Origin: an uncultured Alistipes sp.
GTDB taxonomy: Bacteria; Bacteroidota; Bacteroidia; Bacteroidales; Rikenellaceae
NCBI GenBank assembly: GCA_944323075.1
Contig: CALURC010000016.1
Location: 1-64,000 of the forward strand
Direction: 5' to 3'
Length of the DNA stretch: 64,000 nt
Below the pieces are notes generated by a model. It did no database searches. It saw only the letters and a list, made by a program, of their open reading frames with translations, and was not told the origin of the DNA. Shown here piece by piece: positions 1 to 64,000 of the stretch (position 1 is the first letter of the stretch; the number at the start of each line of letters is the position of its first letter). The translations under genes and the position numbers were made by a program.

Positions 1-35
1 GTACGACTTCGGTGGTTCGAATCCATCTCCGCCCA
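1..35 (+). tRNA. tRNA-Tyr, 3' part only
   Basis: Only the 3' part lies in the window. The T arm is visible (stem 11-15 with 23-27, loop 16-22 reading TTCGAAT), followed by an acceptor strand TCCGCCC (28-34) and discriminator A at 35. The bases before the T arm (GTACGACTTC) look like the end of a long variable arm, which in this context matches tRNA-Tyr; the anticodon itself is outside, so the identity is inferred. No CCA is encoded. Confidence 0.75.
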
Positions 36-50
36 CAACAACCAAACAAT

Positions 51-123
51 GCGGAAGTAGCTCAGTTGGTAGAGCATTAGCCTTCCAAGCTAAGGGTCGC
101 GGGTTCGAGTCTCGTCTTCCGCT
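51..123 (+). tRNA. tRNA-Gly (anticodon TCC)
   Basis: A complete cloverleaf can be drawn. The acceptor arms GCGGAAG (51-57) and CTTCCGC (116-122) pair fully, and the discriminator base is T. The anticodon stem TTAGC/GCTAA encloses loop CTTCCAA, giving anticodon TCC (Gly). The T loop is TTCGAGT. CCA is not encoded. It follows the tRNA-Tyr by 15 bases and was probably co-transcribed with it. Confidence 0.95.
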
Positions 124-151
124 CTACGCATTAACAAATTGCGGTCGATTC

Positions 152-187
152 AAAACACCTCACATTAATTGTTGAGGTGTTTTGTTT
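152..187 (+). terminator. Rho-independent terminator after the tRNA pair
   Basis: Inverted repeat AAAACACCTCA / TGAGGTGTTTT around a loop of about 10 bases, followed by a T-rich run. It ends the tRNA transcript and separates it from the efflux operon. Confidence 0.8.
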
Positions 188-273
188 TATATATTTCCAA
201 CATATCAAAATTCCACACAACCGACCGTTTTCCCAAATGCGTCTTTTATTAGGTTTAGAAATTTTAAGCGCAT

Positions 274-286
274 AACGAAAATCGTT
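274..286. promoter_or_regulatory. Small inverted repeat upstream of the efflux operon (possible TetR operator)
   Basis: AACGA-AAA-TCGTT is a perfect 5-3-5 palindrome about 110 bases before the adaptor gene. The operon encodes its own TetR-type regulator, so this is a candidate operator, but the repeat is short and AT-rich. No convincing TAnnTTTG promoter was seen in 188-398. Confidence 0.25.
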
Positions 287-398
287 TCAGTCTCTCCAAA
301 AGAGGATTCAGAGGCACATTTCCGGCGTTGGGTAAATCATTTCCTCAACAATTTATCCTCAAATATATTTTTGCTTCTCGGAAACAAAACTTCTTCCG

Positions 399-1433
399 AT
401 GAACGTCAAAATCCTTATTTTCCCTCTTTTGCTGCTAGTTCCTGCATGCGCCGACCGGCAGCAGAAATCCGAAACCCGGATGTATATCGAAACTGTTCAG
501 GCCTCAACTGTAGAGATCAGTTCCTGTCGGGAATTTCCATTTATCTCCAAACCGCTACGCACCTCGACTCTTTCGTTCCGCGTTTCTGGACCTGTAGATC
601 GTTTCGATGTCTATGCGGGAAACCGTTACCGTTGCGGCGAACTTATCGCAGGAATCGATCCGCGTGATTTCCAACTTCGTTACGAACAAGCCGAAGCAAC
701 CTATCGACAGGTTCGTGCCGACTACGAACGCATTTCCACTCTCTACGAAAAAGACAATCTTCCTGCCAGCAACTATGAAGCTGCACAAGCCGCATGCGTC
801 GCAGCAGAAACCGCCAGAGATACTGCTCTCAATGCACTGAAAGACACAGAACTTCGCGCTCCGTTCGACGGTTATGTAGGCGAAGTATTCATCGAACGCT
901 ATCAGGATGTCAAGGCTTCACAACCGATAGTCTCGTTTGCTGATATCTCTTCGCTGCGTATCGAAATTTACGTCACTCAAGAGATTGCCATGCAGGCGGA
1001 AAATCTACACGAAGTAGAACTTGAGTTCGATCATTGCATCGGGCAAACATTCCATGCAGAAGTAATCGAGTGTGCACGGAGCACTACGCCGAATAATCTA
1101 TCCTACTTGCTCACGGCACTGCTTCCTAATCCCGATGGTGCACTTCCTGCCGGACTATCGGGACGGGTTCGTTTCAATCTTCCGGGTGGATCCAGAAAAA
1201 CGGTAGCCATCCCCCAAAAAGCGCTATGCCACACATCTGGATCAGGTGACCACGTTTGGACAATAGAGCCATCCACAGGCAAGGTTTCACAACGTCCCGT
1301 TGTTGTCGGAGAACTGCTTCCTGACGGACATATCTCCATAACGGAAGGTCTAAACTCGGGTGAAACGATTGCCGCAAGCGGACTTCGTTTTCTCCGCGAA
1401 GGTTTGACTGTCGAACATACCCAAACGGAATAA
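399..1433 (+). CDS. RND efflux periplasmic adaptor (membrane fusion protein), lipoprotein
   Basis: 344 residues. The N-terminus is a lipoprotein signal: a short hydrophobic stretch ending LLLLVPAC, with the lipid-carrying Cys at about 17. A helical hairpin (about 95-145) rich in Ala, Glu and Arg is flanked by the split lipoyl-type domain; the second half reads LRAPFDGYVGEVF, typical of HlyD/AcrA adaptors. A beta-barrel and membrane-proximal part follow. It would bridge the RND pump encoded at 2048 and the TolC-like protein at 5077. First gene of the operon; the TetR gene begins directly after its stop codon. Substrate not deducible. Confidence 0.9.
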   Translation: MNVKILIFPLLLLVPACADRQQKSETRMYIETVQASTVEISSCREFPFISKPLRTSTLSFRVSGPVDRFDVYAGNRYRCGELIAGIDPRDFQLRYEQAEATYRQVRADYERISTLYEKDNLPASNYEAAQAACVAAETARDTALNALKDTELRAPFDGYVGEVFIERYQDVKASQPIVSFADISSLRIEIYVTQEIAMQAENLHEVELEFDHCIGQTFHAEVIECARSTTPNNLSYLLTALLPNPDGALPAGLSGRVRFNLPGGSRKTVAIPQKALCHTSGSGDHVWTIEPSTGKVSQRPVVVGELLPDGHISITEGLNSGETIAASGLRFLREGLTVEHTQTE

Positions 1434-1461
1434 GGTGCAAATCAAGGTATTTTCCAAAACC

Positions 1462-2046
1462 ATGAAAGAACGAATCATCAACTGTACATTGAATCAAATC
1501 GAAGTATCGGGCCTTCAAAAACTCACAATGGACACCATTGCATCCGAGCTACACGTATCCAAGCGCACTATTTATCAACACTTTCAGAGCAAAGAACAGC
1601 TACTCGAAACATGTCTGAAAGAGTGGTTGTTGCGAAACCAACTTCTCGTACCGACAGGAGGGAATCTGATCGATGAACTGTGTGCACTCTATACAGGTAT
1701 CCAGTCGATCGATTTACCGCAAGTCGTCCACCGCTGTAGCGAACTTCGTAAATATAGCGCTCCGGTTCATCTGTTTTTCCTCGAGCAACTCTTCGATTAT
1801 GCCGATACCTGCGGCGTATGGGCCGAACGGGATGCCGATACCGGATACCTTCGCCGCAACATTTCTCGCCATACGGTCAGTGCTGTCGTATCCGATTTTC
1901 TGATCCGTCTTTTTGGAAACAGCGAAGACCATCTGTTCTATCGAAGCTACCTCTTGTCTCCCGAAATCCTCATTGTCTTCACTCGCGGACTCTGTACGAT
2001 CAAAGGTCGTGCTTATCTCGACCAACGGCTTAAAACTTTGGCTTAA
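1462..2046 (+). CDS. TetR/AcrR-family transcriptional regulator
   Basis: 194 residues from ATG 1462; a GTG at 1435, right after the adaptor stop, would add nine residues and cannot be excluded. The N-terminal 60 residues form the TetR DNA-binding domain: helix 1 IINCTLNQIEVSGLQKLTM, then the helix-turn-helix TIASELHVSKRTIYQHF and the following KEQLL. The rest is the variable ligand-binding part. It sits between adaptor and pump genes, with the pump ATG one base after its stop, so it is probably a local repressor responding to a pump substrate. Confidence 0.9.
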   Translation: MKERIINCTLNQIEVSGLQKLTMDTIASELHVSKRTIYQHFQSKEQLLETCLKEWLLRNQLLVPTGGNLIDELCALYTGIQSIDLPQVVHRCSELRKYSAPVHLFFLEQLFDYADTCGVWAERDADTGYLRRNISRHTVSAVVSDFLIRLFGNSEDHLFYRSYLLSPEILIVFTRGLCTIKGRAYLDQRLKTLA

Positions 2047-2047
2047 G

Positions 2048-5000
2048 ATGAATACGCTAGTAAAATACTTTTTGAAAAACAAAGCGGTAACCTGGTTATT
2101 ACTGATTCTGGTGCTCTTCGGCGGGTTCTATTCCTACACCCATATGGGCAAACTCGAGGATGCTCCCTTCACCATAAAACAAGCGCTCGTCATAACACCC
2201 TACCCGGGTGCTTCGCCGGAAGAAGTGCGTAATGAAGTGACCGATCTTCTGGAGGAATCCATCCAATCACTCGACGAACTCTATTATGTCAAAAGTGAAA
2301 ACCGTACCGGGATGTCCAAAATCACGGTTTACGTCAAAAAAGAGGTACGGGCCGATGAGATGCAACAACTGTGGGACAAACTACGACGTAAGGTTGCCGA
2401 CGTACAGGGACGTCTTCCCGACGGAGCCGGACCTTCGATCGTAAACGATGACTTTGGAGATGTTCTCGGTGTTTTTTACGGATTAACCGGAGAGGGACAT
2501 ACATGGCGAGAGTTGGAAGACGAAGCCAAGCGTCTCAAGGATGAGTTATTAACAGTTCGGGACGTCGCACGTGTGGAAATATGGGGATCACAGACTCCGA
2601 CTGTTGAAATCACGATGGCTCCGGCCATATTGGCACAGAGCGGGCTGACAACTTCCGATATCGCACAAGCCTTTGCCGAACAAAACCGTGTAGTCGATGC
2701 CGGAGGTTGGGAAATTACGGAAAGTCGGCTGCGGATCGAATCGACAGGCACATTCCGTTCACTCGATGACATCCGGCAAATGACCATTACATCACCCACA
2801 GGAGAGCACTTCCGACTGGGAGACATCGCACGTGTCGAGGAGAGCTATCTCCATCCAGCAACCAACCTTATGCGTATCGACGGCCAACCGGCTCTGGGCA
2901 TAGCGGTCGCAACGGTCTCGACAGGCAATGTCGTGGAGATGGCCCAAGCCGTAGCCAACCGGATCGACACCTTCACAGAAAGCCTTCCAGAAGGTTATAC
3001 CCTTCATTCAATCTACGATCAAGGACACGAATCGGAAGTAGCCAATAGAGGGTTCGTCTGGAACCTGGTGATTTCCGTTATAACCGTCGTCGCTATTTTG
3101 CTTTTCTTTATTGGACTACGCAATGGTTTATTGATCGGTAGCGGACTGATTTTTTCGATCTTCGCCACGCTAATGGTCATGCAAATCGAAGGTATCGCCC
3201 TTCAACGCATGTCACTCGCCGCCATCATCATCGCCATGGGTATGCTCGTCGACAACGCCATAGTTGTCTCGGACTCGGCTCTGGTCAACATGCAACGAGG
3301 CATGCGTAAACGCATAGCTATTCTACGGGCCTGTTCTTCAACTGCCATTCCGTTACTGGCCGCTACACTGATCGCCATTCTGACCTTTTTACCCATCTAC
3401 TATTCACCTCACATCACCGGAGAATTACTCTCTTCATTGGTAGTAGTAATCGGTGTCTCACTCCTTTTCAGCTGGATTTTCGCCCTGACACAAACGCCTT
3501 TCTTTATTCAGGAATTCGTACCGAGACCCAGACCGGATCAGATTAAGGCAGACCCTTTCTGCGGAGGGTTTTATGAGCTCTTCCGCACCTCGTTGCGTGC
3601 TGTTATCCGTCGTAAATTCATCGTAATCGGAACACTTCTGTTGTTACTGGGTGCTGCGGCATGGAGCTTCCGTTTCATCCCCAAAGTATTCACGCCCTCC
3701 CTCGACAAGCCCTACTTTACGGTCGACATGTGGTTTCCCGAAGGAACGCGTATCGAACAGACCGACACCCAAGCTTCAGACATCGCCGCATGGATCAATA
3801 GTTTCGAATCAGTAGAACGTATCTCGACTTTTGCCGGACGTACTCCACCACGTTACTATCTCTCAAATGCCTCTTTCGGCCCCCAACCTAATTACGCACA
3901 GCTATTGGTCAAATGCCACTCCTCATCTGAAGCACGAGCCTTGCAAACTTTTTTACAGGACTCTGCCCGGCGTCGCTACCCCGAGCCGCTGATCAAGGTC
4001 AACCGCTTTGAACTGAACACCCAACCAGAAGCCCTGATCGAAGCTCGTTTTTTGGGACCCGATCCGGCAATACTCGATTCATTGGTCGGGGAGGCCATCG
4101 AAATCATGCGTCGCAATCCCAAAGTCGCCGACGCCCGTAACGAATGGGGTAACATGGCCATGATGATTCGTCCCGACTACGATGCAGTACGGGCCGGAGC
4201 AATGGGTATCACAAAGGCACAAATGATGGAATCCGTACGAGCGACAGGCGATGGCCTCGCTGTAGGAGTTTATCGTGACGAAGAAGACCGAGTCCCCGTC
4301 TTGCTGCATACTACGTCCCCGGAACCTATTGATTTCAAAACACTTTCAGTCTGGAACGGTAATCGATCGGTTCCGCTCACTCAACTCACGCGGGACATCG
4401 AAACCACATGGGAATATCCGCAGATCCGCACCTATAACCGTCAGCTGTCAATGGCCGCGATGTGCGGTGTCCAGCCAGGTGCGACCATGGCCGAAGTCCA
4501 CAACGAGATCCGCAATGACATAGAGAATATTGAATTGCCAGAGGGATACTCTTTCTTTTGGGACTCACAATTCAAAGATCAGAGCGAGGCAATGGATGCT
4601 TTGATGAAGTATTTTCCATTAGCCTTCTTAATACTAATTGTAATCCTTGTGGCGTTGTTCGGAAACTACCGTGAACCCCTCATCATTCTCTGCATACTAC
4701 CGCTATCGCTTATCGGTGTTGTCATAGGAATGCTGATTACAGGTTTCGACTTCGGATTCTTTCCCATCGCCGGATGGCTTGGCCTTTTAGGTATGATCAT
4801 CAAGAATGTTATCGTACTGATCGACGCAATCAACGAACAACATCGCTCAGGAGCCTCACTCCAACAAGCTATCGTCGAAGCTACCGTAACCCGTACAAGA
4901 CCCGTTCTGATGGCAGCCATCACAACCATTGCCGGTATGATTCCGTTGCTCTTCGATATCGCTTTCGGAGGCATGGCTGCAACCATCATTTTCGGCCTCA

Positions 5001-5074
5001 CTTTTGCCACAGGGCTCACCCTTTTCGTGACCCCTGTCCTATACGCCCTTTTCTATCACGTAAAAATTCGTTAA
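2048..5074 (+). CDS. RND multidrug efflux pump, inner membrane permease (HAE1/AcrB-like)
   Basis: 1008 residues, the usual RND length. I start at ATG 2048 (MNTLVKYFLKN), one base after the TetR stop, because the first transmembrane helix follows at once; an in-frame upstream ATG lies inside the TetR gene. The protein has two repeats, each with one N-terminal helix, a large periplasmic loop and a block of helices. The TM4 motif GMLVDNAIVVSD (about 397) holds one proton-relay Asp, with Asn where AcrB has a second Asp, a common variant. TM10 keeps the essential Lys (GMIIKNVIVLIDAI, about 918). Proton-driven export of an unknown compound. Confidence 0.95.
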   Translation: MNTLVKYFLKNKAVTWLLLILVLFGGFYSYTHMGKLEDAPFTIKQALVITPYPGASPEEVRNEVTDLLEESIQSLDELYYVKSENRTGMSKITVYVKKEVRADEMQQLWDKLRRKVADVQGRLPDGAGPSIVNDDFGDVLGVFYGLTGEGHTWRELEDEAKRLKDELLTVRDVARVEIWGSQTPTVEITMAPAILAQSGLTTSDIAQAFAEQNRVVDAGGWEITESRLRIESTGTFRSLDDIRQMTITSPTGEHFRLGDIARVEESYLHPATNLMRIDGQPALGIAVATVSTGNVVEMAQAVANRIDTFTESLPEGYTLHSIYDQGHESEVANRGFVWNLVISVITVVAILLFFIGLRNGLLIGSGLIFSIFATLMVMQIEGIALQRMSLAAIIIAMGMLVDNAIVVSDSALVNMQRGMRKRIAILRACSSTAIPLLAATLIAILTFLPIYYSPHITGELLSSLVVVIGVSLLFSWIFALTQTPFFIQEFVPRPRPDQIKADPFCGGFYELFRTSLRAVIRRKFIVIGTLLLLLGAAAWSFRFIPKVFTPSLDKPYFTVDMWFPEGTRIEQTDTQASDIAAWINSFESVERISTFAGRTPPRYYLSNASFGPQPNYAQLLVKCHSSSEARALQTFLQDSARRRYPEPLIKVNRFELNTQPEALIEARFLGPDPAILDSLVGEAIEIMRRNPKVADARNEWGNMAMMIRPDYDAVRAGAMGITKAQMMESVRATGDGLAVGVYRDEEDRVPVLLHTTSPEPIDFKTLSVWNGNRSVPLTQLTRDIETTWEYPQIRTYNRQLSMAAMCGVQPGATMAEVHNEIRNDIENIELPEGYSFFWDSQFKDQSEAMDALMKYFPLAFLILIVILVALFGNYREPLIILCILPLSLIGVVIGMLITGFDFGFFPIAGWLGLLGMIIKNVIVLIDAINEQHRSGASLQQAIVEATVTRTRPVLMAAITTIAGMIPLLFDIAFGGMAATIIFGLTFATGLTLFVTPVLYALFYHVKIR

Positions 5075-5076
5075 CG

Positions 5077-6375
5077 ATGAGAGCTTTATCTATATGTTCT
5101 TGCTTCTGTTTACTTATGATGGTCCAACCGACCGTCGCTCAACCGTCCGCAGATTCTCTGCTCGTACGTTATCGACAGATGGCCTTAGATTATGACGATG
5201 ATCTGAAAGCCGCAACCAAACGTATCGAAGCCTGTTCCGAACTGGAACGTGCAGCCCGGTCCGAACGCATTCCCACACTCTCGGCTGGTGGCGACTTTCG
5301 CTACACGGGCAATCCTTTGGAATATTCTACCGACCTTCCTGACATCGGGTCTATAACTTTACAGGGACAGAACTGGAGATACGGAGCTTCCGCCACCCTG
5401 TCACAACCCCTATACACAGGAGGTCGAATCACTGGTACGATCCAGATGGCCGAATCCGAAACCAGAATGAGTGAGGCCCAACGTGAAATACTCCATACGG
5501 AGATCTGCTACCGGGTCGACATACAGTATTGGACGACAGTGGCTCGCTACGAACGGATGTATGTCGCCGATGAGTATCTCCGCGCGGTATCCGATTTGGA
5601 ACGACTCGTTCGGGAACGGGTCGAGGCTGGAGTATGTGACCGCCAAGAGTTGCTGACAGTAGAGGTAAAGCACAACGAGGCCCGCTACAGATTACTACAG
5701 GCACAAAGTGACTTCGAGATCGGACGCATGGCACTCAACGCCCTGATCGGACAACCGCTCGACACACAAATTCCAATCACCAATAATCTCCCCGATATCG
5801 CACCGGGAGCCTCCGAACTACCTCAACCAACTCTGCACCCCAACATTCGACTGGCTCAAGAACGTATCAAATGGGAGAAAAGCAATCTCCTTTTTCGAGA
5901 TGCCACATACAAACCCCAACTTCAACTTGGAGCAAATGCAGGGTACTTTGCACCTGGATATGACTTTCGGCCAGATCTTTCACCCAACTACACGCTCTAC
6001 GCACAACTCTCAGTTCCGATTTTTCATGGAGGCAAACGCCACCGCGAGCGACGTGCCGCCGAATACCGAATCGGTATGGCAAACGATGTTCTGCACCAAA
6101 CCGAGACAGACCTCAACCTGGAAACCCGAACAGCCCGTACAGCCCTTTCAGAGGCAGCAGAGCGAGTTACCCTTGCCCTATCATCGTTAGACAAAGCGAA
6201 TGAAAACGAACGTCGTGCCACGGAGAAATACACCGAAGGAACCATCTCTATTTCTGAAGTAATCGACGCTCAGATTTACCGACAAACCGCACAAGAGAAC
6301 CTCATCTCAGCCAAAGTCGCTGCCCTGATACACTTCTCCGAACTTATGAAAGCAACGGACGCATATCGTTTCTGA
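5077..6375 (+). CDS. TolC-family outer membrane efflux protein
   Basis: 432 residues from ATG 5077, two bases after the pump stop. The first ~23 residues are a signal peptide ending QPTVAQ. Two OEP repeats follow, with long amphipathic helices (for example EMAESETRMSEAQREILH and the C-terminal ERRATEKYTEGTISISEVID) and short beta segments, as in TolC/OprM. It would supply the outer membrane channel for the RND pump. The longer in-frame reading from 4774 overlaps the pump gene and lacks a signal peptide, so it was not used. Confidence 0.92.
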   Translation: MRALSICSCFCLLMMVQPTVAQPSADSLLVRYRQMALDYDDDLKAATKRIEACSELERAARSERIPTLSAGGDFRYTGNPLEYSTDLPDIGSITLQGQNWRYGASATLSQPLYTGGRITGTIQMAESETRMSEAQREILHTEICYRVDIQYWTTVARYERMYVADEYLRAVSDLERLVRERVEAGVCDRQELLTVEVKHNEARYRLLQAQSDFEIGRMALNALIGQPLDTQIPITNNLPDIAPGASELPQPTLHPNIRLAQERIKWEKSNLLFRDATYKPQLQLGANAGYFAPGYDFRPDLSPNYTLYAQLSVPIFHGGKRHRERRAAEYRIGMANDVLHQTETDLNLETRTARTALSEAAERVTLALSSLDKANENERRATEKYTEGTISISEVIDAQIYRQTAQENLISAKVAALIHFSELMKATDAYRF

Positions 6376-6417
6376 TAAGTTTTGTATCTTTAGGCATCAA
6401 AATCTCTGTATCGCAAC

Positions 6418-7452
6418 ATGAATACCGATCGTAAAAACCGATGGTTGTCCGGCGTGTTATTTTCAGGGTTGGGTCTTTTTGCCTGGCTGTTGCTTACCGG
6501 TTATACAGAACTTACACCCCGCACTGAAGCCGTCCTGGGTACAAGTTGGGGTGCGGCATTTCTGGTCATACTCTTCAACGTTTTGGGTTTTCTGACGTTA
6601 CGCATATCAGAATGGCTTAACAATCAATATCTGTTACACGCCCGCCGTAAATGGAAAATCGCCGCAGCATATTTTGCCGTATTGGGAATGTTCTTCGTTG
6701 TGGATTATGGATTTCTGGTATCCGGGAAACTGTTGGCCGGATCGCAACATCCGTTCTCCTTCCCAAACGGTGGAATCCGGATGCTAATCGTCGTATGGTT
6801 GGTCGAGTTGGCCGTATTGGGACTATTGCTTGCCAACCGGGCCATGCTCCAAGCCCTTCATCTAAAACAACAAGCCGTAGAGTTACAACGCGAAAACAAC
6901 ACAGCCCGTTATACGGCTTTACAACAACAACTCAATCCTCATTTCCTTTTCAACAGTCTCAATACGCTGATCGCTGAAATCGAATACGACCCTTCACAAG
7001 CCGTCTCATTCACCCGACGTCTTTCAGAGGTCTATCGCTACGTACTTCAAGTACAGGACCGTCCACTGGTCACCCTTAACGACGAGTTACGTTTCGCAGA
7101 CGCTTATCTATACCTCCATCAGGTTCGGTTAGGCAACTGCCTCAACTGCCAGACACAGATACCCGATGATGCACGGGAGTTCCGTTTACCACCGCTCACC
7201 CTCCAACTGCTCATTGAGAATGTCATCAAACACAATACCATCACGACATCGCATCCTTTACAAATCGAGATATCGGCTTCGGACGACTGGCTCACTGTTT
7301 CCAATCCAATCTGTCCGAAGCGCAATGTAATATCCGGAGGCGTAGGGTTAAAGAACCTGTCGAACCGTTGTCAAATCATATTAAATCGTAAAATCGAAGT
7401 TTACCATACCGAAAAGCTGTTCACCGTAAAAATACCTTTAAACCATGAATAG
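6418..7452 (+). CDS. LytS/YehU-type sensor histidine kinase
   Basis: 344 residues. The N-terminal ~145 residues hold four hydrophobic segments. A short linker leads to the His_kinase domain: LQQQLNPHFLFNSLNTLI carries the phospho-accepting His at about 175. The ATPase part includes LTLQLLIENVIKHN (N box) and GGVGLKNLSNR (G box). It lies 42 bases after the efflux operon, same strand, and its last codons overlap the response regulator by 8 bases. A weak promoter-like TATCTTTA is present at 6385. It probably senses a membrane or cell-envelope signal; a link to efflux expression is inferred from position only. Confidence 0.9.
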   Translation: MNTDRKNRWLSGVLFSGLGLFAWLLLTGYTELTPRTEAVLGTSWGAAFLVILFNVLGFLTLRISEWLNNQYLLHARRKWKIAAAYFAVLGMFFVVDYGFLVSGKLLAGSQHPFSFPNGGIRMLIVVWLVELAVLGLLLANRAMLQALHLKQQAVELQRENNTARYTALQQQLNPHFLFNSLNTLIAEIEYDPSQAVSFTRRLSEVYRYVLQVQDRPLVTLNDELRFADAYLYLHQVRLGNCLNCQTQIPDDAREFRLPPLTLQLLIENVIKHNTITTSHPLQIEISASDDWLTVSNPICPKRNVISGGVGLKNLSNRCQIILNRKIEVYHTEKLFTVKIPLNHE

Positions 7453-8215
7453 ACTCCGCATCGCTATCGTTGAGGACGAAATTCCAGCTGCACGCCTGCT
7501 TCGGACACTCATTGCCCGACTGCGTCCGACATGGGAGATCAACGTATTGCCCGGAAGCGTCGAAGAGGCCATACAATGGTTTGCCTCAAACCGCCACCCT
7601 GACCTCTTATTTTTGGATATTCAGCTTGCAGACGGCACCTCGTTCGAGCTTCTCTCTCAGGCACGTCCCTCTTCTGCTGTCATTTTTACCACTGCTTATG
7701 ATGAATATGCGGTCCGTGCCTTCAGTGTCAACAGCATCGACTACATTCTCAAACCGATCGACGAAGAGCGCCTGGCAGAAGCAATTACTCGTTACGAGAC
7801 TCTCCGTGAACGGGCATTGCCTCCCGACGACTATCTGGAAACCCTTCTCGATGCCTTACAACGACGAGAAAAACGTTTTCGAACCCGTTTCTTGATTTCT
7901 GGTCCCGATCGTTTTCTTACATTACCGGTCGAACAGATTGCCTATTTCTATTCGGAGAATAAAGTTACGACAGCTGTAACTTTCGCAGGACGCAACCACG
8001 TCGTAGATCTTCCTTTAAGCCGCCTCGAAGAGCAGTTAGACCCCGACCGTTTTTTTCGGGCCAATCGACAGATACTGCTTTCAGTGGGCGCCATTGACCG
8101 ACTCGAACCCTATTTCAACGGAAAGGTTTCCGTCTCCGTACACCCGCCCCACAAAGAGAAAATTACTGTCAGCGAAGAAAGGGTTCCGCTTTTCAAGGCC
8201 TGGTTAAACTATTGA
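7445..8215 (+). CDS. LytTR-family response regulator
   Basis: 256 residues. Receiver domain 1-120: acidic pair VEDE near the start, phospho-acceptor Asp at about 57 in LLFLDIQLADG, then TTAYDEYAVRAF and the conserved Lys in DYILKPI. A LytTR DNA-binding domain fills 150-256 (EQIAYFYSENKVTTAVT, RFFRANRQILLSVGAID). The 8-base overlap with the kinase gene marks them as a two-component pair. Likely targets are the efflux operon or the pair itself. Confidence 0.92.
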   Translation: MNRLRIAIVEDEIPAARLLRTLIARLRPTWEINVLPGSVEEAIQWFASNRHPDLLFLDIQLADGTSFELLSQARPSSAVIFTTAYDEYAVRAFSVNSIDYILKPIDEERLAEAITRYETLRERALPPDDYLETLLDALQRREKRFRTRFLISGPDRFLTLPVEQIAYFYSENKVTTAVTFAGRNHVVDLPLSRLEEQLDPDRFFRANRQILLSVGAIDRLEPYFNGKVSVSVHPPHKEKITVSEERVPLFKAWLNY

Positions 8216-8282
8216 CAATCCATACTATTCGGCCTTATTGCAACCTCACATGTTCTCCGACAAACAATATTTGAATAATTAC

Positions 8283-8314
8283 AAAAAAAGGAGCCAAGAT
8301 TAGGCTCCTTTTTT
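8283..8314. terminator. Bidirectional terminator
   Basis: AAAAAAAGGAGCC / GGCTCCTTTTTT with a 7-base loop. It lies between the convergent LytTR regulator and the minus-strand glycoside hydrolase gene, and has a T run on both strands. Confidence 0.85.
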
Positions 8315-8345
8315 ACAACGATCCATTCGATTTCTACCCGAAATC

Positions 8346-10145
8346 CTATTTGCCGAAAGTATACCGATAACGGAACCGTCCATTCGGAGCAGCATCCCCG
8401 TCACTCATACACTCCTGAATATCTCCCGATTTAACAGCATTATCCACCCATTTGAAATCGACAGTAAACTTTTTAGGATTGTCGATCCCGATAAAACTCA
8501 TTGGCACAGCTACAACCATCTCGTTTCCTTGAATCCGATAAGCTATCGTCCCCAAATCACGCCAGTTCCAACCGTTGAGGCACATCTCCAAATGAGTTTC
8601 ACGATCGTTTTCGACACGATTATTGATCACATATTGGAATCCTTCCCATGTTCCCCGATCACTACCTTTGACATCGAGAAACAGACGCATCCACAAGCTA
8701 TCCGAATAGGGAGAAATCGGTTCTGCTGTCCGAACATAGAAATAGAGCGTTTTCCCATCATTTGCCACCTTCGTAGTGAGAATATCGTTGCGTCCCGTTG
8801 TATTGATCAACTGCCCCAACCGATATCCATATCCATGATGATTCCGATGAAACACATCTCCCTGATCATCGATATATTCGGCATCGACCTTCTCCCATGT
8901 CGACATGTCATCGAGCGACACCTTATAGGTCTTCGAATATACAGGCTGCTCCGACACCCCTTTGAATCGGCGGATAATATCGGCCATCTGATAGTAATAG
9001 TTATCACCGAAATCTCCACGCAACGGTTCTATGTCGCGGCTGAACTCGTGGTTATAATCATCGACGAAATAAGTATCTCCCGGTTTGATCGGTTTTCCGC
9101 ACATCATTGTCGAATTTGCATCGGTAAACCTCATGGCCGACCATTCGTTCCATCCGGTAATCATCAAAAACTCGGGATCGATCTCAAGAGCCTGTTCTGC
9201 CTGTTCCGAAAAACATAATCCTTCGCCACTGCGATGCTCTTCGGGTTCCTTTCCATCATGGAAACTACGCCCGATACCTTCATGGGCATGAGTTGCAGGA
9301 GCGATGGATACCTGCTCCGGTTGATCCGGAGATTCATGCCATCCGGCTTTTTGAGGATACCTGTCAGCCCAAGGCCACTTATCCTTTCCATCCGCAAACC
9401 AATCCCACGCTGAACAGAACCACGAATGGCGTACTGTGAAAAAATCGGCGATTTCGGGCGTAACTCCCTCGGGTGGTGACAACAACAGCGGCTTCCCTTT
9501 CCAGTTAAACCACAGATCCTTATACAGACCCTTAGCATAGATATTGTCGTAAATACGCTGTACGGTACGGCGTGCAGCCGAATTGAACAGGAAGGCTATC
9601 TGTGGAGTTTTGGAGCCTTCAGACCGCATCTTCATATACGTTTCGCATATGGTTTTAACCGTAGGCAAATAGATCAAAGCATTGGTCACATCGAGAACAA
9701 TGACGTCAACGCCTGCATCGGTAATCATTTGCGCATGCTTGCGAATAACCCACTCATCGTTCGATACATAATAGCCCAAATAAGGTTCTCCCCAATGATG
9801 GAACGCATGCACAGGTCCGTATTGAGGATCGGAGGGATTGGCATCGATCAACTTCTGGTTATCATACGGGGATAAGGAATCGGCCGGTGTCGGTATCATA
9901 ACACCCTCATCGGGCAGGACAGGCATCGAACGATCATAACCGTGAGACCCGTGCCAGATTACATAAAACAAACCGACGGTTTTGTTATCCCGTTTTTCGC
10001 CATATTGCTCTGTTGAACCGAGCGATCGCCCCAATCCATCCTGAGCAACCCACGTATCGGGTTGTGTCTGCGCAGACAATGTTGTTGAGCAAACCAGCGC
10101 CGCCGCACACAGCAACCCGGTTTTACTCCATTTTTTTGTATTCAT
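8346..10145 (-). CDS. Exported glycoside hydrolase 71/99-like protein
   Basis: 599 residues with a signal peptide (LLCAAALVCSTTLSAQ). The middle (about 50-390) resembles the GH71/GH99-type TIM barrel proteins common in Bacteroidetes: GLFYVIWHG near the start, KHAQMITDAGVDVIVLDVTN, a conserved Trp-rich stretch around WFCSAWDWF, and the late motif LMITGWNEWSAMRF with an acidic residue. The last ~190 residues look like a beta-sandwich of the CBM9/DOMON type (FYVRTAEPIS, MRLFLDVKGSDRGTW). It has its own promoter and no SusC/SusD neighbours. Family assignment rests on motifs; substrate unknown, endo-acting on mannan or glucan being the precedent. Confidence 0.7.
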   Translation of the reverse strand: MNTKKWSKTGLLCAAALVCSTTLSAQTQPDTWVAQDGLGRSLGSTEQYGEKRDNKTVGLFYVIWHGSHGYDRSMPVLPDEGVMIPTPADSLSPYDNQKLIDANPSDPQYGPVHAFHHWGEPYLGYYVSNDEWVIRKHAQMITDAGVDVIVLDVTNALIYLPTVKTICETYMKMRSEGSKTPQIAFLFNSAARRTVQRIYDNIYAKGLYKDLWFNWKGKPLLLSPPEGVTPEIADFFTVRHSWFCSAWDWFADGKDKWPWADRYPQKAGWHESPDQPEQVSIAPATHAHEGIGRSFHDGKEPEEHRSGEGLCFSEQAEQALEIDPEFLMITGWNEWSAMRFTDANSTMMCGKPIKPGDTYFVDDYNHEFSRDIEPLRGDFGDNYYYQMADIIRRFKGVSEQPVYSKTYKVSLDDMSTWEKVDAEYIDDQGDVFHRNHHGYGYRLGQLINTTGRNDILTTKVANDGKTLYFYVRTAEPISPYSDSLWMRLFLDVKGSDRGTWEGFQYVINNRVENDRETHLEMCLNGWNWRDLGTIAYRIQGNEMVVAVPMSFIGIDNPKKFTVDFKWVDNAVKSGDIQECMSDGDAAPNGRFRYRYTFGK

Positions 10146-10200
10146 TTCAGGTTAAATTAAGTTAGTAAAATCCGACTGTATTTTTGACTTCAGCCGGACA

Positions 10201-10231
10201 CAAATATAGCGAAAAACACTCAATCTCTAAA
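10201..10231 (-). promoter_or_regulatory. Probable promoter of the GH71/99-like gene
   Basis: On the minus strand the -7 box is TATATTTG (10208-10201), with TTTA (10231-10228) 19 bases upstream. This is one mismatch from the Bacteroidetes consensus TTTG-N19/20-TAnnTTTG. The start codon is about 55 bases downstream. Confidence 0.6.
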
Positions 10232-10311
10232 TTTACATATCCAACAATCATTTTATAAAGACTGGTGTAAGCGTAACGTACATGTAATTTTCCAAGAAAA
10301 ATCACAAAGAG

Positions 10312-10343
10312 TTTGGGTAAATTAAAAAATAATACTACTTTTG
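10312..10343 (+). promoter_or_regulatory. Promoter of tRNA-Thr
   Basis: TTTG (10312-10315), 20-base spacer, TACTTTTG (10336-10343): an exact match to the Bacteroidetes housekeeping promoter. The tRNA begins 43 bases further on. Confidence 0.85.
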
Positions 10344-10385
10344 TGACCGCAAAAAGGCAATAGACTTTGCGCAATATTACATTTT

Positions 10386-10457
<72 letters not shown>

Positions 10458-10459
10458 CT

Positions 10460-10500
10460 AATAAAAAGAGACTCATGATAGCATGAGTCTCTTTTTATTT
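10460..10500 (+). terminator. Terminator of tRNA-Thr
   Basis: Long perfect hairpin AATAAAAAGAGACTCATG / CATGAGTCTCTTTTTATT with loop ATAG, three bases after the tRNA. It has T runs on both strands. Confidence 0.9.
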
Positions 10501-10726
10501 TAACAACACATCCTTTCCGAATTCAACAATCTCTATTATTCAAAATTATTTTTCTTCAGCCAAACCAACAAGATATTCATGAAATATCAACTCCTTAGTT
10601 TCCACGACATATATCGTCAAATCAACACCTGATTTAACAAAGATACCCTTTAAAATTTCCATCAGAACAAACTTCGTTTTAACCCCATCAAAAAAATTCG
10701 ATATTATCAACAAATCCGATATTCAC

Positions 10727-10734
10727 TATATTTG
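10727..10734 (+). promoter_or_regulatory. Candidate -7 box before the GH43 gene
   Basis: TATATTTG fits TAnnTTTG and lies 18 bases before the start codon. No TTTG box is found at the usual distance, so it may need an activator. The rest of 10501-10726 is AT-rich and shows nothing else recognisable. Confidence 0.45.
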
Positions 10735-10752
10735 TATAAAAACTAACCCAAT

Positions 10753-12618
10753 ATGAACCTACGAAAAATAATTATCGGAGGAGCACTCTCTTTCGTTGTC
10801 GGATTTTCCGACATTTCAGCCCAAAATCCTATTTTACCACCCACTGCTTTTATCCCCGACGGTGAACCGCATGTATTTGAATATCAAGGCAAGCTCCGCG
10901 TATTCGTATATGGCTCAAGAGACGAACGCGTTACAGCCTTCTGCGGATACGGCCACGATGTCTGGTCTGCCCCCGTAGACGATCTGACACAATGGACCAA
11001 TCACGGAGAAATTTTTAACGTAAAACAGGTCTGGGACATCGGCTACGGGAAAGTCGAAGAACAACATTTCGGAGCACCGGATTGCGTCTACAATCCGGTA
11101 ACTAAAAAATACTATCTATATACATTTCTGGGTAAACCCTACCAGCTGGATGGACAAGAGGGTCCGAAGGCTGGTCAACCCGGTGTGGTGTCCGGGTACG
11201 GCACTTTCGGTCCCAAATGTGTCATGGCCGAAAGCGATAGTCCGGCCGGTCCATTCGTAAACCCGGTCATGTGTGACTGGCCGTCGGTAAACGATCGGGG
11301 AACGTTCGACCCGTCAGTCCTGGTATGGCCCCAAGAAGATGGATCCGTCCGAGTATTTGCCTACTGGGGAATGTTTCGTGGAGACTGCTGGGCCGAGATC
11401 GACCCGAACGACATGCACACCATCATCAACGGAAAGACCCGCAAACCGGACAGAAATGCTTGGTACCGCACGCTCAATAATCCTGCCCTGAACGGATACG
11501 CTTCCCTGTTCGAAGCCTCATCAATCAAACAGGTCGATCGGAATAAATTCGTATTCATTTGCTCGGCGAATGAATTCATACCGGCGCTGACCTACTTTTA
11601 CGGTGACTCTCCGGAAGGCCCATGGCACTACGGCGGCCGGATCATAGACAACATGCGGAACTGGAACGGAGGAAACAACCACGGCAGCATCGTAAAGGTA
11701 AAGGATAGGTGGTATGTCTTCTATCATCGGCGGACCAACAACGACTTCAACCGTCAGGCAATGGTCGAACCACTGGATCTACGCATCGAAGGTGACCGGG
11801 TCGTTATTCCTCCTGTAGAGATGACCTCTCAAGGCGTATTGACCGATGGATTGGACCCGTTCCGTTGCTATTATGCAGGAACGATCTGTTGGACGACACC
11901 GGGTGTATATATCAATGGTCCGCAACGGGAACCAGACGGAATGAATCCCGTTGTAATCGAGGGCAAGGAGAGCCGGATCGGATGGAAATATTTCAATTTC
12001 GGGCCAAAGCCTTTAAGCAATGCGGATCGCCTTTTCCTACGACTGAACATGCAATCGCTCGCACCCTGTCGGATGACACTCTCTGTCGCACTGCCGGCCG
12101 ATGCCGACACTCCGGAAAAACATGTAATCTTGAAACAGGTCGACCTTTCCAAATACATAAAAGCGGACAGTACCTACCATTCGGTCACCATCCCGATCGA
12201 CGATCTTGAAGAGAACCAAACACTGAAAGCCATTGGAGGACTATCCGGACAGAAAGCCTTTTTCCTGTCGTTCGACAATCAAGATCAACGGGTCGCCCTA
12301 TTGCGGGAAATCGAGTTCATCAAGGGACGCAGAAGCCGGAGTGTTAATCCACTGCAACCGGTCGAGGTTTCGGAGGCCGATCATGGAAGCTGCTCGGTAT
12401 TACCCACCAAAGGACGGGGTGGAGAGTCTGTAAAAATCACCGTAAATCCCGATACCGGCTATCGGTTATCACATCTGGAGGTACTCGACAGCCATGGAAA
12501 CCAGATCGACTGCACGGCCAATGCAAAGGCTCCGTATGCTCCGGAGAGTTATCACTTCCGCATGCCGACCAATGCCGTGAACGTAATGGCTACTTTCGAG
12601 CCGGATGACGGGCATTGA
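10753..12618 (+). CDS. Exported glycoside hydrolase family 43 protein
   Basis: 621 residues with an N-terminal signal peptide (SFVVGFSDISAQ). Residues ~30-340 have the five-bladed GH43 pattern: FIPDGEPHVFEYQGKLRVF near the start (candidate general base Asp), RGTFDPSVLVWPQEDGSVR (second Asp), YASLFEASSIKQV (candidate acid Glu) and FYHRRTNNDFNRQAMVEPL at the end. A beta-rich module of about 180 residues follows. The last ~75 residues resemble a bacterial repeat domain (GSCSVLPTKGRGGESVKITV ... YHFRMPTNAVNVMATFE). Expected to release arabinose or xylose from plant polysaccharide side chains. No SusC/SusD pair nearby. Confidence 0.85.
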   Translation: MNLRKIIIGGALSFVVGFSDISAQNPILPPTAFIPDGEPHVFEYQGKLRVFVYGSRDERVTAFCGYGHDVWSAPVDDLTQWTNHGEIFNVKQVWDIGYGKVEEQHFGAPDCVYNPVTKKYYLYTFLGKPYQLDGQEGPKAGQPGVVSGYGTFGPKCVMAESDSPAGPFVNPVMCDWPSVNDRGTFDPSVLVWPQEDGSVRVFAYWGMFRGDCWAEIDPNDMHTIINGKTRKPDRNAWYRTLNNPALNGYASLFEASSIKQVDRNKFVFICSANEFIPALTYFYGDSPEGPWHYGGRIIDNMRNWNGGNNHGSIVKVKDRWYVFYHRRTNNDFNRQAMVEPLDLRIEGDRVVIPPVEMTSQGVLTDGLDPFRCYYAGTICWTTPGVYINGPQREPDGMNPVVIEGKESRIGWKYFNFGPKPLSNADRLFLRLNMQSLAPCRMTLSVALPADADTPEKHVILKQVDLSKYIKADSTYHSVTIPIDDLEENQTLKAIGGLSGQKAFFLSFDNQDQRVALLREIEFIKGRRSRSVNPLQPVEVSEADHGSCSVLPTKGRGGESVKITVNPDTGYRLSHLEVLDSHGNQIDCTANAKAPYAPESYHFRMPTNAVNVMATFEPDDGH

Positions 12619-12691
12619 TCGTTCATCGAAAACAGAATCATTGTTTAATTTTAAAACTCAACAAACTACCCAAACACACAAAATCTCATCT

Positions 12692-13855
12692 ATGCAAAAC
12701 CTGAAATTATCTGCAACCTTTTCCGACTCCAAGCCCCATTACGACATATTGGATGGACTGCGTGGTGTAGCGGCAATTCTGGTCCTGTGGTATCATGTCT
12801 TCGAGGGGTATGCTTTTGCGGCCGGGGCCCCAATCATCGAAATGCCCAACCACGCCTACTTGGCGGTCGACTTTTTCTTCATTCTATCCGGATTCGTCAT
12901 TGCCTATGCCTACGACGACCGCATAGGAAAGTCGATGCCACTCGGCAACTTTTTCAAACGACGTCTGATCCGCCTGCACCCCATGGTCGTATTGGGTGCC
13001 GTTTTCGGAGTCATAACTTTTCTTATGCAGGGCAGCGTGCAATGGGACGGAACTCATGTAATGACCTCGGCCGTGATGATCGCCCTGCTGTGTGCCATGT
13101 TTTTCATTCCGGCAGTGCCTGGATGCTACTACGAAATACGCGGCAACGGCGAAATGTTTCCCCTTAACGGCCCGGCATGGTCGCTGTTTTTCGAGTACAT
13201 CGGCAACATCCTGTATGCACTCTTCATTCATCGTTTCAGCAACAGAGCCTTGGCCATCTGGACCGCTCTGATGGGAATCGGATTGGGCTTTTTCACCCTT
13301 ACCGACTTCTCCGGGTACGGCAATCTGGGCGTTGGATGGACCCTCGATACCACCAACTTCATCGGAGGATTGCTGCGGATGCTCTTTCCGTTCAGCCTCG
13401 GCATGTTAGTTTTCCGCCACTTTAAACCAGTAAAAATACGCGGTGCCTTTTGGATCTGTTCGCTGATTCTGTTTGTTCTGTTCCACGTACCATTCATTCC
13501 CGGACTGATCCCCATCTGTTACAACGGACTGTTCGAAATGATCTGCATCACACTTGTTTTTCCCCTTTTGGTGTGGTTGGGTGCATCGGGATCAACGACA
13601 GACAGATTCTCTTCCGGCGTCTGCAAATTCTTAGGCGACATCTCCTTCCCCGTCTATATCATCCACTACCCACTCTATTATCTGTTCTATGCTTGGTTGA
13701 TCAAGAACCAGTATTACACCTTCGGCCAGACGTGGGTAACAGCCATTTTGCTGATCGCGGGAAATATCGTTTTGGCATGGTGTTGTCTGAAGATATACGA
13801 TGAACCGGTCCGCAGGTACCTTTCAAACCGTTTTCTAAACAGAAAGATCAAATAG
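12692..13855 (+). CDS. Membrane acyltransferase (acyltransferase 3 / OafA-like)
   Basis: 387 residues from ATG 12692; the in-frame ATG at 12605 overlaps the GH43 gene and adds an unlikely N-terminus. The opening motif ILDGLRGVAAILVLWYHVFE is the family signature, with its conserved His. FFFILSGFVIAYAY and FFKRRLIRLHPMV are further hallmarks, followed by about ten hydrophobic segments. Such enzymes O-acylate sugars of surface glycans or other envelope molecules. It lies 73 bases after the GH43 gene on the same strand, possibly co-transcribed; the terminator at 13945 ends it. Confidence 0.9.
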   Translation: MQNLKLSATFSDSKPHYDILDGLRGVAAILVLWYHVFEGYAFAAGAPIIEMPNHAYLAVDFFFILSGFVIAYAYDDRIGKSMPLGNFFKRRLIRLHPMVVLGAVFGVITFLMQGSVQWDGTHVMTSAVMIALLCAMFFIPAVPGCYYEIRGNGEMFPLNGPAWSLFFEYIGNILYALFIHRFSNRALAIWTALMGIGLGFFTLTDFSGYGNLGVGWTLDTTNFIGGLLRMLFPFSLGMLVFRHFKPVKIRGAFWICSLILFVLFHVPFIPGLIPICYNGLFEMICITLVFPLLVWLGASGSTTDRFSSGVCKFLGDISFPVYIIHYPLYYLFYAWLIKNQYYTFGQTWVTAILLIAGNIVLAWCCLKIYDEPVRRYLSNRFLNRKIK

Positions 13856-13944
13856 CTAAAAACTGTGTCTGTCTGAACAGACATGGCATTGACCGGCGAG
13901 AGAAACAAGCCAAAGAAAGCACCTGCCTTCACAGGAAGCAGAAA

Positions 13945-13988
13945 AAAGGGCAGCGCCTTAATCGAATAAGGCGCTGCCTTTTTTTTAC
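13945..13988. terminator. Bidirectional terminator
   Basis: GGCAGCGCCTTA / TAAGGCGCTGCC around ATCGA, flanked by A and T runs, between the convergent acyltransferase and TonB receptor genes. Confidence 0.9.
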
Positions 13989-14000
13989 GTTTATATCCGG

Positions 14001-16304
14001 CTACAACGAAAACTTAACCCCCACGAAGCAGGTGCGCGGGAGAGTCGGCCCATAGACATAGGCCGCATCTTTATACTGTCCGAAATCAAGATCTTTCTGG
14101 TAGCTGTCAAAGATGTTTTTCATTCCTGCACTTAGTTCCATGCGACACTGTTGCGACAGCCGGAAATCATAGCAGAGGCGCATTCCCATATCCCAAAATG
14201 CCGGAGTCAACCGGTTTTCATCCCGTTCGATGACACCTTTGTTGTGCTGCACCAACATCTTCCCCGTAAAATTTCCGAAAAGCGAGAGTTTGAACTCATC
14301 GGTAAAGTTATAGTTCGCCGTCACGTATCCGTAGTGGTCCGGTGAGCGGAACATACACCGTTGTGCCGCCACCTCATCCGACCACGTTTCGGGCCTGTTG
14401 TAGCGGCTTCGCTGGAAGGTGTAACCAAGCTGCACATCGAAGCGGTTCGGGATTCCGAGTTTGAGTTCGGTGCTGATACCGGCTACCGTAGCTCCCGAAG
14501 CATTGCGCCGCTCCTTGATCGTATACCCGTGCTCGTCTTCTCCGATCTTTTCGAGCGTAAAGACGTTGTCCAACATCGTATAAAACCCTTCGATAAGAAG
14601 ATTGGCCTGCAACCTCCCGAAGCTGTGATACAAGTCAATCGATCCACTCAAGCTGTGCGAATATTCGGGTTTGAGATCGGGCGCGAGCCGAATGATCGAG
14701 ATGTTGTTGTCCAGCGCATCGATATGCAAATCTTCGTTGTAAGCTTGGGGAGCACGATACCCACTGGAATAACTGGCCCGCAATCCGACATGCTCCACCG
14801 GACTGTAACGTACATTGACCCGAGGCGAAAAGATAATATTTTGCATCAAGTTGTGCTTGTTCAGACGTCCACCTATCAGAAAATTCAGCTTTTCGCTCTT
14901 CCACTCGTTCTGAAAATAGAGTCCGGTGCAATGGGTTGTCTGCCGGAAATTCCGATCGAAACCGAGATACTGGTCGTGAAGCGCATTGTAATTGTACTCG
15001 ATCCCGGCCGTCAAAGTGGCCGGCATGAAGAACAATCTGTAAAACGAATAGGAGTATTGCGTCCCCGCCACGAAAACCTGATCTTCAGTGGCGCCATACG
15101 TGTTGGGGTTACGATCCGTTCCGTAATAGCTGTTGCGGTCGATGTATTGCGCCGAGGTATAAACCCCCAGTTTATGTCGGTTATTCGGACTGAAATAGTC
15201 GAAATTCAACCCTCCTCCGTCGATTTTGTGTTCGATCTGCTCGGCAATATTGGCCATGTGCGGCGGCTGGTCGAACTGGTCTCCGCCCCGTCGGAATTCA
15301 TGAATATGGTGGTACTCGGCCGTCAAACGGGTAAAAGGCGAGGTCTTATAGTAGGCTCTGAAACCGACCGTTTCCGAATTGAGCTTCGGAATATCCGAAA
15401 AGCCATCACCGTTCCGGTCATACTCATCCCGATCCTTCACCATTCCGAAGAGAAAAATTCCCATCCGGCCATCATCCGACACATAAGAACCGTTCAGCGA
15501 TGTATTGAAGTCGGTTGTTCCGCCTTTCAGGATATCGGTCGTATGGGAAAGCATCGCCGAATTCCGCAACGGCTCCTTCGTGATGATATTGACCACCCCA
15601 CCGATGGCATTCGAACCGAACAGCGCCGAACCGCCTCCACGGATCACTTCGACCCGATCGATCATCGCCACCGGCAACAATTCGAGACCATACACGGCCG
15701 TCAGCGAACTGAAAATTGGCCGACTGTCGATCAAAATCTGCGAATACTGACCCTCAAGCCCGTTGATCCGGAGCTGCGTCGTTCCACAGTTGCTGCAATT
15801 ATTCTCCACCCGAAGGCCCGATTGGAAATTCATCGTCTCGGCCAAATTATTCGAGGCTGTTGTTTCGAACTGCTTCGAAGTTGTCACGGCAACGATCGTC
15901 GGAGAGGTTTTGCGACTGGTCTCCGTACGGTTGGCCGTCACGACAACCTCATCAAGCGACAGCAGGTCGGACTCCAATTCAAAATTGGCTTCGATCGTCC
16001 TATTTTTAACCACTTCAACCGTCCGTTCGACCGTCTTATATCCGAGTGTGGAAACAGAAAGCGTATATGAACCATTCGGCAAATTTTTCAAAAAATAGTG
16101 TCCCGTCGCATCAGTCATAACCCCAATGGTTGTTCCCTTAACGGCAACGGTGGCAAAAGCCAAATGTTCGTGAGTCGCGGCATCGACAACATGTCCTATG
16201 ATATTAGCATCACTCTGCTGGTGCGGATGAACGGCAACCTCTTCTGCCAAACATACGACATGGGAAAGGAGTAACAAACTTACCCCCAAAATATATTTAT
16301 TCAT
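14001..16304 (-). CDS. TonB-dependent outer membrane receptor with CxxC plug motif
   Basis: 767 residues. A signal peptide (LLLLSHVVCLA) is followed by a His-containing stretch HPHQQSDAN. A carboxypeptidase-like regulatory domain spans about 30-115 (IIGHVVDAATHEHLAFATV, MTDATGHYFLKNLP). The plug domain begins SLDEVVVTANRTE and contains NNCSNCGTTQLRINGLEG, with a CxxC pair, then RVEVIRGGGSALFGSNAIGG. A 22-strand barrel is expected for the rest, ending FVGVKFSL. It takes up a ligand across the outer membrane using TonB. The CxxC and His features, together with the His-rich upstream gene, suggest a metal or metal complex, which is inference. Confidence 0.9.
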   Translation of the reverse strand: MNKYILGVSLLLLSHVVCLAEEVAVHPHQQSDANIIGHVVDAATHEHLAFATVAVKGTTIGVMTDATGHYFLKNLPNGSYTLSVSTLGYKTVERTVEVVKNRTIEANFELESDLLSLDEVVVTANRTETSRKTSPTIVAVTTSKQFETTASNNLAETMNFQSGLRVENNCSNCGTTQLRINGLEGQYSQILIDSRPIFSSLTAVYGLELLPVAMIDRVEVIRGGGSALFGSNAIGGVVNIITKEPLRNSAMLSHTTDILKGGTTDFNTSLNGSYVSDDGRMGIFLFGMVKDRDEYDRNGDGFSDIPKLNSETVGFRAYYKTSPFTRLTAEYHHIHEFRRGGDQFDQPPHMANIAEQIEHKIDGGGLNFDYFSPNNRHKLGVYTSAQYIDRNSYYGTDRNPNTYGATEDQVFVAGTQYSYSFYRLFFMPATLTAGIEYNYNALHDQYLGFDRNFRQTTHCTGLYFQNEWKSEKLNFLIGGRLNKHNLMQNIIFSPRVNVRYSPVEHVGLRASYSSGYRAPQAYNEDLHIDALDNNISIIRLAPDLKPEYSHSLSGSIDLYHSFGRLQANLLIEGFYTMLDNVFTLEKIGEDEHGYTIKERRNASGATVAGISTELKLGIPNRFDVQLGYTFQRSRYNRPETWSDEVAAQRCMFRSPDHYGYVTANYNFTDEFKLSLFGNFTGKMLVQHNKGVIERDENRLTPAFWDMGMRLCYDFRLSQQCRMELSAGMKNIFDSYQKDLDFGQYKDAAYVYGPTLPRTCFVGVKFSL

Positions 16305-16395
16305 TATTATTTCGGTTTGATTTGATTGTATTTACTGACACATAAAAACAGGGAGACGAAGATCCACTTCGTCCCATCATGAAACACGAGATGTA

Positions 16396-16740
16396 TCAGC
16401 AAACGGGAGGGGCACGCAATCCGGGGAGACGAACCGAAAGCGCACAACAGTTCTCCCTACTCGGAATTGCGAAGAGAAATCTCCGCTTCGGAAGAAGCGA
16501 AGCGAAAACAATCGCTACAGCTGCCGTCGTCAACAACAACGAAAGTTGCGCGATCAGTTGAAACTGTTGTGCTGTATGAGTATGGGTAGGGTTACTGGCC
16601 GATCCGGAGAAAAAGTGAGAATGGACGTATACCTGATTGTCTACCGTATGGACGTGGTAAAAAAGTGTAATATTGCTCCAGTACACTACGAATAGTACCA
16701 AGAGCAACAAGGCTTTTATATTTCGTCCGTATTTTCTCAT
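16396..16740 (-). CDS. Small His-rich membrane protein of unknown function
   Basis: 114 residues. One hydrophobic helix (about 8-26) is followed by a periplasmic-type loop rich in His (FYHVHTVDNQVYVHSHFF, then NPTHTHT). A second helix (about 60-85) and a basic tail ending in several Cys (ENCCALSV) complete it. It has an exact promoter 22 bases upstream and lies 91 bases before the TonB receptor on the same strand, so both probably form one operon. The loop could bind metal ions. I recognise no named family. Confidence 0.75.
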   Translation of the reverse strand: MRKYGRNIKALLLLVLFVVYWSNITLFYHVHTVDNQVYVHSHFFSGSASNPTHTHTAQQFQLIAQLSLLLTTAAVAIVFASLLPKRRFLFAIPSRENCCALSVRLPGLRAPPVC

Positions 16741-16761
16741 GTAAACCGGTTATCGGCAGGG

Positions 16762-16793
16762 CAAATATAAGGTCTGGACACCGGAATAACAAA
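16762..16793 (-). promoter_or_regulatory. Promoter of the His-rich protein / TonB receptor operon
   Basis: Minus strand: TTTG (16793-16790), 20-base spacer, TATATTTG (16769-16762), an exact consensus match. This supports the small gene at 16740 as real and as the first of the operon. The leader would be only about 15 bases. Confidence 0.85.
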
Positions 16794-16849
16794 TTCGGCC
16801 CCTACATTTACCTACAAAAGAGTATACCCGACACGAACAATATAATAAA

Positions 16850-16886
16850 ATGCGATCCGGTTGACTAACAACCGGATCGCATGAAC
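16850..16886 (-). terminator. Terminator of the DUF308 gene
   Basis: ATGCGATCCGGTTG / CAACCGGATCGCAT with loop ACTAA. Read on the minus strand it is followed by a T-rich stretch (TTTATTATATTG), and it lies about 50 bases after the stop codon of the minus-strand gene. Confidence 0.75.
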
Positions 16887-16935
16887 CTACAAAAATCTAC
16901 TACTCTTCAGTGACAGAGTCGAGATGAAGGAATTT

Positions 16936-17457
16936 TTAATTCTGTTGCTTTCTGAACCGAAGTTCATTGACCAAACCGGCTATACCATAAACGATACATG
17001 TAACACCAGAAAGGATCAATATCGACTGAGCAACCGCTTGTGCATTAAACAGTACGATAATTCCGCATATTGTCACCAACACCGGTACTATATAGAAATA
17101 AATCGACACTTCAGTCCATTTACGCGCCGAAAACAGCATCATAATTTGTTGTAAACCTGCGACTACAAGCACGACACCCAAAACAAACATGAGTATCCCG
17201 ACAAAGAACTTTGGAGCTACGACCAGCAAAAGACCCAACAAAAAGCTCCCAGCTCCTTCGATCGGGAAACGTACATTAGGATAGACGGACTTGTCTCGTG
17301 CAAAATAGGCAGCAATCGCAACGACTCCGGCAGCAAGGAACAGAGCCCCCATCGCAATTACCAATATATCCAAAGCGTTATCGGGCCACAACACGAGCAT
17401 CAGCCCCAACACGACAGCCAACACGCTGCGCAGAATCGATTTGTTTACACTTTTCAT
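16936..17457 (-). CDS. DUF308 / HdeD-like membrane protein
   Basis: 173 residues from ATG 17457; an in-frame ATG at 17484 falls inside the promoter, so the shorter form is preferred. Six hydrophobic segments in pairs, with DNALDILVIAMGALFLAAGV and GAGSFLLGLLLVVAPKFFVG showing the repeated HdeD pattern. E. coli HdeD is linked to acid stress; the function here is unknown. Single-gene transcript with its own promoter and terminator. Confidence 0.85.
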   Translation of the reverse strand: MKSVNKSILRSVLAVVLGLMLVLWPDNALDILVIAMGALFLAAGVVAIAAYFARDKSVYPNVRFPIEGAGSFLLGLLLVVAPKFFVGILMFVLGVVLVVAGLQQIMMLFSARKWTEVSIYFYIVPVLVTICGIIVLFNAQAVAQSILILSGVTCIVYGIAGLVNELRFRKQQN

Positions 17458-17481
17458 AAATTTCCGGTTTTTAAGTTTTAT

Positions 17482-17513
17482 CAAAGTTAAAACGATTTTT
17501 AGAGAAACGGAAA
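17482..17513 (-). promoter_or_regulatory. Promoter of the DUF308 gene
   Basis: Minus strand: TTTC (17513-17510), 20-base spacer, TAACTTTG (17489-17482). One mismatch in the -33 box, perfect -7 box. Confidence 0.65.
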
Positions 17514-17677
17514 GAATACCTAACTTTTTTTAGAGGCAAACGACACAAGGAAACTCATATATTCATTACACTTTCTGTCGATTACTACCGACCCATCTTA
17601 AAACATTTTTCAACAATCTTTTACAGGACATTTGTCGCCCTCGCTTTTATAAAATTTTCAAAAAATATCGAATAAAT

Positions 17678-17708
17678 TTTGTTTTTCTCATTCGACTTAC
17701 TACATTTG
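17678..17708 (+). promoter_or_regulatory. Promoter of the tryptophan operon
   Basis: TTTG (17678-17681), 19-base spacer, TACATTTG (17701-17708), an exact Bacteroidetes promoter. Transcription should begin near 17713-17716, only a few bases before the leader peptide start. Confidence 0.85.
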
Positions 17709-17722
17709 CCTACACAAATGTC

Positions 17723-17791
17723 ATGCAAAAAATGAAAGTGATCGTTTCAAATAGATGGTGGTGGCGCAGCTTACAACTTCCTCAGTCGTAA
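17723..17791 (+). CDS. trpL: trp operon leader peptide (three consecutive Trp codons)
   Basis: A 22-codon frame from ATG 17723 (or 19 codons from ATG 17732), ending TAA at 17789. It reads MKVIVSNRWWWRSLQLPQS from 17732. Three TGG codons stand together at 17756-17764; Trp is the rarest residue and the operon makes tryptophan. The frame lies between an exact promoter and a strong terminator, 125 bases upstream of trpB. Function: the ribosome stalls on TGG when charged tRNA-Trp is scarce, which selects the antiterminator fold. No clear Shine-Dalgarno, as usual in this phylum. Confidence 0.85.
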   Translation: MQKMKVIVSNRWWWRSLQLPQS

Positions 17792-17877
17792 GGTTGCGGA
17801 CTTGCGTATCTATTTCTCGATCTCGAACAAGCAATAAAGATATAAAAGCCCTGTCGTACTTACGACAGGGCTTTTTT
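17765..17877 (+). promoter_or_regulatory. trp attenuator (alternative RNA folds)
   Basis: Arm 1 (17765-17774, CGCAGCTTAC) can pair with arm 2 (17788-17798, GTAAGGTTGCG) with one bulge. Arm 2 can instead pair, as 17781-17792, with 17859-17870, the 3' side of the terminator hairpin: 11 pairs including one G-U, with one A-A mismatch. A ribosome stalled on the Trp codons covers arm 1, freeing arm 2 and blocking the terminator. A ribosome reaching the stop codon, which lies inside arm 2, lets the terminator form. This is the E. coli trp logic, deduced from the sequence. Confidence 0.8.
17844..17877 (+). terminator. Attenuator terminator hairpin
   Basis: AGCCCTGTCGTA / TACGACAGGGCT with a minimal loop, followed by TTTTTT. 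It lies 39 bases before trpB and downstream of the leader peptide. Confidence 0.9.
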
Positions 17878-17915
17878 CGTTAACCGCAATTTCAAATTCA
17901 AAAAAACTCATACCG

Positions 17916-19100
17916 ATGAAAAAAACATTTCAAGTAGACGAAAATGGTTACTACGGCCCCTTCGGAGGAGCCTTCATTCCAGAGATTCTTCACAAATGTG
18001 TCGATGAGCTTCGCGAAAACTACCTGCCCATCATGGAGAGCGAATCGTTCCAGAAGGAGTTTAACCTACTGCTCAACGACTATGCGGGACGCCCGTCTCC
18101 GCTCTACTTTGCACCCCGGCTCTCCGAACGCTACGGATGCAAAATCTACCTCAAACGGGAAGATCTGAACCACACGGGAGCCCACAAAATCAACAATACG
18201 ATCGGCCAGATCCTGATCGCCCAGCGGATGGGCAAGAGCCGGATCATCGCCGAAACGGGTGCCGGCCAGCATGGAGTGGCAACGGCTACTGTCTGCGCCA
18301 TGAAAAACATGGAGTGTATCGTCTACATGGGAAAGACCGATGTCGAACGTCAGTACACGAATGTTCAGAAGATGCGGATGCTGGGTGCTGAGGTACGGCC
18401 GGTGACCTCGGGCAACATGACCCTCAAAGATGCGACGAACGAAGCGATCCGCGACTGGTGCTGCCATCCGACCGACACCCACTACATCATCGGATCGACC
18501 GTCGGCCCACACCCCTATCCCGACATCGTAGCCCGGCTGCAATCGGTTATCAGCAAGGAGATCCACAGCCAGATCCTCGAGAAGGAGGGCCGCGACTATC
18601 CGGACTACCTGATCGCCTGCGTCGGAGGCGGAAGCAATGCGGCGGGAACCGTATACCACTATGTAGACGACGACCGGGTCAAGATCGTTCTGGCCGAAGC
18701 CGGCGGTGAGGGCATCACCTCGGGCCGATCGGCAGCCACCATCCAGTTGGGCCGCGTAGGAATCATTCACGGATCGCGGACACTAGTCATGCAGAACGAG
18801 GACGGCCAGATCGAAGAACCCTACTCCATCTCGGCCGGATTAGACTATCCGGGCATCGGTCCGATCCATGCCAATATGGCCAAAGAGAAACGGGCGCGTG
18901 TCCTCGCCATAAACGACGATGAAGCCTTAAAGGCCGCCTTCGAACTGACCCGTCTCGAGGGGATCATTCCGGCACTCGAATCGGCCCACGCACTGGGAGC
19001 TCTGCCGAAAATCAAATTCAAACCGAACGACGTTGTCGTGTTGACCGTATCAGGTCGAGGCGACAAAGATATCGAAACCTATATTCGTCACATGTCATGA
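17916..19100 (+). CDS. trpB: Tryptophan synthase beta subunit
   Basis: 394 residues, full length. It condenses indole with L-serine to form tryptophan, using pyridoxal phosphate. The PLP Lys lies in [12 protein letters not shown] (about 86), and the phosphate-binding loop is [25 protein letters not shown] at the N-terminus and [13 protein letters not shown] are strict family signatures. First structural gene after the attenuator, so all trp genes depend on it. Its stop codon overlaps the trpE start (ATGA), which suggests translational coupling. Having trpB first and trpA last is the usual Bacteroidetes order. Confidence 0.98.
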
Positions 19101-20503
19101 AAACATTCGCATATAAAACCACCAGTAAACAGGTGCTCGGAGATCTGCACTCTCCGGTGAGCATCTTTCTGAAGACGCGGGACGTCTACCCGCAATCGGC
19201 CCTCTTGGAGAGCTCCGATTTCCACGCCGGAGAGAACTCCCTCTCCTACATCGCCCTGTGTCCGTTGGCCCGTTTCGAGATCAATGCCGGAGTCTGCTCG
19301 AATCACCTGCCCGACCGCTCCGTCGAACACAAAAAACTGACCCGGGAGTACAACGCTACCAACGCCCTGAACGAATTTCTCGAACGATTCCACGTCGAAG
19401 GAAAATATGCCGACCGTTGCGGACTCTTCGGATACACGGCGTTCGATGCGATCCGATACTTCGAGGAGATTCCGGTCATGGAGAGCCACGACGAACGCAA
19501 CGACGCTCCGGACATGACCTACATCCTCTACAAATATCTGATCATCTTCAACCACTTCAAGAACGAATTGACCCTGATCGAACTGCATGAGCCGGACGAA
19601 CACCCCCACCTGCACGAACTCGAAAGCCTGATTAACAATCGAAATTTCGCCTCGTACGATTTTTCGCTGCGCGGCGAAGAGTACAGCACGATTACAGACG
19701 AAGAGTATCGGGAGTTCGTTCGCAAAGGGGTAGCCCACTGTCTGCGGGGCGACGTCTTTCAGATTGTCCTCTCCCGACGCTTCGTTCAACCCTTTGCAGG
19801 CGACGATTTTAAGGTATACCGGGCTCTGCGCAGCATCAACCCGTCGCCCTATCTCTTCTACTTCGATTTCGGAGGCATCCGCATCTTCGGTTCATCACCC
19901 GAGACCCACTGCAAAATTACCGACGGCATCGCCAGCATCGACCCGATCGCCGGTACCACCCGCAGGACGGGAGATGCCGTAAAAGACAAACAGCTGACCG
20001 AAAAGTTGCTGCACGACCCGAAAGAGAATGCGGAACACGTCATGCTGGTCGACCTAGCCCGAAACGATCTGAGCCGGAACACCCGAAACGTAAAGGTCGA
20101 ATTCTACATGGAGCCCCAGTATTACAGCCACGTCATACACCTCGTGTCGCGGGTCAGCGGAGAGATCGAGCCGGGGAGCAATCCGATCAAAACGTTCGTC
20201 GACACCTTCCCTGCCGGTACGCTGAGCGGAGCCCCGAAGGTACGGGCCATGCAGCTGATCTCGGAGATCGAGCCGCACAACCGGGGCGCTTACGGTGGTT
20301 GCATCGGTTTCATCGGACTCAACGGCAACCTGAACCAAGCCATAACGATCCGTACGTTCGTCAGCCGCAACAACGAGCTTTGGTATCAGGCCGGTGCGGG
20401 AATCGTCGCACACAGCATTCCGGAAAACGAATTACAGGAGGTCAACAACAAGCTCGGCGCTCTGAAAAAAGCGATCGACATGGCCGTCACCCTTAAAAAC
20501 TAA
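19097..20503 (+). CDS. trpE: Anthranilate synthase component I
   Basis: 468 residues. It converts chorismate to anthranilate, with TrpG supplying ammonia from glutamine. The N-terminal part has the LLES-type motif ([15 protein letters not shown]), which in TrpE binds tryptophan for feedback inhibition. The chorismate-binding domain fills the C-terminal 270 residues: [54 protein letters not shown] and [11 protein letters not shown]. It overlaps trpB by four bases and is followed by trpG after four bases. Confidence 0.97.
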
Positions 20504-20507
20504 AGCC

Positions 20508-21074
20508 ATGAAAGTTCTATTATTCGACAATTACGACTCGTTCACATACAATTTACTGCATATCCTCAAAGAGATAGGAGTCTCCACGGAGGTTTACCGC
20601 AACGACCGGATTACACTCGACGAGGTGGAACGTTTCGACAAGATCATCCTCTCGCCCGGACCGGGAATTCCCGAAGAGGCCGGCATTCTGCTTCCGCTGA
20701 TCCGCCGGTACGCCCCGTATAAAAGCATACTCGGTGTCTGCCTCGGCGAACAGGCCATCGGTGAAGCCTTTGGGGCTTCGCTCGAAAACCTGTCCGAGGT
20801 CTACCACGGAGTCCAGACTCCGGTCAAGCTCGTCGCCCCCGACTACCTTTTCGACGGCATGGAAGAAACATTGATGGTCGGACGGTACCACTCGTGGGTC
20901 GTACGCCGCAGCGGTCTACCCGACTGCCTCACGGTCACGGCAGAGGACGAAGAGGGTCGCATCATGGCCCTGCGCCACAAAACGTACGACGTACACGGAG
21001 TCCAATTTCACCCCGAGTCGATTCTCACCCCTCAGGGGAAAAGAGTCGTCGAAAACTTTATCAACCATCGCTAA
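20508..21074 (+). CDS. trpG: Anthranilate synthase component II (glutamine amidotransferase)
   Basis: 188 residues, a class I glutamine amidotransferase. Nucleophile Cys in GVCLGEQAIGEAFG (about 80), catalytic His and Glu in VHGVQFHPESILT. FDNYDSFTYN at the start is typical. Glu stands in GVCLGEQ where many TrpG proteins have His, a position outside the catalytic triad. Separate from trpD here, unlike the trpGD fusion of enterics. A dual role with PabB is possible, because no pabA is seen in the window. Confidence 0.96.
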   Translation: MKVLLFDNYDSFTYNLLHILKEIGVSTEVYRNDRITLDEVERFDKIILSPGPGIPEEAGILLPLIRRYAPYKSILGVCLGEQAIGEAFGASLENLSEVYHGVQTPVKLVAPDYLFDGMEETLMVGRYHSWVVRRSGLPDCLTVTAEDEEGRIMALRHKTYDVHGVQFHPESILTPQGKRVVENFINHR

Positions 21075-21088
21075 ACGCATGAAACACC

Positions 21089-22084
21089 ATGAAACAGATT
21101 CTTTATAAGCTGTTCGAACACCGGTATCTCGATCGCAAAGAGGCTCGAGACATCCTTCAGAACATCGCGAACGGTCGATACAACAATGCACAGGTGGCCT
21201 CATTGATTACGGTCTTTCTGATGCGCAACATCTCCGTCGAAGAGCTGATCGGTTTCCGCGAGGCACTGCTCGAAATGTGCCATCGGGTCGACCTGAGCGA
21301 ATTCAATCCGATCGACATCGTCGGTACAGGCGGTGACGGCAAAAACACGTTCAACATATCAACGTGCGCCTGTTTCACCGTAGCCGGAGCCGGCTATCCG
21401 GTCGTCAAACACGGCAACTACGGCGCTACGTCGGTCAGCGGAGCCAGCAACGTCATGGAGCAGCACGGCGTCCGTTTTACCACCGACGACGACGCCTTGA
21501 GGCGATCGATCGACCGGTGCAACATCGCCTACCTGCACGCCCCGCTCTTCAACAAAGCGCTGAAGGCCGTCGCCCCGATCCGCAAGGAGTTAGGTGTCCG
21601 CACTTTCTTCAACATTCTGGGGCCGTTAGTCAACCCCGTCATTCCGAAATACCAACTGCTGGGTGTCTACAACCTGTCGCTGCTCCGGCTCTACACCTAC
21701 ACCTATCAGGAGAGCGGAACACAGTTCGCCGTAGTCCACAGCCTCGACGGATACGACGAGATTTCGCTTACGGACGACTTCAAGGTAGCCATGCCGAACA
21801 GCGAAAAACTGTACACCCCCGAAGATCTGGGTTTCCACCGCATCGAGGAGCAAGCGCTATATGGCGGGGAGACACCCCAAGAGGCCTCGAAGATTTTCGA
21901 CCGGGTACTCGATGGCACCGCTCTGCCCGAACAGAAGAACTGCGTCATCGCCAACGCGGCATTCGCCATACAGGTCATTTGTCCCCAGAAACCGATCGAC
22001 GAGTGTATTGCTGAAGCCCGGGAGTCGCTCGAGAGCGGGAAAGCCCTCGCCACATTCAAAAAATTCATCGAACTGAACAGTTAG
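21089..22084 (+). CDS. trpD: Anthranilate phosphoribosyltransferase
   Basis: 331 residues. It joins anthranilate with PRPP. Signature loop DIVGTGGDGKNTFNIST (about 75-91) binds PRPP; VVKHGNYGATSVSGASNVME and the later RTFFNILGPLVNPV are family-specific. Starts 14 bases after trpG and ends 7 bases before trpC. Confidence 0.97.
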   Translation: MKQILYKLFEHRYLDRKEARDILQNIANGRYNNAQVASLITVFLMRNISVEELIGFREALLEMCHRVDLSEFNPIDIVGTGGDGKNTFNISTCACFTVAGAGYPVVKHGNYGATSVSGASNVMEQHGVRFTTDDDALRRSIDRCNIAYLHAPLFNKALKAVAPIRKELGVRTFFNILGPLVNPVIPKYQLLGVYNLSLLRLYTYTYQESGTQFAVVHSLDGYDEISLTDDFKVAMPNSEKLYTPEDLGFHRIEEQALYGGETPQEASKIFDRVLDGTALPEQKNCVIANAAFAIQVICPQKPIDECIAEARESLESGKALATFKKFIELNS

Positions 22085-22091
22085 CCGAACC

Positions 22092-22877
22092 ATGAAAGAT
22101 ATTTTGCAAGAGATCGTCGCAACAAAGAGAGCCGAGGTCGACCGGAGGAAACGGGAAACGGATCTTCAGGCCCTCTACCGACAAGCCGAAACCCCGCGTA
22201 CCACACGCCACTCTCTGCGGGAAGCCCTGTGCTCCTCCTCGACGGGGATTATATCCGAATTCAAACGTCGCTCTCCGTCGAAAGGCTGGATTAACCGTGA
22301 AGCCGACGTACAAAGCGTCGTTCGTGCCTACCAGCAGGCCGGAGCAACGGCCCTGTCCGTCCTGACCGACACGCCCTATTTCGGGGGTACGGACGACGAC
22401 CTGCGAGCCGCCAGACAGGTGTGCTCTCTCCCGATTCTCCGCAAAGACTTCACGATCGACGAGTTTCAGTTGGTAGAGAGTCGAGCACTTGGAGCCGATG
22501 CTGTGCTCCTAATTGCTGCAGCCCTGACCCGTGAGCAATGCCGCCGGTTAGCTGAGACAGCACATCAATTAGAACTTGAGGTACTGCTCGAAATACACGA
22601 TCAATCAGAGCTGGACTACTGTTCAGAGTATATCGACGTACTCGGCGTAAATAACCGCAATCTCGGATCCTTTCACACCGACGTAGCAAACTCCTTCCGA
22701 CTGATCGAGCAGATGCCCCAAGAGGCAACCCCGATCTCCGAAAGCGGCATATCGAATCCGGACACCGTAAAAGAGTTGCGAGCCATCGGATTCAAAGGGT
22801 TTCTGATCGGCGAAAATTTCATGAAAACCGAAGCCCCGGGAGACTCTCTCAAAAGCTTTATTAACGCTTTAAATTAA
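22092..22877 (+). CDS. trpC: Indole-3-glycerol-phosphate synthase
   Basis: 261 residues, a TIM barrel. Catalytic Lys in ISEFKRRSPSKGWIN, second Lys in PILRKDFTID, and the Glu of ESGISNPDT. VLGVNNRNLGSF is a further family mark. A stand-alone enzyme, not fused to trpF. Codons 130-170 (22480-22600) use less common codons than the rest of the operon, with no change in the conserved protein pattern. Confidence 0.97.
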   Translation: MKDILQEIVATKRAEVDRRKRETDLQALYRQAETPRTTRHSLREALCSSSTGIISEFKRRSPSKGWINREADVQSVVRAYQQAGATALSVLTDTPYFGGTDDDLRAARQVCSLPILRKDFTIDEFQLVESRALGADAVLLIAAALTREQCRRLAETAHQLELEVLLEIHDQSELDYCSEYIDVLGVNNRNLGSFHTDVANSFRLIEQMPQEATPISESGISNPDTVKELRAIGFKGFLIGENFMKTEAPGDSLKSFINALN

Positions 22878-22884
22878 CAGACCT

Positions 22885-23496
22885 ATGATCGTGAAAGTGT
22901 GCGGCATGAGAGACCCGGAAAACATTCGAAACATCGAGCAGACCGGCATCGACTGGATGGGCTTCATCTTCTATCCGGCCTCGTTGCGATACGTTCCGAA
23001 ACGTCCGGAATATTTACCGAAAAAGGTCAAACGGGTCGGAGTTTTCGTAAACGAAAGCATGAAAGAGATACTTTCGATAACTGATCTATTTCAACTGGAT
23101 TACATTCAGTTGCACGGACATGAATCACCCGATTTTTGCCGCATGCTCGAAACGCGTGGTTTGCGAACGATCAAAGCCTTTCCGATCGCCACGGCCGAAG
23201 ACTTTCAGGCAACCGTGCCCTATTCAGGGTGCTGTACCTACTTTCTGTTCGACACAAAAACTCCTGCGCACGGAGGTAGCGGACAGAAATTCGACTGGGG
23301 TCTGCTCGACTCTTATCGCGGAAACACCCCATTTTTGCTGAGTGGCGGAATAGGAGTCGAAGACACAGAAAAGTTAAAAACCATTAACAATAAGCATCTT
23401 ATAGGTTTCGATATAAATAGTCGCTTTGAGTCAACTCCGGGACTGAAACAGGTCGATACGGTACGCAAATTCGTTGAACAAATCAAAAAACATTAA
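22885..23496 (+). CDS. trpF: Phosphoribosylanthranilate isomerase
   Basis: 203 residues. Catalytic Cys in [12 protein letters not shown] at the N-terminus; general acid Asp probably in [40 protein letters not shown] and [10 protein letters not shown] are conserved. It performs the Amadori step between TrpD and TrpC. Seven bases after trpC. Confidence 0.96.
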
Positions 23497-23500
23497 GGAT

Positions 23501-24274
23501 ATGAATCGCATCAACAAACTTTTCCAACAAAAAAAGGAGGGCATTCTCTCCATCTATTTCTGTGCGGGCACTCCGACACTCGACAGCACCGCCGAAACGA
23601 TCCACACGCTTCAGGACCACGGGGTCGACATGATCGAAATCGGCATTCCGTTCAGTGATCCGATGGCCGACGGAGCAGTCATTCAGGGTGCAGCGACACA
23701 TGCCCTGCGCAACGGCATGAGCCTCAAACTGCTTTTCGAACAGTTGAAAGAGATTCGTCAAACGGTCGACATTCCGTTGATTCTGATGGGCTATCTGAAC
23801 CCGATCATGCAATTCGGATTTGAGAATTTTTGTCGCAAATGTGCCGAATACGGCATCGATGGCTGCATTATCCCCGATCTACCCTTCCGCGAATACATGG
23901 AACACTATCGGGAAACAGCCCAACGGTACGACGTAAAGGTCATCATGCTGATTACTCCGGAGACGGATGACGAACGCATCCGCCAAATCGATGCCCACAC
24001 GGACGGATTCATCTATATGGTTTCGTCAGCCGCTACGACTGGAGCCCAACGGAGTTTCGACGAACAGAAACAGGCCTATTTCCGACACATCCACTCAATG
24101 GGGTTACGAAACCCCTGCATGATCGGATTCGGCATATCGAATGCCGAGACCTTCCGTTCTGCCTGCGAAAACGCATCGGGAGCCATTATCGGCAGTAAAT
24201 TCGTTTCGCTGCTCGAGGAGGAAGGGAAGCCGGGACCGGCCATCGAGAAGCTGTTAAAGGCCCTCGGCAAATAG
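23501..24274 (+). CDS. trpA: Tryptophan synthase alpha subunit
   Basis: 257 residues from ATG 23501, four bases after the trpF stop; an in-frame ATG at 23474 overlaps trpF. Catalytic Glu in [20 protein letters not shown] and Asp in [12 protein letters not shown]. The phosphate-binding glycines are in [11 protein letters not shown] and [10 protein letters not shown]. It cleaves indole-3-glycerol phosphate and passes indole to TrpB. Last gene of the operon. Confidence 0.97.
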
Positions 24275-24301
24275 ATTCATACCGGTATCTCTGCAACAAG
24301 G

Positions 24302-24348
24302 AGAGCGGGAGGAGTGATAAAAGTTTCACTCCTCCCGCTCTTATATTT
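24302..24348 (+). terminator. Terminator of the trp operon
   Basis: AGAGCGGGAGGAGTGA / TCACTCCTCCCGCTCT with a short AT loop and a T-rich tail, 28 bases after trpA. Confidence 0.9.
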
Positions 24349-24359
24349 ATTCACAAAAT

Positions 24360-24590
24360 TCAGGATATAGGGTCTTTTCAAGAATAGGGACTTCGCAAGT
24401 ACAAAACGCACGCACAAAATCAACATGAGCTGAGACATCAAAATGCAGGAGCCTCACGAGCAAAGGAATCGACAAGAGGAAAAACCTCGTAAACACAGAA
24501 CCCAACAACTCCACAAAAGCAAGAGCTGCGCAAAAGCGAAATCCACAATTACCAAGGGTTTAACAACAGTAGAAATCTTGCAAAAGGGTA
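24360..24590. repeat. A-rich stretch with imperfect short repeats, no gene seen
   Basis: The region 24349-24802 has no convincing gene on either strand. Its first half shows a loosely repeated word, about CTnCGCAAAAG in its fullest form: CTTCGCAAGT (24391), CCTCACGAGC (24452), CCTCGTAAAC (24485), CTCCACAAAAGC (24509), CTGCGCAAAAGC (24526), CTTGCAAAAG (24577). Spacing is irregular (16-52 bases). It may be a decayed array or chance in A-rich DNA. Confidence 0.3.
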
Positions 24591-24802
24591 CCCTGAATCA
24601 TCGCTCCATCAGCTAACTGGCTCCGTTTTTCTATCTCTCCAATCGCCAACCGACACCGTTATCCCCAAACGCGAAAACTTCTGGAACATCGCCAGCCACT
24701 GTTATCTCAAAACGCCCTACCACACACAGCGCATCTTCTTATAGCTACCATCCCTCATTCGTCATCTAAAAAACGTACGGGACACATCCGCATCCGACGA
24801 CA

Positions 24803-25453
24803 CTACAACAGATCGAGCAGCTGTTCGGGCCGATCGATGATGAATGTCGCTCCATGCTCCTCCAGCTCGGCACGAGGACGGAATCCCCACGTTACCCCGA
24901 CGGAACGCAGGCCGCTGTTGGCCGCCGTCTGCATATCCACCTTCGAATCGCCCATATAGAGCGTCGCATCCGGAGCAATCCCGACCTGCTTCAGAATATC
25001 GAACACGATCGTTGGATCGGGTTTCGGCTCGATGCCCTCTCGCTGTCCGAGCACCACGTCGAACGTCCCTTCCGGGAAAAACCGCGCAATCAGTTTGACC
25101 GTCGCCGCCTGATACTTGTTCGAAGCTACAGCCATCCGTATTCCGCGACGCTGCAACTCGGCAACCAACGCCTCGATGCCGGGATAGGGTTTCGTCAGAT
25201 CGGTATTATGATCCGAATAATAGGCCACGAAATCCTGACGGACATGTACGATCGTCGCCTCATCGCGCGAGGCCTCGGGCAGGGCCCGTTCGACCAACTT
25301 CGTGATGCCATTGCCCACAAAATAGCGATAGGCAGCCTGTTCGTGGGTCGGAAATCCATTCAACTTCAACGCATGATTGGTCGCTGCAGCCAGATCGTCG
25401 ATCGTGTCGAGCAGCGTGCCGTCCAGATCGAATATTATCAATTTCGTTTCCAT
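24803..25453 (-). CDS. gph: HAD-family phosphatase, phosphoglycolate phosphatase-like
   Basis: 216 residues from ATG 25453; a longer in-frame start (25507) lies inside the promoter. HAD motif I IIFDLDGTLLDT with both Asp residues, motif II VASNKYQ, motif III Lys plus LYMGDSKVDMQTAANSG. The helical cap domain is between motifs I and II. It removes phosphate from 2-phosphoglycolate or a similar small substrate; the exact substrate is not provable from sequence. It follows tamL on the same strand by 69 bases but has its own exact promoter. Confidence 0.85.
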   Translation of the reverse strand: METKLIIFDLDGTLLDTIDDLAAATNHALKLNGFPTHEQAAYRYFVGNGITKLVERALPEASRDEATIVHVRQDFVAYYSDHNTDLTKPYPGIEALVAELQRRGIRMAVASNKYQAATVKLIARFFPEGTFDVVLGQREGIEPKPDPTIVFDILKQVGIAPDATLYMGDSKVDMQTAANSGLRSVGVTWGFRPRAELEEHGATFIIDRPEQLLDLL

Positions 25454-25479
25454 ACTCTTTGTCTTCGGTTTTGAACACG

Positions 25480-25510
25480 CAAAAATAGCGATTTCCTCTT
25501 TGTACACAAA
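25480..25510 (-). promoter_or_regulatory. Promoter of the HAD phosphatase gene
   Basis: Minus strand: TTTG (25510-25507), 19-base spacer, TATTTTTG (25487-25480), exact consensus, about 20 bases before the start codon. Confidence 0.75.
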
Positions 25511-25522
25511 ACGGACCGGACA

Positions 25523-27817
25523 TCAGAACGGATAACCGATCGCCAGATGCAGACCGAGTCCATCACGGAAATTCGAAATGTTGTAATAGCCCGGTTTGTC
25601 GGGATTCGGATAGGGCGTATGCAGTGCGATACCCAGATCGAGCCGAAGCACGAGGTAGCTGATGTCGTACCTCAACCCCACCCCCGTCCCGAGGGCAATC
25701 TGATTCCAAAATCCTTTCCAACGCAACTCGCCTCCGGGACGTTGCGGGTCGTTACGGAGCAGCCAGATATTTCCCGCATCCAGAAATACGGCACCGTTGA
25801 GCCGCCCCATCAGGCCAAAACGAAACTCGACATTGGCTTCCAGCTTGAAGTCACCGGTCTGGTCCAGATAACCATTTCGATTGCTCTCCGGCGGGCGATA
25901 ACTGCCCGGCCCCAACGTACGCACCGTAAACGCTCGTATGCTGTTCGCCCCACCGATATAGAACTGCTCGCTGTACGGTAACACGTTCATATTTCCGTAT
26001 GCATACCCCACTCCGACCAGAAAACGATAGGCGATCATATTCTGTTTGCGTCCCACATACTGGTAGAATTTCAACTCGCTCACATTTTTCACGAACTGGG
26101 CAAACCGGTTACCGAAAAGCTCTTTCGTCCCGTGATCCCCGCTGAGTTCCCATGCCAGATAAAAAAGATTTCCGGCCGATGACACCGTATTCTTCCAGAA
26201 AAGACGATTTGGACCATACATCTTGTCGAACGTATAGGCATAACTCATCGGGGGAATAAACTGATCCTTAAAACTCAAGGCAATAGCCGGATTTTCGGCC
26301 ATCGTCTGATCGAACGCTGCAGTTGTATGCAACAGGTTGTTATAGACCAACTTGAGCAGTGACAATGTATGGTAACTGTTGGCCGAGGATTGAAAGTCGT
26401 ACTCCGTCGACATATTGAACGACATCATCCGGAAAAATTTCGGACGATTCATCAAGTCGGCTCCGATCTGAAACGACGTCCGTGCCGGATAGGGATTACG
26501 ACGAATCATCGAACGCGGCAGCAGCAGGCGTTTCAGATCCAATGAAGCGCTCAATCCGAACTCGTAAGAGTTCAAACGCGCCGCCCCCCCGTCCGTATTC
26601 TTTTTACCGGTTTCCCACTCGTAGTTTCCATTCAGCCGCAGAGACAGCACCTCCCCGCCACGAAACAGGTTGTTGTGACTCAAGGTAAGCTGCATGCCCG
26701 GTCCCAGAAAACTGTTCGACTTCGAGGTCACATTCGTCTCGAATTCCGCCTCGATCGGATAGTCAAACGTCGCCGAAATGTTCACATTAGCCCGGTCCGT
26801 GCCACTTAACGAATCCAACGAGGTAACCCCCATATTGACTGACCGAAAAATACCGAGGCTATTCAGGGCATTCTGGGTTTCTGTCTGACGTTTGACGGTA
26901 AGCAAATCGCCTGCGCGCACTTTGATGGATTTCGACAGCAGCCTCGGCCGTATCTTCATCGGTTGTTGCGTAATTACCTCCATTCCGGATATATGCAGTG
27001 TATCGACCGGACCGGGATTCGGTTGCATCAGCCTGACCGTCACTCGCCCCACCTTATAGGGTACCAGCACGGCCGGCGGAGTTCCCGGACGCAACCACAT
27101 CCTCAACGCTACCCGACGGGCTGCCAACGACGTATCGGCCAAATAGCCGATATACTCCGGCCGGAAATAATAGTACCCCCGATCACGCAAGATCGAAGCT
27201 ATCCTGTTCCGTTCGAGTGACATGCTGTCGGCATTGTACTGTGCGCCACTGCGCAACAACGAAGTTTTTCTCAGACTGTCGATCAACCTCGTGCCTACCC
27301 CACCGAAATCCAGATATTCGATCGAGCTATAATAAGAGGGCTCGCCAACCCGGACATGATACGACACTTTCGCTTTTTTCGGATTTCTTCGCGGCAAAAG
27401 TTCATACGTCGCCGAAGCATCGAAATAACCGAACTGGCTCAACTGATCCAAAACATACTTCGTCCGGTACTCCGGCTGCACTTTGGAGATCAGAATCGGG
27501 GTTTTGGAGAGTTTCCGATAGAACCAATAACGAAAACCCTTTTCCTTGGGGGTATAGAGATGATTGTAGGCCCAAAGGCCTATCGGGAACGGCGTGCGCC
27601 AATAGGGAGCATACAACGGATTGTTCGGGGCTACCGACAACGGTTCCTTCACGGCCGAGACAACATCCGACGACAGAACCACTCCGGAATCGGGTTTTAT
27701 GTCGATCTTCTTGACACCCGTATACAGCACATCGCCGTCAGCCAGACGACTCGTCGTGGAACAAGCCGCCACAACCCCACACAGCAATGCAACCCCTATC
27801 TTTAACACCCGATTCAT
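25523..27817 (-). CDS. tamL: TamL: Omp85-family outer membrane lipoprotein
   Basis: 764 residues. The N-terminus is a lipoprotein signal with lipobox VVAACS (Cys about 19), unlike E. coli TamA. POTRA-like segments occupy about 30-370, and the C-terminal half is a 16-strand barrel (SFQIGADLMNRPKFFRM, YIGGANSIRAFTVRTLGPGSY, the RGF-like loop region being IRAF). It ends LHLAIGYPF with a terminal Phe, as outer membrane barrels do. In Bacteroidetes the lipoprotein TamL works with TamB in outer membrane biogenesis. The start overlaps the tamB stop (ATGA). Confidence 0.88.
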   Translation of the reverse strand: MNRVLKIGVALLCGVVAACSTTSRLADGDVLYTGVKKIDIKPDSGVVLSSDVVSAVKEPLSVAPNNPLYAPYWRTPFPIGLWAYNHLYTPKEKGFRYWFYRKLSKTPILISKVQPEYRTKYVLDQLSQFGYFDASATYELLPRRNPKKAKVSYHVRVGEPSYYSSIEYLDFGGVGTRLIDSLRKTSLLRSGAQYNADSMSLERNRIASILRDRGYYYFRPEYIGYLADTSLAARRVALRMWLRPGTPPAVLVPYKVGRVTVRLMQPNPGPVDTLHISGMEVITQQPMKIRPRLLSKSIKVRAGDLLTVKRQTETQNALNSLGIFRSVNMGVTSLDSLSGTDRANVNISATFDYPIEAEFETNVTSKSNSFLGPGMQLTLSHNNLFRGGEVLSLRLNGNYEWETGKKNTDGGAARLNSYEFGLSASLDLKRLLLPRSMIRRNPYPARTSFQIGADLMNRPKFFRMMSFNMSTEYDFQSSANSYHTLSLLKLVYNNLLHTTAAFDQTMAENPAIALSFKDQFIPPMSYAYTFDKMYGPNRLFWKNTVSSAGNLFYLAWELSGDHGTKELFGNRFAQFVKNVSELKFYQYVGRKQNMIAYRFLVGVGYAYGNMNVLPYSEQFYIGGANSIRAFTVRTLGPGSYRPPESNRNGYLDQTGDFKLEANVEFRFGLMGRLNGAVFLDAGNIWLLRNDPQRPGGELRWKGFWNQIALGTGVGLRYDISYLVLRLDLGIALHTPYPNPDKPGYYNISNFRDGLGLHLAIGYPF

Positions 27818-30800
27818 CGTTCTCCGTTCTGATTTTCCGCTTCATTCTTCCGAACCCGTTCCCGTACGACCCGGAACAGATCGGAAATTTTCAGCACTCT
27901 TTTCCGAATTACAAAACCTACACCCGTCTCCGTCACCTCTCCTTCCAGAATACTCTCATATCCCGTATGGCGGAACAGCTTCAGAAACATATTATCCTTT
28001 TTGGTCAATTGATACTCCAACGCCACATCGTCAATCAGATTTTCCTTCAGATTCTCCGTCGGATCGGCATCCGTACTGAATTTTCCGCCGATCATCGCCC
28101 GAACCCGACTGTTAAAGAGATTTTTCGAGAGCTGATACGAATAGTCGGTCCGGGTGTCGGTCTCTCCCGAAACCGCCGTATTATCGTACGTATCGATTCC
28201 GAAGCTCAGATCGACCCCCTTCAGATTATTCTGTGCCCACTGGTTCAACTCTTTCGTGATAAAAGTATTAATCGGATTCGAGGTATTGACTTTTGCGGTC
28301 GTTCCGGGTCCGGTATAGGTATTATAGATCAACAGTCCCATCGCCTGATCGGCCCGTTCTTCGGCCGTCATCGACGAGAGTTGGTTCTGCATCGTCAGAT
28401 CGGTCGGAGCCGACAGTCCGAAACTGACGGAGAGCTCATCGAGCCGGTTCCGCAACATAACGCTGATATCGAACGACACCGAACGGTCGTTTCCACTGCC
28501 GTCATCCGAGGTCACATTCGTACGGACTGTCTCGACCGCCGTAATATTCAGCATCGGATTCATCAAGTCTCCAAGCCACTCCACGTAGCTGCCTTGTGTG
28601 ATATTGAAATTTTTCTGGGAGATAACCGGTGGGTTGTACCGGACCGTACCGCTCTGAACAACATACCGCCCGGTGAACGAGGCATCGCCCAGACGATTGA
28701 TCGCATAGGTTAGGGTTCCGCCACCCTGCAGGTCGACCCGGTTCTGCCCATCCTCTGACAAGTCGACGCCCAAACGGACCGACGGATCGATATCCGCCTC
28801 GAGCAGCAGATCGAGCCCCCCGATCCGCAACGAGGGAACTCGCAATGTATCGGCCATCGATGTCGTATCGTTAAACGAAACGAACTCGACCATCTGTTGT
28901 TTCTGATTCTGCAAATCGGAAATAGCCGACTCCTGCATCACGTAGCTGACCGCCGTTCCGGGCAGTAGTTTTACATTACCCCGAATCGCCAGATCGTCGA
29001 TCGCACCGCGCGCCGAGGCATTCAGCCCCATGTAGCCCGTCCCGTAGACCATTGTCTTGCGACTACGCGCCACATCGACAAACTGGAAGCGGTCGGCATG
29101 CAATCGGGTATCCACCCGAATCCGGTGATCGGCCCCATTCAGGTCGACGGTCCCGTCCACAAAGAGTTTTTCTTTATTCGGTGCGACAATCCCGTAATTC
29201 GAAAATTGCAAAACGCTATTCTCAATCGAAATCGTATCCGGAGCCATTCCGAACGAGGTTCCGATCATCGGCACATCGACCCGCGTATCGGTAAACCAGA
29301 GCCCGCCCGAAAGCACGGGACGGGACAACGTATCACGATACTTTAGGTGTCCCTGCAACGAACCCGACACCCCGATCGTTCCCTCCGGCAAGAAAGCCTG
29401 AGCCGCGGCCAAAGGCAGTCCGGCCAGATCCAGATCGATTGCCGACGACGTTCCGGTGGAATCCGAGAGCATCTCACCTTGCAGAGCCAAGGCCCGTGCC
29501 CCGTTCAGATCCATTTGGGCCGCAACCTCCGTATGCAAAGTATCCTGATGAAACACACCGGACAGATAGAGGTCTGCCACCCGACGTCCCTCGTACGTCA
29601 GCGAATCGACCCGAACCGCTCCGCGTACACCGAGCTGCCCCGTCTCCATCTTCAATGCCGCATCGGCCCCGAACATTCCACCCAAAGGAGGCATTCCGGG
29701 CAACGGTTTCAGCGTAGACTCCACATCGATTCCCGCAATGTTTACGACTACGCTGTCTTGTTGGGTCACAACCGACACCTGTTTGTTCTCATGCGACAAG
29801 CGGAAGTCAGCTGCAAAAGCCTTTTTCAGACGATAGGACAAATAATTATTAGGGTTGACCGTCCATTGTGCGAATCCAAAAACGGGTTGTTCGTCCATCC
29901 GCACGGTGATCGTACTGTCGGACCAAACGCCGTTCCATCCGAAATTGTACCCGATTCTTCCCTGTCGATCGGTTTGAACACACTGAAGCCGAACCGTACT
30001 GTCGACCAAAAAACCCGAAAACCGGACATCTGCCACATCGACCGAAGCCTTCGGCCGGCCTTGCAATCCGACATCGAACACCATCTTACGCTCCTGCTTT
30101 CCAAGATGTACGGCAACCGTATCCAATGCCATCTTTCCTGTGGTCAAACCGGTCAGCTGCAACGCAACATCGGGTCCTTTCGCATACCCCGACTCGACAT
30201 CCAACGCCAGCGAATCGAACTGCACGCCTTTCGTACTCAGGAAACCGTTCAGCAGGTTGTGCGCTCCCGCCGTTCCGGCAAGTCGAAACACGGGGAGCAC
30301 CGAAGCGACCGAATCCATATCAAAGGCCCCCTTTTCCATCCACTCCGCCGCTTGCCCCGACAGGCGGCCGAAAGCACCCGACACCGAATCGATCGGTCCC
30401 GAAGCTGTAAATCGCAGATCGAGATCACCCGAGTGTACCGCAGCCGCAGAGCCATCCTTTCCGGTCGACACCGAGGCCTCCGTCGGAAGAATATCGATTT
30501 TCTGTCCATCCGTCCAGAGTTCGATCCGATCCAGCGCGACATGCGCCGTTTGGACACCCGAACTATCCGAAGCGGCTGACACACGGAAATCGGCGGCGGC
30601 AGCAAAAGGCTCCGACATTAGGTTCAATCCATAAAAATTACAGGTATCGAGCCGACCGTCCAGCACAATACTGCGATCGGGTCCGGACAATCGGCCATCG
30701 ACGTCAATATCGAAACGCAAAGCCTGACTCGAATCGGAGAGATGTCCCGTCAGGGCTCCTTGAGACAAAGCTGCCTTCACGGCCAGCTTTCCATAATCGT

Positions 30801-32565
30801 ACCCTTTGAAATCGAAACGGTTCACCGTCAAATCGGCCTCCGCATTACTCTGTGGGGCATATATATCAAATCCTTGTCCTCGTACCGTTCCGTCCATTCC
30901 CAAATACCCGAACGACCGTCCGGGCAAGATCCGGCCGAGCGGAAAGTCCTCTCCCGCAACGGTTCCGGCATATTGTTTTTTCGTCGGATTGAAAGTTCCG
31001 TGCACCTGCAAATATCCGGAGTCGACCGACAATCGAATATCGGGGGCCAGTTCATCCCCCTGAATCGCAAAAGTTCCACTCAGCATCGTCCCCGACGGAA
31101 CGGCGACCGCCTCTTCCATCGCAAAAGCCGCAAGCAGAGAGCGGTAAAAAGCCGAATCCTTCGTCTGCAAAGAGAATTCGGACCGGGCACTCAGCGGATG
31201 CGACGTCGTCGGAATCGAAGCACTTCCGTCCAGCGAGAACCCGAAGGCATGCGGCATGTCCAATTCCGTCTCCGCCTTCACATTTCCGAGCGTTCCCCGC
31301 ACACTTCCCGAACCGAATACCTCTCGGGAGAGCAGCACCCGCCGCAATGCTTTGTTCTCCAACGGCACGGCATACATCACATCCCGCAGCCCGACCGCCA
31401 TATCAAACTTCGCCCGCAGCGTAGCCTTCGACTCACCGGAGAGTACCCCTCTATCGGCCTTCGCATCGAACCACAACGAAGAGTGACCCGTCTTCAAATC
31501 CAGCGAGGCCAGCCGTACCTCCCGGCTATCCATCCGGACAGTTCCGTTCAGGCCTACGATCTCCAAACCGCTCCGCTCCTTCGCGGCCAAAGATACCAGA
31601 TCGACCCGCAAATCCTCGCCCCGATAAAATACCGAATCGGCCGACAAGTTCACACCAGTCAGTACAATATGGTTCGGATCAAAGGTTTCCGGCATGGCTC
31701 CCGCTCCGGTTCCCGAATCGTATTCGACCGCATAGTCGGCCAATGCCAACCTCCCAAGCGAAATTGTCCACAACGACGACGAATCGGCAGCTGTCTGTTC
31801 GCTCGGCTCGCTCTCTCCGGCCGGATTCTGAGACGGGACAGGTTTCGCCCGGAAAACTGTCGCTCCACCCCGCAGCAACAGATCATGGACCGACACCGAC
31901 TGCTGAGGCATACTCACCGCCGCCGAGTCGATCCGACACGTGTCCAACCGCACCTGAAGCTCCTGACTCTCGGCAAAAGTTGTCATCGAAAAATCGACCC
32001 CGTCGAGCAAAATCTGCCGGACTCCGATCCGCCACGGCACCGCCGCTGTATCCTTAACCACCGTATCCTCCACCGATCGGCCAACCGCCAATCCAACCCG
32101 CACCCGACGCAGATCGATCCGATCCAAATCGATTTTTTTATCGGACAAGCCGATCCGATCCTGAGGAAGGTTCATTTCGCCCGTTTCGACCCGCAGCTTC
32201 ATCCCCGACACCGAATCGGCATAAGCAAACAGCATCTCTTTCGTATCGAAGCGCCGCACAACAACCTCGCCTCGCAACAACGGCAGAAAAGCCACATCGA
32301 GATCGATCGACCGACAACGAAACAAGGTATCGGCATTCGCGACAACAACCGAAGCCGGCCCGACAAAGAGTTGCAACGGAAATTTCAAACGAAACTCGGG
32401 AAGTGTCAATTCGATATCGGCATGACGTTTCAAATAGTGCTCAGCCTGTCTGCAAATAAAACTCTGAACAAAAGGAACATATAGCGAAAATACAAGCAAG
32501 AGCACTAGCGATATTCCGCACAAAACGATTAGAAATATATATCTGACAACTCTTACTTTTTTCAT
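27814..32565 (-). CDS. tamB: TamB-like envelope protein (DUF490/TamB domain)
   Basis: 1583 residues from ATG 32565 (MKKVRVVRYIFLIV); an ATG at 32580 adds five residues. One N-terminal membrane helix is followed by a very long repetitive beta-rich region with many alternating hydrophobic positions and Asp/Gly turns. The TamB domain is at the C-terminus (about 1150-1560; VQSGTVRYNPPVISQKNFNI, MGLLIYNTYTG, LSFGIDTYDN). TamB-type proteins bridge inner and outer membranes and are thought to move lipid or assist protein assembly. Four-base overlap with tamL. Several long antisense frames cross it and are shadows. Confidence 0.9.
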   Translation of the reverse strand: MKKVRVVRYIFLIVLCGISLVLLLVFSLYVPFVQSFICRQAEHYLKRHADIELTLPEFRLKFPLQLFVGPASVVVANADTLFRCRSIDLDVAFLPLLRGEVVVRRFDTKEMLFAYADSVSGMKLRVETGEMNLPQDRIGLSDKKIDLDRIDLRRVRVGLAVGRSVEDTVVKDTAAVPWRIGVRQILLDGVDFSMTTFAESQELQVRLDTCRIDSAAVSMPQQSVSVHDLLLRGGATVFRAKPVPSQNPAGESEPSEQTAADSSSLWTISLGRLALADYAVEYDSGTGAGAMPETFDPNHIVLTGVNLSADSVFYRGEDLRVDLVSLAAKERSGLEIVGLNGTVRMDSREVRLASLDLKTGHSSLWFDAKADRGVLSGESKATLRAKFDMAVGLRDVMYAVPLENKALRRVLLSREVFGSGSVRGTLGNVKAETELDMPHAFGFSLDGSASIPTTSHPLSARSEFSLQTKDSAFYRSLLAAFAMEEAVAVPSGTMLSGTFAIQGDELAPDIRLSVDSGYLQVHGTFNPTKKQYAGTVAGEDFPLGRILPGRSFGYLGMDGTVRGQGFDIYAPQSNAEADLTVNRFDFKGYDYGKLAVKAALSQGALTGHLSDSSQALRFDIDVDGRLSGPDRSIVLDGRLDTCNFYGLNLMSEPFAAAADFRVSAASDSSGVQTAHVALDRIELWTDGQKIDILPTEASVSTGKDGSAAAVHSGDLDLRFTASGPIDSVSGAFGRLSGQAAEWMEKGAFDMDSVASVLPVFRLAGTAGAHNLLNGFLSTKGVQFDSLALDVESGYAKGPDVALQLTGLTTGKMALDTVAVHLGKQERKMVFDVGLQGRPKASVDVADVRFSGFLVDSTVRLQCVQTDRQGRIGYNFGWNGVWSDSTITVRMDEQPVFGFAQWTVNPNNYLSYRLKKAFAADFRLSHENKQVSVVTQQDSVVVNIAGIDVESTLKPLPGMPPLGGMFGADAALKMETGQLGVRGAVRVDSLTYEGRRVADLYLSGVFHQDTLHTEVAAQMDLNGARALALQGEMLSDSTGTSSAIDLDLAGLPLAAAQAFLPEGTIGVSGSLQGHLKYRDTLSRPVLSGGLWFTDTRVDVPMIGTSFGMAPDTISIENSVLQFSNYGIVAPNKEKLFVDGTVDLNGADHRIRVDTRLHADRFQFVDVARSRKTMVYGTGYMGLNASARGAIDDLAIRGNVKLLPGTAVSYVMQESAISDLQNQKQQMVEFVSFNDTTSMADTLRVPSLRIGGLDLLLEADIDPSVRLGVDLSEDGQNRVDLQGGGTLTYAINRLGDASFTGRYVVQSGTVRYNPPVISQKNFNITQGSYVEWLGDLMNPMLNITAVETVRTNVTSDDGSGNDRSVSFDISVMLRNRLDELSVSFGLSAPTDLTMQNQLSSMTAEERADQAMGLLIYNTYTGPGTTAKVNTSNPINTFITKELNQWAQNNLKGVDLSFGIDTYDNTAVSGETDTRTDYSYQLSKNLFNSRVRAMIGGKFSTDADPTENLKENLIDDVALEYQLTKKDNMFLKLFRHTGYESILEGEVTETGVGFVIRKRVLKISDLFRVVRERVRKNEAENQNGER

Positions 32566-32750
32566 GCTCAGTCCGTTCAATCCTTCTCAGTCGAATGCCG
32601 CAATTATTCAGCCACACCCGGATCAAATTTCACACTCAGGGTTTTACCGAATTGTTTACACCTATCAAAATTCAAACCGGAATCCACCCCGTGCGTTTCA
32701 TTTTATCCGATAAATTTACTCCACAAATCCGGATTTTCAAAAAAATAACG

Positions 32751-32758
32751 TACTTTTG
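32751..32758 (+). promoter_or_regulatory. Candidate -7 box of purU
   Basis: TACTTTTG fits TAnnTTTG, 16 bases before the first ATG. No TTTG at the expected distance. Confidence 0.5.
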
Positions 32759-32773
32759 GAACCTTAACCAACA

Positions 32774-33646
32774 ATGACGTACAAAATGAAAGAAGAAGCA
32801 GCTCAACTGTTATTGTACTGTCCCGACAAGCAGGGCATTCTGGCCGAAGTAACGGATTTCATCACCGTCAACAAAGGAAACATCATCTATCTGGATCAAT
32901 ACGTAGATCACGCCGAAAATATATTCTTCATGCGTATCGCATGGGATCTCAACGGATTCCTCATCCCCAAAGAGAAGATTGAGGAGTACTTCGACACCCT
33001 TTATGCCCGTAAATACGACATGACATTCAGGCTCTACTTTTCGGGCATGAAACCCCGGATGGCCATCTTCGTTTCAAAAATGTCGCACTGCCTTTATGAT
33101 CTGCTCGCACGATACACCGCAGGCGAATGGAATGTCGAAATTCCATTGATCATCAGTAACCATCCGGATCTTGAAAGTGTCGGGAAGCGCTTCGACATTC
33201 CGTTCTATGTCTTCCCGATCAACAAGGAAAACAAAGAAGAACAGGAACGGGCCGAAATGGAACTGCTTGCTCAGCACAACATAAATTTTATCGTACTGGC
33301 CCGCTACATGCAAATCATTTCTGAAAAAATGATCGAAGCTTATCCGAACCGGATCATCAATATACACCACTCATTCCTGCCGGCATTCATCGGTGCCAAA
33401 CCTTATCACGCCGCATTTGAACGGGGAGTAAAAATTATCGGAGCTACGAGTCACTATGTAACGACCGAACTGGATGCTGGCCCGATCATCGAACAAGAGA
33501 TCGTAAGGATCACCCATAAAGATACCATCGCCGATCTGGTCAATAAAGGGAAAGATCTCGAAAAAATCGTCCTCTCGCGTGCCGTCCAAAAGCACATCGA
33601 ACGCAAGGTGTTGGTTTACAAAAATAAAACGGTTATATTCAATTAA
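32774..33646 (+). CDS. purU: Formyltetrahydrofolate deformylase
   Basis: 290 residues; ATG 32786 (MKEEAAQLLLYC) is an alternative start. An N-terminal ACT domain (LLLYCPDKQGILAEVTDFI) is followed by the formyltransferase-type domain. Catalytic residues are visible: Asn-His in IINIHHSFLPAF and Asp in TTELDAGPIIEQE. It hydrolyses 10-formyltetrahydrofolate to formate and tetrahydrofolate. The formate can feed PurT, encoded just downstream on the other strand. The known enzyme responds to Met and Gly through ACT; whether this one does is inference. Confidence 0.95.
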   Translation: MTYKMKEEAAQLLLYCPDKQGILAEVTDFITVNKGNIIYLDQYVDHAENIFFMRIAWDLNGFLIPKEKIEEYFDTLYARKYDMTFRLYFSGMKPRMAIFVSKMSHCLYDLLARYTAGEWNVEIPLIISNHPDLESVGKRFDIPFYVFPINKENKEEQERAEMELLAQHNINFIVLARYMQIISEKMIEAYPNRIINIHHSFLPAFIGAKPYHAAFERGVKIIGATSHYVTTELDAGPIIEQEIVRITHKDTIADLVNKGKDLEKIVLSRAVQKHIERKVLVYKNKTVIFN

Positions 33647-33673
33647 TCTTTTAGTCGATCGGGACAAAACGGA

Positions 33674-34570
33674 TCATTTGGCAGAATCACCGGACCAGGA
33701 TTTAACCACAGCTGTCTCCAGATAGAAAGGGATCGTCATTTTATCCTTGACCCACTGCCCCATAGCGTGTTCCCGGCTGATCACCGTATAGCGGGACAAC
33801 AGGGAGATCGACATGGGCAATTCCAATCCTCCTAAGTGGGATTTGGAATCGGGGGTACTATGTTTTCCCTCCAGCAGAGTGATCGTTACGGCAAAATCTC
33901 CTGATTTCAGGTAAACACCACAATCACTCAAATCCAGATCTACCCATCCTTCATATCCGTCCGAAAGGTCGAAATGAAAATCCCTGTCTCCTAACACACT
34001 CTTCGGCCAACCCTTCTCTGCCGTATAAAAGGTCAACCTGAATTTTGCATGCTGCAAAAAATTTCTTTTAACAAAGAAACTAAGGCGTTCCACCTGACAG
34101 TCATACCGGCTATTCAGCACTACACCGCACTCTTCGCCGGTTTCGAGTCGATTTTTATAAAAAAAGCAGGTAGAGAACCAATCGTTTCCGATCCTGCGTC
34201 GGCCGATCTTCACATGTCTTACTTTTCCCGAATGAATAGTTACCTCCTCTATCTGATAGGGTTGCTGTCGCATGCCGACCAAACACTCCTGACTTGAATC
34301 GATGTCCGCAATGCAACGCTTCTCCACCTCATATCCGAGATAAGAAAATGTAAGCGTATCGGTCCGTGGAAGGGTATCGGCTATGGTCAGCGAGAAGTTT
34401 CCGTCAGCATCCGACAATGTTCCGAAATGTTTCTCTGCAATGCCGACCGTAGCATAAGGCAACCCCGATTGGTCTAAAGAGTCATATACCCTACCCCGTA
34501 TCACCGTTTGGGCAGATACACTCTGGACACAACACACCAATACAAGAATACTCGAGTATAAAAACCGCAT
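33674..34570 (-). CDS. Exported protein with carboxypeptidase-like regulatory domain
   Basis: 298 residues with a signal peptide (LVLVCCVQSVSAQ). Residues 22-105 form a CarboxypepD_reg-type beta-sandwich (VIRGRVYDSLDQSGLPYATV, LSDADGNFSLTIAD, LTFSYLGYEVEK), as found before TonB receptor plugs. No plug or barrel follows; the remaining ~190 residues are beta-rich with no motif I recognise. Probably a periplasmic or surface-facing protein. It ends 28 bases from the convergent purU. Confidence 0.7.
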   Translation of the reverse strand: MRFLYSSILVLVCCVQSVSAQTVIRGRVYDSLDQSGLPYATVGIAEKHFGTLSDADGNFSLTIADTLPRTDTLTFSYLGYEVEKRCIADIDSSQECLVGMRQQPYQIEEVTIHSGKVRHVKIGRRRIGNDWFSTCFFYKNRLETGEECGVVLNSRYDCQVERLSFFVKRNFLQHAKFRLTFYTAEKGWPKSVLGDRDFHFDLSDGYEGWVDLDLSDCGVYLKSGDFAVTITLLEGKHSTPDSKSHLGGLELPMSISLLSRYTVISREHAMGQWVKDKMTIPFYLETAVVKSWSGDSAK

Positions 34571-34642
34571 AACCGTAACCGTTTTTCTTTAAACGGCCGG
34601 CCTCTCAATTTATTGTTTCACAGAACGATGATAAACAGGTTC

Positions 34643-35836
34643 CTATTCGCGTTCGAAAAGATTGATTTTTAATTTGTCATAAGACCGGGCGGTTTTTGCT
34701 CGTGCCTCCTCGACACTGGATCCGCGTGCCAACAATACCGCCATACGACGATGTCCCTCGATTTCCGACTTTCCGAAGATACGGATCTGTGTATCGGGTT
34801 CGGCAAGTACCTCTTCGAGATTGGCCAGTTCGACCCGGTTCGTATCTCCCTCGACCACAACGGCACGCGAAGCCGACGGTCCGTGAAAAGCGATATTAGG
34901 TATAGGCAAACCCAAAATAGCCCGAACATGTAAAGCGAATTCTGACAAATCCTGCGAAATCATTGTCACCATCCCTGTATCATGAGGACGAGGTGACACC
35001 TCGCTGAATATCACCCGATCACCTTGTACAAAAAGCTCAACCCCAAAAATGCCGTATCCACCGAGCGCATCGGTAATTTTCCGGGCGATATCCTCAGCCT
35101 GTTTACGCACTGCAGGCAACATAGGTTGCGGTTGCCAGGACTCTCTATAATCACCATCCTTCTGGTAGTGCCCGATCGGCTCCAGAAAAGACGTTCCACC
35201 ACAATGACGCACGGTCAGCAATGTAATCTCATAGTCGAACTTCACAAATCCTTCGACGATTACCTTGCCGGCACCGGCACGTCCCCCCTCCTGTGCCATA
35301 TGCCAAGCCTTATCGATATCCTCTTGCGAGTGCACGACGCTCTGTCCATGTCCAGAAGAGCTCATTATCGGTTTCACCACACATGGAAATCCAATCTCCC
35401 GAACGGCCTGTTCGAATTCATCCCGTGTCTCAGCAAAACGGTATTCTGAAGTGGGTAACCCAAGTTGCTCGGCGGCCAATCGACGAATCCCTTCCCGATT
35501 CATGGTCAACTGAGCCGCCCGTGCAGTAGGAACAACCCGGTAACCCTCCTTTTCGAGATCGACCAGCACATCTGTAGCAATGGCTTCTATTTCGGGAATA
35601 ATATAATCAGGGTGCTCCTTTTCGATGATCTCGCGCAATCTCGCTCCATCAAGCATCGAAACCACATACGAGCGGTGAGCCACCTGCATCGCGGGAGCAT
35701 TCGGATACCGATCCAATGCCACGACCTCGATCCCATATCGCTGTAATTCAATAGCAACCTCTTTACCCAATTCCCCAGATCCACACAACAGCGCTTTTTT
35801 CCCAATCGGAGAAAATACCGTTCCTATACTGACCAT
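34643..35836 (-). CDS. purT: Formate-dependent phosphoribosylglycinamide formyltransferase
   Basis: 397 residues from ATG 35836 ([30 protein letters not shown]); ATG 35866 is possible but overlaps the promoter. ATP-grasp enzyme: N-terminal GSGELGKE, then [57 protein letters not shown]. It makes formyl-GAR from GAR, formate and ATP in purine synthesis. Its own promoter is exact. With purU nearby the pair can form a route that moves the formyl group via free formate. Confidence 0.97.
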
Positions 35837-35863
35837 AATCGCAATATATTTATTAATATGTAA

Positions 35864-35895
35864 CAAAAGTAGCTATTTTATACAATTTACACAAA
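35864..35895 (-). promoter_or_regulatory. Promoter of purT
   Basis: Minus strand: TTTG (35895-35892), 20-base spacer, TACTTTTG (35871-35864), exact consensus. It lies back to back with the promoter of the Wzz-like gene. I saw no purine riboswitch or PurR-type operator. Confidence 0.85.
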
Positions 35896-35930
35896 AAACA
35901 CCATTCATGCTTTATTTATCAAATATTGGC

Positions 35931-35938
35931 TATCTTTG
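35931..35938 (+). promoter_or_regulatory. Candidate -7 box of the Wzz-like gene
   Basis: TATCTTTG matches TAnnTTTG, about 40 bases before the start codon. No TTTG box at the usual spacing. Confidence 0.5.
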
Positions 35939-35976
35939 CCTCACGTAGTTAATGACAACAATTCACCTGTTTTATA

Positions 35977-37086
35977 ATGTATCAGCAACAAAACTATTCT
36001 ACCGACACGACCTCTTCTGAAGAGATCGATTTGATTGAATTAGTAAAAAAATTATGGGCTCAACGGATATTCATCCTCAAGGTTGCCGGCATTGCAGCTA
36101 TTGTAGGACTGATTGTTGCTTTCAGTATTCCCAGAGAGTTTACAACTACTGTAAAAATGGCCCCAGAGGGTATCAATACCACCAAAGGAGGCGGCATGGC
36201 TGATCTGGCAGCATTGGCCGGGTTCGATCTAGGGTCCTCCAATAATTGGGAAGGTATTAATTTAACACTCTATCCCGATGTAATAATGAGTACACCTTTC
36301 ATGGTAGAACTAAGCCAAATTCCAGTACAAGGCATGGAGATGGACTCAACTCTTACTTTTTACGACTATATCGACACACAAATTTCCTCTCCTTGGTGGA
36401 GTTATATTTTTAGATTTCCTATCAAAGCCATAGGTTGGATAACCTCCATTGGGAAAGAAGATGAATCAGAACCGTCAACAATCAATCCTTACGCTTTAAG
36501 CAAAAAACAATCTGATGTATTAGAAGATATAAAGAACCGCATCTCAATAGCCGTTGACAAAAAAACAGGGGTTATTACAGCATCTGCTACCACGCAAGAT
36601 CCGGTCGTAACAGCAACCGTAGCAGATTCAATGGTCAACAAGCTACAAGAATACATCTACAAGTATCGTACTGAAAAGGCTGTAAGGGATTTGGAATTTA
36701 CTCAAACCATGTTCGACGAAGCCAAACAAAATTACCACGAAGCACAGCGGAAATGGGCAGAAGCTTACGATGCAAACCGAAACATTGCCAAACAATCCGC
36801 CCAAGTCGACCTAACCCGACTTCAAAACGAACAGCAATTAGCCTTCGGCGTTTACAATCAGATGGCCCAACAACTTGAATCTGCCAAGATCAAAGTACAA
36901 GAGCAAACACCATGTGTCACGATTATAGAGCCGGCAAGTATACCTGTCAAAAAATCGAACACCAGCAAACTTGTCATCTTGATTGGATTTATTTTTTTAG
37001 GCGGTTGCATCGCTATCGGGAAAATACTTTTACCTGACTTTTTAGGCAAAAAGAGCGTAGCTACAGAAACGTCACAAGCAAAATAA
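35977..37086 (+). CDS. Wzz/chain-length-determinant family protein
   Basis: 369 residues. N-terminal SEEIDLIELVKKLWAQRIFIL leads into a membrane helix (about 30-50), then PREFTTTVKMAPE, a periplasmic domain with long helices (ARDLEFTQT-type segment YRTEKAVRDLEFTQTMFDEA, 225-310), and a second helix near 325-345 after the Pro-rich IIEPASIPVKKSN. This is the Wzz/polysaccharide co-polymerase layout without a kinase domain. It would set glycan chain length, but no glycan synthesis genes are in the window. Gene is AT-richer than its neighbours. Confidence 0.85.
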   Translation: MYQQQNYSTDTTSSEEIDLIELVKKLWAQRIFILKVAGIAAIVGLIVAFSIPREFTTTVKMAPEGINTTKGGGMADLAALAGFDLGSSNNWEGINLTLYPDVIMSTPFMVELSQIPVQGMEMDSTLTFYDYIDTQISSPWWSYIFRFPIKAIGWITSIGKEDESEPSTINPYALSKKQSDVLEDIKNRISIAVDKKTGVITASATTQDPVVTATVADSMVNKLQEYIYKYRTEKAVRDLEFTQTMFDEAKQNYHEAQRKWAEAYDANRNIAKQSAQVDLTRLQNEQQLAFGVYNQMAQQLESAKIKVQEQTPCVTIIEPASIPVKKSNTSKLVILIGFIFLGGCIAIGKILLPDFLGKKSVATETSQAK

Positions 37087-37107
37087 ATAGTCTCCATTAA
37101 ACAAAAC

Positions 37108-37147
37108 AAATAAAAAAAGTGTGATGCATCATACTTTTTTTATTTGT
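37108..37147 (+). terminator. Terminator of the Wzz-like gene
   Basis: AAAAAAAGTGTGATG / CATCATACTTTTTTT, near-perfect hairpin with flanking A and T runs, about 25 bases after the stop. Confidence 0.8.
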
Positions 37148-37174
37148 TTTTTCCTTTTATTTACCCTATCTTGC
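37143..37174 (+). promoter_or_regulatory. Probable promoter of the DUF4251 gene
   Basis: TTTG (37143-37146), 20-base spacer, TATCTTGC (37167-37174), near the consensus. The TTTG overlaps the end of the preceding terminator. Confidence 0.5.
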
Positions 37175-37218
37175 AATTGCAAACCTATCGTTGATAACGA
37201 TCTAATAAATTTTTCATC

Positions 37219-37725
37219 ATGAAAAAATATTTATTTATTTTGTTGGCCGTATTGATGGGAGTATCATCGGCAACAGCGCAATCCGCCGACGATTTATTAG
37301 TTCAGCAAGCAGTTAATCAACTTGTTGCAAAAAAGACGTTCTTATTTGTCGCACAACGAGTTGTTGGTTCACGAATATCTCAATCCGTACTACAAGGTAA
37401 ACGAGAATTAACCATCAACAAAGACACCCTCACAATCAACCTTCCATACATCGGGAAAGGAGCTTCTGCAAGTGATAATGATATGAATAATCCCTTAAGT
37501 TTTACCTCTCACGATTTCACTTATGACATCGAGGTTACAAAAAAAGGAAATAAAATCATTACCATGGATGTAAAGTCTCCGAATGGGTCTGATCGTTTCA
37601 AAATGATGCTAACCATAAGCAACGGTATTAATGCTCAACTATCCATTACAAGCGCCACCCGATCTTCAATGAATTATTCCGGTTTTATACAAGAGATTGG
37701 AGCCTTGGAAAATATTGAAAAATAA
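37219..37725 (+). CDS. Exported DUF4251-like protein
   Basis: 168 residues with a signal peptide ending SSATAQ. The mature part (ADDLLVQQAVNQLVAKKTFLFVAQRV, INLPYIGKGASA, LSFTSHDFTYDIEVTKKGNK, MMLTISNGINAQLSI) follows the DUF4251 pattern of small periplasmic Bacteroidetes proteins. Function unknown. Single gene between two terminators. Confidence 0.75.
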   Translation: MKKYLFILLAVLMGVSSATAQSADDLLVQQAVNQLVAKKTFLFVAQRVVGSRISQSVLQGKRELTINKDTLTINLPYIGKGASASDNDMNNPLSFTSHDFTYDIEVTKKGNKIITMDVKSPNGSDRFKMMLTISNGINAQLSITSATRSSMNYSGFIQEIGALENIEK

Positions 37726-37742
37726 AAAAGGTTAGGAATTCA

Positions 37743-37785
37743 ATAAAAAAATGCTGTCAAAAATTGACAGCATTTTTTTATTGAA
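37743..37785. terminator. Bidirectional terminator
   Basis: AATAAAAAAATGCTGTCAA / TTGACAGCATTTTTTTATT, strong hairpin with T runs on both strands, between the convergent DUF4251 and histidine kinase genes. Confidence 0.9.
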
Positions 37786-37812
37786 CTATCACAAAATATT
37801 CCCCTTAACGAA

Positions 37813-39132
37813 TTACTGAAAGGTCAAACGAAACACTGTCCGACCGGGTTGAGTCGATCTTAACACCAGACTTCCGTTGTGCAGCCGCATAATCTGTCGT
37901 GACAGACTGAGTCCAATACCCGAACCATCTTGTTTGGTCGTAAAAAAGGGAACAAAAATATTAGCTGCCACCTCCGGCGACATACCTTTCCCATTATCCA
38001 CCACATCAACGACAATCGCTCCGGACTCCTCTTCTTTTGCCTCAATACAAATCCGTCCTTGCCTTTCATCGGACAAAGCATACAACGCATTCTTCAACAG
38101 ATTCAAAACGACTTGTCCGATCTGATCCTCATCGGCATAAAGCAAAAGATCGGCTGATGCAACATCAATTTCGATCGAGACCGGTACAGACTCCCTCTGA
38201 CCTTGCAGGGCCAATGTCCGCATCCGCTCCAAAAAGGGCCGAAGATAGAACGGCCGACAATTCGGTGCCGGAATACGGGTCAACCGTCGGTACGATTCGA
38301 CAAAACGAACCAGTCCCCGACTCGTCGTACGAATCACCTCGATCCCCTCCCGTGCCGAAGCCGGAATCGATTCTTTTTCATTCAAAAGGCTATCGCTAAT
38401 CGAGGTAATCGGAGCCACAGAATTCATGATCTCGTGGGTCAGAATCCGGATCAAACGAATCCACGACTCATTCTCCTTCTCGTCCAACTCCTCGTGCACG
38501 TCGTTCATCGCGATGATACGTAGCGGCGTATCCCGCACGATCATCTCCGATGCGTCGACCGAAAGATTGGAAACCCCTCGCTCGGTCGAGAAGGAGAGCT
38601 GTTGTTTCTCTCCCGACTTCAAAGCCAGAATCGTACGGCTCACCGTCCGGTCGATTACCGAAAGTTGGTTGACGTGAGTCACCACAGGGAGTCCGAACAT
38701 GCGGAGTGCCGACCGATTGATCTGATAGACGTTTCCTTTCGCATTGATGACAAGCACGCCTGTTCCTACCCGATCCAGAATCTCCTCATAGTATTTCTCA
38801 CGTTGGATGGTCTCCATACGGGCATGCACCAAAATATCCTTGATGCGATTCAACGACATGTTCAACATATTATCACTGAACGAACCGTCGTACTCGGTAA
38901 ATTTAAACGCATAATCTCCATTCTCGATCGAGTCGAACAGATAGGTCAGTTTACGGATATTCTGAAAATGAAAACGAAACAGTTTCACAATTGCTGCAAT
39001 CCCAATAATCAGACAAAGCGACATCAATATCCACTTCTCATGAACAGCAAACAATACACCCGTAACAATCGCTCCGATCAGCCAGAGCAACAATCCGCAC
39101 AACCTATATATCGAACCTCGCGGCAGTGTCAT
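37813..39132 (-). CDS. Sensor histidine kinase partner of the NtrC-type regulator
   Basis: 439 residues. Two membrane helices near the N-terminus (about 10-50) without a large sensor domain between them. A PAS-like domain follows (EEILDRVGTGVLVINAKGNVYQINRSALRMFG). The phospho-accepting His is in IRILTHEIMNSVAPITS. The ATPase domain has N box QVVLNLLKNALYAL, DNGKGMSPEVA and GSGIGLSLSRQIM. It follows the regulator with no gap. The lack of a periplasmic sensor suggests the signal is membrane or cytoplasmic. Confidence 0.92.
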   Translation of the reverse strand: MTLPRGSIYRLCGLLLWLIGAIVTGVLFAVHEKWILMSLCLIIGIAAIVKLFRFHFQNIRKLTYLFDSIENGDYAFKFTEYDGSFSDNMLNMSLNRIKDILVHARMETIQREKYYEEILDRVGTGVLVINAKGNVYQINRSALRMFGLPVVTHVNQLSVIDRTVSRTILALKSGEKQQLSFSTERGVSNLSVDASEMIVRDTPLRIIAMNDVHEELDEKENESWIRLIRILTHEIMNSVAPITSISDSLLNEKESIPASAREGIEVIRTTSRGLVRFVESYRRLTRIPAPNCRPFYLRPFLERMRTLALQGQRESVPVSIEIDVASADLLLYADEDQIGQVVLNLLKNALYALSDERQGRICIEAKEEESGAIVVDVVDNGKGMSPEVAANIFVPFFTTKQDGSGIGLSLSRQIMRLHNGSLVLRSTQPGRTVFRLTFQ

Positions 39133-40494
39133 TTACAATCCGTATTTACGTATTTTGTTATAGAGTGTCTGTCTCGTGATTCCGAGTTGGGTGGCTACGG
39201 CCGACATGTTGTTTCCGTTCTGCCGGATTGCATTGCGAATAGCCATACGTTCCATCTCCTCTAACGTCATAACTGCCTGCGGAGCTACCATGGGCGGTAC
39301 GGTCGACGGTGACAACGACAGATTCTCCGCCGTAATGCACTCCGTATCGCAAACGATCACCGCCTTCTCCACCGTATGCTGCAACTCTCGGATGTTACCA
39401 TACCACGGATACTCCCGGAGCCTGCGTTGCACATCGGCATCGAACATCAATCCCTGCTTGTGGTACTTTGCCGCGTAACGCTCGAGGAACAGATTTCCTA
39501 ACGGTACGATATCTTCAGGGCGCTCCCTCAAAGGGGGAATTTCAATATGGATCGTATTGATCCTATAAAAAAGGTCTTCCCGGAACTGTTTGTCGGCCAC
39601 CATCTTCTGCAGATTCCGGTTGGTTGCACAGATCAACCGCACATCCACAGGAATCGGACGATTGCTTCCTACCTTTACGATCGTGCGGCGTTGGATCGCC
39701 GACAACAGCTTAGCCTGAAGATGATAGGGCAAATTCCCTATCTCATCCAAAAAGAGTGTTCCGCCCTGTGCCACCTCGAATTTACCGATCCGGTCGAAAT
39801 GGGCATCGGTGAAGGCTCCCTTGACGTGGCCGAACAACTCGCTCTCGAACAGTGTCTCAGTCAGTGCGCCCATATCGACCGAGACCATCAGCTCGCCGGC
39901 CCGTGACGACAGCCGGTGAATCTCCCCGGCAAGCACCTCCTTACCAGTCCCGTTCTCTCCGGTGATCAATATATTGGCCTCAGTATCGGCCACCTTGTCG
40001 ACCATCGTCCGGACCTGCTGCATCGCCCGTGAGGTTCCCCAAAACATCGGGGTCTCGGTCGACAACTCGTGTTTCATCTCTTTCAAGTATTTGACCTCCT
40101 GCTTCGACCGATGAAGATTATAGGCGGCAAGCAGCGTTGCGATCAACTTTTTGTTGTCCCACGGTTTTGCCACAAAATCGGCCGCACCCTCCTTTATGGC
40201 CCGAACCGCCAGGTCAATGTCAGCATAGGCAGTAAAGACCACGACCGGGATATTGGCATTGATCTTCTTGATTCGGGCCAGCCAATAGATTCCTTCGTTT
40301 CCAGAGTTGATCCCGGCCGAAAAATTCATATCCAACAACACGAGATCTATCGCTTCCTCCCGCAGAACGGTATCGATCCGATTCGGCGAGGCAATCGTCA
40401 GCACCCGTTCGAAATACCCGTTCAGCAGTAGCCGAAGTGTCTGCAAAATAGTCTTGTTGTCGTCTACGACCAGAATCGTTCCTTTTTTTGTCAT
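39133..40494 (-). CDS. Sigma-54-dependent response regulator (NtrC/AtoC type)
   Basis: 453 residues from ATG 40494; an in-frame ATG at 40527 lies at the promoter. Receiver domain 1-125 with phospho-acceptor Asp in LVLLDMNFSAG and Lys in FVAKPWD. AAA+ domain about 145-375: Walker A ITGENGTGKEVLAG, sigma-54 contact loop GAFTDA (usual GAFTGA), Walker B TLFLDEIGN, and PPLRERPEDI. C-terminal Fis-type helix-turn-helix NNMSAVATQLGITRQTLYNKI. It needs sigma-54, and a -24/-12 promoter with two palindromes lies in the divergent intergenic region, so the ABC export operon is its likely target. Confidence 0.95.
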   Translation of the reverse strand: MTKKGTILVVDDNKTILQTLRLLLNGYFERVLTIASPNRIDTVLREEAIDLVLLDMNFSAGINSGNEGIYWLARIKKINANIPVVVFTAYADIDLAVRAIKEGAADFVAKPWDNKKLIATLLAAYNLHRSKQEVKYLKEMKHELSTETPMFWGTSRAMQQVRTMVDKVADTEANILITGENGTGKEVLAGEIHRLSSRAGELMVSVDMGALTETLFESELFGHVKGAFTDAHFDRIGKFEVAQGGTLFLDEIGNLPYHLQAKLLSAIQRRTIVKVGSNRPIPVDVRLICATNRNLQKMVADKQFREDLFYRINTIHIEIPPLRERPEDIVPLGNLFLERYAAKYHKQGLMFDADVQRRLREYPWYGNIRELQHTVEKAVIVCDTECITAENLSLSPSTVPPMVAPQAVMTLEEMERMAIRNAIRQNGNNMSAVATQLGITRQTLYNKIRKYGL

Positions 40495-40524
40495 AACGCC
40501 CGGTTTTATCCCATGTCTCAAATA

Positions 40525-40532
40525 CAAATATA
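40525..40532 (-). promoter_or_regulatory. Candidate -7 box of the regulator/kinase genes
   Basis: TATATTTG on the minus strand (40532-40525), 30 bases before the regulator start. It suggests housekeeping expression of the two-component system, independent of sigma-54. No clear TTTG box. Confidence 0.5.
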
Positions 40533-40559
40533 AAAATTTTCTTTAGGATCGCCGACATG

Positions 40560-40603
40560 TTTTGTCAAAAAATAAGACACAGATGTCTTATTTTTTGACA
40601 AAA
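40560..40603. promoter_or_regulatory. Paired enhancer palindromes (perfect 20-bp inverted repeat)
   Basis: A perfect inverted repeat, TTTTGTCAAAAAATAAGACA at 40560-40579 and its complement at 40584-40603, with CAGA between. Each arm contains one TGTC-N9-GACA palindrome: TGTCAAAAAATAAGACA (40563-40579) and TGTCTTATTTTTTGACA (40584-40600). Their centres are 21 bp apart, two helical turns. They lie roughly 90 and 110 bases upstream of the expected sigma-54 start. This is what paired NtrC-type enhancers look like. A transcription terminator is unlikely because the flanking genes diverge. Confidence 0.75.
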
Positions 40604-40656
40604 CCCACGTAACAACGATTACAACAAACCATTAACAACCAATCCATTAAACCCCA

Positions 40657-40672
40657 AGGCACAATTTTGGCA
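40657..40672 (+). promoter_or_regulatory. Sigma-54 (-24/-12) promoter of the ABC export operon
   Basis: AGGCACAATTTTGGCA: GG of the -24 box (40658-40659, GGCAC) and GC of the -12 box (40670-40671) have the exact 12-base spacing of TGGCAC-N5-TTGC. Mismatches are the first T and one T of TTGC. It lies 48 bases before the first gene of the operon, with the paired palindromes upstream and an NtrC-type regulator gene divergent. Confidence 0.7.
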
Positions 40673-40719
40673 CAGAAAAATATACCAAAACGACAAACCG
40701 ACGGACGAAACAGAACATT

Positions 40720-42063
40720 ATGGGAAAAACTTTACACTTCGCCATCCTGATATTTACGATACTATCTACACCTCTGGCCGCACAAGAGGGTGTGTGGAGC
40801 CTCGAACAATGCATGCAATATGCGATCGACAACGCCCCGCAAATCAAACAACAGCAACTCAGCAACGCCAATGCCCGCCAAAACTACATCGCTTCGGTCG
40901 CCAACATGATGCCATCCATCAGTGGAAACGTCGGAACGAACTCATCGTTCGGCCGTTCAATCGACCCCGAATCGAACAGCTACACTAACACCTCGACCTT
41001 CAACAACACCTACTCGATCTCGGGAAGTATGGTTGTCTTCAACGGATTCAGGCTGGTCAATTCACTAAAAATCAGCAAAATCGGCCGGCTGTTGGGGAAA
41101 GAACAACTGCAACTGGCCCATGATCAGATCTCGCTCTCGGTGATGCAAAACTACTTCAATGTCGTATTTTACATGGGATATGTCCAGATCGCACAGGAAA
41201 AGCTCCAAGAGAGCCGGCAGAATCTGTTCCGTGCTCAGGAGTTGGAGAAATTGGGTCTGCGAAGCAGCTCCGATGTAGCGCTTGTCGAAGCTCAGGTCGC
41301 CACCGACGATGCAGCCGTAATAAACAGCCAAAACGCACTGACCTCGGCATGGAACCAACTGAAAAACGTCATGAACTATCCGCTGGAAGATTCGCTCCCG
41401 ATCGACACCCGGATCGAAATGATCGAAGATATTCCCACTGAGGGTGCACAAGAGCTGTTCGTCGATGCACAAAGGTTCCATCCCACGGCCCGCATGACAG
41501 AACTGCGCCTCAGGCAAAGCCGTCTCGAACATGCCGTAAGTAAAGGGGCGCTGTTCCCGTCGATCAGCGTTTCGGGAGGCTACACCACGAATTACTACAA
41601 CACCAACCTGGCCAACTACATGACCTTCGGCAACCAGATCAAGAACAACGGGGGGGAGTATATCGCCGTTTCGATGCAGATTCCCCTTTTCAACAAGCTG
41701 AGCTATCGGACTGCAAAAAACCGGACCCGCAACAACATGGCCATCACCGAACTGGACAACGAGCTGACGATGCAGCAGCTGCAAACCGAGATCAAGCAGG
41801 TCGTGGACAACTGCCGGGGCCTGTCCAAAGAGTACGATCAGGCCGACAAGCAGGTCAAAGCCAACACGCTTGCCCACAAAGCCATACAACGCAAATACGA
41901 CGAAGGGCTGCTCAGTGCGATCGAACTTCAAACCAGTGCCAACCGGCTTCAGGAGGCCCGTTCGAATCTGCTCAAAATCAAGCTGGACTATATCATCAAC
42001 TACCGGATGATCCGGTACTATCAAGGAGTACCGCTCATCGATCAGATCCACAACAGCCGTTAG
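40720..42063 (+). CDS. TolC-family outer membrane protein of the ABC exporter
   Basis: 447 residues with a signal peptide ending TPLAAQ. Two OEP repeats with long helices (SLEQCMQYAIDNAPQIKQQQ near the start, KQVKANTLAHKAIQRKYDEG, LLSAIELQTSANRLQEARSN near the end). Forms the outer membrane channel. First gene of the operon driven by the sigma-54 promoter; 38 bases before the adaptor gene. Confidence 0.92.
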   Translation: MGKTLHFAILIFTILSTPLAAQEGVWSLEQCMQYAIDNAPQIKQQQLSNANARQNYIASVANMMPSISGNVGTNSSFGRSIDPESNSYTNTSTFNNTYSISGSMVVFNGFRLVNSLKISKIGRLLGKEQLQLAHDQISLSVMQNYFNVVFYMGYVQIAQEKLQESRQNLFRAQELEKLGLRSSSDVALVEAQVATDDAAVINSQNALTSAWNQLKNVMNYPLEDSLPIDTRIEMIEDIPTEGAQELFVDAQRFHPTARMTELRLRQSRLEHAVSKGALFPSISVSGGYTTNYYNTNLANYMTFGNQIKNNGGEYIAVSMQIPLFNKLSYRTAKNRTRNNMAITELDNELTMQQLQTEIKQVVDNCRGLSKEYDQADKQVKANTLAHKAIQRKYDEGLLSAIELQTSANRLQEARSNLLKIKLDYIINYRMIRYYQGVPLIDQIHNSR

Positions 42064-42101
42064 CCTCACATCTCATTCCGCAACTAAAAAAACGACTCAC
42101 T

Positions 42102-43349
42102 ATGGATATTCCACTCGAACAGAAAAAAGGATTGAAAAAGAAACACATACCCTACCTATTGGGCGGTGCGGTGCTGATCTTCATCGTCTGGCTGATTTTG
42201 AGCGACCACTCGTCGTCGCTGGTCATCGACAGCCGGACCATCACGACCGGCACCGCACGCAAGGCGCTGTTCAACGATTACATACAGGTGCAGGGCTCCG
42301 TTCAGCCGATCACAACCCTTCAGCTGACCCCGTTGGAGAGCGGCATGGTCGAGAAGCGACTGATCGAAGAGGGCTCGTCGGTGAAGGAGGGAGACATCAT
42401 CGTCATGCTGAGCAACCAGAACCTCAACGCCGAGGTGCTGAACAGCGAGTCGCAGCTTTCGAATCGCGAAAACGACCTGCACAACGCCCGTATCGCCATG
42501 GAGCAGGAGCGGCTCAACCTGCAAAAGGAGCAGTTGACCCTGAATCTCGACATCCAACGCAAGAAAAGAGTCTTCCAGCAGAAGAAAAAGCTCTACGAAG
42601 AGAAGTTAGTGGCCCGCGAGGAGTACCTGCAAGCCCAAGAGGACTACGATCTGGCCGAACAGAGCCGCGACATCATGCTTGAGCGGCAGACACAGGACTC
42701 TCTGGCCCGCGCCCTCCAGATCGCCCATTTGGAAGATGCCGTGGAGAACATGCGCAAAAACATGAACCTGATCCTGCAACGGGTCGAGAACCTGAAGGTC
42801 AAATCACCAATCGACGGGGAGCTTGTCCGGCTGAGCGTCGAGCTGGGCCAGTCCGTCAGTTCGGGGACGATGATCGGACAGATCAACGACCTGTCGGATT
42901 TCAAGATACAGGCGATGATCGACGAGCACTACATCGACAAAGTCCACACCGGACTGGAAGCCAAATTCGAACGACAGGAGAAAAAGTTCGGGCTGCGGGT
43001 CAACAAGGTCTATCCCGAAGTACAGAACGGTCAGTTCAAAACGGACCTTCATTTCAGCGGAGAACGCCCCGAGAACATCCGTCCGGGACAGACCTACTAC
43101 ATCGACCTCGAACTCGGACAACCGACCGAATCGATTCTGATTCCCCGCGGGGCATTCTATCAGAGCACGGGGGGCAGCTGGATCTTCGTGCTGTCACCCG
43201 ACGGCACAAAAGCCTTCCGCCGGACGATCAAAATCGGGCGGCAGAATCCGCAGTACTACGAAGTGCTCGAAGGACTCGACCCGAACGAGAAGGTAATCGT
43301 TTCGAGCTACGAAACTTACGGCGACAACGAGGTTCTCATCCTAAAATAG
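42102..43349 (+). CDS. HlyD/MacA-type membrane fusion protein
   Basis: 415 residues. One N-terminal membrane helix (YLLGGAVLIFIVWLIL, about 18-34). Beta-barrel and lipoyl segments (VQPITTLQLTPLESGMVEKRLIEEGS, LKVKSPIDGELVRLSVELGQ) enclose a very long coiled coil (about 105-225) rich in Glu, Arg and Gln. A C-terminal RND-MFP-like domain includes ILIPRGAFYQSTGGSWIFVL. No signal peptidase site; it stays anchored in the inner membrane. It links the permeases to the TolC-type protein. Confidence 0.92.
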   Translation: MDIPLEQKKGLKKKHIPYLLGGAVLIFIVWLILSDHSSSLVIDSRTITTGTARKALFNDYIQVQGSVQPITTLQLTPLESGMVEKRLIEEGSSVKEGDIIVMLSNQNLNAEVLNSESQLSNRENDLHNARIAMEQERLNLQKEQLTLNLDIQRKKRVFQQKKKLYEEKLVAREEYLQAQEDYDLAEQSRDIMLERQTQDSLARALQIAHLEDAVENMRKNMNLILQRVENLKVKSPIDGELVRLSVELGQSVSSGTMIGQINDLSDFKIQAMIDEHYIDKVHTGLEAKFERQEKKFGLRVNKVYPEVQNGQFKTDLHFSGERPENIRPGQTYYIDLELGQPTESILIPRGAFYQSTGGSWIFVLSPDGTKAFRRTIKIGRQNPQYYEVLEGLDPNEKVIVSSYETYGDNEVLILK

Positions 43350-43413
43350 ACACAACCCCACTGAAACAAAACGGAAACCTGTTATTTTCACACTATAAAA
43401 TAAAGACTACATC

Positions 43414-45747
43414 ATGAAATCACTCCTGTTCGCCTTCAAATACCTATCGAAACTCAGAGGCAATAACCTGATCAAAGTCATCACCCTCACGCTGGGCCTG
43501 ACGCTCGGATGGATCTTTCTGACCCAAATCGTCTTCATCCGTTCGTTCAACAACTTCATCCCCGACAAAGAGCATATCTATCATATCAGCTGTATATTCA
43601 ATGACAGTAAAAATTTCCAAATCTCCGGTCCAATTACATCGGCCCTCGAACGGGAACTCCCCGAAATCATCCAAAGTACTACCATGCATTTCGGAAGACC
43701 GAAAACTTTCGTCTATAACGAAAATATCCACCCCGTCGAAATGCTATATGCCGACACCTCGTTTTTCGACATGTTCGGCGTTACCCTGCTCTCCGGAGAC
43801 GATCCAAGACAGGCTCTGCCCGACCTCAACAACATCTACCTTTCGGAATCGGCCGCCCGACGCATATTCGGAGACGAAGACCCCGTCGGGAAGATCATGA
43901 CGCGACAAGAGGTCTTTTTCCGGGTGGCCGGAGTATTCAAAGATTTCCCCAAAAACAGCCACATCGAATTCGACGCCGTTTTGGGTTTAGACAACGCCGT
44001 ACGGTTAGATGGTAGTTACTATTCATGGCTTGGAGGGGACTCCTATATCGGATACGTCAAGTTATCTCCGAAAGCCGATCCGAAAGCGGTAGAAGCCAAG
44101 CTGCTTGATGCCTTACAAAAATACCACGATTTCAAAGAGGATGCAGCACGCGGGTATCGCGAGGAATTCGTATTGGATCCTCTGAACGACATCTACAAAA
44201 ACGAGCCGAGAACTCGCGATCGGCAACAGATGCTTATCCTGCTCAGTTTCATCGTTCTCGCCGTATCGGGCATGAACTACGTACTGAGTTCACTTTCGTC
44301 TTTAGCCACTCGGGGACGGACAATGGCCATGTACAAGTGTACTGGAGCCGGCCGGAGCGACATCTTCTCGATCGTGGTTTGGGAGACCCTGTTGCTTCTG
44401 GTCGCAGCTGTGCTCTTTACCCTCCTGCTTTTGGGTGCTTTCCAGAACCAGATTACCCAAATGATCGGCCCGACCTCCGCCATGCTTTTCTCCTCCTACA
44501 ATATCCTCCGTGTCCTTCCGATCACCGTTCTGCTCCTCCTGCTGACCGGCTTGATCCCCGCCACAATCTTCTCTAAAATTCCGGTTACCGTCGCCTACCG
44601 GGGCTTCCTGGCCGACAAACATCTGTGGAAACAAACCTTACTGTTCATCCAATTTACAGGCATTACCCTGACCCTCTTCCTGCTGACTACGGTCGCACGG
44701 CAACACAGGATGATGCTGTACAAAGACCCCGGATACAACGTCGAACGAATGGTCTATACCGATATTGTCCGCGATATGGATGTTTCTGCATATCGGAATA
44801 CGAAAGCGGCTCTGCTCTCTCTACCCTTCGTCGAAAGCGTATGTACCGGCATGAACCCCGCTTTAGGACCGGGCTGCGGTGCTGGAATACAAAATGTTCC
44901 CAATGGGCCACTTCTCTTCTCATGTGACGAAGATTTTATCGATGAAGACTTTTTTCCATCGATGGGGATCGAACTGAAATACGGAGAAAACTTTACGCCG
45001 AATGCTCCAAGAAATACCTGTATCATTGACGAAGAGCTTGCCCGTCGATGGGGAGAAACCGGAAACCCATGCGGGAAAACCATCAGTTGTAACCACAGAC
45101 CCTACACCATCGTAGGAGTTATCAAGAGCTTCCACACGGGATCGTGGCGTTACACGAACCGGGGTAAATTTTTCCATCCTATCCAACCCGATGATGAAGC
45201 GACAGACTGGGCCAGCCCGTACATCAGCATACGCCTGACCGAATTGTCTCCGGAAAACATCGCCACCCTGACCCAAAAACTCAAGGAGCTCCATCCCGAC
45301 AAATCGTGCAACCTCTCGTTCTACGACGATCTGAAACACGCACTATATGACGAAGAGCGTAAATCCCGGAACATGATCTTTGCCGGAGTGGTTCTGACCC
45401 TGATGATCGCCATGATGGGGCTGTTCGGATTCATCAACGACGAGATCAGCCGGCGCAGCAAGGAGATCGCCATCCGGAAAGTCAACGGAGCCACACCGAA
45501 CAGCATCATCCGGCTAATCTCGTCCGACCTGAAATACACGGTGCTTTTGTCCGCAGTGACAGGCATTGTGCTGTCTGTTTGGCTGAGCCGGAAATGGCTG
45601 GAGCAATTTCCGATCCGGATCTCGATCGACGTGTGGCAAGTGCTCGGCTGCGGCATAGCGGTAATCGCCCTGATATACGGTATCACCGTCCTCAAGATCT
45701 GGCGCACAGCCAACGAAAATCCCGTCAAATCGATCAAAAAAGAGTAA
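43414..45747 (+). CDS. ABC transporter permease 1 (FtsX/MacB type)
   Basis: 777 residues. Layout: membrane helix near the N-terminus (LIKVITLTLGLTLGWIFL), a MacB-type periplasmic domain (about 45-260), three helices of an FtsX domain (about 275-410), a further helix with a second periplasmic domain (about 425-640), and a final FtsX domain containing the conserved NDEISRRSKEIAIRKVNGAT. It ends NENPVKSIKKE. Such permeases transmit ATP-driven movement to the adaptor and channel rather than forming a classic pore. Paralogous to the next two genes. Confidence 0.9.
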   Translation: MKSLLFAFKYLSKLRGNNLIKVITLTLGLTLGWIFLTQIVFIRSFNNFIPDKEHIYHISCIFNDSKNFQISGPITSALERELPEIIQSTTMHFGRPKTFVYNENIHPVEMLYADTSFFDMFGVTLLSGDDPRQALPDLNNIYLSESAARRIFGDEDPVGKIMTRQEVFFRVAGVFKDFPKNSHIEFDAVLGLDNAVRLDGSYYSWLGGDSYIGYVKLSPKADPKAVEAKLLDALQKYHDFKEDAARGYREEFVLDPLNDIYKNEPRTRDRQQMLILLSFIVLAVSGMNYVLSSLSSLATRGRTMAMYKCTGAGRSDIFSIVVWETLLLLVAAVLFTLLLLGAFQNQITQMIGPTSAMLFSSYNILRVLPITVLLLLLTGLIPATIFSKIPVTVAYRGFLADKHLWKQTLLFIQFTGITLTLFLLTTVARQHRMMLYKDPGYNVERMVYTDIVRDMDVSAYRNTKAALLSLPFVESVCTGMNPALGPGCGAGIQNVPNGPLLFSCDEDFIDEDFFPSMGIELKYGENFTPNAPRNTCIIDEELARRWGETGNPCGKTISCNHRPYTIVGVIKSFHTGSWRYTNRGKFFHPIQPDDEATDWASPYISIRLTELSPENIATLTQKLKELHPDKSCNLSFYDDLKHALYDEERKSRNMIFAGVVLTLMIAMMGLFGFINDEISRRSKEIAIRKVNGATPNSIIRLISSDLKYTVLLSAVTGIVLSVWLSRKWLEQFPIRISIDVWQVLGCGIAVIALIYGITVLKIWRTANENPVKSIKKE
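45700..45747 (+). repeat. 48-bp near-identical 3' end shared by permeases 1 and 2, copy 1
   Basis: The last 48 bases of permease 1, from TGGCGCACAGCC to the stop codon, match 48039-48086 at all but one base (T versus C at a synonymous site). Flanking sequence, before and after, is far less alike. Confidence 0.85.
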
Positions 45748-45788
45748 GCACAACCACATAGGCACATCATTTCCCAATCCCGAAAACC

Positions 45789-48086
45789 ATGAAACTCATC
45801 CTATTTTCCTGTAAATACTTACTCAGAGCTAAAGCCAATAACCTGATTAAGATCATATCTCTCACGCTGGGGTTAAGCGTTGGAATCATCCTGCTCTCAC
45901 AAGTAGCTTTCGACCTCTCTTACGATCGTTGCCTATCCGATCGTGATCGGCTCTACCAAATCAACATGTGGGAGTGGGATATGCCTCAACTTACGGTACC
46001 CGTTCTACCCACGCTTCGTGACGAACTGCCCGGAATCACAGAAGGCACCATGTTCGTACCCAAGAATCAACAAGCCATATATTATAAAAACCAACGGATT
46101 GAAATCGGGCTTGCATGGGTCGACTCGTCATTTTTTGATTTTTTCGGTATTCCGATATTACAAGGCGACTTCCCGAAAAGTTTCCCGAATGAAAAGGCCC
46201 TTTTTCTATCCGCCTCAACAGCCCGTAAAATCTTCGGGAACCAGGATCCCATCGGTCAAATCATTCTATTTGACAAATCGATCCCTTATGAAGTGGCCGG
46301 AATCTTCCGCGACTTCCCCACGAACTGTCATCTTTCGTATATCCAGGCAGCCCTTCCACTAACCGATCCGGCCAAAGTCGTCACCAACACATCATGGCTC
46401 GGCAGTACCCAATGTCGAGGATATGTCAAATTAGCTCAAGACATCGATCCGCAGGCCCTCTCAGCACGGATTCCAGAGGTTGTTTCACAACATATCGAAA
46501 ATGGAGCAAGCCTCAATATCAACCTAAAACCCGTTTCGACCCTCCATTTGAACAATCCAACGGTTCGTGAACAGATATTCATCAAAAGTTTTCTTGCCTT
46601 GATCGTTATGTTTATCGCCGCCATGAATTACGTATTGGCCTCAATCTCGTCCCTCTCGATCCGTTCCCGTACGATGGCCGTCTACAAGTGTTACGGATGT
46701 TCAAACAACAAAATATTCGATAAGGTTCTCGGTGAAACAGCCATACTGATCCTGCTCTCAATCCTTCTGAGTGCATTGTTGCTGTTCGGATTCAGAAACC
46801 AAATCCAACCTATACTCACCTCCCCGTTCGAAGCGATATTTACCCCACAAAACCTGACCGAAGCAATTCTGCTTATCTGTATATTATTCTTGCTAACCGG
46901 ATTCATCCCGGCTAAAATATACTCGAATATCCCCGTTGCCTTGGCATTCAGACACAACACACTGAATAAACGCCTCTGGAAACAGACCCTACTCAGTCTG
47001 CAGTATATCGGTGCGACACTACTCATTACCATGCTGGTCATCATCATCCGGCAAAACAACTTTATTCTCAATCAATCACCGGGATACAGATACGAAAATT
47101 TGTTATACGTCAACCTGACAGACCTGACCCTTGAGCAGGCTAACGTAGTAAAAACCGAATTATCTCGCATACCGGCAGTAGAGGGAATCTGTTTAGGCAA
47201 CCCTCCTCTATTCGGCTGGTGGGGGGACGGTTTGTATGATCCTGTAACGGGAAACGAAGGGCATGCACAATGGACCGAAATTTCATCCGGATATATTCGA
47301 CTGCTGGGAATGGAAATTGTCGACGGGCAAGAGTTTAACGAATATACTACACCAAACCAAATTATCGTCAACGAATCATTAGTCAAGATGATGCAATGGA
47401 CGGACAGTCCTGTCGGGAAAGAGATACGAGTAGGCCCTTATTCTTACCGAATTATCGGTGTTGTCAAAAATTTCCAGAACAACACCTTTCACGGTTCCGG
47501 AGATCCCGGTAAATATCTGTTCTACCCTGCCGTTATGATCTATTCGAATTCTGTGCCGACAGTAATCCTGCAGATGCACTTTCTCTCTCCGGAAACACTG
47601 ACTCTTATACAGGAAAAACTGAATGATCTGTTCCCGGACAAAGGATTCGAAATACACGTTTACAAAGAAGATTTCGAACAACAATATGCACGTGAAATAC
47701 GCTTACGTGACATGGTAATGTACGGATCAATCATTGCCCTGCTGATCGCTCTGATCGGACTGATCGGCTATACGAACAACGAAATTCAACGCCGCGATCA
47801 GGAGATCGCTATCCGGAAAGTCAATGGGGCTTCCGCAAATGATATTTTCCGACTAATCATACACGACGTAAGGTGGTACATTCTGGGAGCAATCGTGGTC
47901 GGATTAATCGGAGCCTACTATTTCGCAGGGAAATGGCTACAACAATTCATGATCAAGATCCCTCTTAGCGCATGGATGTTTATCTGTTGCGGAGTGATTA
48001 TCTGTATCATTACCATAGCCACCATCTTTTTCAGAACATGGCGCACAGCCAACGAAAACCCCGTCAAATCGATCAAAAAAGAGTAA
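45789..48086 (+). CDS. ABC transporter permease 2 (FtsX/MacB type)
   Basis: 765 residues with the same double layout as permease 1: LIKIISLTLGLSVGIILL, periplasmic domain, FtsX helices (FIAAMNYVLASISSLSIRSRTMAVYKCYG), second periplasmic domain, and NNEIQRRDQEIAIRKVNGAS near the end. Its last 48 bases are identical to those of permease 1 except for one base, although the proteins otherwise diverge widely. This points to tandem duplication with local conversion. Confidence 0.9.
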   Translation: MKLILFSCKYLLRAKANNLIKIISLTLGLSVGIILLSQVAFDLSYDRCLSDRDRLYQINMWEWDMPQLTVPVLPTLRDELPGITEGTMFVPKNQQAIYYKNQRIEIGLAWVDSSFFDFFGIPILQGDFPKSFPNEKALFLSASTARKIFGNQDPIGQIILFDKSIPYEVAGIFRDFPTNCHLSYIQAALPLTDPAKVVTNTSWLGSTQCRGYVKLAQDIDPQALSARIPEVVSQHIENGASLNINLKPVSTLHLNNPTVREQIFIKSFLALIVMFIAAMNYVLASISSLSIRSRTMAVYKCYGCSNNKIFDKVLGETAILILLSILLSALLLFGFRNQIQPILTSPFEAIFTPQNLTEAILLICILFLLTGFIPAKIYSNIPVALAFRHNTLNKRLWKQTLLSLQYIGATLLITMLVIIIRQNNFILNQSPGYRYENLLYVNLTDLTLEQANVVKTELSRIPAVEGICLGNPPLFGWWGDGLYDPVTGNEGHAQWTEISSGYIRLLGMEIVDGQEFNEYTTPNQIIVNESLVKMMQWTDSPVGKEIRVGPYSYRIIGVVKNFQNNTFHGSGDPGKYLFYPAVMIYSNSVPTVILQMHFLSPETLTLIQEKLNDLFPDKGFEIHVYKEDFEQQYAREIRLRDMVMYGSIIALLIALIGLIGYTNNEIQRRDQEIAIRKVNGASANDIFRLIIHDVRWYILGAIVVGLIGAYYFAGKWLQQFMIKIPLSAWMFICCGVIICIITIATIFFRTWRTANENPVKSIKKE
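48039..48086 (+). repeat. 48-bp near-identical 3' end shared by permeases 1 and 2, copy 2
   Basis: Second copy of the repeat at 45700-45747, at the 3' end of permease 2. Both encode a tail reading WRTANENPVKSIKKE. Confidence 0.85.
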
Positions 48087-48106
48087 ACACAAAATACATT
48101 TCCGCT

Positions 48107-50446
48107 ATGAATCCATTAAAAAACCTCGTTTTCCTGTTCCGCAAATACACCACAGCCACACTGCTCAACGTAATCGGGCTGTCGGTCGCATTCGCTTCAT
48201 TCATGATCATCATGATGCAGGTTCTCCACGCATGGACCTACGACCAACATTACAAGGCCAGCGACCGGATATACAGACTCCTGACCCAAAACTTCAATAG
48301 TGAATGGAGGTACGTCATGACCCGACCGTTCGGTGAAAAAATAGCCACTTCGTCTCCAGATATCGAAACTTACGGACATATGACTTGGTGTTATTGGTGT
48401 GAGGGTAGTTTATCACGAACCGATGTAGAAAATGCCTCCAAAATTAATATCAAGGGACAAGGTATATCCCCCGGCATATTGGACATTTTCGAATTTATCC
48501 CCGTTGCCGGCAACTTCGACAGATTCGAAGAACCGGGAACTCTCGTCATTTCAGAAACCACCGCAAAAAAAATATTCGGGAAAGACAACCCGATCGGAGC
48601 CACCCTTTTGCTGACCAAACCGGATAGTCCGGAAGAGACTTTGCTGACCGTAATCGCCGTTTTCAAAGATTTTCCGGTCAATTCGTCCATTCCGAACGAC
48701 TATTGTTTCTTCTATATCGGCAACAGAGGTAATGATGATCCCCAAGAGGCTTCGAGCCAATTCTATCTTCGTCTGAACGATCCGGCAAACCTCGACCGTG
48801 CGGAAAGAACAATGCAATCAGCTTTGTACGAATACGCAAAAATTCACTTGGGCGATTCGACAGCCTACCATGTCCGACTACTCCCGCTACACGACTCCTA
48901 CTATACATCTTTTTTGTCTCTAAGTTTAGAGAACGGCAACAAAAACATCGTCATCATATTTTTTGTCATAGCCCTGCTGATCCTGTTGATCGCTTCGATC
49001 AACTTCATCAACCTCTCCATTGCCCAGACTCCGCTCCGCATGCGAAACCTCAACACGCAGAAAGTATTCGGATGCACCACCGGAAAATTACGCATGAACC
49101 TGATCGCTGAATCCCTCGGACTTACCGTAATATCCTTTATGCTGTCTCTCTGTATCGTACACGGATTATCCGGCACTACCATCGCCTCTTGGACCACAGG
49201 AGGGATCTCGTTGCACAACCATACGGAGGCCCTCTGGACCGCTGCAGGAGCCGCTCTATTGGTCGGTCTACTCGCAGGCATCTATCCGGCTTTCTATGCC
49301 ACCTCTTTCGCTCCGGCATTCGTGCTCAAAAGCTCGTTCGGCATCACTCCTTCGGGACACAGACTCCGCATCACCCTAATCTCCCTGCAGTTTATCATCT
49401 CGATCGCCCTAATTATCGCCACACTATGTATTTCGGCTCAAAACCGTTACATGCGGAACTTCAACCTTGGAATCGATACGGAAAATATTGTCGAATTCCA
49501 ACTCAATCAGCTGATGAATGGCAAAAGAGACGTACTCGTAAACGAGCTGAAAAAACATCCCGATATCGTCGATGTCACCCGTACGGAAAGCCCTATCGTC
49601 TCACCCCTAGATATAGGATACAGCATTCAGGGGCCCAACATAAATATGAAATTTAATACCATAGGCGTCGAAGAGAATTTCCTGTCATTTTTGGGGCTGA
49701 AGATCACGGAAGGACGAGCATTTAACGCTTCCGACTATCTCGGCAACAAACAAATTCTGATTTTCAACGAAACCGCCCGGAAAGCATTTGACATAAAAAC
49801 TGACCAACTTATAGCCCGAGAGAAAGTTATCGGATTCATGGAAGATTACCATTTCCGACCTCTTCAATACGAATTATCCCCTCTCGCTTTATTCCCTACT
49901 GATTATGTCAGGTATTTTTATGTTAAGATCGCCAGCCCCAATCCGGAGCATGCCATGGAATACATCCGAGAAACCTATCGGAAATTGAGCCCCAGAAACG
50001 AGGAACCAGAGATACACTTCATGGACGAATCGATCGACCGGCTGTACGAAAAGGAGCGGAAACTCTCGGCCCAAATCTCCTTCTTCAGTCTGGTATCGGG
50101 ACTGCTCGCCATCATCGGTGTCTTCGGAATCATCCATTTCGAAATGCGATACCGCCGCAAAGAGATCGCCATCCGGAAAGTGTTCGGTGCAACCGTCGGC
50201 GAAATCCTCCGCATGTTCAACAAAACCTACATCCGCATCGTGCTGGCTTGCTTCGTCATCGCCGTTCCGATCGCCTACTACTTCATGCGTGAATGGCTCA
50301 AGCAGTTTGCCTACAAAACCCCGCTGCACGCATGGATATTCATCACGGCACTGATCGTCGTATTGGGCGTCGTCATTACGGTCATCTCGCTCCGCTGCTA
50401 CAAAACCGCAACGGACAACCCGGTCGATTCGATCCGAAAAGAGTAA
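48107..50446 (+). CDS. ABC transporter permease 3 (FtsX/MacB type)
   Basis: 779 residues from ATG 48107 (MNPLKNLVFLFRKYTTATLLNVIGLSVAFASF), 20 bases after permease 2; an in-frame ATG at 47972 overlaps it. Same layout but more distant: FtsX core INFINLSIAQTPLRMRNLNTQKVFGCT, and EMRYRRKEIAIRKVFGATVGEIL, ending TDNPVDSIRKE. This type with Val-Phe-Gly in place of Val-Asn-Gly is the more usual Bacteroidetes form. It may pair with permease 1 or 2 as a heterodimer. Confidence 0.9.
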   Translation: MNPLKNLVFLFRKYTTATLLNVIGLSVAFASFMIIMMQVLHAWTYDQHYKASDRIYRLLTQNFNSEWRYVMTRPFGEKIATSSPDIETYGHMTWCYWCEGSLSRTDVENASKINIKGQGISPGILDIFEFIPVAGNFDRFEEPGTLVISETTAKKIFGKDNPIGATLLLTKPDSPEETLLTVIAVFKDFPVNSSIPNDYCFFYIGNRGNDDPQEASSQFYLRLNDPANLDRAERTMQSALYEYAKIHLGDSTAYHVRLLPLHDSYYTSFLSLSLENGNKNIVIIFFVIALLILLIASINFINLSIAQTPLRMRNLNTQKVFGCTTGKLRMNLIAESLGLTVISFMLSLCIVHGLSGTTIASWTTGGISLHNHTEALWTAAGAALLVGLLAGIYPAFYATSFAPAFVLKSSFGITPSGHRLRITLISLQFIISIALIIATLCISAQNRYMRNFNLGIDTENIVEFQLNQLMNGKRDVLVNELKKHPDIVDVTRTESPIVSPLDIGYSIQGPNINMKFNTIGVEENFLSFLGLKITEGRAFNASDYLGNKQILIFNETARKAFDIKTDQLIAREKVIGFMEDYHFRPLQYELSPLALFPTDYVRYFYVKIASPNPEHAMEYIRETYRKLSPRNEEPEIHFMDESIDRLYEKERKLSAQISFFSLVSGLLAIIGVFGIIHFEMRYRRKEIAIRKVFGATVGEILRMFNKTYIRIVLACFVIAVPIAYYFMREWLKQFAYKTPLHAWIFITALIVVLGVVITVISLRCYKTATDNPVDSIRKE

Positions 50447-50505
50447 TACCAAACATCTGAAACAATTAAAACAATTTTATATTAACCATTAAAAACTTTT
50501 CAATC

Positions 50506-51186
50506 ATGTTAAAAGTAGAAGAACTGTGCAAAAGCTTTCGGACCGAAGAGGTCGAAACGATCGCCTTGAACAAAGTCTCCTTCGAAGTTCACGAGGGCGA
50601 ATTCGTCGCCGTCATGGGTCCATCCGGATGCGGCAAATCGACCCTGCTGAACATCCTCGGACTGCTCGACAATCCCACTTCGGGAAAATACTACCTGCTG
50701 GGACGTGAAGTCGGCACACTGAAAGAAAAAGACCGAACCCTCTACCGCAAAGGAAAGATCGGATTCGTCTTCCAGAGCTTCAACCTCATCGACGAACTGA
50801 ACGTTTTCGAAAATGTCGAACTGCCGCTCATCTACCTGAGGGTAAAAGCCTCGCTCCGCAAAAAGATGGTCGCCGAGATTCTCGACCGGATGAACATCAG
50901 CCACCGGGCCCGCCACTTTCCGCAACAGCTCTCCGGAGGTCAACAGCAACGTGTCGCCATCGCCCGTGCCGTCGTCTCGAATCCCAACCTGATTCTGGCA
51001 GACGAACCCACAGGAAACCTCGATTCGAAAAACGGCAAAGAGGTCATGGACCTGCTGACCGAACTCAACAAAGAGGGTACGACCGTCGTTATGGTCACTC
51101 ACTCCCAACACGATGCGGCCTTTGCCTCCCGAACCCTGAACCTCTTCGACGGTGAGATCATCGCCGACGTGAAGGCCTACATGTAA
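50506..51186 (+). CDS. ABC transporter ATP-binding protein (MacB/LolD type)
   Basis: 226 residues. Walker A GPSGCGKST (about 38), Q loop in FVFQSFNLID, signature LSGGQQQRVAIARA, Walker B LILADEPTGNLDS, H-loop MVTHSQHDAAF. Short and stand-alone, as in the LolD/MacB ATPase group that works with FtsX-type permeases. It is the only ATPase for three permeases. Last gene of the operon, followed by a terminator. Confidence 0.96.
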   Translation: MLKVEELCKSFRTEEVETIALNKVSFEVHEGEFVAVMGPSGCGKSTLLNILGLLDNPTSGKYYLLGREVGTLKEKDRTLYRKGKIGFVFQSFNLIDELNVFENVELPLIYLRVKASLRKKMVAEILDRMNISHRARHFPQQLSGGQQQRVAIARAVVSNPNLILADEPTGNLDSKNGKEVMDLLTELNKEGTTVVMVTHSQHDAAFASRTLNLFDGEIIADVKAYM

Positions 51187-51190
51187 TTTT

Positions 51191-51212
51191 GTTATGCAAC
51201 ATAACTTTTTTG
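51191..51212 (+). terminator. Terminator of the ABC export operon
   Basis: GTTATG / CATAAC with loop CAA and TTTTTT, five bases after the ATPase stop. Short stem, so moderate strength. Confidence 0.6.
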
Positions 51213-51272
51213 CATGACTGTTGTATCAAATTATTTTCGTACTTTTACCTCACGAACTAAAAACACAACAGT

Positions 51273-52274
51273 ATGAAATTCATCACAGACGAAAAGCTCA
51301 CCATCGTAGGAGCTGCCGGAATGATCGGTTCGAACATGGTACAATCCGCAATCATGATGGGATTGACCCCTAACATTTGCGCTTACGACCCGTATGCGCC
51401 GGCTCTGGAAGGAATGGCCGAAGAGATGTATCACTGCGGATTCGAAAACATCCGCCTGACCTATACCAGCGACATCGCTGAAGCGCTCAAAGGTGCAAAA
51501 TATGTGGTTTCATCGGGTGGTGCCGCTCGTAAGGCCGGTATGACCCGTGAAGACCTGCTCAAGGGAAATGCAGAGATCGCAGCACAGTTCGGCAAAGATC
51601 TTCGGACCTATTGTCCCGACGTGAAACATGTGGTCGTCATCTTCAATCCGGCCGATATTACCGGACTGATCACCCTGCTCTACTCCGGTCTGAAACCCTC
51701 TCAGGTAAGTACACTTGCCGCACTGGACAGTACACGACTGCAAAGAGCCCTTTCGCTGCACTTCAATCTGCCTCAGGACAAAATTACCGGTTGCCGCACG
51801 TACGGCGGACATGGCGAACAGATGGCCGTTTTCGCATCGACCACCCGTATCGACGGCGAACCGCTGTCGTCATTGATCGGAAAACCGGTTTTGACAGACG
51901 AACAATGGGCCAACATTCGCCAAAACGTCATTCAAGGAGGTAAACGGATCATCGAACTGAGAGGACGCTCCTCATTCCAAAGTCCCTCTTACCTGTCGAT
52001 CGAGATGATCCGTGCGGCTATGGGAAGCGCTCCATTCCTTTGGCCTGCCGGAACCTATATCGCAGACGGAGAGTTTGGCAAGATCATGATGGCTGCCGAA
52101 ACGACCATCGACAGCGAAGGCGTACACAGCCGTATTCCCAACGGGACCCCTGAAGAAATTGCAGAACTGAGATCGAGCTACAAACATCTGGTTGAGCTGC
52201 GCGACGAAGTGATCGAAATGGGAATTATTCCGCCCGTGTCCGAATGGAGCAAAATCAATCCGAACCTGAAATAG
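51273..52274 (+). CDS. mdh: Malate dehydrogenase
   Basis: 333 residues. N-terminal NAD-binding loop LTIVGAAGMIGSNMVQSA, then VVSSGGAARKAGMTREDLL (substrate Arg), VVIFNPADITGLI, STLAALDSTRLQRAL and catalytic His in TYGGHGEQMAVF. The lactate/malate dehydrogenase fold is clear; the Arg in the mobile loop AARKAGM fits malate. It interconverts malate and oxaloacetate, serving the succinate-forming branch in Bacteroidetes. Single-gene transcript between two terminators. Confidence 0.9.
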   Translation: MKFITDEKLTIVGAAGMIGSNMVQSAIMMGLTPNICAYDPYAPALEGMAEEMYHCGFENIRLTYTSDIAEALKGAKYVVSSGGAARKAGMTREDLLKGNAEIAAQFGKDLRTYCPDVKHVVVIFNPADITGLITLLYSGLKPSQVSTLAALDSTRLQRALSLHFNLPQDKITGCRTYGGHGEQMAVFASTTRIDGEPLSSLIGKPVLTDEQWANIRQNVIQGGKRIIELRGRSSFQSPSYLSIEMIRAAMGSAPFLWPAGTYIADGEFGKIMMAAETTIDSEGVHSRIPNGTPEEIAELRSSYKHLVELRDEVIEMGIIPPVSEWSKINPNLK

Positions 52275-52311
52275 TAAAAGACACACGGGTTAATATTTAC
52301 ATATTGAAAAG

Positions 52312-52352
52312 CGACAAGAGTCGGGCGATGTTTTGCTCGACTCTTATTGTTT
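52312..52352 (+). terminator. Terminator of mdh
   Basis: CAAGAGTCG / CGACTCTTATTG around a 14-base loop, followed by TTTTTATT, about 40 bases after the stop codon. Confidence 0.75.
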
Positions 52353-52448
52353 TTATTCAACACCCTGAACAACTTTATAACGAACCTTTTCTGTAAAAAA
52401 GGTACAACATCCTGGATTATGTGCAAAAAGGCTCATCGAAATTTAATC

Positions 52449-52456
52449 TATTTTTG
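52449..52456 (+). promoter_or_regulatory. Candidate -7 box before the second TonB receptor
   Basis: TATTTTTG fits TAnnTTTG. It would give a leader of about 150 bases. No TTTG box at the expected distance. Confidence 0.45.
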
Positions 52457-52465
52457 CAAAAAGAA

Positions 52466-52480
52466 AACGTGATTCACGTT
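52466..52480. promoter_or_regulatory. 15-bp palindrome at the expected transcription start (candidate operator)
   Basis: AACGTGA-T-TCACGTT is a perfect 7-1-7 palindrome beginning ten bases after the -7 box. A repressor bound here would block transcription of the TonB receptor. The spacing differs from CRP/FNR sites. The remainder of the leader (52481-52613) has two further hairpins: CCCAT/ATGGG at about 52535-52551 and TTACTTCC/GGAGGTAA at about 52549-52567. Confidence 0.5.
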
Positions 52481-52613
52481 CCAACAAAACAAAAAATATA
52501 CGATCGCTTGTTTTACTCAGCCCCATCACGATATGGGAATGGGTAAATTTACTTCCTCGGAGGTAACGACAAGAAAAATAGAACGATGATCAGATAGTCA
52601 AAAAAAACTGTTA

Positions 52614-54518
52614 ATGAAGAAATTTTACACATTCATACTACTTGCCTCATTCGTAACCCAAACAGCGATGGCACAGAATCAGAAGTACGATACGCTTCAA
52701 TCGCATCACACCTATGAAATTGGAGAGGTCGTTGTAACCGGAACCCGTCATGCGACTGACGTCCGCCATCTTTCGCAAACCGTTTCGGTTATCGACCGTT
52801 CAAAAATCGACAATGCCATGCAACCGTCCTTGTTACCTGTACTTACAGAACAAGTACCCGGATTATTCGTCACCTCTCGCGGCATAATGGGTTACGGCGT
52901 TTCGACCGGAGCCGCCGGAGGCATATCGCTACGCGGATTGAGCGGAGGAACTGCACGGTTAATGGTAATGATCGATGGCCATCCGCAATATGCCGGTATC
53001 TTCGGTCACCCTATAGCAGATGCCTACCAGTCGTTTCTTGCCGAACGTGTGGAGGTACTGAGGGGTCCGGCTTCGGTCTTGTATGGTTCGAACGCCATGG
53101 GAGGAGTCATAAATATCGTCACCCGTAAGATGCAGCAGGACAGTGTAAGTACAAATTTTCATACAGGTTATGGTTCTTATAACACTTTGGAAACGGAACT
53201 GACCAACCGCATCCGCAAAGGACGTTTTTCGAACATTCTCTCCGGATCGTACAACCGCACTGACGGACACCGCCCGGATATGGGTTTTGAACAGTACGGC
53301 GGATATGCAAAATTAAGCTACGAAATAACGGACCGTTGGAGCCTGCGCGGAGATGTGAATGTAACACATTTCAACGCCTCCTATCCCGGTCCTGTAAATG
53401 CTCCGTTACTCGACGGCGATCAACGTATTACACGAGGAGTAACCTCACTTGCACTGGAAAACCGATATGAAAAGAGTTCCGGAGCAATAACTTTCTTCTA
53501 CAACTGGGGAAACCACTGGATCAACGACGGTTATACACCCTCCAAAGGCGAAGGACCTCAGGACGACCGATTTCTCTCGTTCGACAATATGATGGGGGTT
53601 TCCCTCTATCAGAGTACTCAGTTTTTCAAAGGCAACCGTATTACGTTAGGGGTCGACTGGTTTCGTTATGGAGGTCGTGCATGGAACGAATACGTAAGCG
53701 GTGAAAATGTGGGAACAACTTCTGACCTGGTCGACAAACACGAAAACGAGTTGGCAGGATACATCGATCTGCGTCAAGACATAGGATCATGGCTTACGTT
53801 CAATGCCGGATTACGTACAGATCACCACTCACGGGTAGGAACCGAGTGGGTGCCTCAAGCCGGAGTAGCTTTCCATCTTCCCCACACCATAGAGATAAAA
53901 GCCTCTGCCTCGAAAGGTTTCCGTTATCCGATCCTCCGGGAGATGTACATGTTTCCGCCACAAAACCCCGATTTGCAACCCGAATCGATGTGGAACTATG
54001 AACTGGCATTCTCACAACGGTTGATGGACGGACGGTTGACTTATGGAATAAACGTGTTCTATATCGATGGTAAGAATCTCATTATGACCCTGCCAAATCC
54101 GAACGGCAGCGGCATGCTGAACCAAAATTCCGGAGAAATTAAAAATACGGGAGTAGAAGTACAAGTAAATTTCCGTATCAACCAACTGTGGTCGTTAGAA
54201 GGAAATTACAGTTATCTTCACATGGAAAATCCCATCATCGCCGCACCTGAACACAAACTATATACCGGAGTCTATTTTTCACACGGACGTTGGAATATCT
54301 CCACAGGGCTGCAATATATCTCCGGTCTTTATACCCAAACCGACCCTGTATTGACGGAAGAGTTTGTATTGTGGAATCTTCGAGCTTCGTTTCAGGTTTC
54401 CCGTCAAATCGACATCTGGGCACGAGGTGAAAACCTATTGGCTCAACATTATGAGATCAATGCGGGTTACCCGATGCCACGGGCAACAATCATGGCCGGC
54501 TTCAATATCAATTTCTAA
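52614..54518 (+). CDS. TonB-dependent outer membrane receptor
   Basis: 634 residues with a signal peptide (VTQTAMAQ). There is no carboxypeptidase-like domain; the TonB box region EIGEVVVTGTRHATD leads directly into the plug (SVIDRSKIDNAM, GGISLRGLSGGTARLMVMIDG, AERVEVLRGPASVLYGSNAMGGVINIV). The loop HPQYAGIFGHPIADAY is distinctive and His-rich. Barrel to the C-terminus, ending FNINF with terminal Phe. Size and layout fit receptors for siderophore, heme or cobalamin-like ligands. Substrate not provable; His content and the leader control are consistent with iron or heme. Confidence 0.9.
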   Translation: MKKFYTFILLASFVTQTAMAQNQKYDTLQSHHTYEIGEVVVTGTRHATDVRHLSQTVSVIDRSKIDNAMQPSLLPVLTEQVPGLFVTSRGIMGYGVSTGAAGGISLRGLSGGTARLMVMIDGHPQYAGIFGHPIADAYQSFLAERVEVLRGPASVLYGSNAMGGVINIVTRKMQQDSVSTNFHTGYGSYNTLETELTNRIRKGRFSNILSGSYNRTDGHRPDMGFEQYGGYAKLSYEITDRWSLRGDVNVTHFNASYPGPVNAPLLDGDQRITRGVTSLALENRYEKSSGAITFFYNWGNHWINDGYTPSKGEGPQDDRFLSFDNMMGVSLYQSTQFFKGNRITLGVDWFRYGGRAWNEYVSGENVGTTSDLVDKHENELAGYIDLRQDIGSWLTFNAGLRTDHHSRVGTEWVPQAGVAFHLPHTIEIKASASKGFRYPILREMYMFPPQNPDLQPESMWNYELAFSQRLMDGRLTYGINVFYIDGKNLIMTLPNPNGSGMLNQNSGEIKNTGVEVQVNFRINQLWSLEGNYSYLHMENPIIAAPEHKLYTGVYFSHGRWNISTGLQYISGLYTQTDPVLTEEFVLWNLRASFQVSRQIDIWARGENLLAQHYEINAGYPMPRATIMAGFNINF

Positions 54519-54828
54519 AAAACAGTTAAAATATGAAAATAGCACCTTGATCTTCAGATGTTACCCGCAACATCCGATCTCTGCTACTTTTCAATTATCA
54601 ATGAGAACATCATACTGAAAGACTCATTTCCCGAAAACTGTATATCTGCGAAGGCTTCTCTTCAAGGATAACTCCAAAGGTTTTTCCGCTATGGCAAACG
54701 GTACAATGCCGGGGGGAAACAAAAACAAACAGCCAACAAGCTGGAACGCCACTCTGAATTTCCGTAAAATAAGTAATTCAGGTAATATAATCCGTAATCC
54801 GTCTACCCTTCGTGTTGTAATGTTATCT
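54519..54828. other. Intergenic stretch with no supported gene
   Basis: Between the TonB receptor and the hydrolase promoter. A 74-codon frame starting ATG 54691 has no motif, no signal and no upstream promoter, and reads through the following promoter. No terminator hairpin of note was seen. It could be a remnant of a lost gene. Confidence 0.4.
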
Positions 54829-54836
54829 TACTTTTG
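54829..54836 (+). promoter_or_regulatory. Candidate -7 box of the alpha/beta hydrolase gene
   Basis: TACTTTTG fits TAnnTTTG. The start codon is about 128 bases downstream. No TTTG box at the usual spacing. Confidence 0.5.
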
Positions 54837-54964
54837 TATCACAAAACGGTATAAAAAACGGCTACTTTCAACGATACTTTCAGAGACGGATCATTTCGTT
54901 TCGTCCAAAGTTTGAAGGGATAAAAACAACAAGCAAAAAGACTACCAAACATAATACAATAGAC

Positions 54965-56029
54965 ATGAACAAGATACGAATAATCGCATGTACCACGTTA
55001 TTGTTTATAACAAACGTATTAACGGCATCGGGAGAAACAACAAAAACAAAATCAACGGATATGGACACATTGGCATTAACACAAGAGTGGGATAAGACAT
55101 TTCCACAGAGTAACAAAGTAGCACATGAAAAGATCACCTTTCACAACCGGTACGGTATTACGCTTGCCGCAGACCTGTACAAACCGAAAAACGCTCAAGG
55201 ACGTCTAGCCGCCATAGCCGTCAGCGGACCCTATGGTGCCGTCAAGGAACAGGTATCGGGACGGTATGCACAAACACTTGCCGAACGGGGATTTCTGACT
55301 ATTGCTTTCGATCCATCGTTTTATGGAGAAAGCGGAGGTTCACCGCGCTACCTCACTTCCCCTGAAATCAGTACAGAAGATTTCAGTGCCGCAGTCGATT
55401 ATCTGATGACACGAGAAGACGTGGACACCGAGCGCATCGGTATTCTCGGCATTTGCGGCTGGGGCGGTTTTGCACTCAATGCCGCTGCCAACGACCCGCG
55501 TATAAAGGCTACCGTTACCTCGACCATGTACGATATGAGCCGTGTAAATGCGAACGGATATTTCGACTCCATGACTGCCGAAGACCGCTACAAATTACGG
55601 GTTCAGTTAAACGAACAACGCACAAAAGATTATCAAAACGACAATTACGAGTGTAACGGAGGAGTTGTCGATCCGGTTCCGGAAGATGCTCCGCTTTTCG
55701 TCCGTCAGTATCACGACTACTACAAGACTGCAAGAGGTTATCACCGACGTTCCCCGAATTCCAATGGCGGAATCACCAAAACGAGCGTCCTTTCGTTTAT
55801 CAACATGCCCATTCTTTCCTACATCGATGAGATACGGAGTGCCGTACTGATCATTCATGGAGAGAAAGCCCATTCGCGCTATTTCAGCGAAGATGCATTC
55901 AAAAAGCTGAAGGGAGACAACAAAGAGTTATTGATTATTCCAGATGCCAATCACGTCGATTTGTATGACAATTTAAAGATGATACCTTTCGACAAAATAG
56001 AAGACTTTTTCAGGAAAAATCTACATTAA
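54965..56029 (+). CDS. Exported alpha/beta hydrolase with Cys at the nucleophile position
   Basis: 354 residues with an N-terminal hydrophobic segment (IIACTTLLFITNVLTASG), probably a signal peptide. Alpha/beta hydrolase fold: LAADLYKPKNA, IAVSGPYGAVKEQ, IAFDPSFYGESGG. The nucleophile elbow reads GILGICGWGGFAL, with Cys164 where most have Ser. A late acidic site follows HGEKAHSRYF, and the catalytic His is in IPDANHVDLYD. A Cys nucleophile recalls dienelactone hydrolases. Downstream of the TonB receptor on the same strand. Substrate unknown. Confidence 0.8.
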   Translation: MNKIRIIACTTLLFITNVLTASGETTKTKSTDMDTLALTQEWDKTFPQSNKVAHEKITFHNRYGITLAADLYKPKNAQGRLAAIAVSGPYGAVKEQVSGRYAQTLAERGFLTIAFDPSFYGESGGSPRYLTSPEISTEDFSAAVDYLMTREDVDTERIGILGICGWGGFALNAAANDPRIKATVTSTMYDMSRVNANGYFDSMTAEDRYKLRVQLNEQRTKDYQNDNYECNGGVVDPVPEDAPLFVRQYHDYYKTARGYHRRSPNSNGGITKTSVLSFINMPILSYIDEIRSAVLIIHGEKAHSRYFSEDAFKKLKGDNKELLIIPDANHVDLYDNLKMIPFDKIEDFFRKNLH

Positions 56030-56114
56030 ACCCTTATCGTATACTGTCGACAGACAAAAGGCATAAGGCCTAAAAACATTTTAGGGATACAGATCCTACA
56101 ACCACAAAACTCCG

Positions 56115-56152
56115 AACCTCGCAACAACAATGTTGCGAGGTTTTCTTTTTAC
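56115..56152 (+). terminator. Terminator of the hydrolase gene
   Basis: AACCTCGCAACA / TGTTGCGAGGTT with loop ACAA, followed by a T-rich run, about 85 bases after the stop codon. Confidence 0.9.
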
Positions 56153-56312
56153 TTTTATCTAAAAGATCCCTTACCTAAAGATGTATAATAACACAACAAG
56201 CCCTACATTCAGACTGTAAAAAAGATCCGAATCAATGAATATATAAAACGTCAGGTGAGACAAAGCCTCACATTATTCTTTCCAATTTCATGCATATTTA
56301 AGCTAGTTTGCG

Positions 56313-56320
56313 TATCTTTG
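56313..56320 (+). promoter_or_regulatory. Candidate -7 box of the GH127 gene
   Basis: TATCTTTG matches TAnnTTTG, 62 bases before ATG 56383. The stretch 56153-56312 otherwise shows only a small hairpin GTGAG/CTCAC at 56255-56271. Confidence 0.5.
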
Positions 56321-56382
56321 TTAACATAGAGAAAAGATTTCAAAGTATATTCATCTGTGTAAATCCAAACAAATCTACCAAA

Positions 56383-58281
56383 ATGAAAAAACGCCTGACT
56401 TTATTTGCCGTTGGTTTATCCCTTATCGGTATCGTAGGCCAAGCCGCCCCGAAGACGAAATCGGCAGCGATCCGGAAAACTCCTCCCGCCGTACAAACTC
56501 ACCTCGACGGACACATCGGGAACCGAATCGATGCCTGTATCCGTGTCCGCGTGATGAGCGAAGACGAAAATCTGCTCGTCGCTCCGTTCAAAACCCAAAA
56601 TGAATCGACCCTCTGGCAATCCGAGTTCTGGGGAAAATGGATGTTGGGAGCCATCGATGCCTATCGCTATAACGGCGATCCCGAATTGTTGCAAAAAATC
56701 ACCAACGCCGTAAACGGAATTTTGGCCACACAGCTCGAAGACGGATACATCGGCAACTACAAACCCGAAGCCCAACTCGACTATTGGGACGTCTGGGGAC
56801 AGAAATACACCCTGCTGGGCCTGCAATCTTACTTTGACCTGACCGGTGACAAAAAGGCTTTGGAGGGCGCTTGCCGTCTGGCCGACCGATTGATGACTCA
56901 GATCCCCGCGAAAAAGGAGATCGAAGCTGCCGGATTTTATCAGGGTCTGCCCGCCATCTCGATTCTCGAACCGTTTGTGTACCTGTACCAACACACGCAA
57001 AACGAAAAATACCTCGATTTTGCCCGATACATCGTTTCCCGGATGGAGGCCCCCGAAGGTCCGAAATTGATCAGCAAAGCACTGGACGGAGTTCCCGTTG
57101 CCGAACGGTCGAGAACTTCGGGAAACATCAACGACTGGTACAACAGAGTAAATGGACAAAAGGCCTACGAGATGATGTCCTGTTACAACGGCCTGCTGGA
57201 GCTCTACAAAATCACCAAAAATCCGGAATACCTCGACGCCATCGAGAAGAGCATTCAAAACATCATCGACGAAGAGATCAACATCACCGGATCGGGCACC
57301 GCATTCGAATGTTTCTATCACGGCAAACGCCGGCAGACCGAACCCACTTACCATACGATGGAGACCTGCGTCACGATGACCTGGATGCAAGTGTGCAAAA
57401 ATATGCTCGATCTGACGAAAAACCCGATGTTCGCCGACCAGATCGAACGCACCATGTACAACGCCCTGTTCGCCGCGCTGAAAGAAGATGCAGCACAGAT
57501 TGCCAAATACAGTCCGTTGGAAGGAGCCCGTTCTGCCGGGGAAAGACAGTGTGGCATGCACGTAAATTGCTGTAACTCAAACGGACCAAGAGCCTTCGCC
57601 ATGATTCCCGACATTGCCGTGACCACAAGTCAGGACAGCATCTATGTGAACCTGTACGGGCCGATGAGCTCGACGGTACAGTTGGGTAAACGTGAAGTCA
57701 CCCTCGAACAGACTACGACCTACCCCGAAGAGGGAAACATCGAGATCAGCGTTGACGTTCCGAAAAATGCAGAGTTTGCCTTGAGCCTGCGTATCCCGTC
57801 GTGGAGCAAGGTCAGTCAGGTTGCGGTAAACGGTAAAGCGATCGAAGACATCCAACCGGGCAGCTATGTAACGATCAAACAGCTTTGGCAATCGGGCGAC
57901 AAAGTCACCGTTAATCTCGACATGCGCGGACGGCTCACCGAACTGAACGGATTCCAAGCCATCGAACGTGGTCCGATCGTACTGGCACGTGATTCGCGTT
58001 TCAATGACGGTTTCGTAGATGAAACCTCGATCATTCAGGCCGATGCCGAAGGATATGTTACCCTGATGCCCATAGCCGAAGAGGATCGTCCCGAAAAGAT
58101 GTGGATGGCATTCACGGCTCCTATGGTTATGGGAACCGACCTCGAAGGAGATCTTGCCAAACCGTTGCAGATCAAACTCTGCGATTTTTCATCGGCAGGA
58201 AACACATGGAACCGTTCAATCCGTTATCGGGTTTGGCTGAAAAAGACACTGGACGTAAGAGGTCTCAAACCCAATGAATAG
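56383..58281 (+). CDS. Exported GH127 beta-L-arabinofuranosidase-like protein
   Basis: 632 residues from ATG 56383 (MKKRLTLFAVGLSLIGIVGQAA), which gives a normal signal peptide; an in-frame ATG at 56308 lies just before the promoter box. An (alpha/alpha)6 helical domain is followed by beta-sandwiches. The Zn/thiolate site of GH127 is visible: Glu327-Thr-Cys329 in METCVTMTWM and Cys396-Cys397 in HVNCCNSNGPR. In the bifidobacterial enzyme the first of the two adjacent Cys is the nucleophile. Glu309 (AFECFYHG) is a candidate acid/base. Expected to release terminal L-arabinofuranose from plant glycans or hydroxyproline arabinans. Confidence 0.88.
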   Translation: MKKRLTLFAVGLSLIGIVGQAAPKTKSAAIRKTPPAVQTHLDGHIGNRIDACIRVRVMSEDENLLVAPFKTQNESTLWQSEFWGKWMLGAIDAYRYNGDPELLQKITNAVNGILATQLEDGYIGNYKPEAQLDYWDVWGQKYTLLGLQSYFDLTGDKKALEGACRLADRLMTQIPAKKEIEAAGFYQGLPAISILEPFVYLYQHTQNEKYLDFARYIVSRMEAPEGPKLISKALDGVPVAERSRTSGNINDWYNRVNGQKAYEMMSCYNGLLELYKITKNPEYLDAIEKSIQNIIDEEINITGSGTAFECFYHGKRRQTEPTYHTMETCVTMTWMQVCKNMLDLTKNPMFADQIERTMYNALFAALKEDAAQIAKYSPLEGARSAGERQCGMHVNCCNSNGPRAFAMIPDIAVTTSQDSIYVNLYGPMSSTVQLGKREVTLEQTTTYPEEGNIEISVDVPKNAEFALSLRIPSWSKVSQVAVNGKAIEDIQPGSYVTIKQLWQSGDKVTVNLDMRGRLTELNGFQAIERGPIVLARDSRFNDGFVDETSIIQADAEGYVTLMPIAEEDRPEKMWMAFTAPMVMGTDLEGDLAKPLQIKLCDFSSAGNTWNRSIRYRVWLKKTLDVRGLKPNE

Positions 58282-58305
58282 GGCGCCGTTTACACCCGTC
58301 CAAAC

Positions 58306-58347
58306 AAAACGAAGAGAGTCCGCAATCTGGCGGACTCTCTTTCGTTC
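58306..58347. terminator. Terminator between GH127 and gltD
   Basis: AACGAAGAGAGTCCGC / GCGGACTCTCTTTCGTT, loop AATCTG. Between convergent genes; T-rich on both sides, so probably bidirectional. Confidence 0.85.
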
Positions 58348-58388
58348 AGCACGTCGCTCATGCGACTTTATTTAGAAAAAGGCGTCTT

Positions 58389-59810
58389 TTATTTCCGTAA
58401 AAAAGCATCTATACCGGCTGCCGCACGACGACCTGAAGCCATGGCCCGAACCACCAGCGATGCACCCGAAGCAGCATCACCTGCGGCAAAAACCCTGTCT
58501 ACAGAGGTTCCGTTGTTTTCACCTATCGCGACATTTTTCCGGCCATCCAAGTCAACACCCAAATTCTGTACCAATCCTTCGTAAACGGGGTGAACAAATC
58601 CCATCGCCAACAAAACGAGATCGGCCTTGATGATCTCCTTTTCGCCGGTATGTATCATGTTCATTCGTCCTGTTTCGGGATCCTTCTCCCATTCGACCCG
58701 TTCGACTTCGACGCCGGTCAGTACCCCGTTCTCACCGATAAAACGAGTGGTCCCGAGATTCCAACGACGTTCGCAACCCTCTTCGTGCGACGAGGAGGTT
58801 TTCAATACCATCGGATACATCGGCCACGGAGTATCCGGATTCGAACCGACCGGAGGTTTGGGCATGATCTCGATCTGGGTAATTTTAACGGCTCCTTGGC
58901 GTACGGCAGTTCCTACACAGTCCGAACCCGTATCACCACCGCCGATCACCAGAACGTGTTTGCCTTTGGCCGTAATCCGATCCTTTTTGGCAACCTCTTC
59001 TCCGGCATTCACCCGATTCTGCTGCTGCAGCAACTGCAAGGCAAAATAGACCCCTTTCAAGTCACGGCCTTCGACCGGCAGATCACGCGGAACACCCGAC
59101 CCGATCGCCACACAGACAGCATCATAATCACGAAGTAGCTCATCGGTCCCGAGGTCGCGACCCACGCAGACCGACGTGCGGAATTCGATTCCCTCCTCTT
59201 CGAGCAGTTTCAAACGGCGGTCGATGATCTTTTTGCTGAGCTTGAAATCAGGGATACCCAAACGAAGTAGTCCTCCGATAAACTCGTTCTGTTCGAATAC
59301 GGTCACGCTGTGTCCCTTTTTATTGAGCTGATTGGCACAAGCCAAACCGGCAGGACCCGATCCGATGACAGCCACCCGCTTTCCGGTACGTTTTCTCGGA
59401 GGTCGGGCTACGACGTATCCTTCGGCAAACGCCCGTTCTACGATCGAGGCCTCGTTTTCCCGAATCGTCACAGGTGCATCGTGCAGTTTCAGTACGCAAG
59501 ATTTTTCGCACAACGCCGGACAAACCCGACCGGTAAACTCCGGAAAATCATCGGTCGCCGACAACGACAGATAGGCTTCCTCCCACCGTCCGCGATAGGC
59601 CAGATCCTGCCATTCGCCCTGACGGTTGCCCAGCGGACAAGCCCAGTGGCAAAACGGAACACCGCAATCCATACAACGCGACGCCTGCAACCTGCGGTCC
59701 TCTATGTTGAGCGTCTGTTCAACTTCTGTATAATCGTATATACGATCATGTATCGGCCTGTATCCGGCCTCTTTACGACCTATAGTCAAAAATGCTTTCG
59801 GATTTCCCAT
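58389..59810 (-). CDS. gltD: Glutamate synthase small subunit
   Basis: 473 residues from ATG 59810 (MGNPKAFLTIGRKEAGYRP), the usual GltD N-terminus; ATG 59831 would add seven. The 4Fe-4S cluster Cys are in CMDCGVPFCHWACPLGN and CPALCEKSC. FAD loop VIGSGPAGLACA and NADPH loop VIGGGDTGSDCVG follow. A late FAD motif reads VFAAGDAASGASLV. It passes electrons from NAD(P)H to GltB. It begins 24 bases after the gltB stop. Confidence 0.96.
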   Translation of the reverse strand: MGNPKAFLTIGRKEAGYRPIHDRIYDYTEVEQTLNIEDRRLQASRCMDCGVPFCHWACPLGNRQGEWQDLAYRGRWEEAYLSLSATDDFPEFTGRVCPALCEKSCVLKLHDAPVTIRENEASIVERAFAEGYVVARPPRKRTGKRVAVIGSGPAGLACANQLNKKGHSVTVFEQNEFIGGLLRLGIPDFKLSKKIIDRRLKLLEEEGIEFRTSVCVGRDLGTDELLRDYDAVCVAIGSGVPRDLPVEGRDLKGVYFALQLLQQQNRVNAGEEVAKKDRITAKGKHVLVIGGGDTGSDCVGTAVRQGAVKITQIEIMPKPPVGSNPDTPWPMYPMVLKTSSSHEEGCERRWNLGTTRFIGENGVLTGVEVERVEWEKDPETGRMNMIHTGEKEIIKADLVLLAMGFVHPVYEGLVQNLGVDLDGRKNVAIGENNGTSVDRVFAAGDAASGASLVVRAMASGRRAAAGIDAFLRK

Positions 59811-59834
59811 AATTGTAAGTTTTTTTGTCACGGA

Positions 59835-62800
59835 TTAATAATCACGTTCCACTTGGGCGATTTTCTGTTCGAGTGCAGCCATTCGTTGTGCGTGCAGCAC
59901 CTTCTTGTACTCGATCGGCATCACTTTAATGAACTGTCCGACATATTCGCCCCAATTGTCGATCATGGTCTTGGCCAACGGACTGCCCGTATGGTAATAG
60001 TGGGCACTGATCAAGGCGTGCAGCTCTTTCGTGTCGATCGACTCCTCGACCAAAGAGAGCTCGACCATCTCCATGTTACAGAAGAAATCGAAATTGCCCA
60101 ACTTGTTCCACACATAGGCGACACCACCGCTCATACCGGCAGCAAAGTTCCGGCCGGTCGTACCCAATACAACCGTACGTCCGCCGGTCATATACTCACA
60201 GCAGTGATCTCCGACCCCTTCGACAACCGCCGTTGCACCGCTGTTTCGCACGCAGAAGCGTTCGCCGACTTGACCGTTGATATAGACCTCCCCTTCGGTT
60301 GCGCCGTACAATAGCGTGTTGCCCGCAATGATGTTGTCTTGCGGCAGGAAGATCGAATTTTTAGGCGGCGTCACAATGATCTTACCACCGGAAAGGCCCT
60401 TGCCCAAATAGTCGTTGGCATCGCCTTCCAACCGGAATGTAACTCCGTGACAGAGGAAAGCTCCGAAGCTCTGGCCGGCCGAACCTTTGAAGGTTACGCT
60501 GACCGTATCTTCGGGAAGCGCTTCGTTTCCGTATTTTGCAGTGATCCGCCCGGAAAGCATTGCCCCCACAGAACGGTCCGTATTGCAGATCGGGAAGTTG
60601 AGATGAACCGGCATCTTCGACTCGATCGCCGGCGTTGCCATACCAATGATCGAACGGTCCTTGACCTTTTCGATCTTATGATCTTGCACGGTCATACGCC
60701 GCACGTCCTCCGTATCGGCATTAGCCGGACGATAAAGGATCCGCGAAAGATCGACTTTCGAAATCTTCGTTCCGGGAGCGAACTTACGCTGTTGGATCAG
60801 GTCGGTCCGTCCGATGATGTCGTCCAGACGGGTGAACCCGAGTTCTGCCAGATTCTCGCGTACATCCTCAGCAAGGAAGTTGAAAAAGTTCACCAGATAT
60901 TCGTAGCGGCCACGGAAGTGTTCACGCAGACGTTCGTCCTGCGTAGCCACTCCGACCGGACAAGTATTCATGTGGCACTTACGCATCATCACGCAGCCCA
61001 GAACAATCAGTGCACTGGTCGCAAATCCGAACTCTTCGGCTCCGAGCATGGCTGCGATAACGATATCTCGTCCTGTTTTCAGCTGACCGTCGGTCTGAAG
61101 GGTCACCTTACCCCGCAATCCATTGATCACCAACGTCTGCTGTACATCGGAAAGACCTATCTCGGTCGGCAGTCCGGCATGTTTCACCGAGCTGACCGGG
61201 CTTGCTCCCGTACCACCTTCACCACCACTGATCAGTATCATGTCGGCCTTGGCCTTGGCCACACCGGCAGCAATCGTACCGATACCGCTCTCCGAAACCA
61301 ACTTCACGCTGATACGGGCTTTCGGATTGACATTCTTAAGATCGAAGATCAACTGAGCCAAATCCTCGATTGAATAGATATCGTGATGGGGTGGCGGAGA
61401 GATCAGCGAAATGCCGGGGATCGAATGACGCGTCTTGGCAATCATCTCATCCACCTTATATCCGGGCAGCTGTCCGCCCTCACCGGGCTTGGCTCCCTGT
61501 GCCACCTTAATCTGAATCTCATCGGCATTGACCAAATATTCGGCATTCACCCCGAACCGGGCAGAAGCCACCTGTTTGATCGCACTTCGGGCCGAGGTAC
61601 CATCGGTATGTGGATGATAACGTTCGGGGTCTTCACCACCCTCACCCGTATTGCTCTTACCTCCGATCTTATTCATCGCCATAGCCAACGCTTCATGAGC
61701 CTCGCGGCTAAGCGAACCGAACGACATGGCTCCCGTTACGAAACGCTTCATAATCTCCGAAGCCGGCTCTACTTTCGATATATCGATCGGATTCTTTTTC
61801 AGCTCCATCAGATCACGCAGGAACATCGGAGATGACTTTTCATTCACCAAACGTGTATACTCCTTAAATTTTTTGTAACTGCCCAAACGGGTAGCCAGCT
61901 GCAAGGTCGATATGGTTTCCGGATTCCAAGCGTGTTGTTCTCCATTTTTCCGATAAGAATAGTTACCGAAATTCTCGAGCAGTTCTGTCTCATCGAAGTC
62001 TTCACCGAATCCGTGTGCATGAGCTTTCAGGGTTTCAGCTGCGATATCCTCCAGATCGGCGCCCTCGATTTTCGAGGTCATACCGTGAAAATAACGGTCG
62101 AGCAGAGCATTCGAAAGACCCACCGCCTCGAAAATCTTCGCGCCACGGTAACTTCGGATCGTCGAAATACCCATCTTGGAAATAATCTTCAACAGACCTT
62201 TGTTCAGAGCTTTGACATAGTGTTTTTCGGCAGTCTCGTAGTCGAGCTGTATATCGCCCTTCTCGACCAGACGATCCAGTACGGCAAAAGCCATATACGG
62301 ATTGACCGCACTCGCTCCGAATCCGATCAGCAGAGCCATGTGCATCACCTCGCGGGCCTCGGCCGTCTCGACGATCAGGGCAATCTGTGCCCGTTTCCGT
62401 TTGCCGGTCAAGTAATGGTGTACGGCCGACAGGGCTAACAGAGAGGGGATAGGAGCATGATCCGCATCAACCCCCCGATCGCTCAAAATAACATAATTGA
62501 TCCCGTCATCGACCGCCTTTTCTGCCGTTTCACACAAGCGATCCACCGCTTTCGCCAATCCGCGCGCTCCTCCCTTAGCTTCAAACAACATCGGCAGGGT
62601 CCTTGTCCGAAATCCCTTGTATTGCAGGTTATTCAGAATATCCAGCTCCGTATTGGTCAGAATCGGACTGGGCAGTTTCACTACTTTACAGTGTTCGGCC
62701 GAGGGATGCAGGATATTCCCGTCCACCGCGCCGATATAGCTTGCGATCGACATCACCAACTCCTCGCGAATCGGGTCGATCGGCGGGTTAGTCACCTGTG

Positions 62801-64000
62801 CGAACTGTTGACGGAAATAGTTGAACAGCCGCTGGGGTTTGTTCGAAAGGACTGCCAACGGAGTATCATTTCCCATCGAACCGAGCGGTTCAGCCCCGTT
62901 CTCTCCCATCGGCTTGATAATTTTCTCTATGTCCTCCTTATTGTACCCGAACGCACGGAGCATTCTGTCATACTCGTCTACCGAATGTTTTACGTGACGG
63001 CCGGAGGTAATCTGATTCAAAATAACCCGATTCTTGCTCAACCACTCTTTATAGGGATGCTCCGTTGCCAGACGCTCCTTGATCTCCGGATCGTACTCGA
63101 TTTCACCTTTTTCGGTATCGATCATCAAAATCTTTCCGGGACGCAACCGCCCTTTCTCTCGGATTTCGGAAGACTCAACAGCAAGGGTTCCGGTTTCGGA
63201 AGCAACGACCATCATATCGTCGGTCGTAATAAAGTAACGGGCCGGACGCAAACCGTTCCGATCGAGCATACCACCCGCATAACGTCCATCGGAAAAGAGC
63301 AACGTTGCGGGTCCATCCCACGGTTCCATAAAGATACTGTGGTACTCGTAAAACGATTTCAGCTCCGAAGAGATCGGGTTTTTGTCGTTGTAACTTTCCG
63401 GCACCAACATGGCCAAAGCGTGTGGCAGACTCATACCGCTACGCACGAAAAACTCCAGTACATTATCGAGCGAGGCACTATCACTCATCCCCGGCTGTAC
63501 GATCGGCCGCAACTCCTCGATCGGGCCCAACTCATCGGGATGGAGCACACTTTCGCGGCTCTCCATCCAGCTCCGGTTGCCTCGGATCGTATTGATCTCG
63601 CCATTATGGCCCAACATCCGGAAAGGCTGTGCCAAACTCCATGTCGGGAAGGTATTGGTCGAGAAACGAGAGTGAACCAATGCCAGTCCGCTCGTAAAAT
63701 AGGGGTTGATCAGATCGGGGAAATAGTACCTCAGCTGTACGGAGGAGAGCATTCCCTTATATACCAATGTACGACAAGAGAGGCTGACCACATAGAACGA
63801 ATCCTTATCGGACATTTCGCTCTGTGCAACCTCCTTTTCGATCTTTTTCCGTACGACATAGAGCTTCTGCTCCAAAGTCATATTACCCGGATCTCCGGTT
63901 ACAAAAATCTGTTTGATCACGGGCTCTGTATTTCGTGCCGCTTCTCCGATCACCTCATTATTGACCGGCACATCGCGAACATACATCAGGTTCAATCCGG
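59835..64000 (-). CDS. gltB: Glutamate synthase large subunit (5' end outside window)
   Basis: About 1388 residues are visible; the family has about 1500, so roughly 100 N-terminal residues, including the catalytic Cys1, lie beyond the right edge. Seen in order: rest of the glutamine amidotransferase domain (TFPTWSLAQPFRMLGHNGEINT, LDRNGLRPARYF), central domain, FMN-binding domain with SGGEGGTGASPVSSVKHAGLP and the 3Fe-4S Cys of CVMMRKCHMNTCPVGVATQ, and the C-terminal beta-helix (GGRTVVLGTTGRNFAAGMSGG). It makes two glutamates from glutamine and 2-oxoglutarate. ATG 63995 is internal, not the start. Confidence 0.96.
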   Translation of the reverse strand, partial: GLNLMYVRDVPVNNEVIGEAARNTEPVIKQIFVTGDPGNMTLEQKLYVVRKKIEKEVAQSEMSDKDSFYVVSLSCRTLVYKGMLSSVQLRYYFPDLINPYFTSGLALVHSRFSTNTFPTWSLAQPFRMLGHNGEINTIRGNRSWMESRESVLHPDELGPIEELRPIVQPGMSDSASLDNVLEFFVRSGMSLPHALAMLVPESYNDKNPISSELKSFYEYHSIFMEPWDGPATLLFSDGRYAGGMLDRNGLRPARYFITTDDMMVVASETGTLAVESSEIREKGRLRPGKILMIDTEKGEIEYDPEIKERLATEHPYKEWLSKNRVILNQITSGRHVKHSVDEYDRMLRAFGYNKEDIEKIIKPMGENGAEPLGSMGNDTPLAVLSNKPQRLFNYFRQQFAQVTNPPIDPIREELVMSIASYIGAVDGNILHPSAEHCKVVKLPSPILTNTELDILNNLQYKGFRTRTLPMLFEAKGGARGLAKAVDRLCETAEKAVDDGINYVILSDRGVDADHAPIPSLLALSAVHHYLTGKRKRAQIALIVETAEAREVMHMALLIGFGASAVNPYMAFAVLDRLVEKGDIQLDYETAEKHYVKALNKGLLKIISKMGISTIRSYRGAKIFEAVGLSNALLDRYFHGMTSKIEGADLEDIAAETLKAHAHGFGEDFDETELLENFGNYSYRKNGEQHAWNPETISTLQLATRLGSYKKFKEYTRLVNEKSSPMFLRDLMELKKNPIDISKVEPASEIMKRFVTGAMSFGSLSREAHEALAMAMNKIGGKSNTGEGGEDPERYHPHTDGTSARSAIKQVASARFGVNAEYLVNADEIQIKVAQGAKPGEGGQLPGYKVDEMIAKTRHSIPGISLISPPPHHDIYSIEDLAQLIFDLKNVNPKARISVKLVSESGIGTIAAGVAKAKADMILISGGEGGTGASPVSSVKHAGLPTEIGLSDVQQTLVINGLRGKVTLQTDGQLKTGRDIVIAAMLGAEEFGFATSALIVLGCVMMRKCHMNTCPVGVATQDERLREHFRGRYEYLVNFFNFLAEDVRENLAELGFTRLDDIIGRTDLIQQRKFAPGTKISKVDLSRILYRPANADTEDVRRMTVQDHKIEKVKDRSIIGMATPAIESKMPVHLNFPICNTDRSVGAMLSGRITAKYGNEALPEDTVSVTFKGSAGQSFGAFLCHGVTFRLEGDANDYLGKGLSGGKIIVTPPKNSIFLPQDNIIAGNTLLYGATEGEVYINGQVGERFCVRNSGATAVVEGVGDHCCEYMTGGRTVVLGTTGRNFAAGMSGGVAYVWNKLGNFDFFCNMEMVELSLVEESIDTKELHALISAHYYHTGSPLAKTMIDNWGEYVGQFIKVMPIEYKKVLHAQRMAALEQKIAQVERDY

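Follow-up and report, generated by a model that had tools for sequence, protein, structure and literature searches.

A probable Bacteroid-trp (RF01692) leader-peptide attenuator in Alistipes with a predicted antiterminator on the loop and 3' side of its terminator

The region upstream of the tryptophan operon in an uncultured Alistipes sp. raises the question of whether transcription of the operon is governed by a translated leader peptide and, if so, on which side the terminator is captured by the competing helix. We addressed this in a 64,000-nucleotide stretch of contig CALURC010000016.1, called the window here, from a 2.5-Mb source genome of 96% completeness belonging to a family that we take to be the Rikenellaceae. 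The leader is followed by trpB, trpE, trpG, trpD, trpC, trpF and trpA, a complete trp operon. The curated cut-offs were exceeded by trpD, trpC, trpA and the TrpG/PabA subfamily, and trpE and trpF had their own families as best hits but fell below the NCBIfam cut-offs. The closest named relative of TrpB, among the best 80 of 339 loci, was that of Candidatus Alistipes merdigallinarum (locus L003, 96%). On the minus strand, divergent from the trp promoter, lies an HdeD-like gene (16936-17454) whose best family hit was below cut-off, with a strong terminator-like hairpin behind it on the same strand (16850-16882).

The promoter, the leader frame with three Trp codons and the terminator could each be read directly where the original prediction had placed them upstream of trpB (Table 1). 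The promoter pattern TTTG-N19-TACATTTG occurs three times in the window against 0.20 expected, and both of its boxes stand upstream of the leader in 74 of the 102 trpB loci defined below (window counted), with the -7 box present in 22 of the remaining 28. Two in-frame ATGs could open the leader. ATG 17732 lies 23 nt after the -7 box and leaves 8 codons before the Trp run, and ATG 17723 lies 14 nt after the box, leaves 11 codons and would give a peptide of 22 residues, MQKMKVIVSNRWWWRSLQLPQS. Where both boxes are present (73 loci), the median distance from the -7 box to the promoter-nearest ATG is 24 nt, and most relatives have an ATG 8-10 codons 5' of the Trp run; because this spacing and codon distance fit ATG 17732, unlike ATG 17723, the former is the likely leader start, downstream of a presumed transcription start. 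The suggestion that the leader has almost no 5' untranslated part, with nearly leaderless initiation, does not agree with a start at this ordinary spacing. Arm 1 lies close behind the Trp codons and the leader stop codon falls within arm 2, both as had been proposed. The terminator hairpin (17844-17875) comprises 14 pairs, and the leader RNA as a whole folds with a z-score of -5.5, none of 200 shuffles being equally stable.

Table 1 Features of the trp leader and operon in the window.
Feature	Position	Strand	Description
Promoter, Bacteroidota type	17678..17708	+	TTTG 17678-17681, 19-nt spacer, TACATTTG 17701-17708
Leader peptide frame	17732..17791	+	Likely start ATG 17732, 19 aa MKVIVSNRWWWRSLQLPQS, stop TAA 17789-17791
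P1 5' strand, codons just 5' of the Trp run	17749..17756	+	Pairs 17808-17815
Three adjacent Trp codons	17756..17764	+	TGGTGGTGG, read directly
Arm 1, CTTAC A ACT	17770..17778	+	Pairs arm 2 across one A.C mismatch
Arm 2, AGTCGTAAG	17784..17792	+	Holds leader stop codon; partners are arm 1, or terminator loop and 3' arm
P1 3' strand	17808..17815	+	Pairs 17749-17756
Terminator 5' arm (arm 3)	17844..17857	+	Hairpin and alignment
Terminator loop	17858-17861	+	Read directly
Loop bases and first 3'-arm bases, CTTACGAC	17859..17866	+	Arm 2 partner in the proposed antiterminator
Terminator 3' arm (arm 4) and U tract	17862..17877	+	3' arm 17862-17875, then T
trpB, first gene of the controlled operon	17916..19100	+	TIGR00263, 566 bits, cut-off 392
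trpE, trpG, trpD, trpC, trpF, trpA	19097..24274	+	Family matches

A run of Trp codons is not by itself rare, TGGTGGTGG having one match in the window against 0.43 expected, and the significance of the Trp run and terminator comes instead from their conservation. We collected 110 trpB loci, namely the best 80 of 339 named loci and 30 loci from a family search (with matches in 98 of 150 genomes, many by distant paralogues only), the window's own locus included. At least two Trp codons in a run together with a terminator were present in 105 of the 110 (102 kept and 3 duplicates), in agreement with the Trp leader-peptide attenuator that had been proposed. The five exceptions were three loci with no more than 118 bases upstream (L054, L066, L071), one missed by the T-tail filter (L084) and one degraded copy (L076). 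This last copy, upstream of trpB in a Tannerella sp., has only one Trp codon and a terminator stem with imperfections and is possibly a decaying attenuator. Separately, a second TrpB-like gene with 61-66% identity to the query was seen beside the closer copy in genomes G014, G017, G027, G035, G040, G056 and G062.

Eight of the 110 loci (the 3 duplicates, the 3 with short upstream sequence, L076 and L084) were dropped to leave the 102, all of which contain TGGTGG by selection. A similarity filter and a length limit reduced these to 83, and alignment A1 holds 81 leaders, L016 and L082 having been excluded as odd-looking; both have a weak 2:4 helix (arm 2 with the terminator loop and 3' arm), so that the 2:4 counts over 81 leaders given below are slightly favourable. 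The Trp run of A1 has three codons in 55 and two in 26 of the 81 leaders, a whole-codon difference (at least two having been the condition of selection), and the residues around it are conserved (NTYWWWR, LQL). An alignment of relatives had been put forward as the check on the original prediction, and in the 81 aligned leaders the TGG run is conserved and the pairings covary.

The element was also compared with described systems. A gathering-threshold Rfam scan of the window returned tRNAs only and no RF01692 (Bacteroid-trp), because the window lies about 3 bits under the 49-bit gathering cut-off of that family: it scored 45.9 bits (E 1.6e-4) over 131/131 positions. Six of 16 relatives scanned were at or above the cut-off, and L003, L028 and eight loci of the window's family (L087, L089, L093, L096, L099, L101, L107, L109) were below it. 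Weinberg et al. 2010 (PMC2864571) include RF01692 in their Table 1, and the notion that few such attenuators had been described in the phylum is not borne out. The Rfam family shares with the window its phylum, its operon, in-frame Trp codons, P1 and the 1:2 hairpin, and by this anatomy the window element is a member of RF01692, though 3 bits under the cut-off, and ordinary in kind. The model covers P1 and the 1:2 hairpin and stops in the terminator 5' arm, and is therefore without the 3' arm and the 2:4 helix. Against Trp_leader (RF00513), the window scored 13.4 bits (E 5.5), below the cut-off of 41. Work by Lopatovskaya et al. from 2010 may cover Bacteroidetes. In Flavobacterium psychrophilum, leader-peptide clues like those of the window stand before amino-acid operons (PMC9723704) and the trp operon is preceded by Bacteroid-trp (PMC6414381); the accessible parts of these two reports give no alternative pairing. 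Small frames reminiscent of leader peptides are noted for B. thetaiotaomicron in the available text of another study (PMC7366714), and the available text of a 2010 survey states that leader-peptide systems had previously come from Proteobacteria and Actinobacteria only and adds the Firmicutes (PMC2965389). No mechanism for Bacteroid-trp and no 2:4 pairing was found in our literature search, which covered sources in part; 2:4 may already be stated in the supplementary material of Weinberg et al. 2010.

The anatomy of the leader is conserved and all three of its helices, 1:2, 2:4 and 3:4, covary. In A1, 89.4% of cells are paired in the 1:2 helix, with an A.C mismatch in 60 of 81 leaders, and 96.4% in the 3:4 helix. 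The 2:4 helix is paired in 95.5% of cells against 91.0 +/- 0.4 in shuffles, a value that none of 500 shuffles reached, and versions slid out of register gave 24-57%. These values bear out the proposal that arm 2 alternates between arm 1 and the terminator 3' arm. Forty 2:4 cells were changed on both sides against 11.7 in shuffles (0/500), and further pair types in this helix were no more numerous than in shuffles (11 vs 9.8, 123/500). A blind scan over 7,783 column pairs placed 60:154 in 4th position, after three pairs of the terminator stem; the pair joins the middle base of the arm 2 UAA/UGA triplet to a terminator-loop base and is AU in 51, GC in 28 and AA in 2 of the 81 leaders. Among the other 2:4 pairs, 62:152 ranked 46th and the remaining six ranged from 296th to 4,365th, so that the 2:4 covariation depends mainly on the one pair 60:154. 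On a quick TrpB tree, column 60 requires 5 changes, column 154 requires 7 and the two jointly 7, so that every change at column 60 can be placed with one at column 154; the independent pairs of changes number one on strongly supported branches and 5 on all branches.

We then asked what is conserved at the arm 2 triplet. The frame stops there in 60 of 81 leaders, 58 of which retain pair 60:154, and does not stop there in the other 21, all of which retain the pair. Retention in the 21 leaders that do not stop at the triplet suggests that selection acts here on the pairing rather than on the stop codon. Full pairing of loop bases 152-154 is absent from 18 of the 81 leaders, including those with loops CAA and CCT.

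The enteric trp attenuator likewise combines Trp codons, a stop codon in arm 2, alternative hairpins and a terminator, and there the partner of arm 2 is the terminator 5' arm (2:3), whereas arm 2 of the window pairs with the loop and 3' arm. An attenuator with a classical 5'-arm antiterminator would account for the window if the 2:4 complementarity arose merely from the similarity of arm 2 to arm 3. Arm 2 and the terminator 5' arm are nearly identical (GTCGT), and a share of the 2:4 complementarity therefore follows from 3:4 pairing by itself; pairing of arm 2 with the 5' arm is indeed seen in his leaders and, in other families, in several operons that begin with trpE or trpD. However, the strongest covarying 2:4 pair uses a loop base that lies outside the 3:4 helix as drawn, and the energies point the same way. 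In the window the duplex of arm 2 with the terminator 5' arm has -4.6 kcal/mol against -12.5 for 2:4 and -12.8 for 1:2, so that the 2:3 pairing of the enteric type is weak there and the description as enteric-type attenuation is not supported on this point. Over the 102 loci, the 5'-arm pairing is hardly cognate (mean -10.3 for cognate vs -10.1 for non-cognate arms), while pairing with the loop and 3' arm averaged -13.6 for cognate and -12.3 for non-cognate partners, with none of 10,000 permutations as low, and -10.2 for a shuffled 3' stretch. In some Bacteroides loci the best 3'-arm duplex lies in another register. Taken together, we consider a classical antiterminator at the window improbable and prefer the 2:4 geometry.

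The source genome itself offers a comparison outside the window, where a His-rich leader, MIQFSRIHGHHHHLLPSR, and a terminator precede hisG (L202:1474-1660). We examined 30 hisG loci from a family search with matches in 70 of 150 genomes. By a lenient rule (at least three His) a His leader was present in 27 of the 30, and in 24 of these 27 arm 2 paired better with the terminator 5' arm (2:3) than in 2:4. The pairing score was the one applied to the trp loci, and the same scoring therefore returns 2:3 for his and 2:4 for trp. The his leaders (L202, L204-L233) share with the window a leader peptide, a stop codon in arm 2 and a terminator, but mostly have the classical 2:3 arrangement, that of the source genome included. 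At E 0.01, Rfam gave no match for the his leaders L204, L209, L222 and L228, and the L202 leader is a candidate for a Bacteroidota his attenuator absent from Rfam. Two loci from another family of the phylum (L180, L189) have an HHHHH leader before hisG-like genes, and in both arm 2 forms 12-13 bp with the terminator 5' arm and loop; against Thr_leader, L180 scored 39.1 bits, below the cut-off of 55.

Across the phylum, RF01692 matches were found in 30 of 296 sampled genomes (the window's own included), 27 of them over the cut-off. One family of the same class (f6), probably the Flavobacteriaceae, accounts for 27 of the 30 genomes. Arm 2 paired better with the loop and 3' arm in 28 of the 30 loci (L140 being the window) and with the 5' arm and loop in L138 and L141. 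Inspection by eye of the 29 non-window loci revealed a TCGTGA/TCACGA helix in 24 and another register in L116; loop bases are the main match of arm 2 in L136, L139 and L141, and L138 has the 2:3 form. A phylum search with our R1 model matched 57 of 296 genomes at E <= 0.001, a figure that we rejected as a prevalence because 6 of 20 checked matches were not leaders and 2 were His leaders. These 20 matches (L172-L191), inspected beyond the first 30, comprised 12 WWW leaders, the 2 His leaders and the 6 that were not leaders (L172, L179, L183, L186, L187, L188). The 12 WWW leaders precede trpE- or trpD-like genes (named by eye). As judged from single sequences, some with small margins, 2:4 was favoured in L173, L175, L178 and L182 and 2:3 in L174, L176, L177, L181, L184, L185, L190 and L191. 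Since loci favouring either side are present, the side taken by the switch seems to vary between lineages.

The window sequence holds a leader frame with control codons, mutually exclusive helices and an intrinsic terminator, and we consider it very likely that the element is a ribosome-mediated transcription attenuator of the RF01692 family with a 2:4 antiterminator, as predicted from sequence. From this arrangement we infer leader translation, stalling, the direction of control and its kinetic character, as follows. When charged tRNA-Trp is scarce, the ribosome would stall at the Trp codons, open P1 and cover arm 1. The freed arm 2 would pair with the terminator loop and the first 3'-arm bases as these exit RNA polymerase, and the 2:4 helix would keep the terminator open until polymerase has moved past the U tract, allowing trpB to trpA to be transcribed. 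When tryptophan is plentiful, the ribosome would reach the stop codon in arm 2 and cover that arm, 3:4 would form and transcription would end; without translation 1:2 would form first and transcription would also end. Were the ribosome to stall at the first Trp codon, part of arm 1 would stay uncovered. It is conceivable that the outer stem of the terminator forms all the same next to 2:4, giving a pseudoknot.

The order of these events was examined in modelled folding states that exposed either 0 to 12 nt of the 3' arm or its entire length; the ribosome boundary was assumed, and each locus was represented by its best-scoring 8-base helix. With the RNA free only from 10 nt past the last Trp codon, 2:4 exceeded 3:4 in 85 of the 102 loci when 3 nt of the 3' arm were visible, in 95 at 6 nt and in 32 at 9 nt. 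In untranslated RNA, 3:4 exceeded 2:4 in 82, 94 and 102 of 102 loci at the same lengths. With arm 2 covered, which makes 2:4 impossible by construction, the mean 3:4 probability was 0.89 at 6 nt, and with the whole 3' arm out it was 0.97-0.99 in each modelled state. In the folding model 2:4 thus has only a transient advantage, limited to occupied Trp codons and a 3' arm of which 3-6 nt have emerged. Because 3:4 prevails once the whole 3' arm is out, antitermination by 2:4 would have to be kinetic, presumably seeded through the first-emerging loop bases.

The conserved residues around the Trp run could have another origin, namely nascent-peptide arrest as in TnaC, where conserved residues of the leader let free tryptophan act on the ribosome. 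NTYWWWR and LQL are conserved as such arrest would have it, but these residues fall on the strands of P1 and arm 1, where pairing and covariation are seen, and the number of Trp codons varies. TnaC control also runs from high tryptophan to readthrough, which fits degradation and not synthesis, and we regard arrest of this type as very unlikely. Over the 102 loci the cognate mean pairing of P1 beats 10,000 of 10,000 permutations (relatedness not controlled), and P1 could explain at the RNA level why residues 5' of the Trp run are conserved. It appears highly improbable that control comes from a Trp repressor, or from a protein or tRNA working through the leader (TRAP, T-box), and that the small frame has no part in it: such systems are known in other organisms, but an in-frame start codon accompanies the recurring Trp run, and TrpR (PF01371), T-box (RF00230) and TRAP (PF02081) had 0 matches each in the 96% complete source genome. 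Chance, or an unrelated terminator upstream of trpB, can be put aside as next to negligible, since TGGTGGTGG and terminator-like hairpins can each arise by chance but the arrangement recurs in nearly all trpB loci, with covariation.

With the ribosome-mediated attenuator as the preferred reading of the window, we lean, with more reserve, towards a broader one. The trp attenuators of Bacteroidales and of the probable Flavobacteriaceae may carry an inverted switch, in which the antiterminator takes the terminator through its loop and 3' arm and wins by timing, not stability. The arm 2 UAA/UGA triplet, usually the leader stop, would co-evolve with the loop (UAA-UUA, UGA-UCA), and sides would have changed within the phylum, with 2:4 here and 2:3 in several other families and in the his leaders.

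The kind of attenuator is already known, and the geometry of the antiterminator is the part that deserves specialist attention. The reach of RF01692 is extended to the family of the window, whose tested members mostly fall below the cut-off, and RF01692 gains a predicted, covariation-backed antiterminator on the side of the terminator opposite to that of the textbook design. If confirmed, this would provide, in abundant gut bacteria, a natural system for studying how a thermodynamically weaker helix beats a terminator by timing, with the his leader of the same genome as a built-in classical control.
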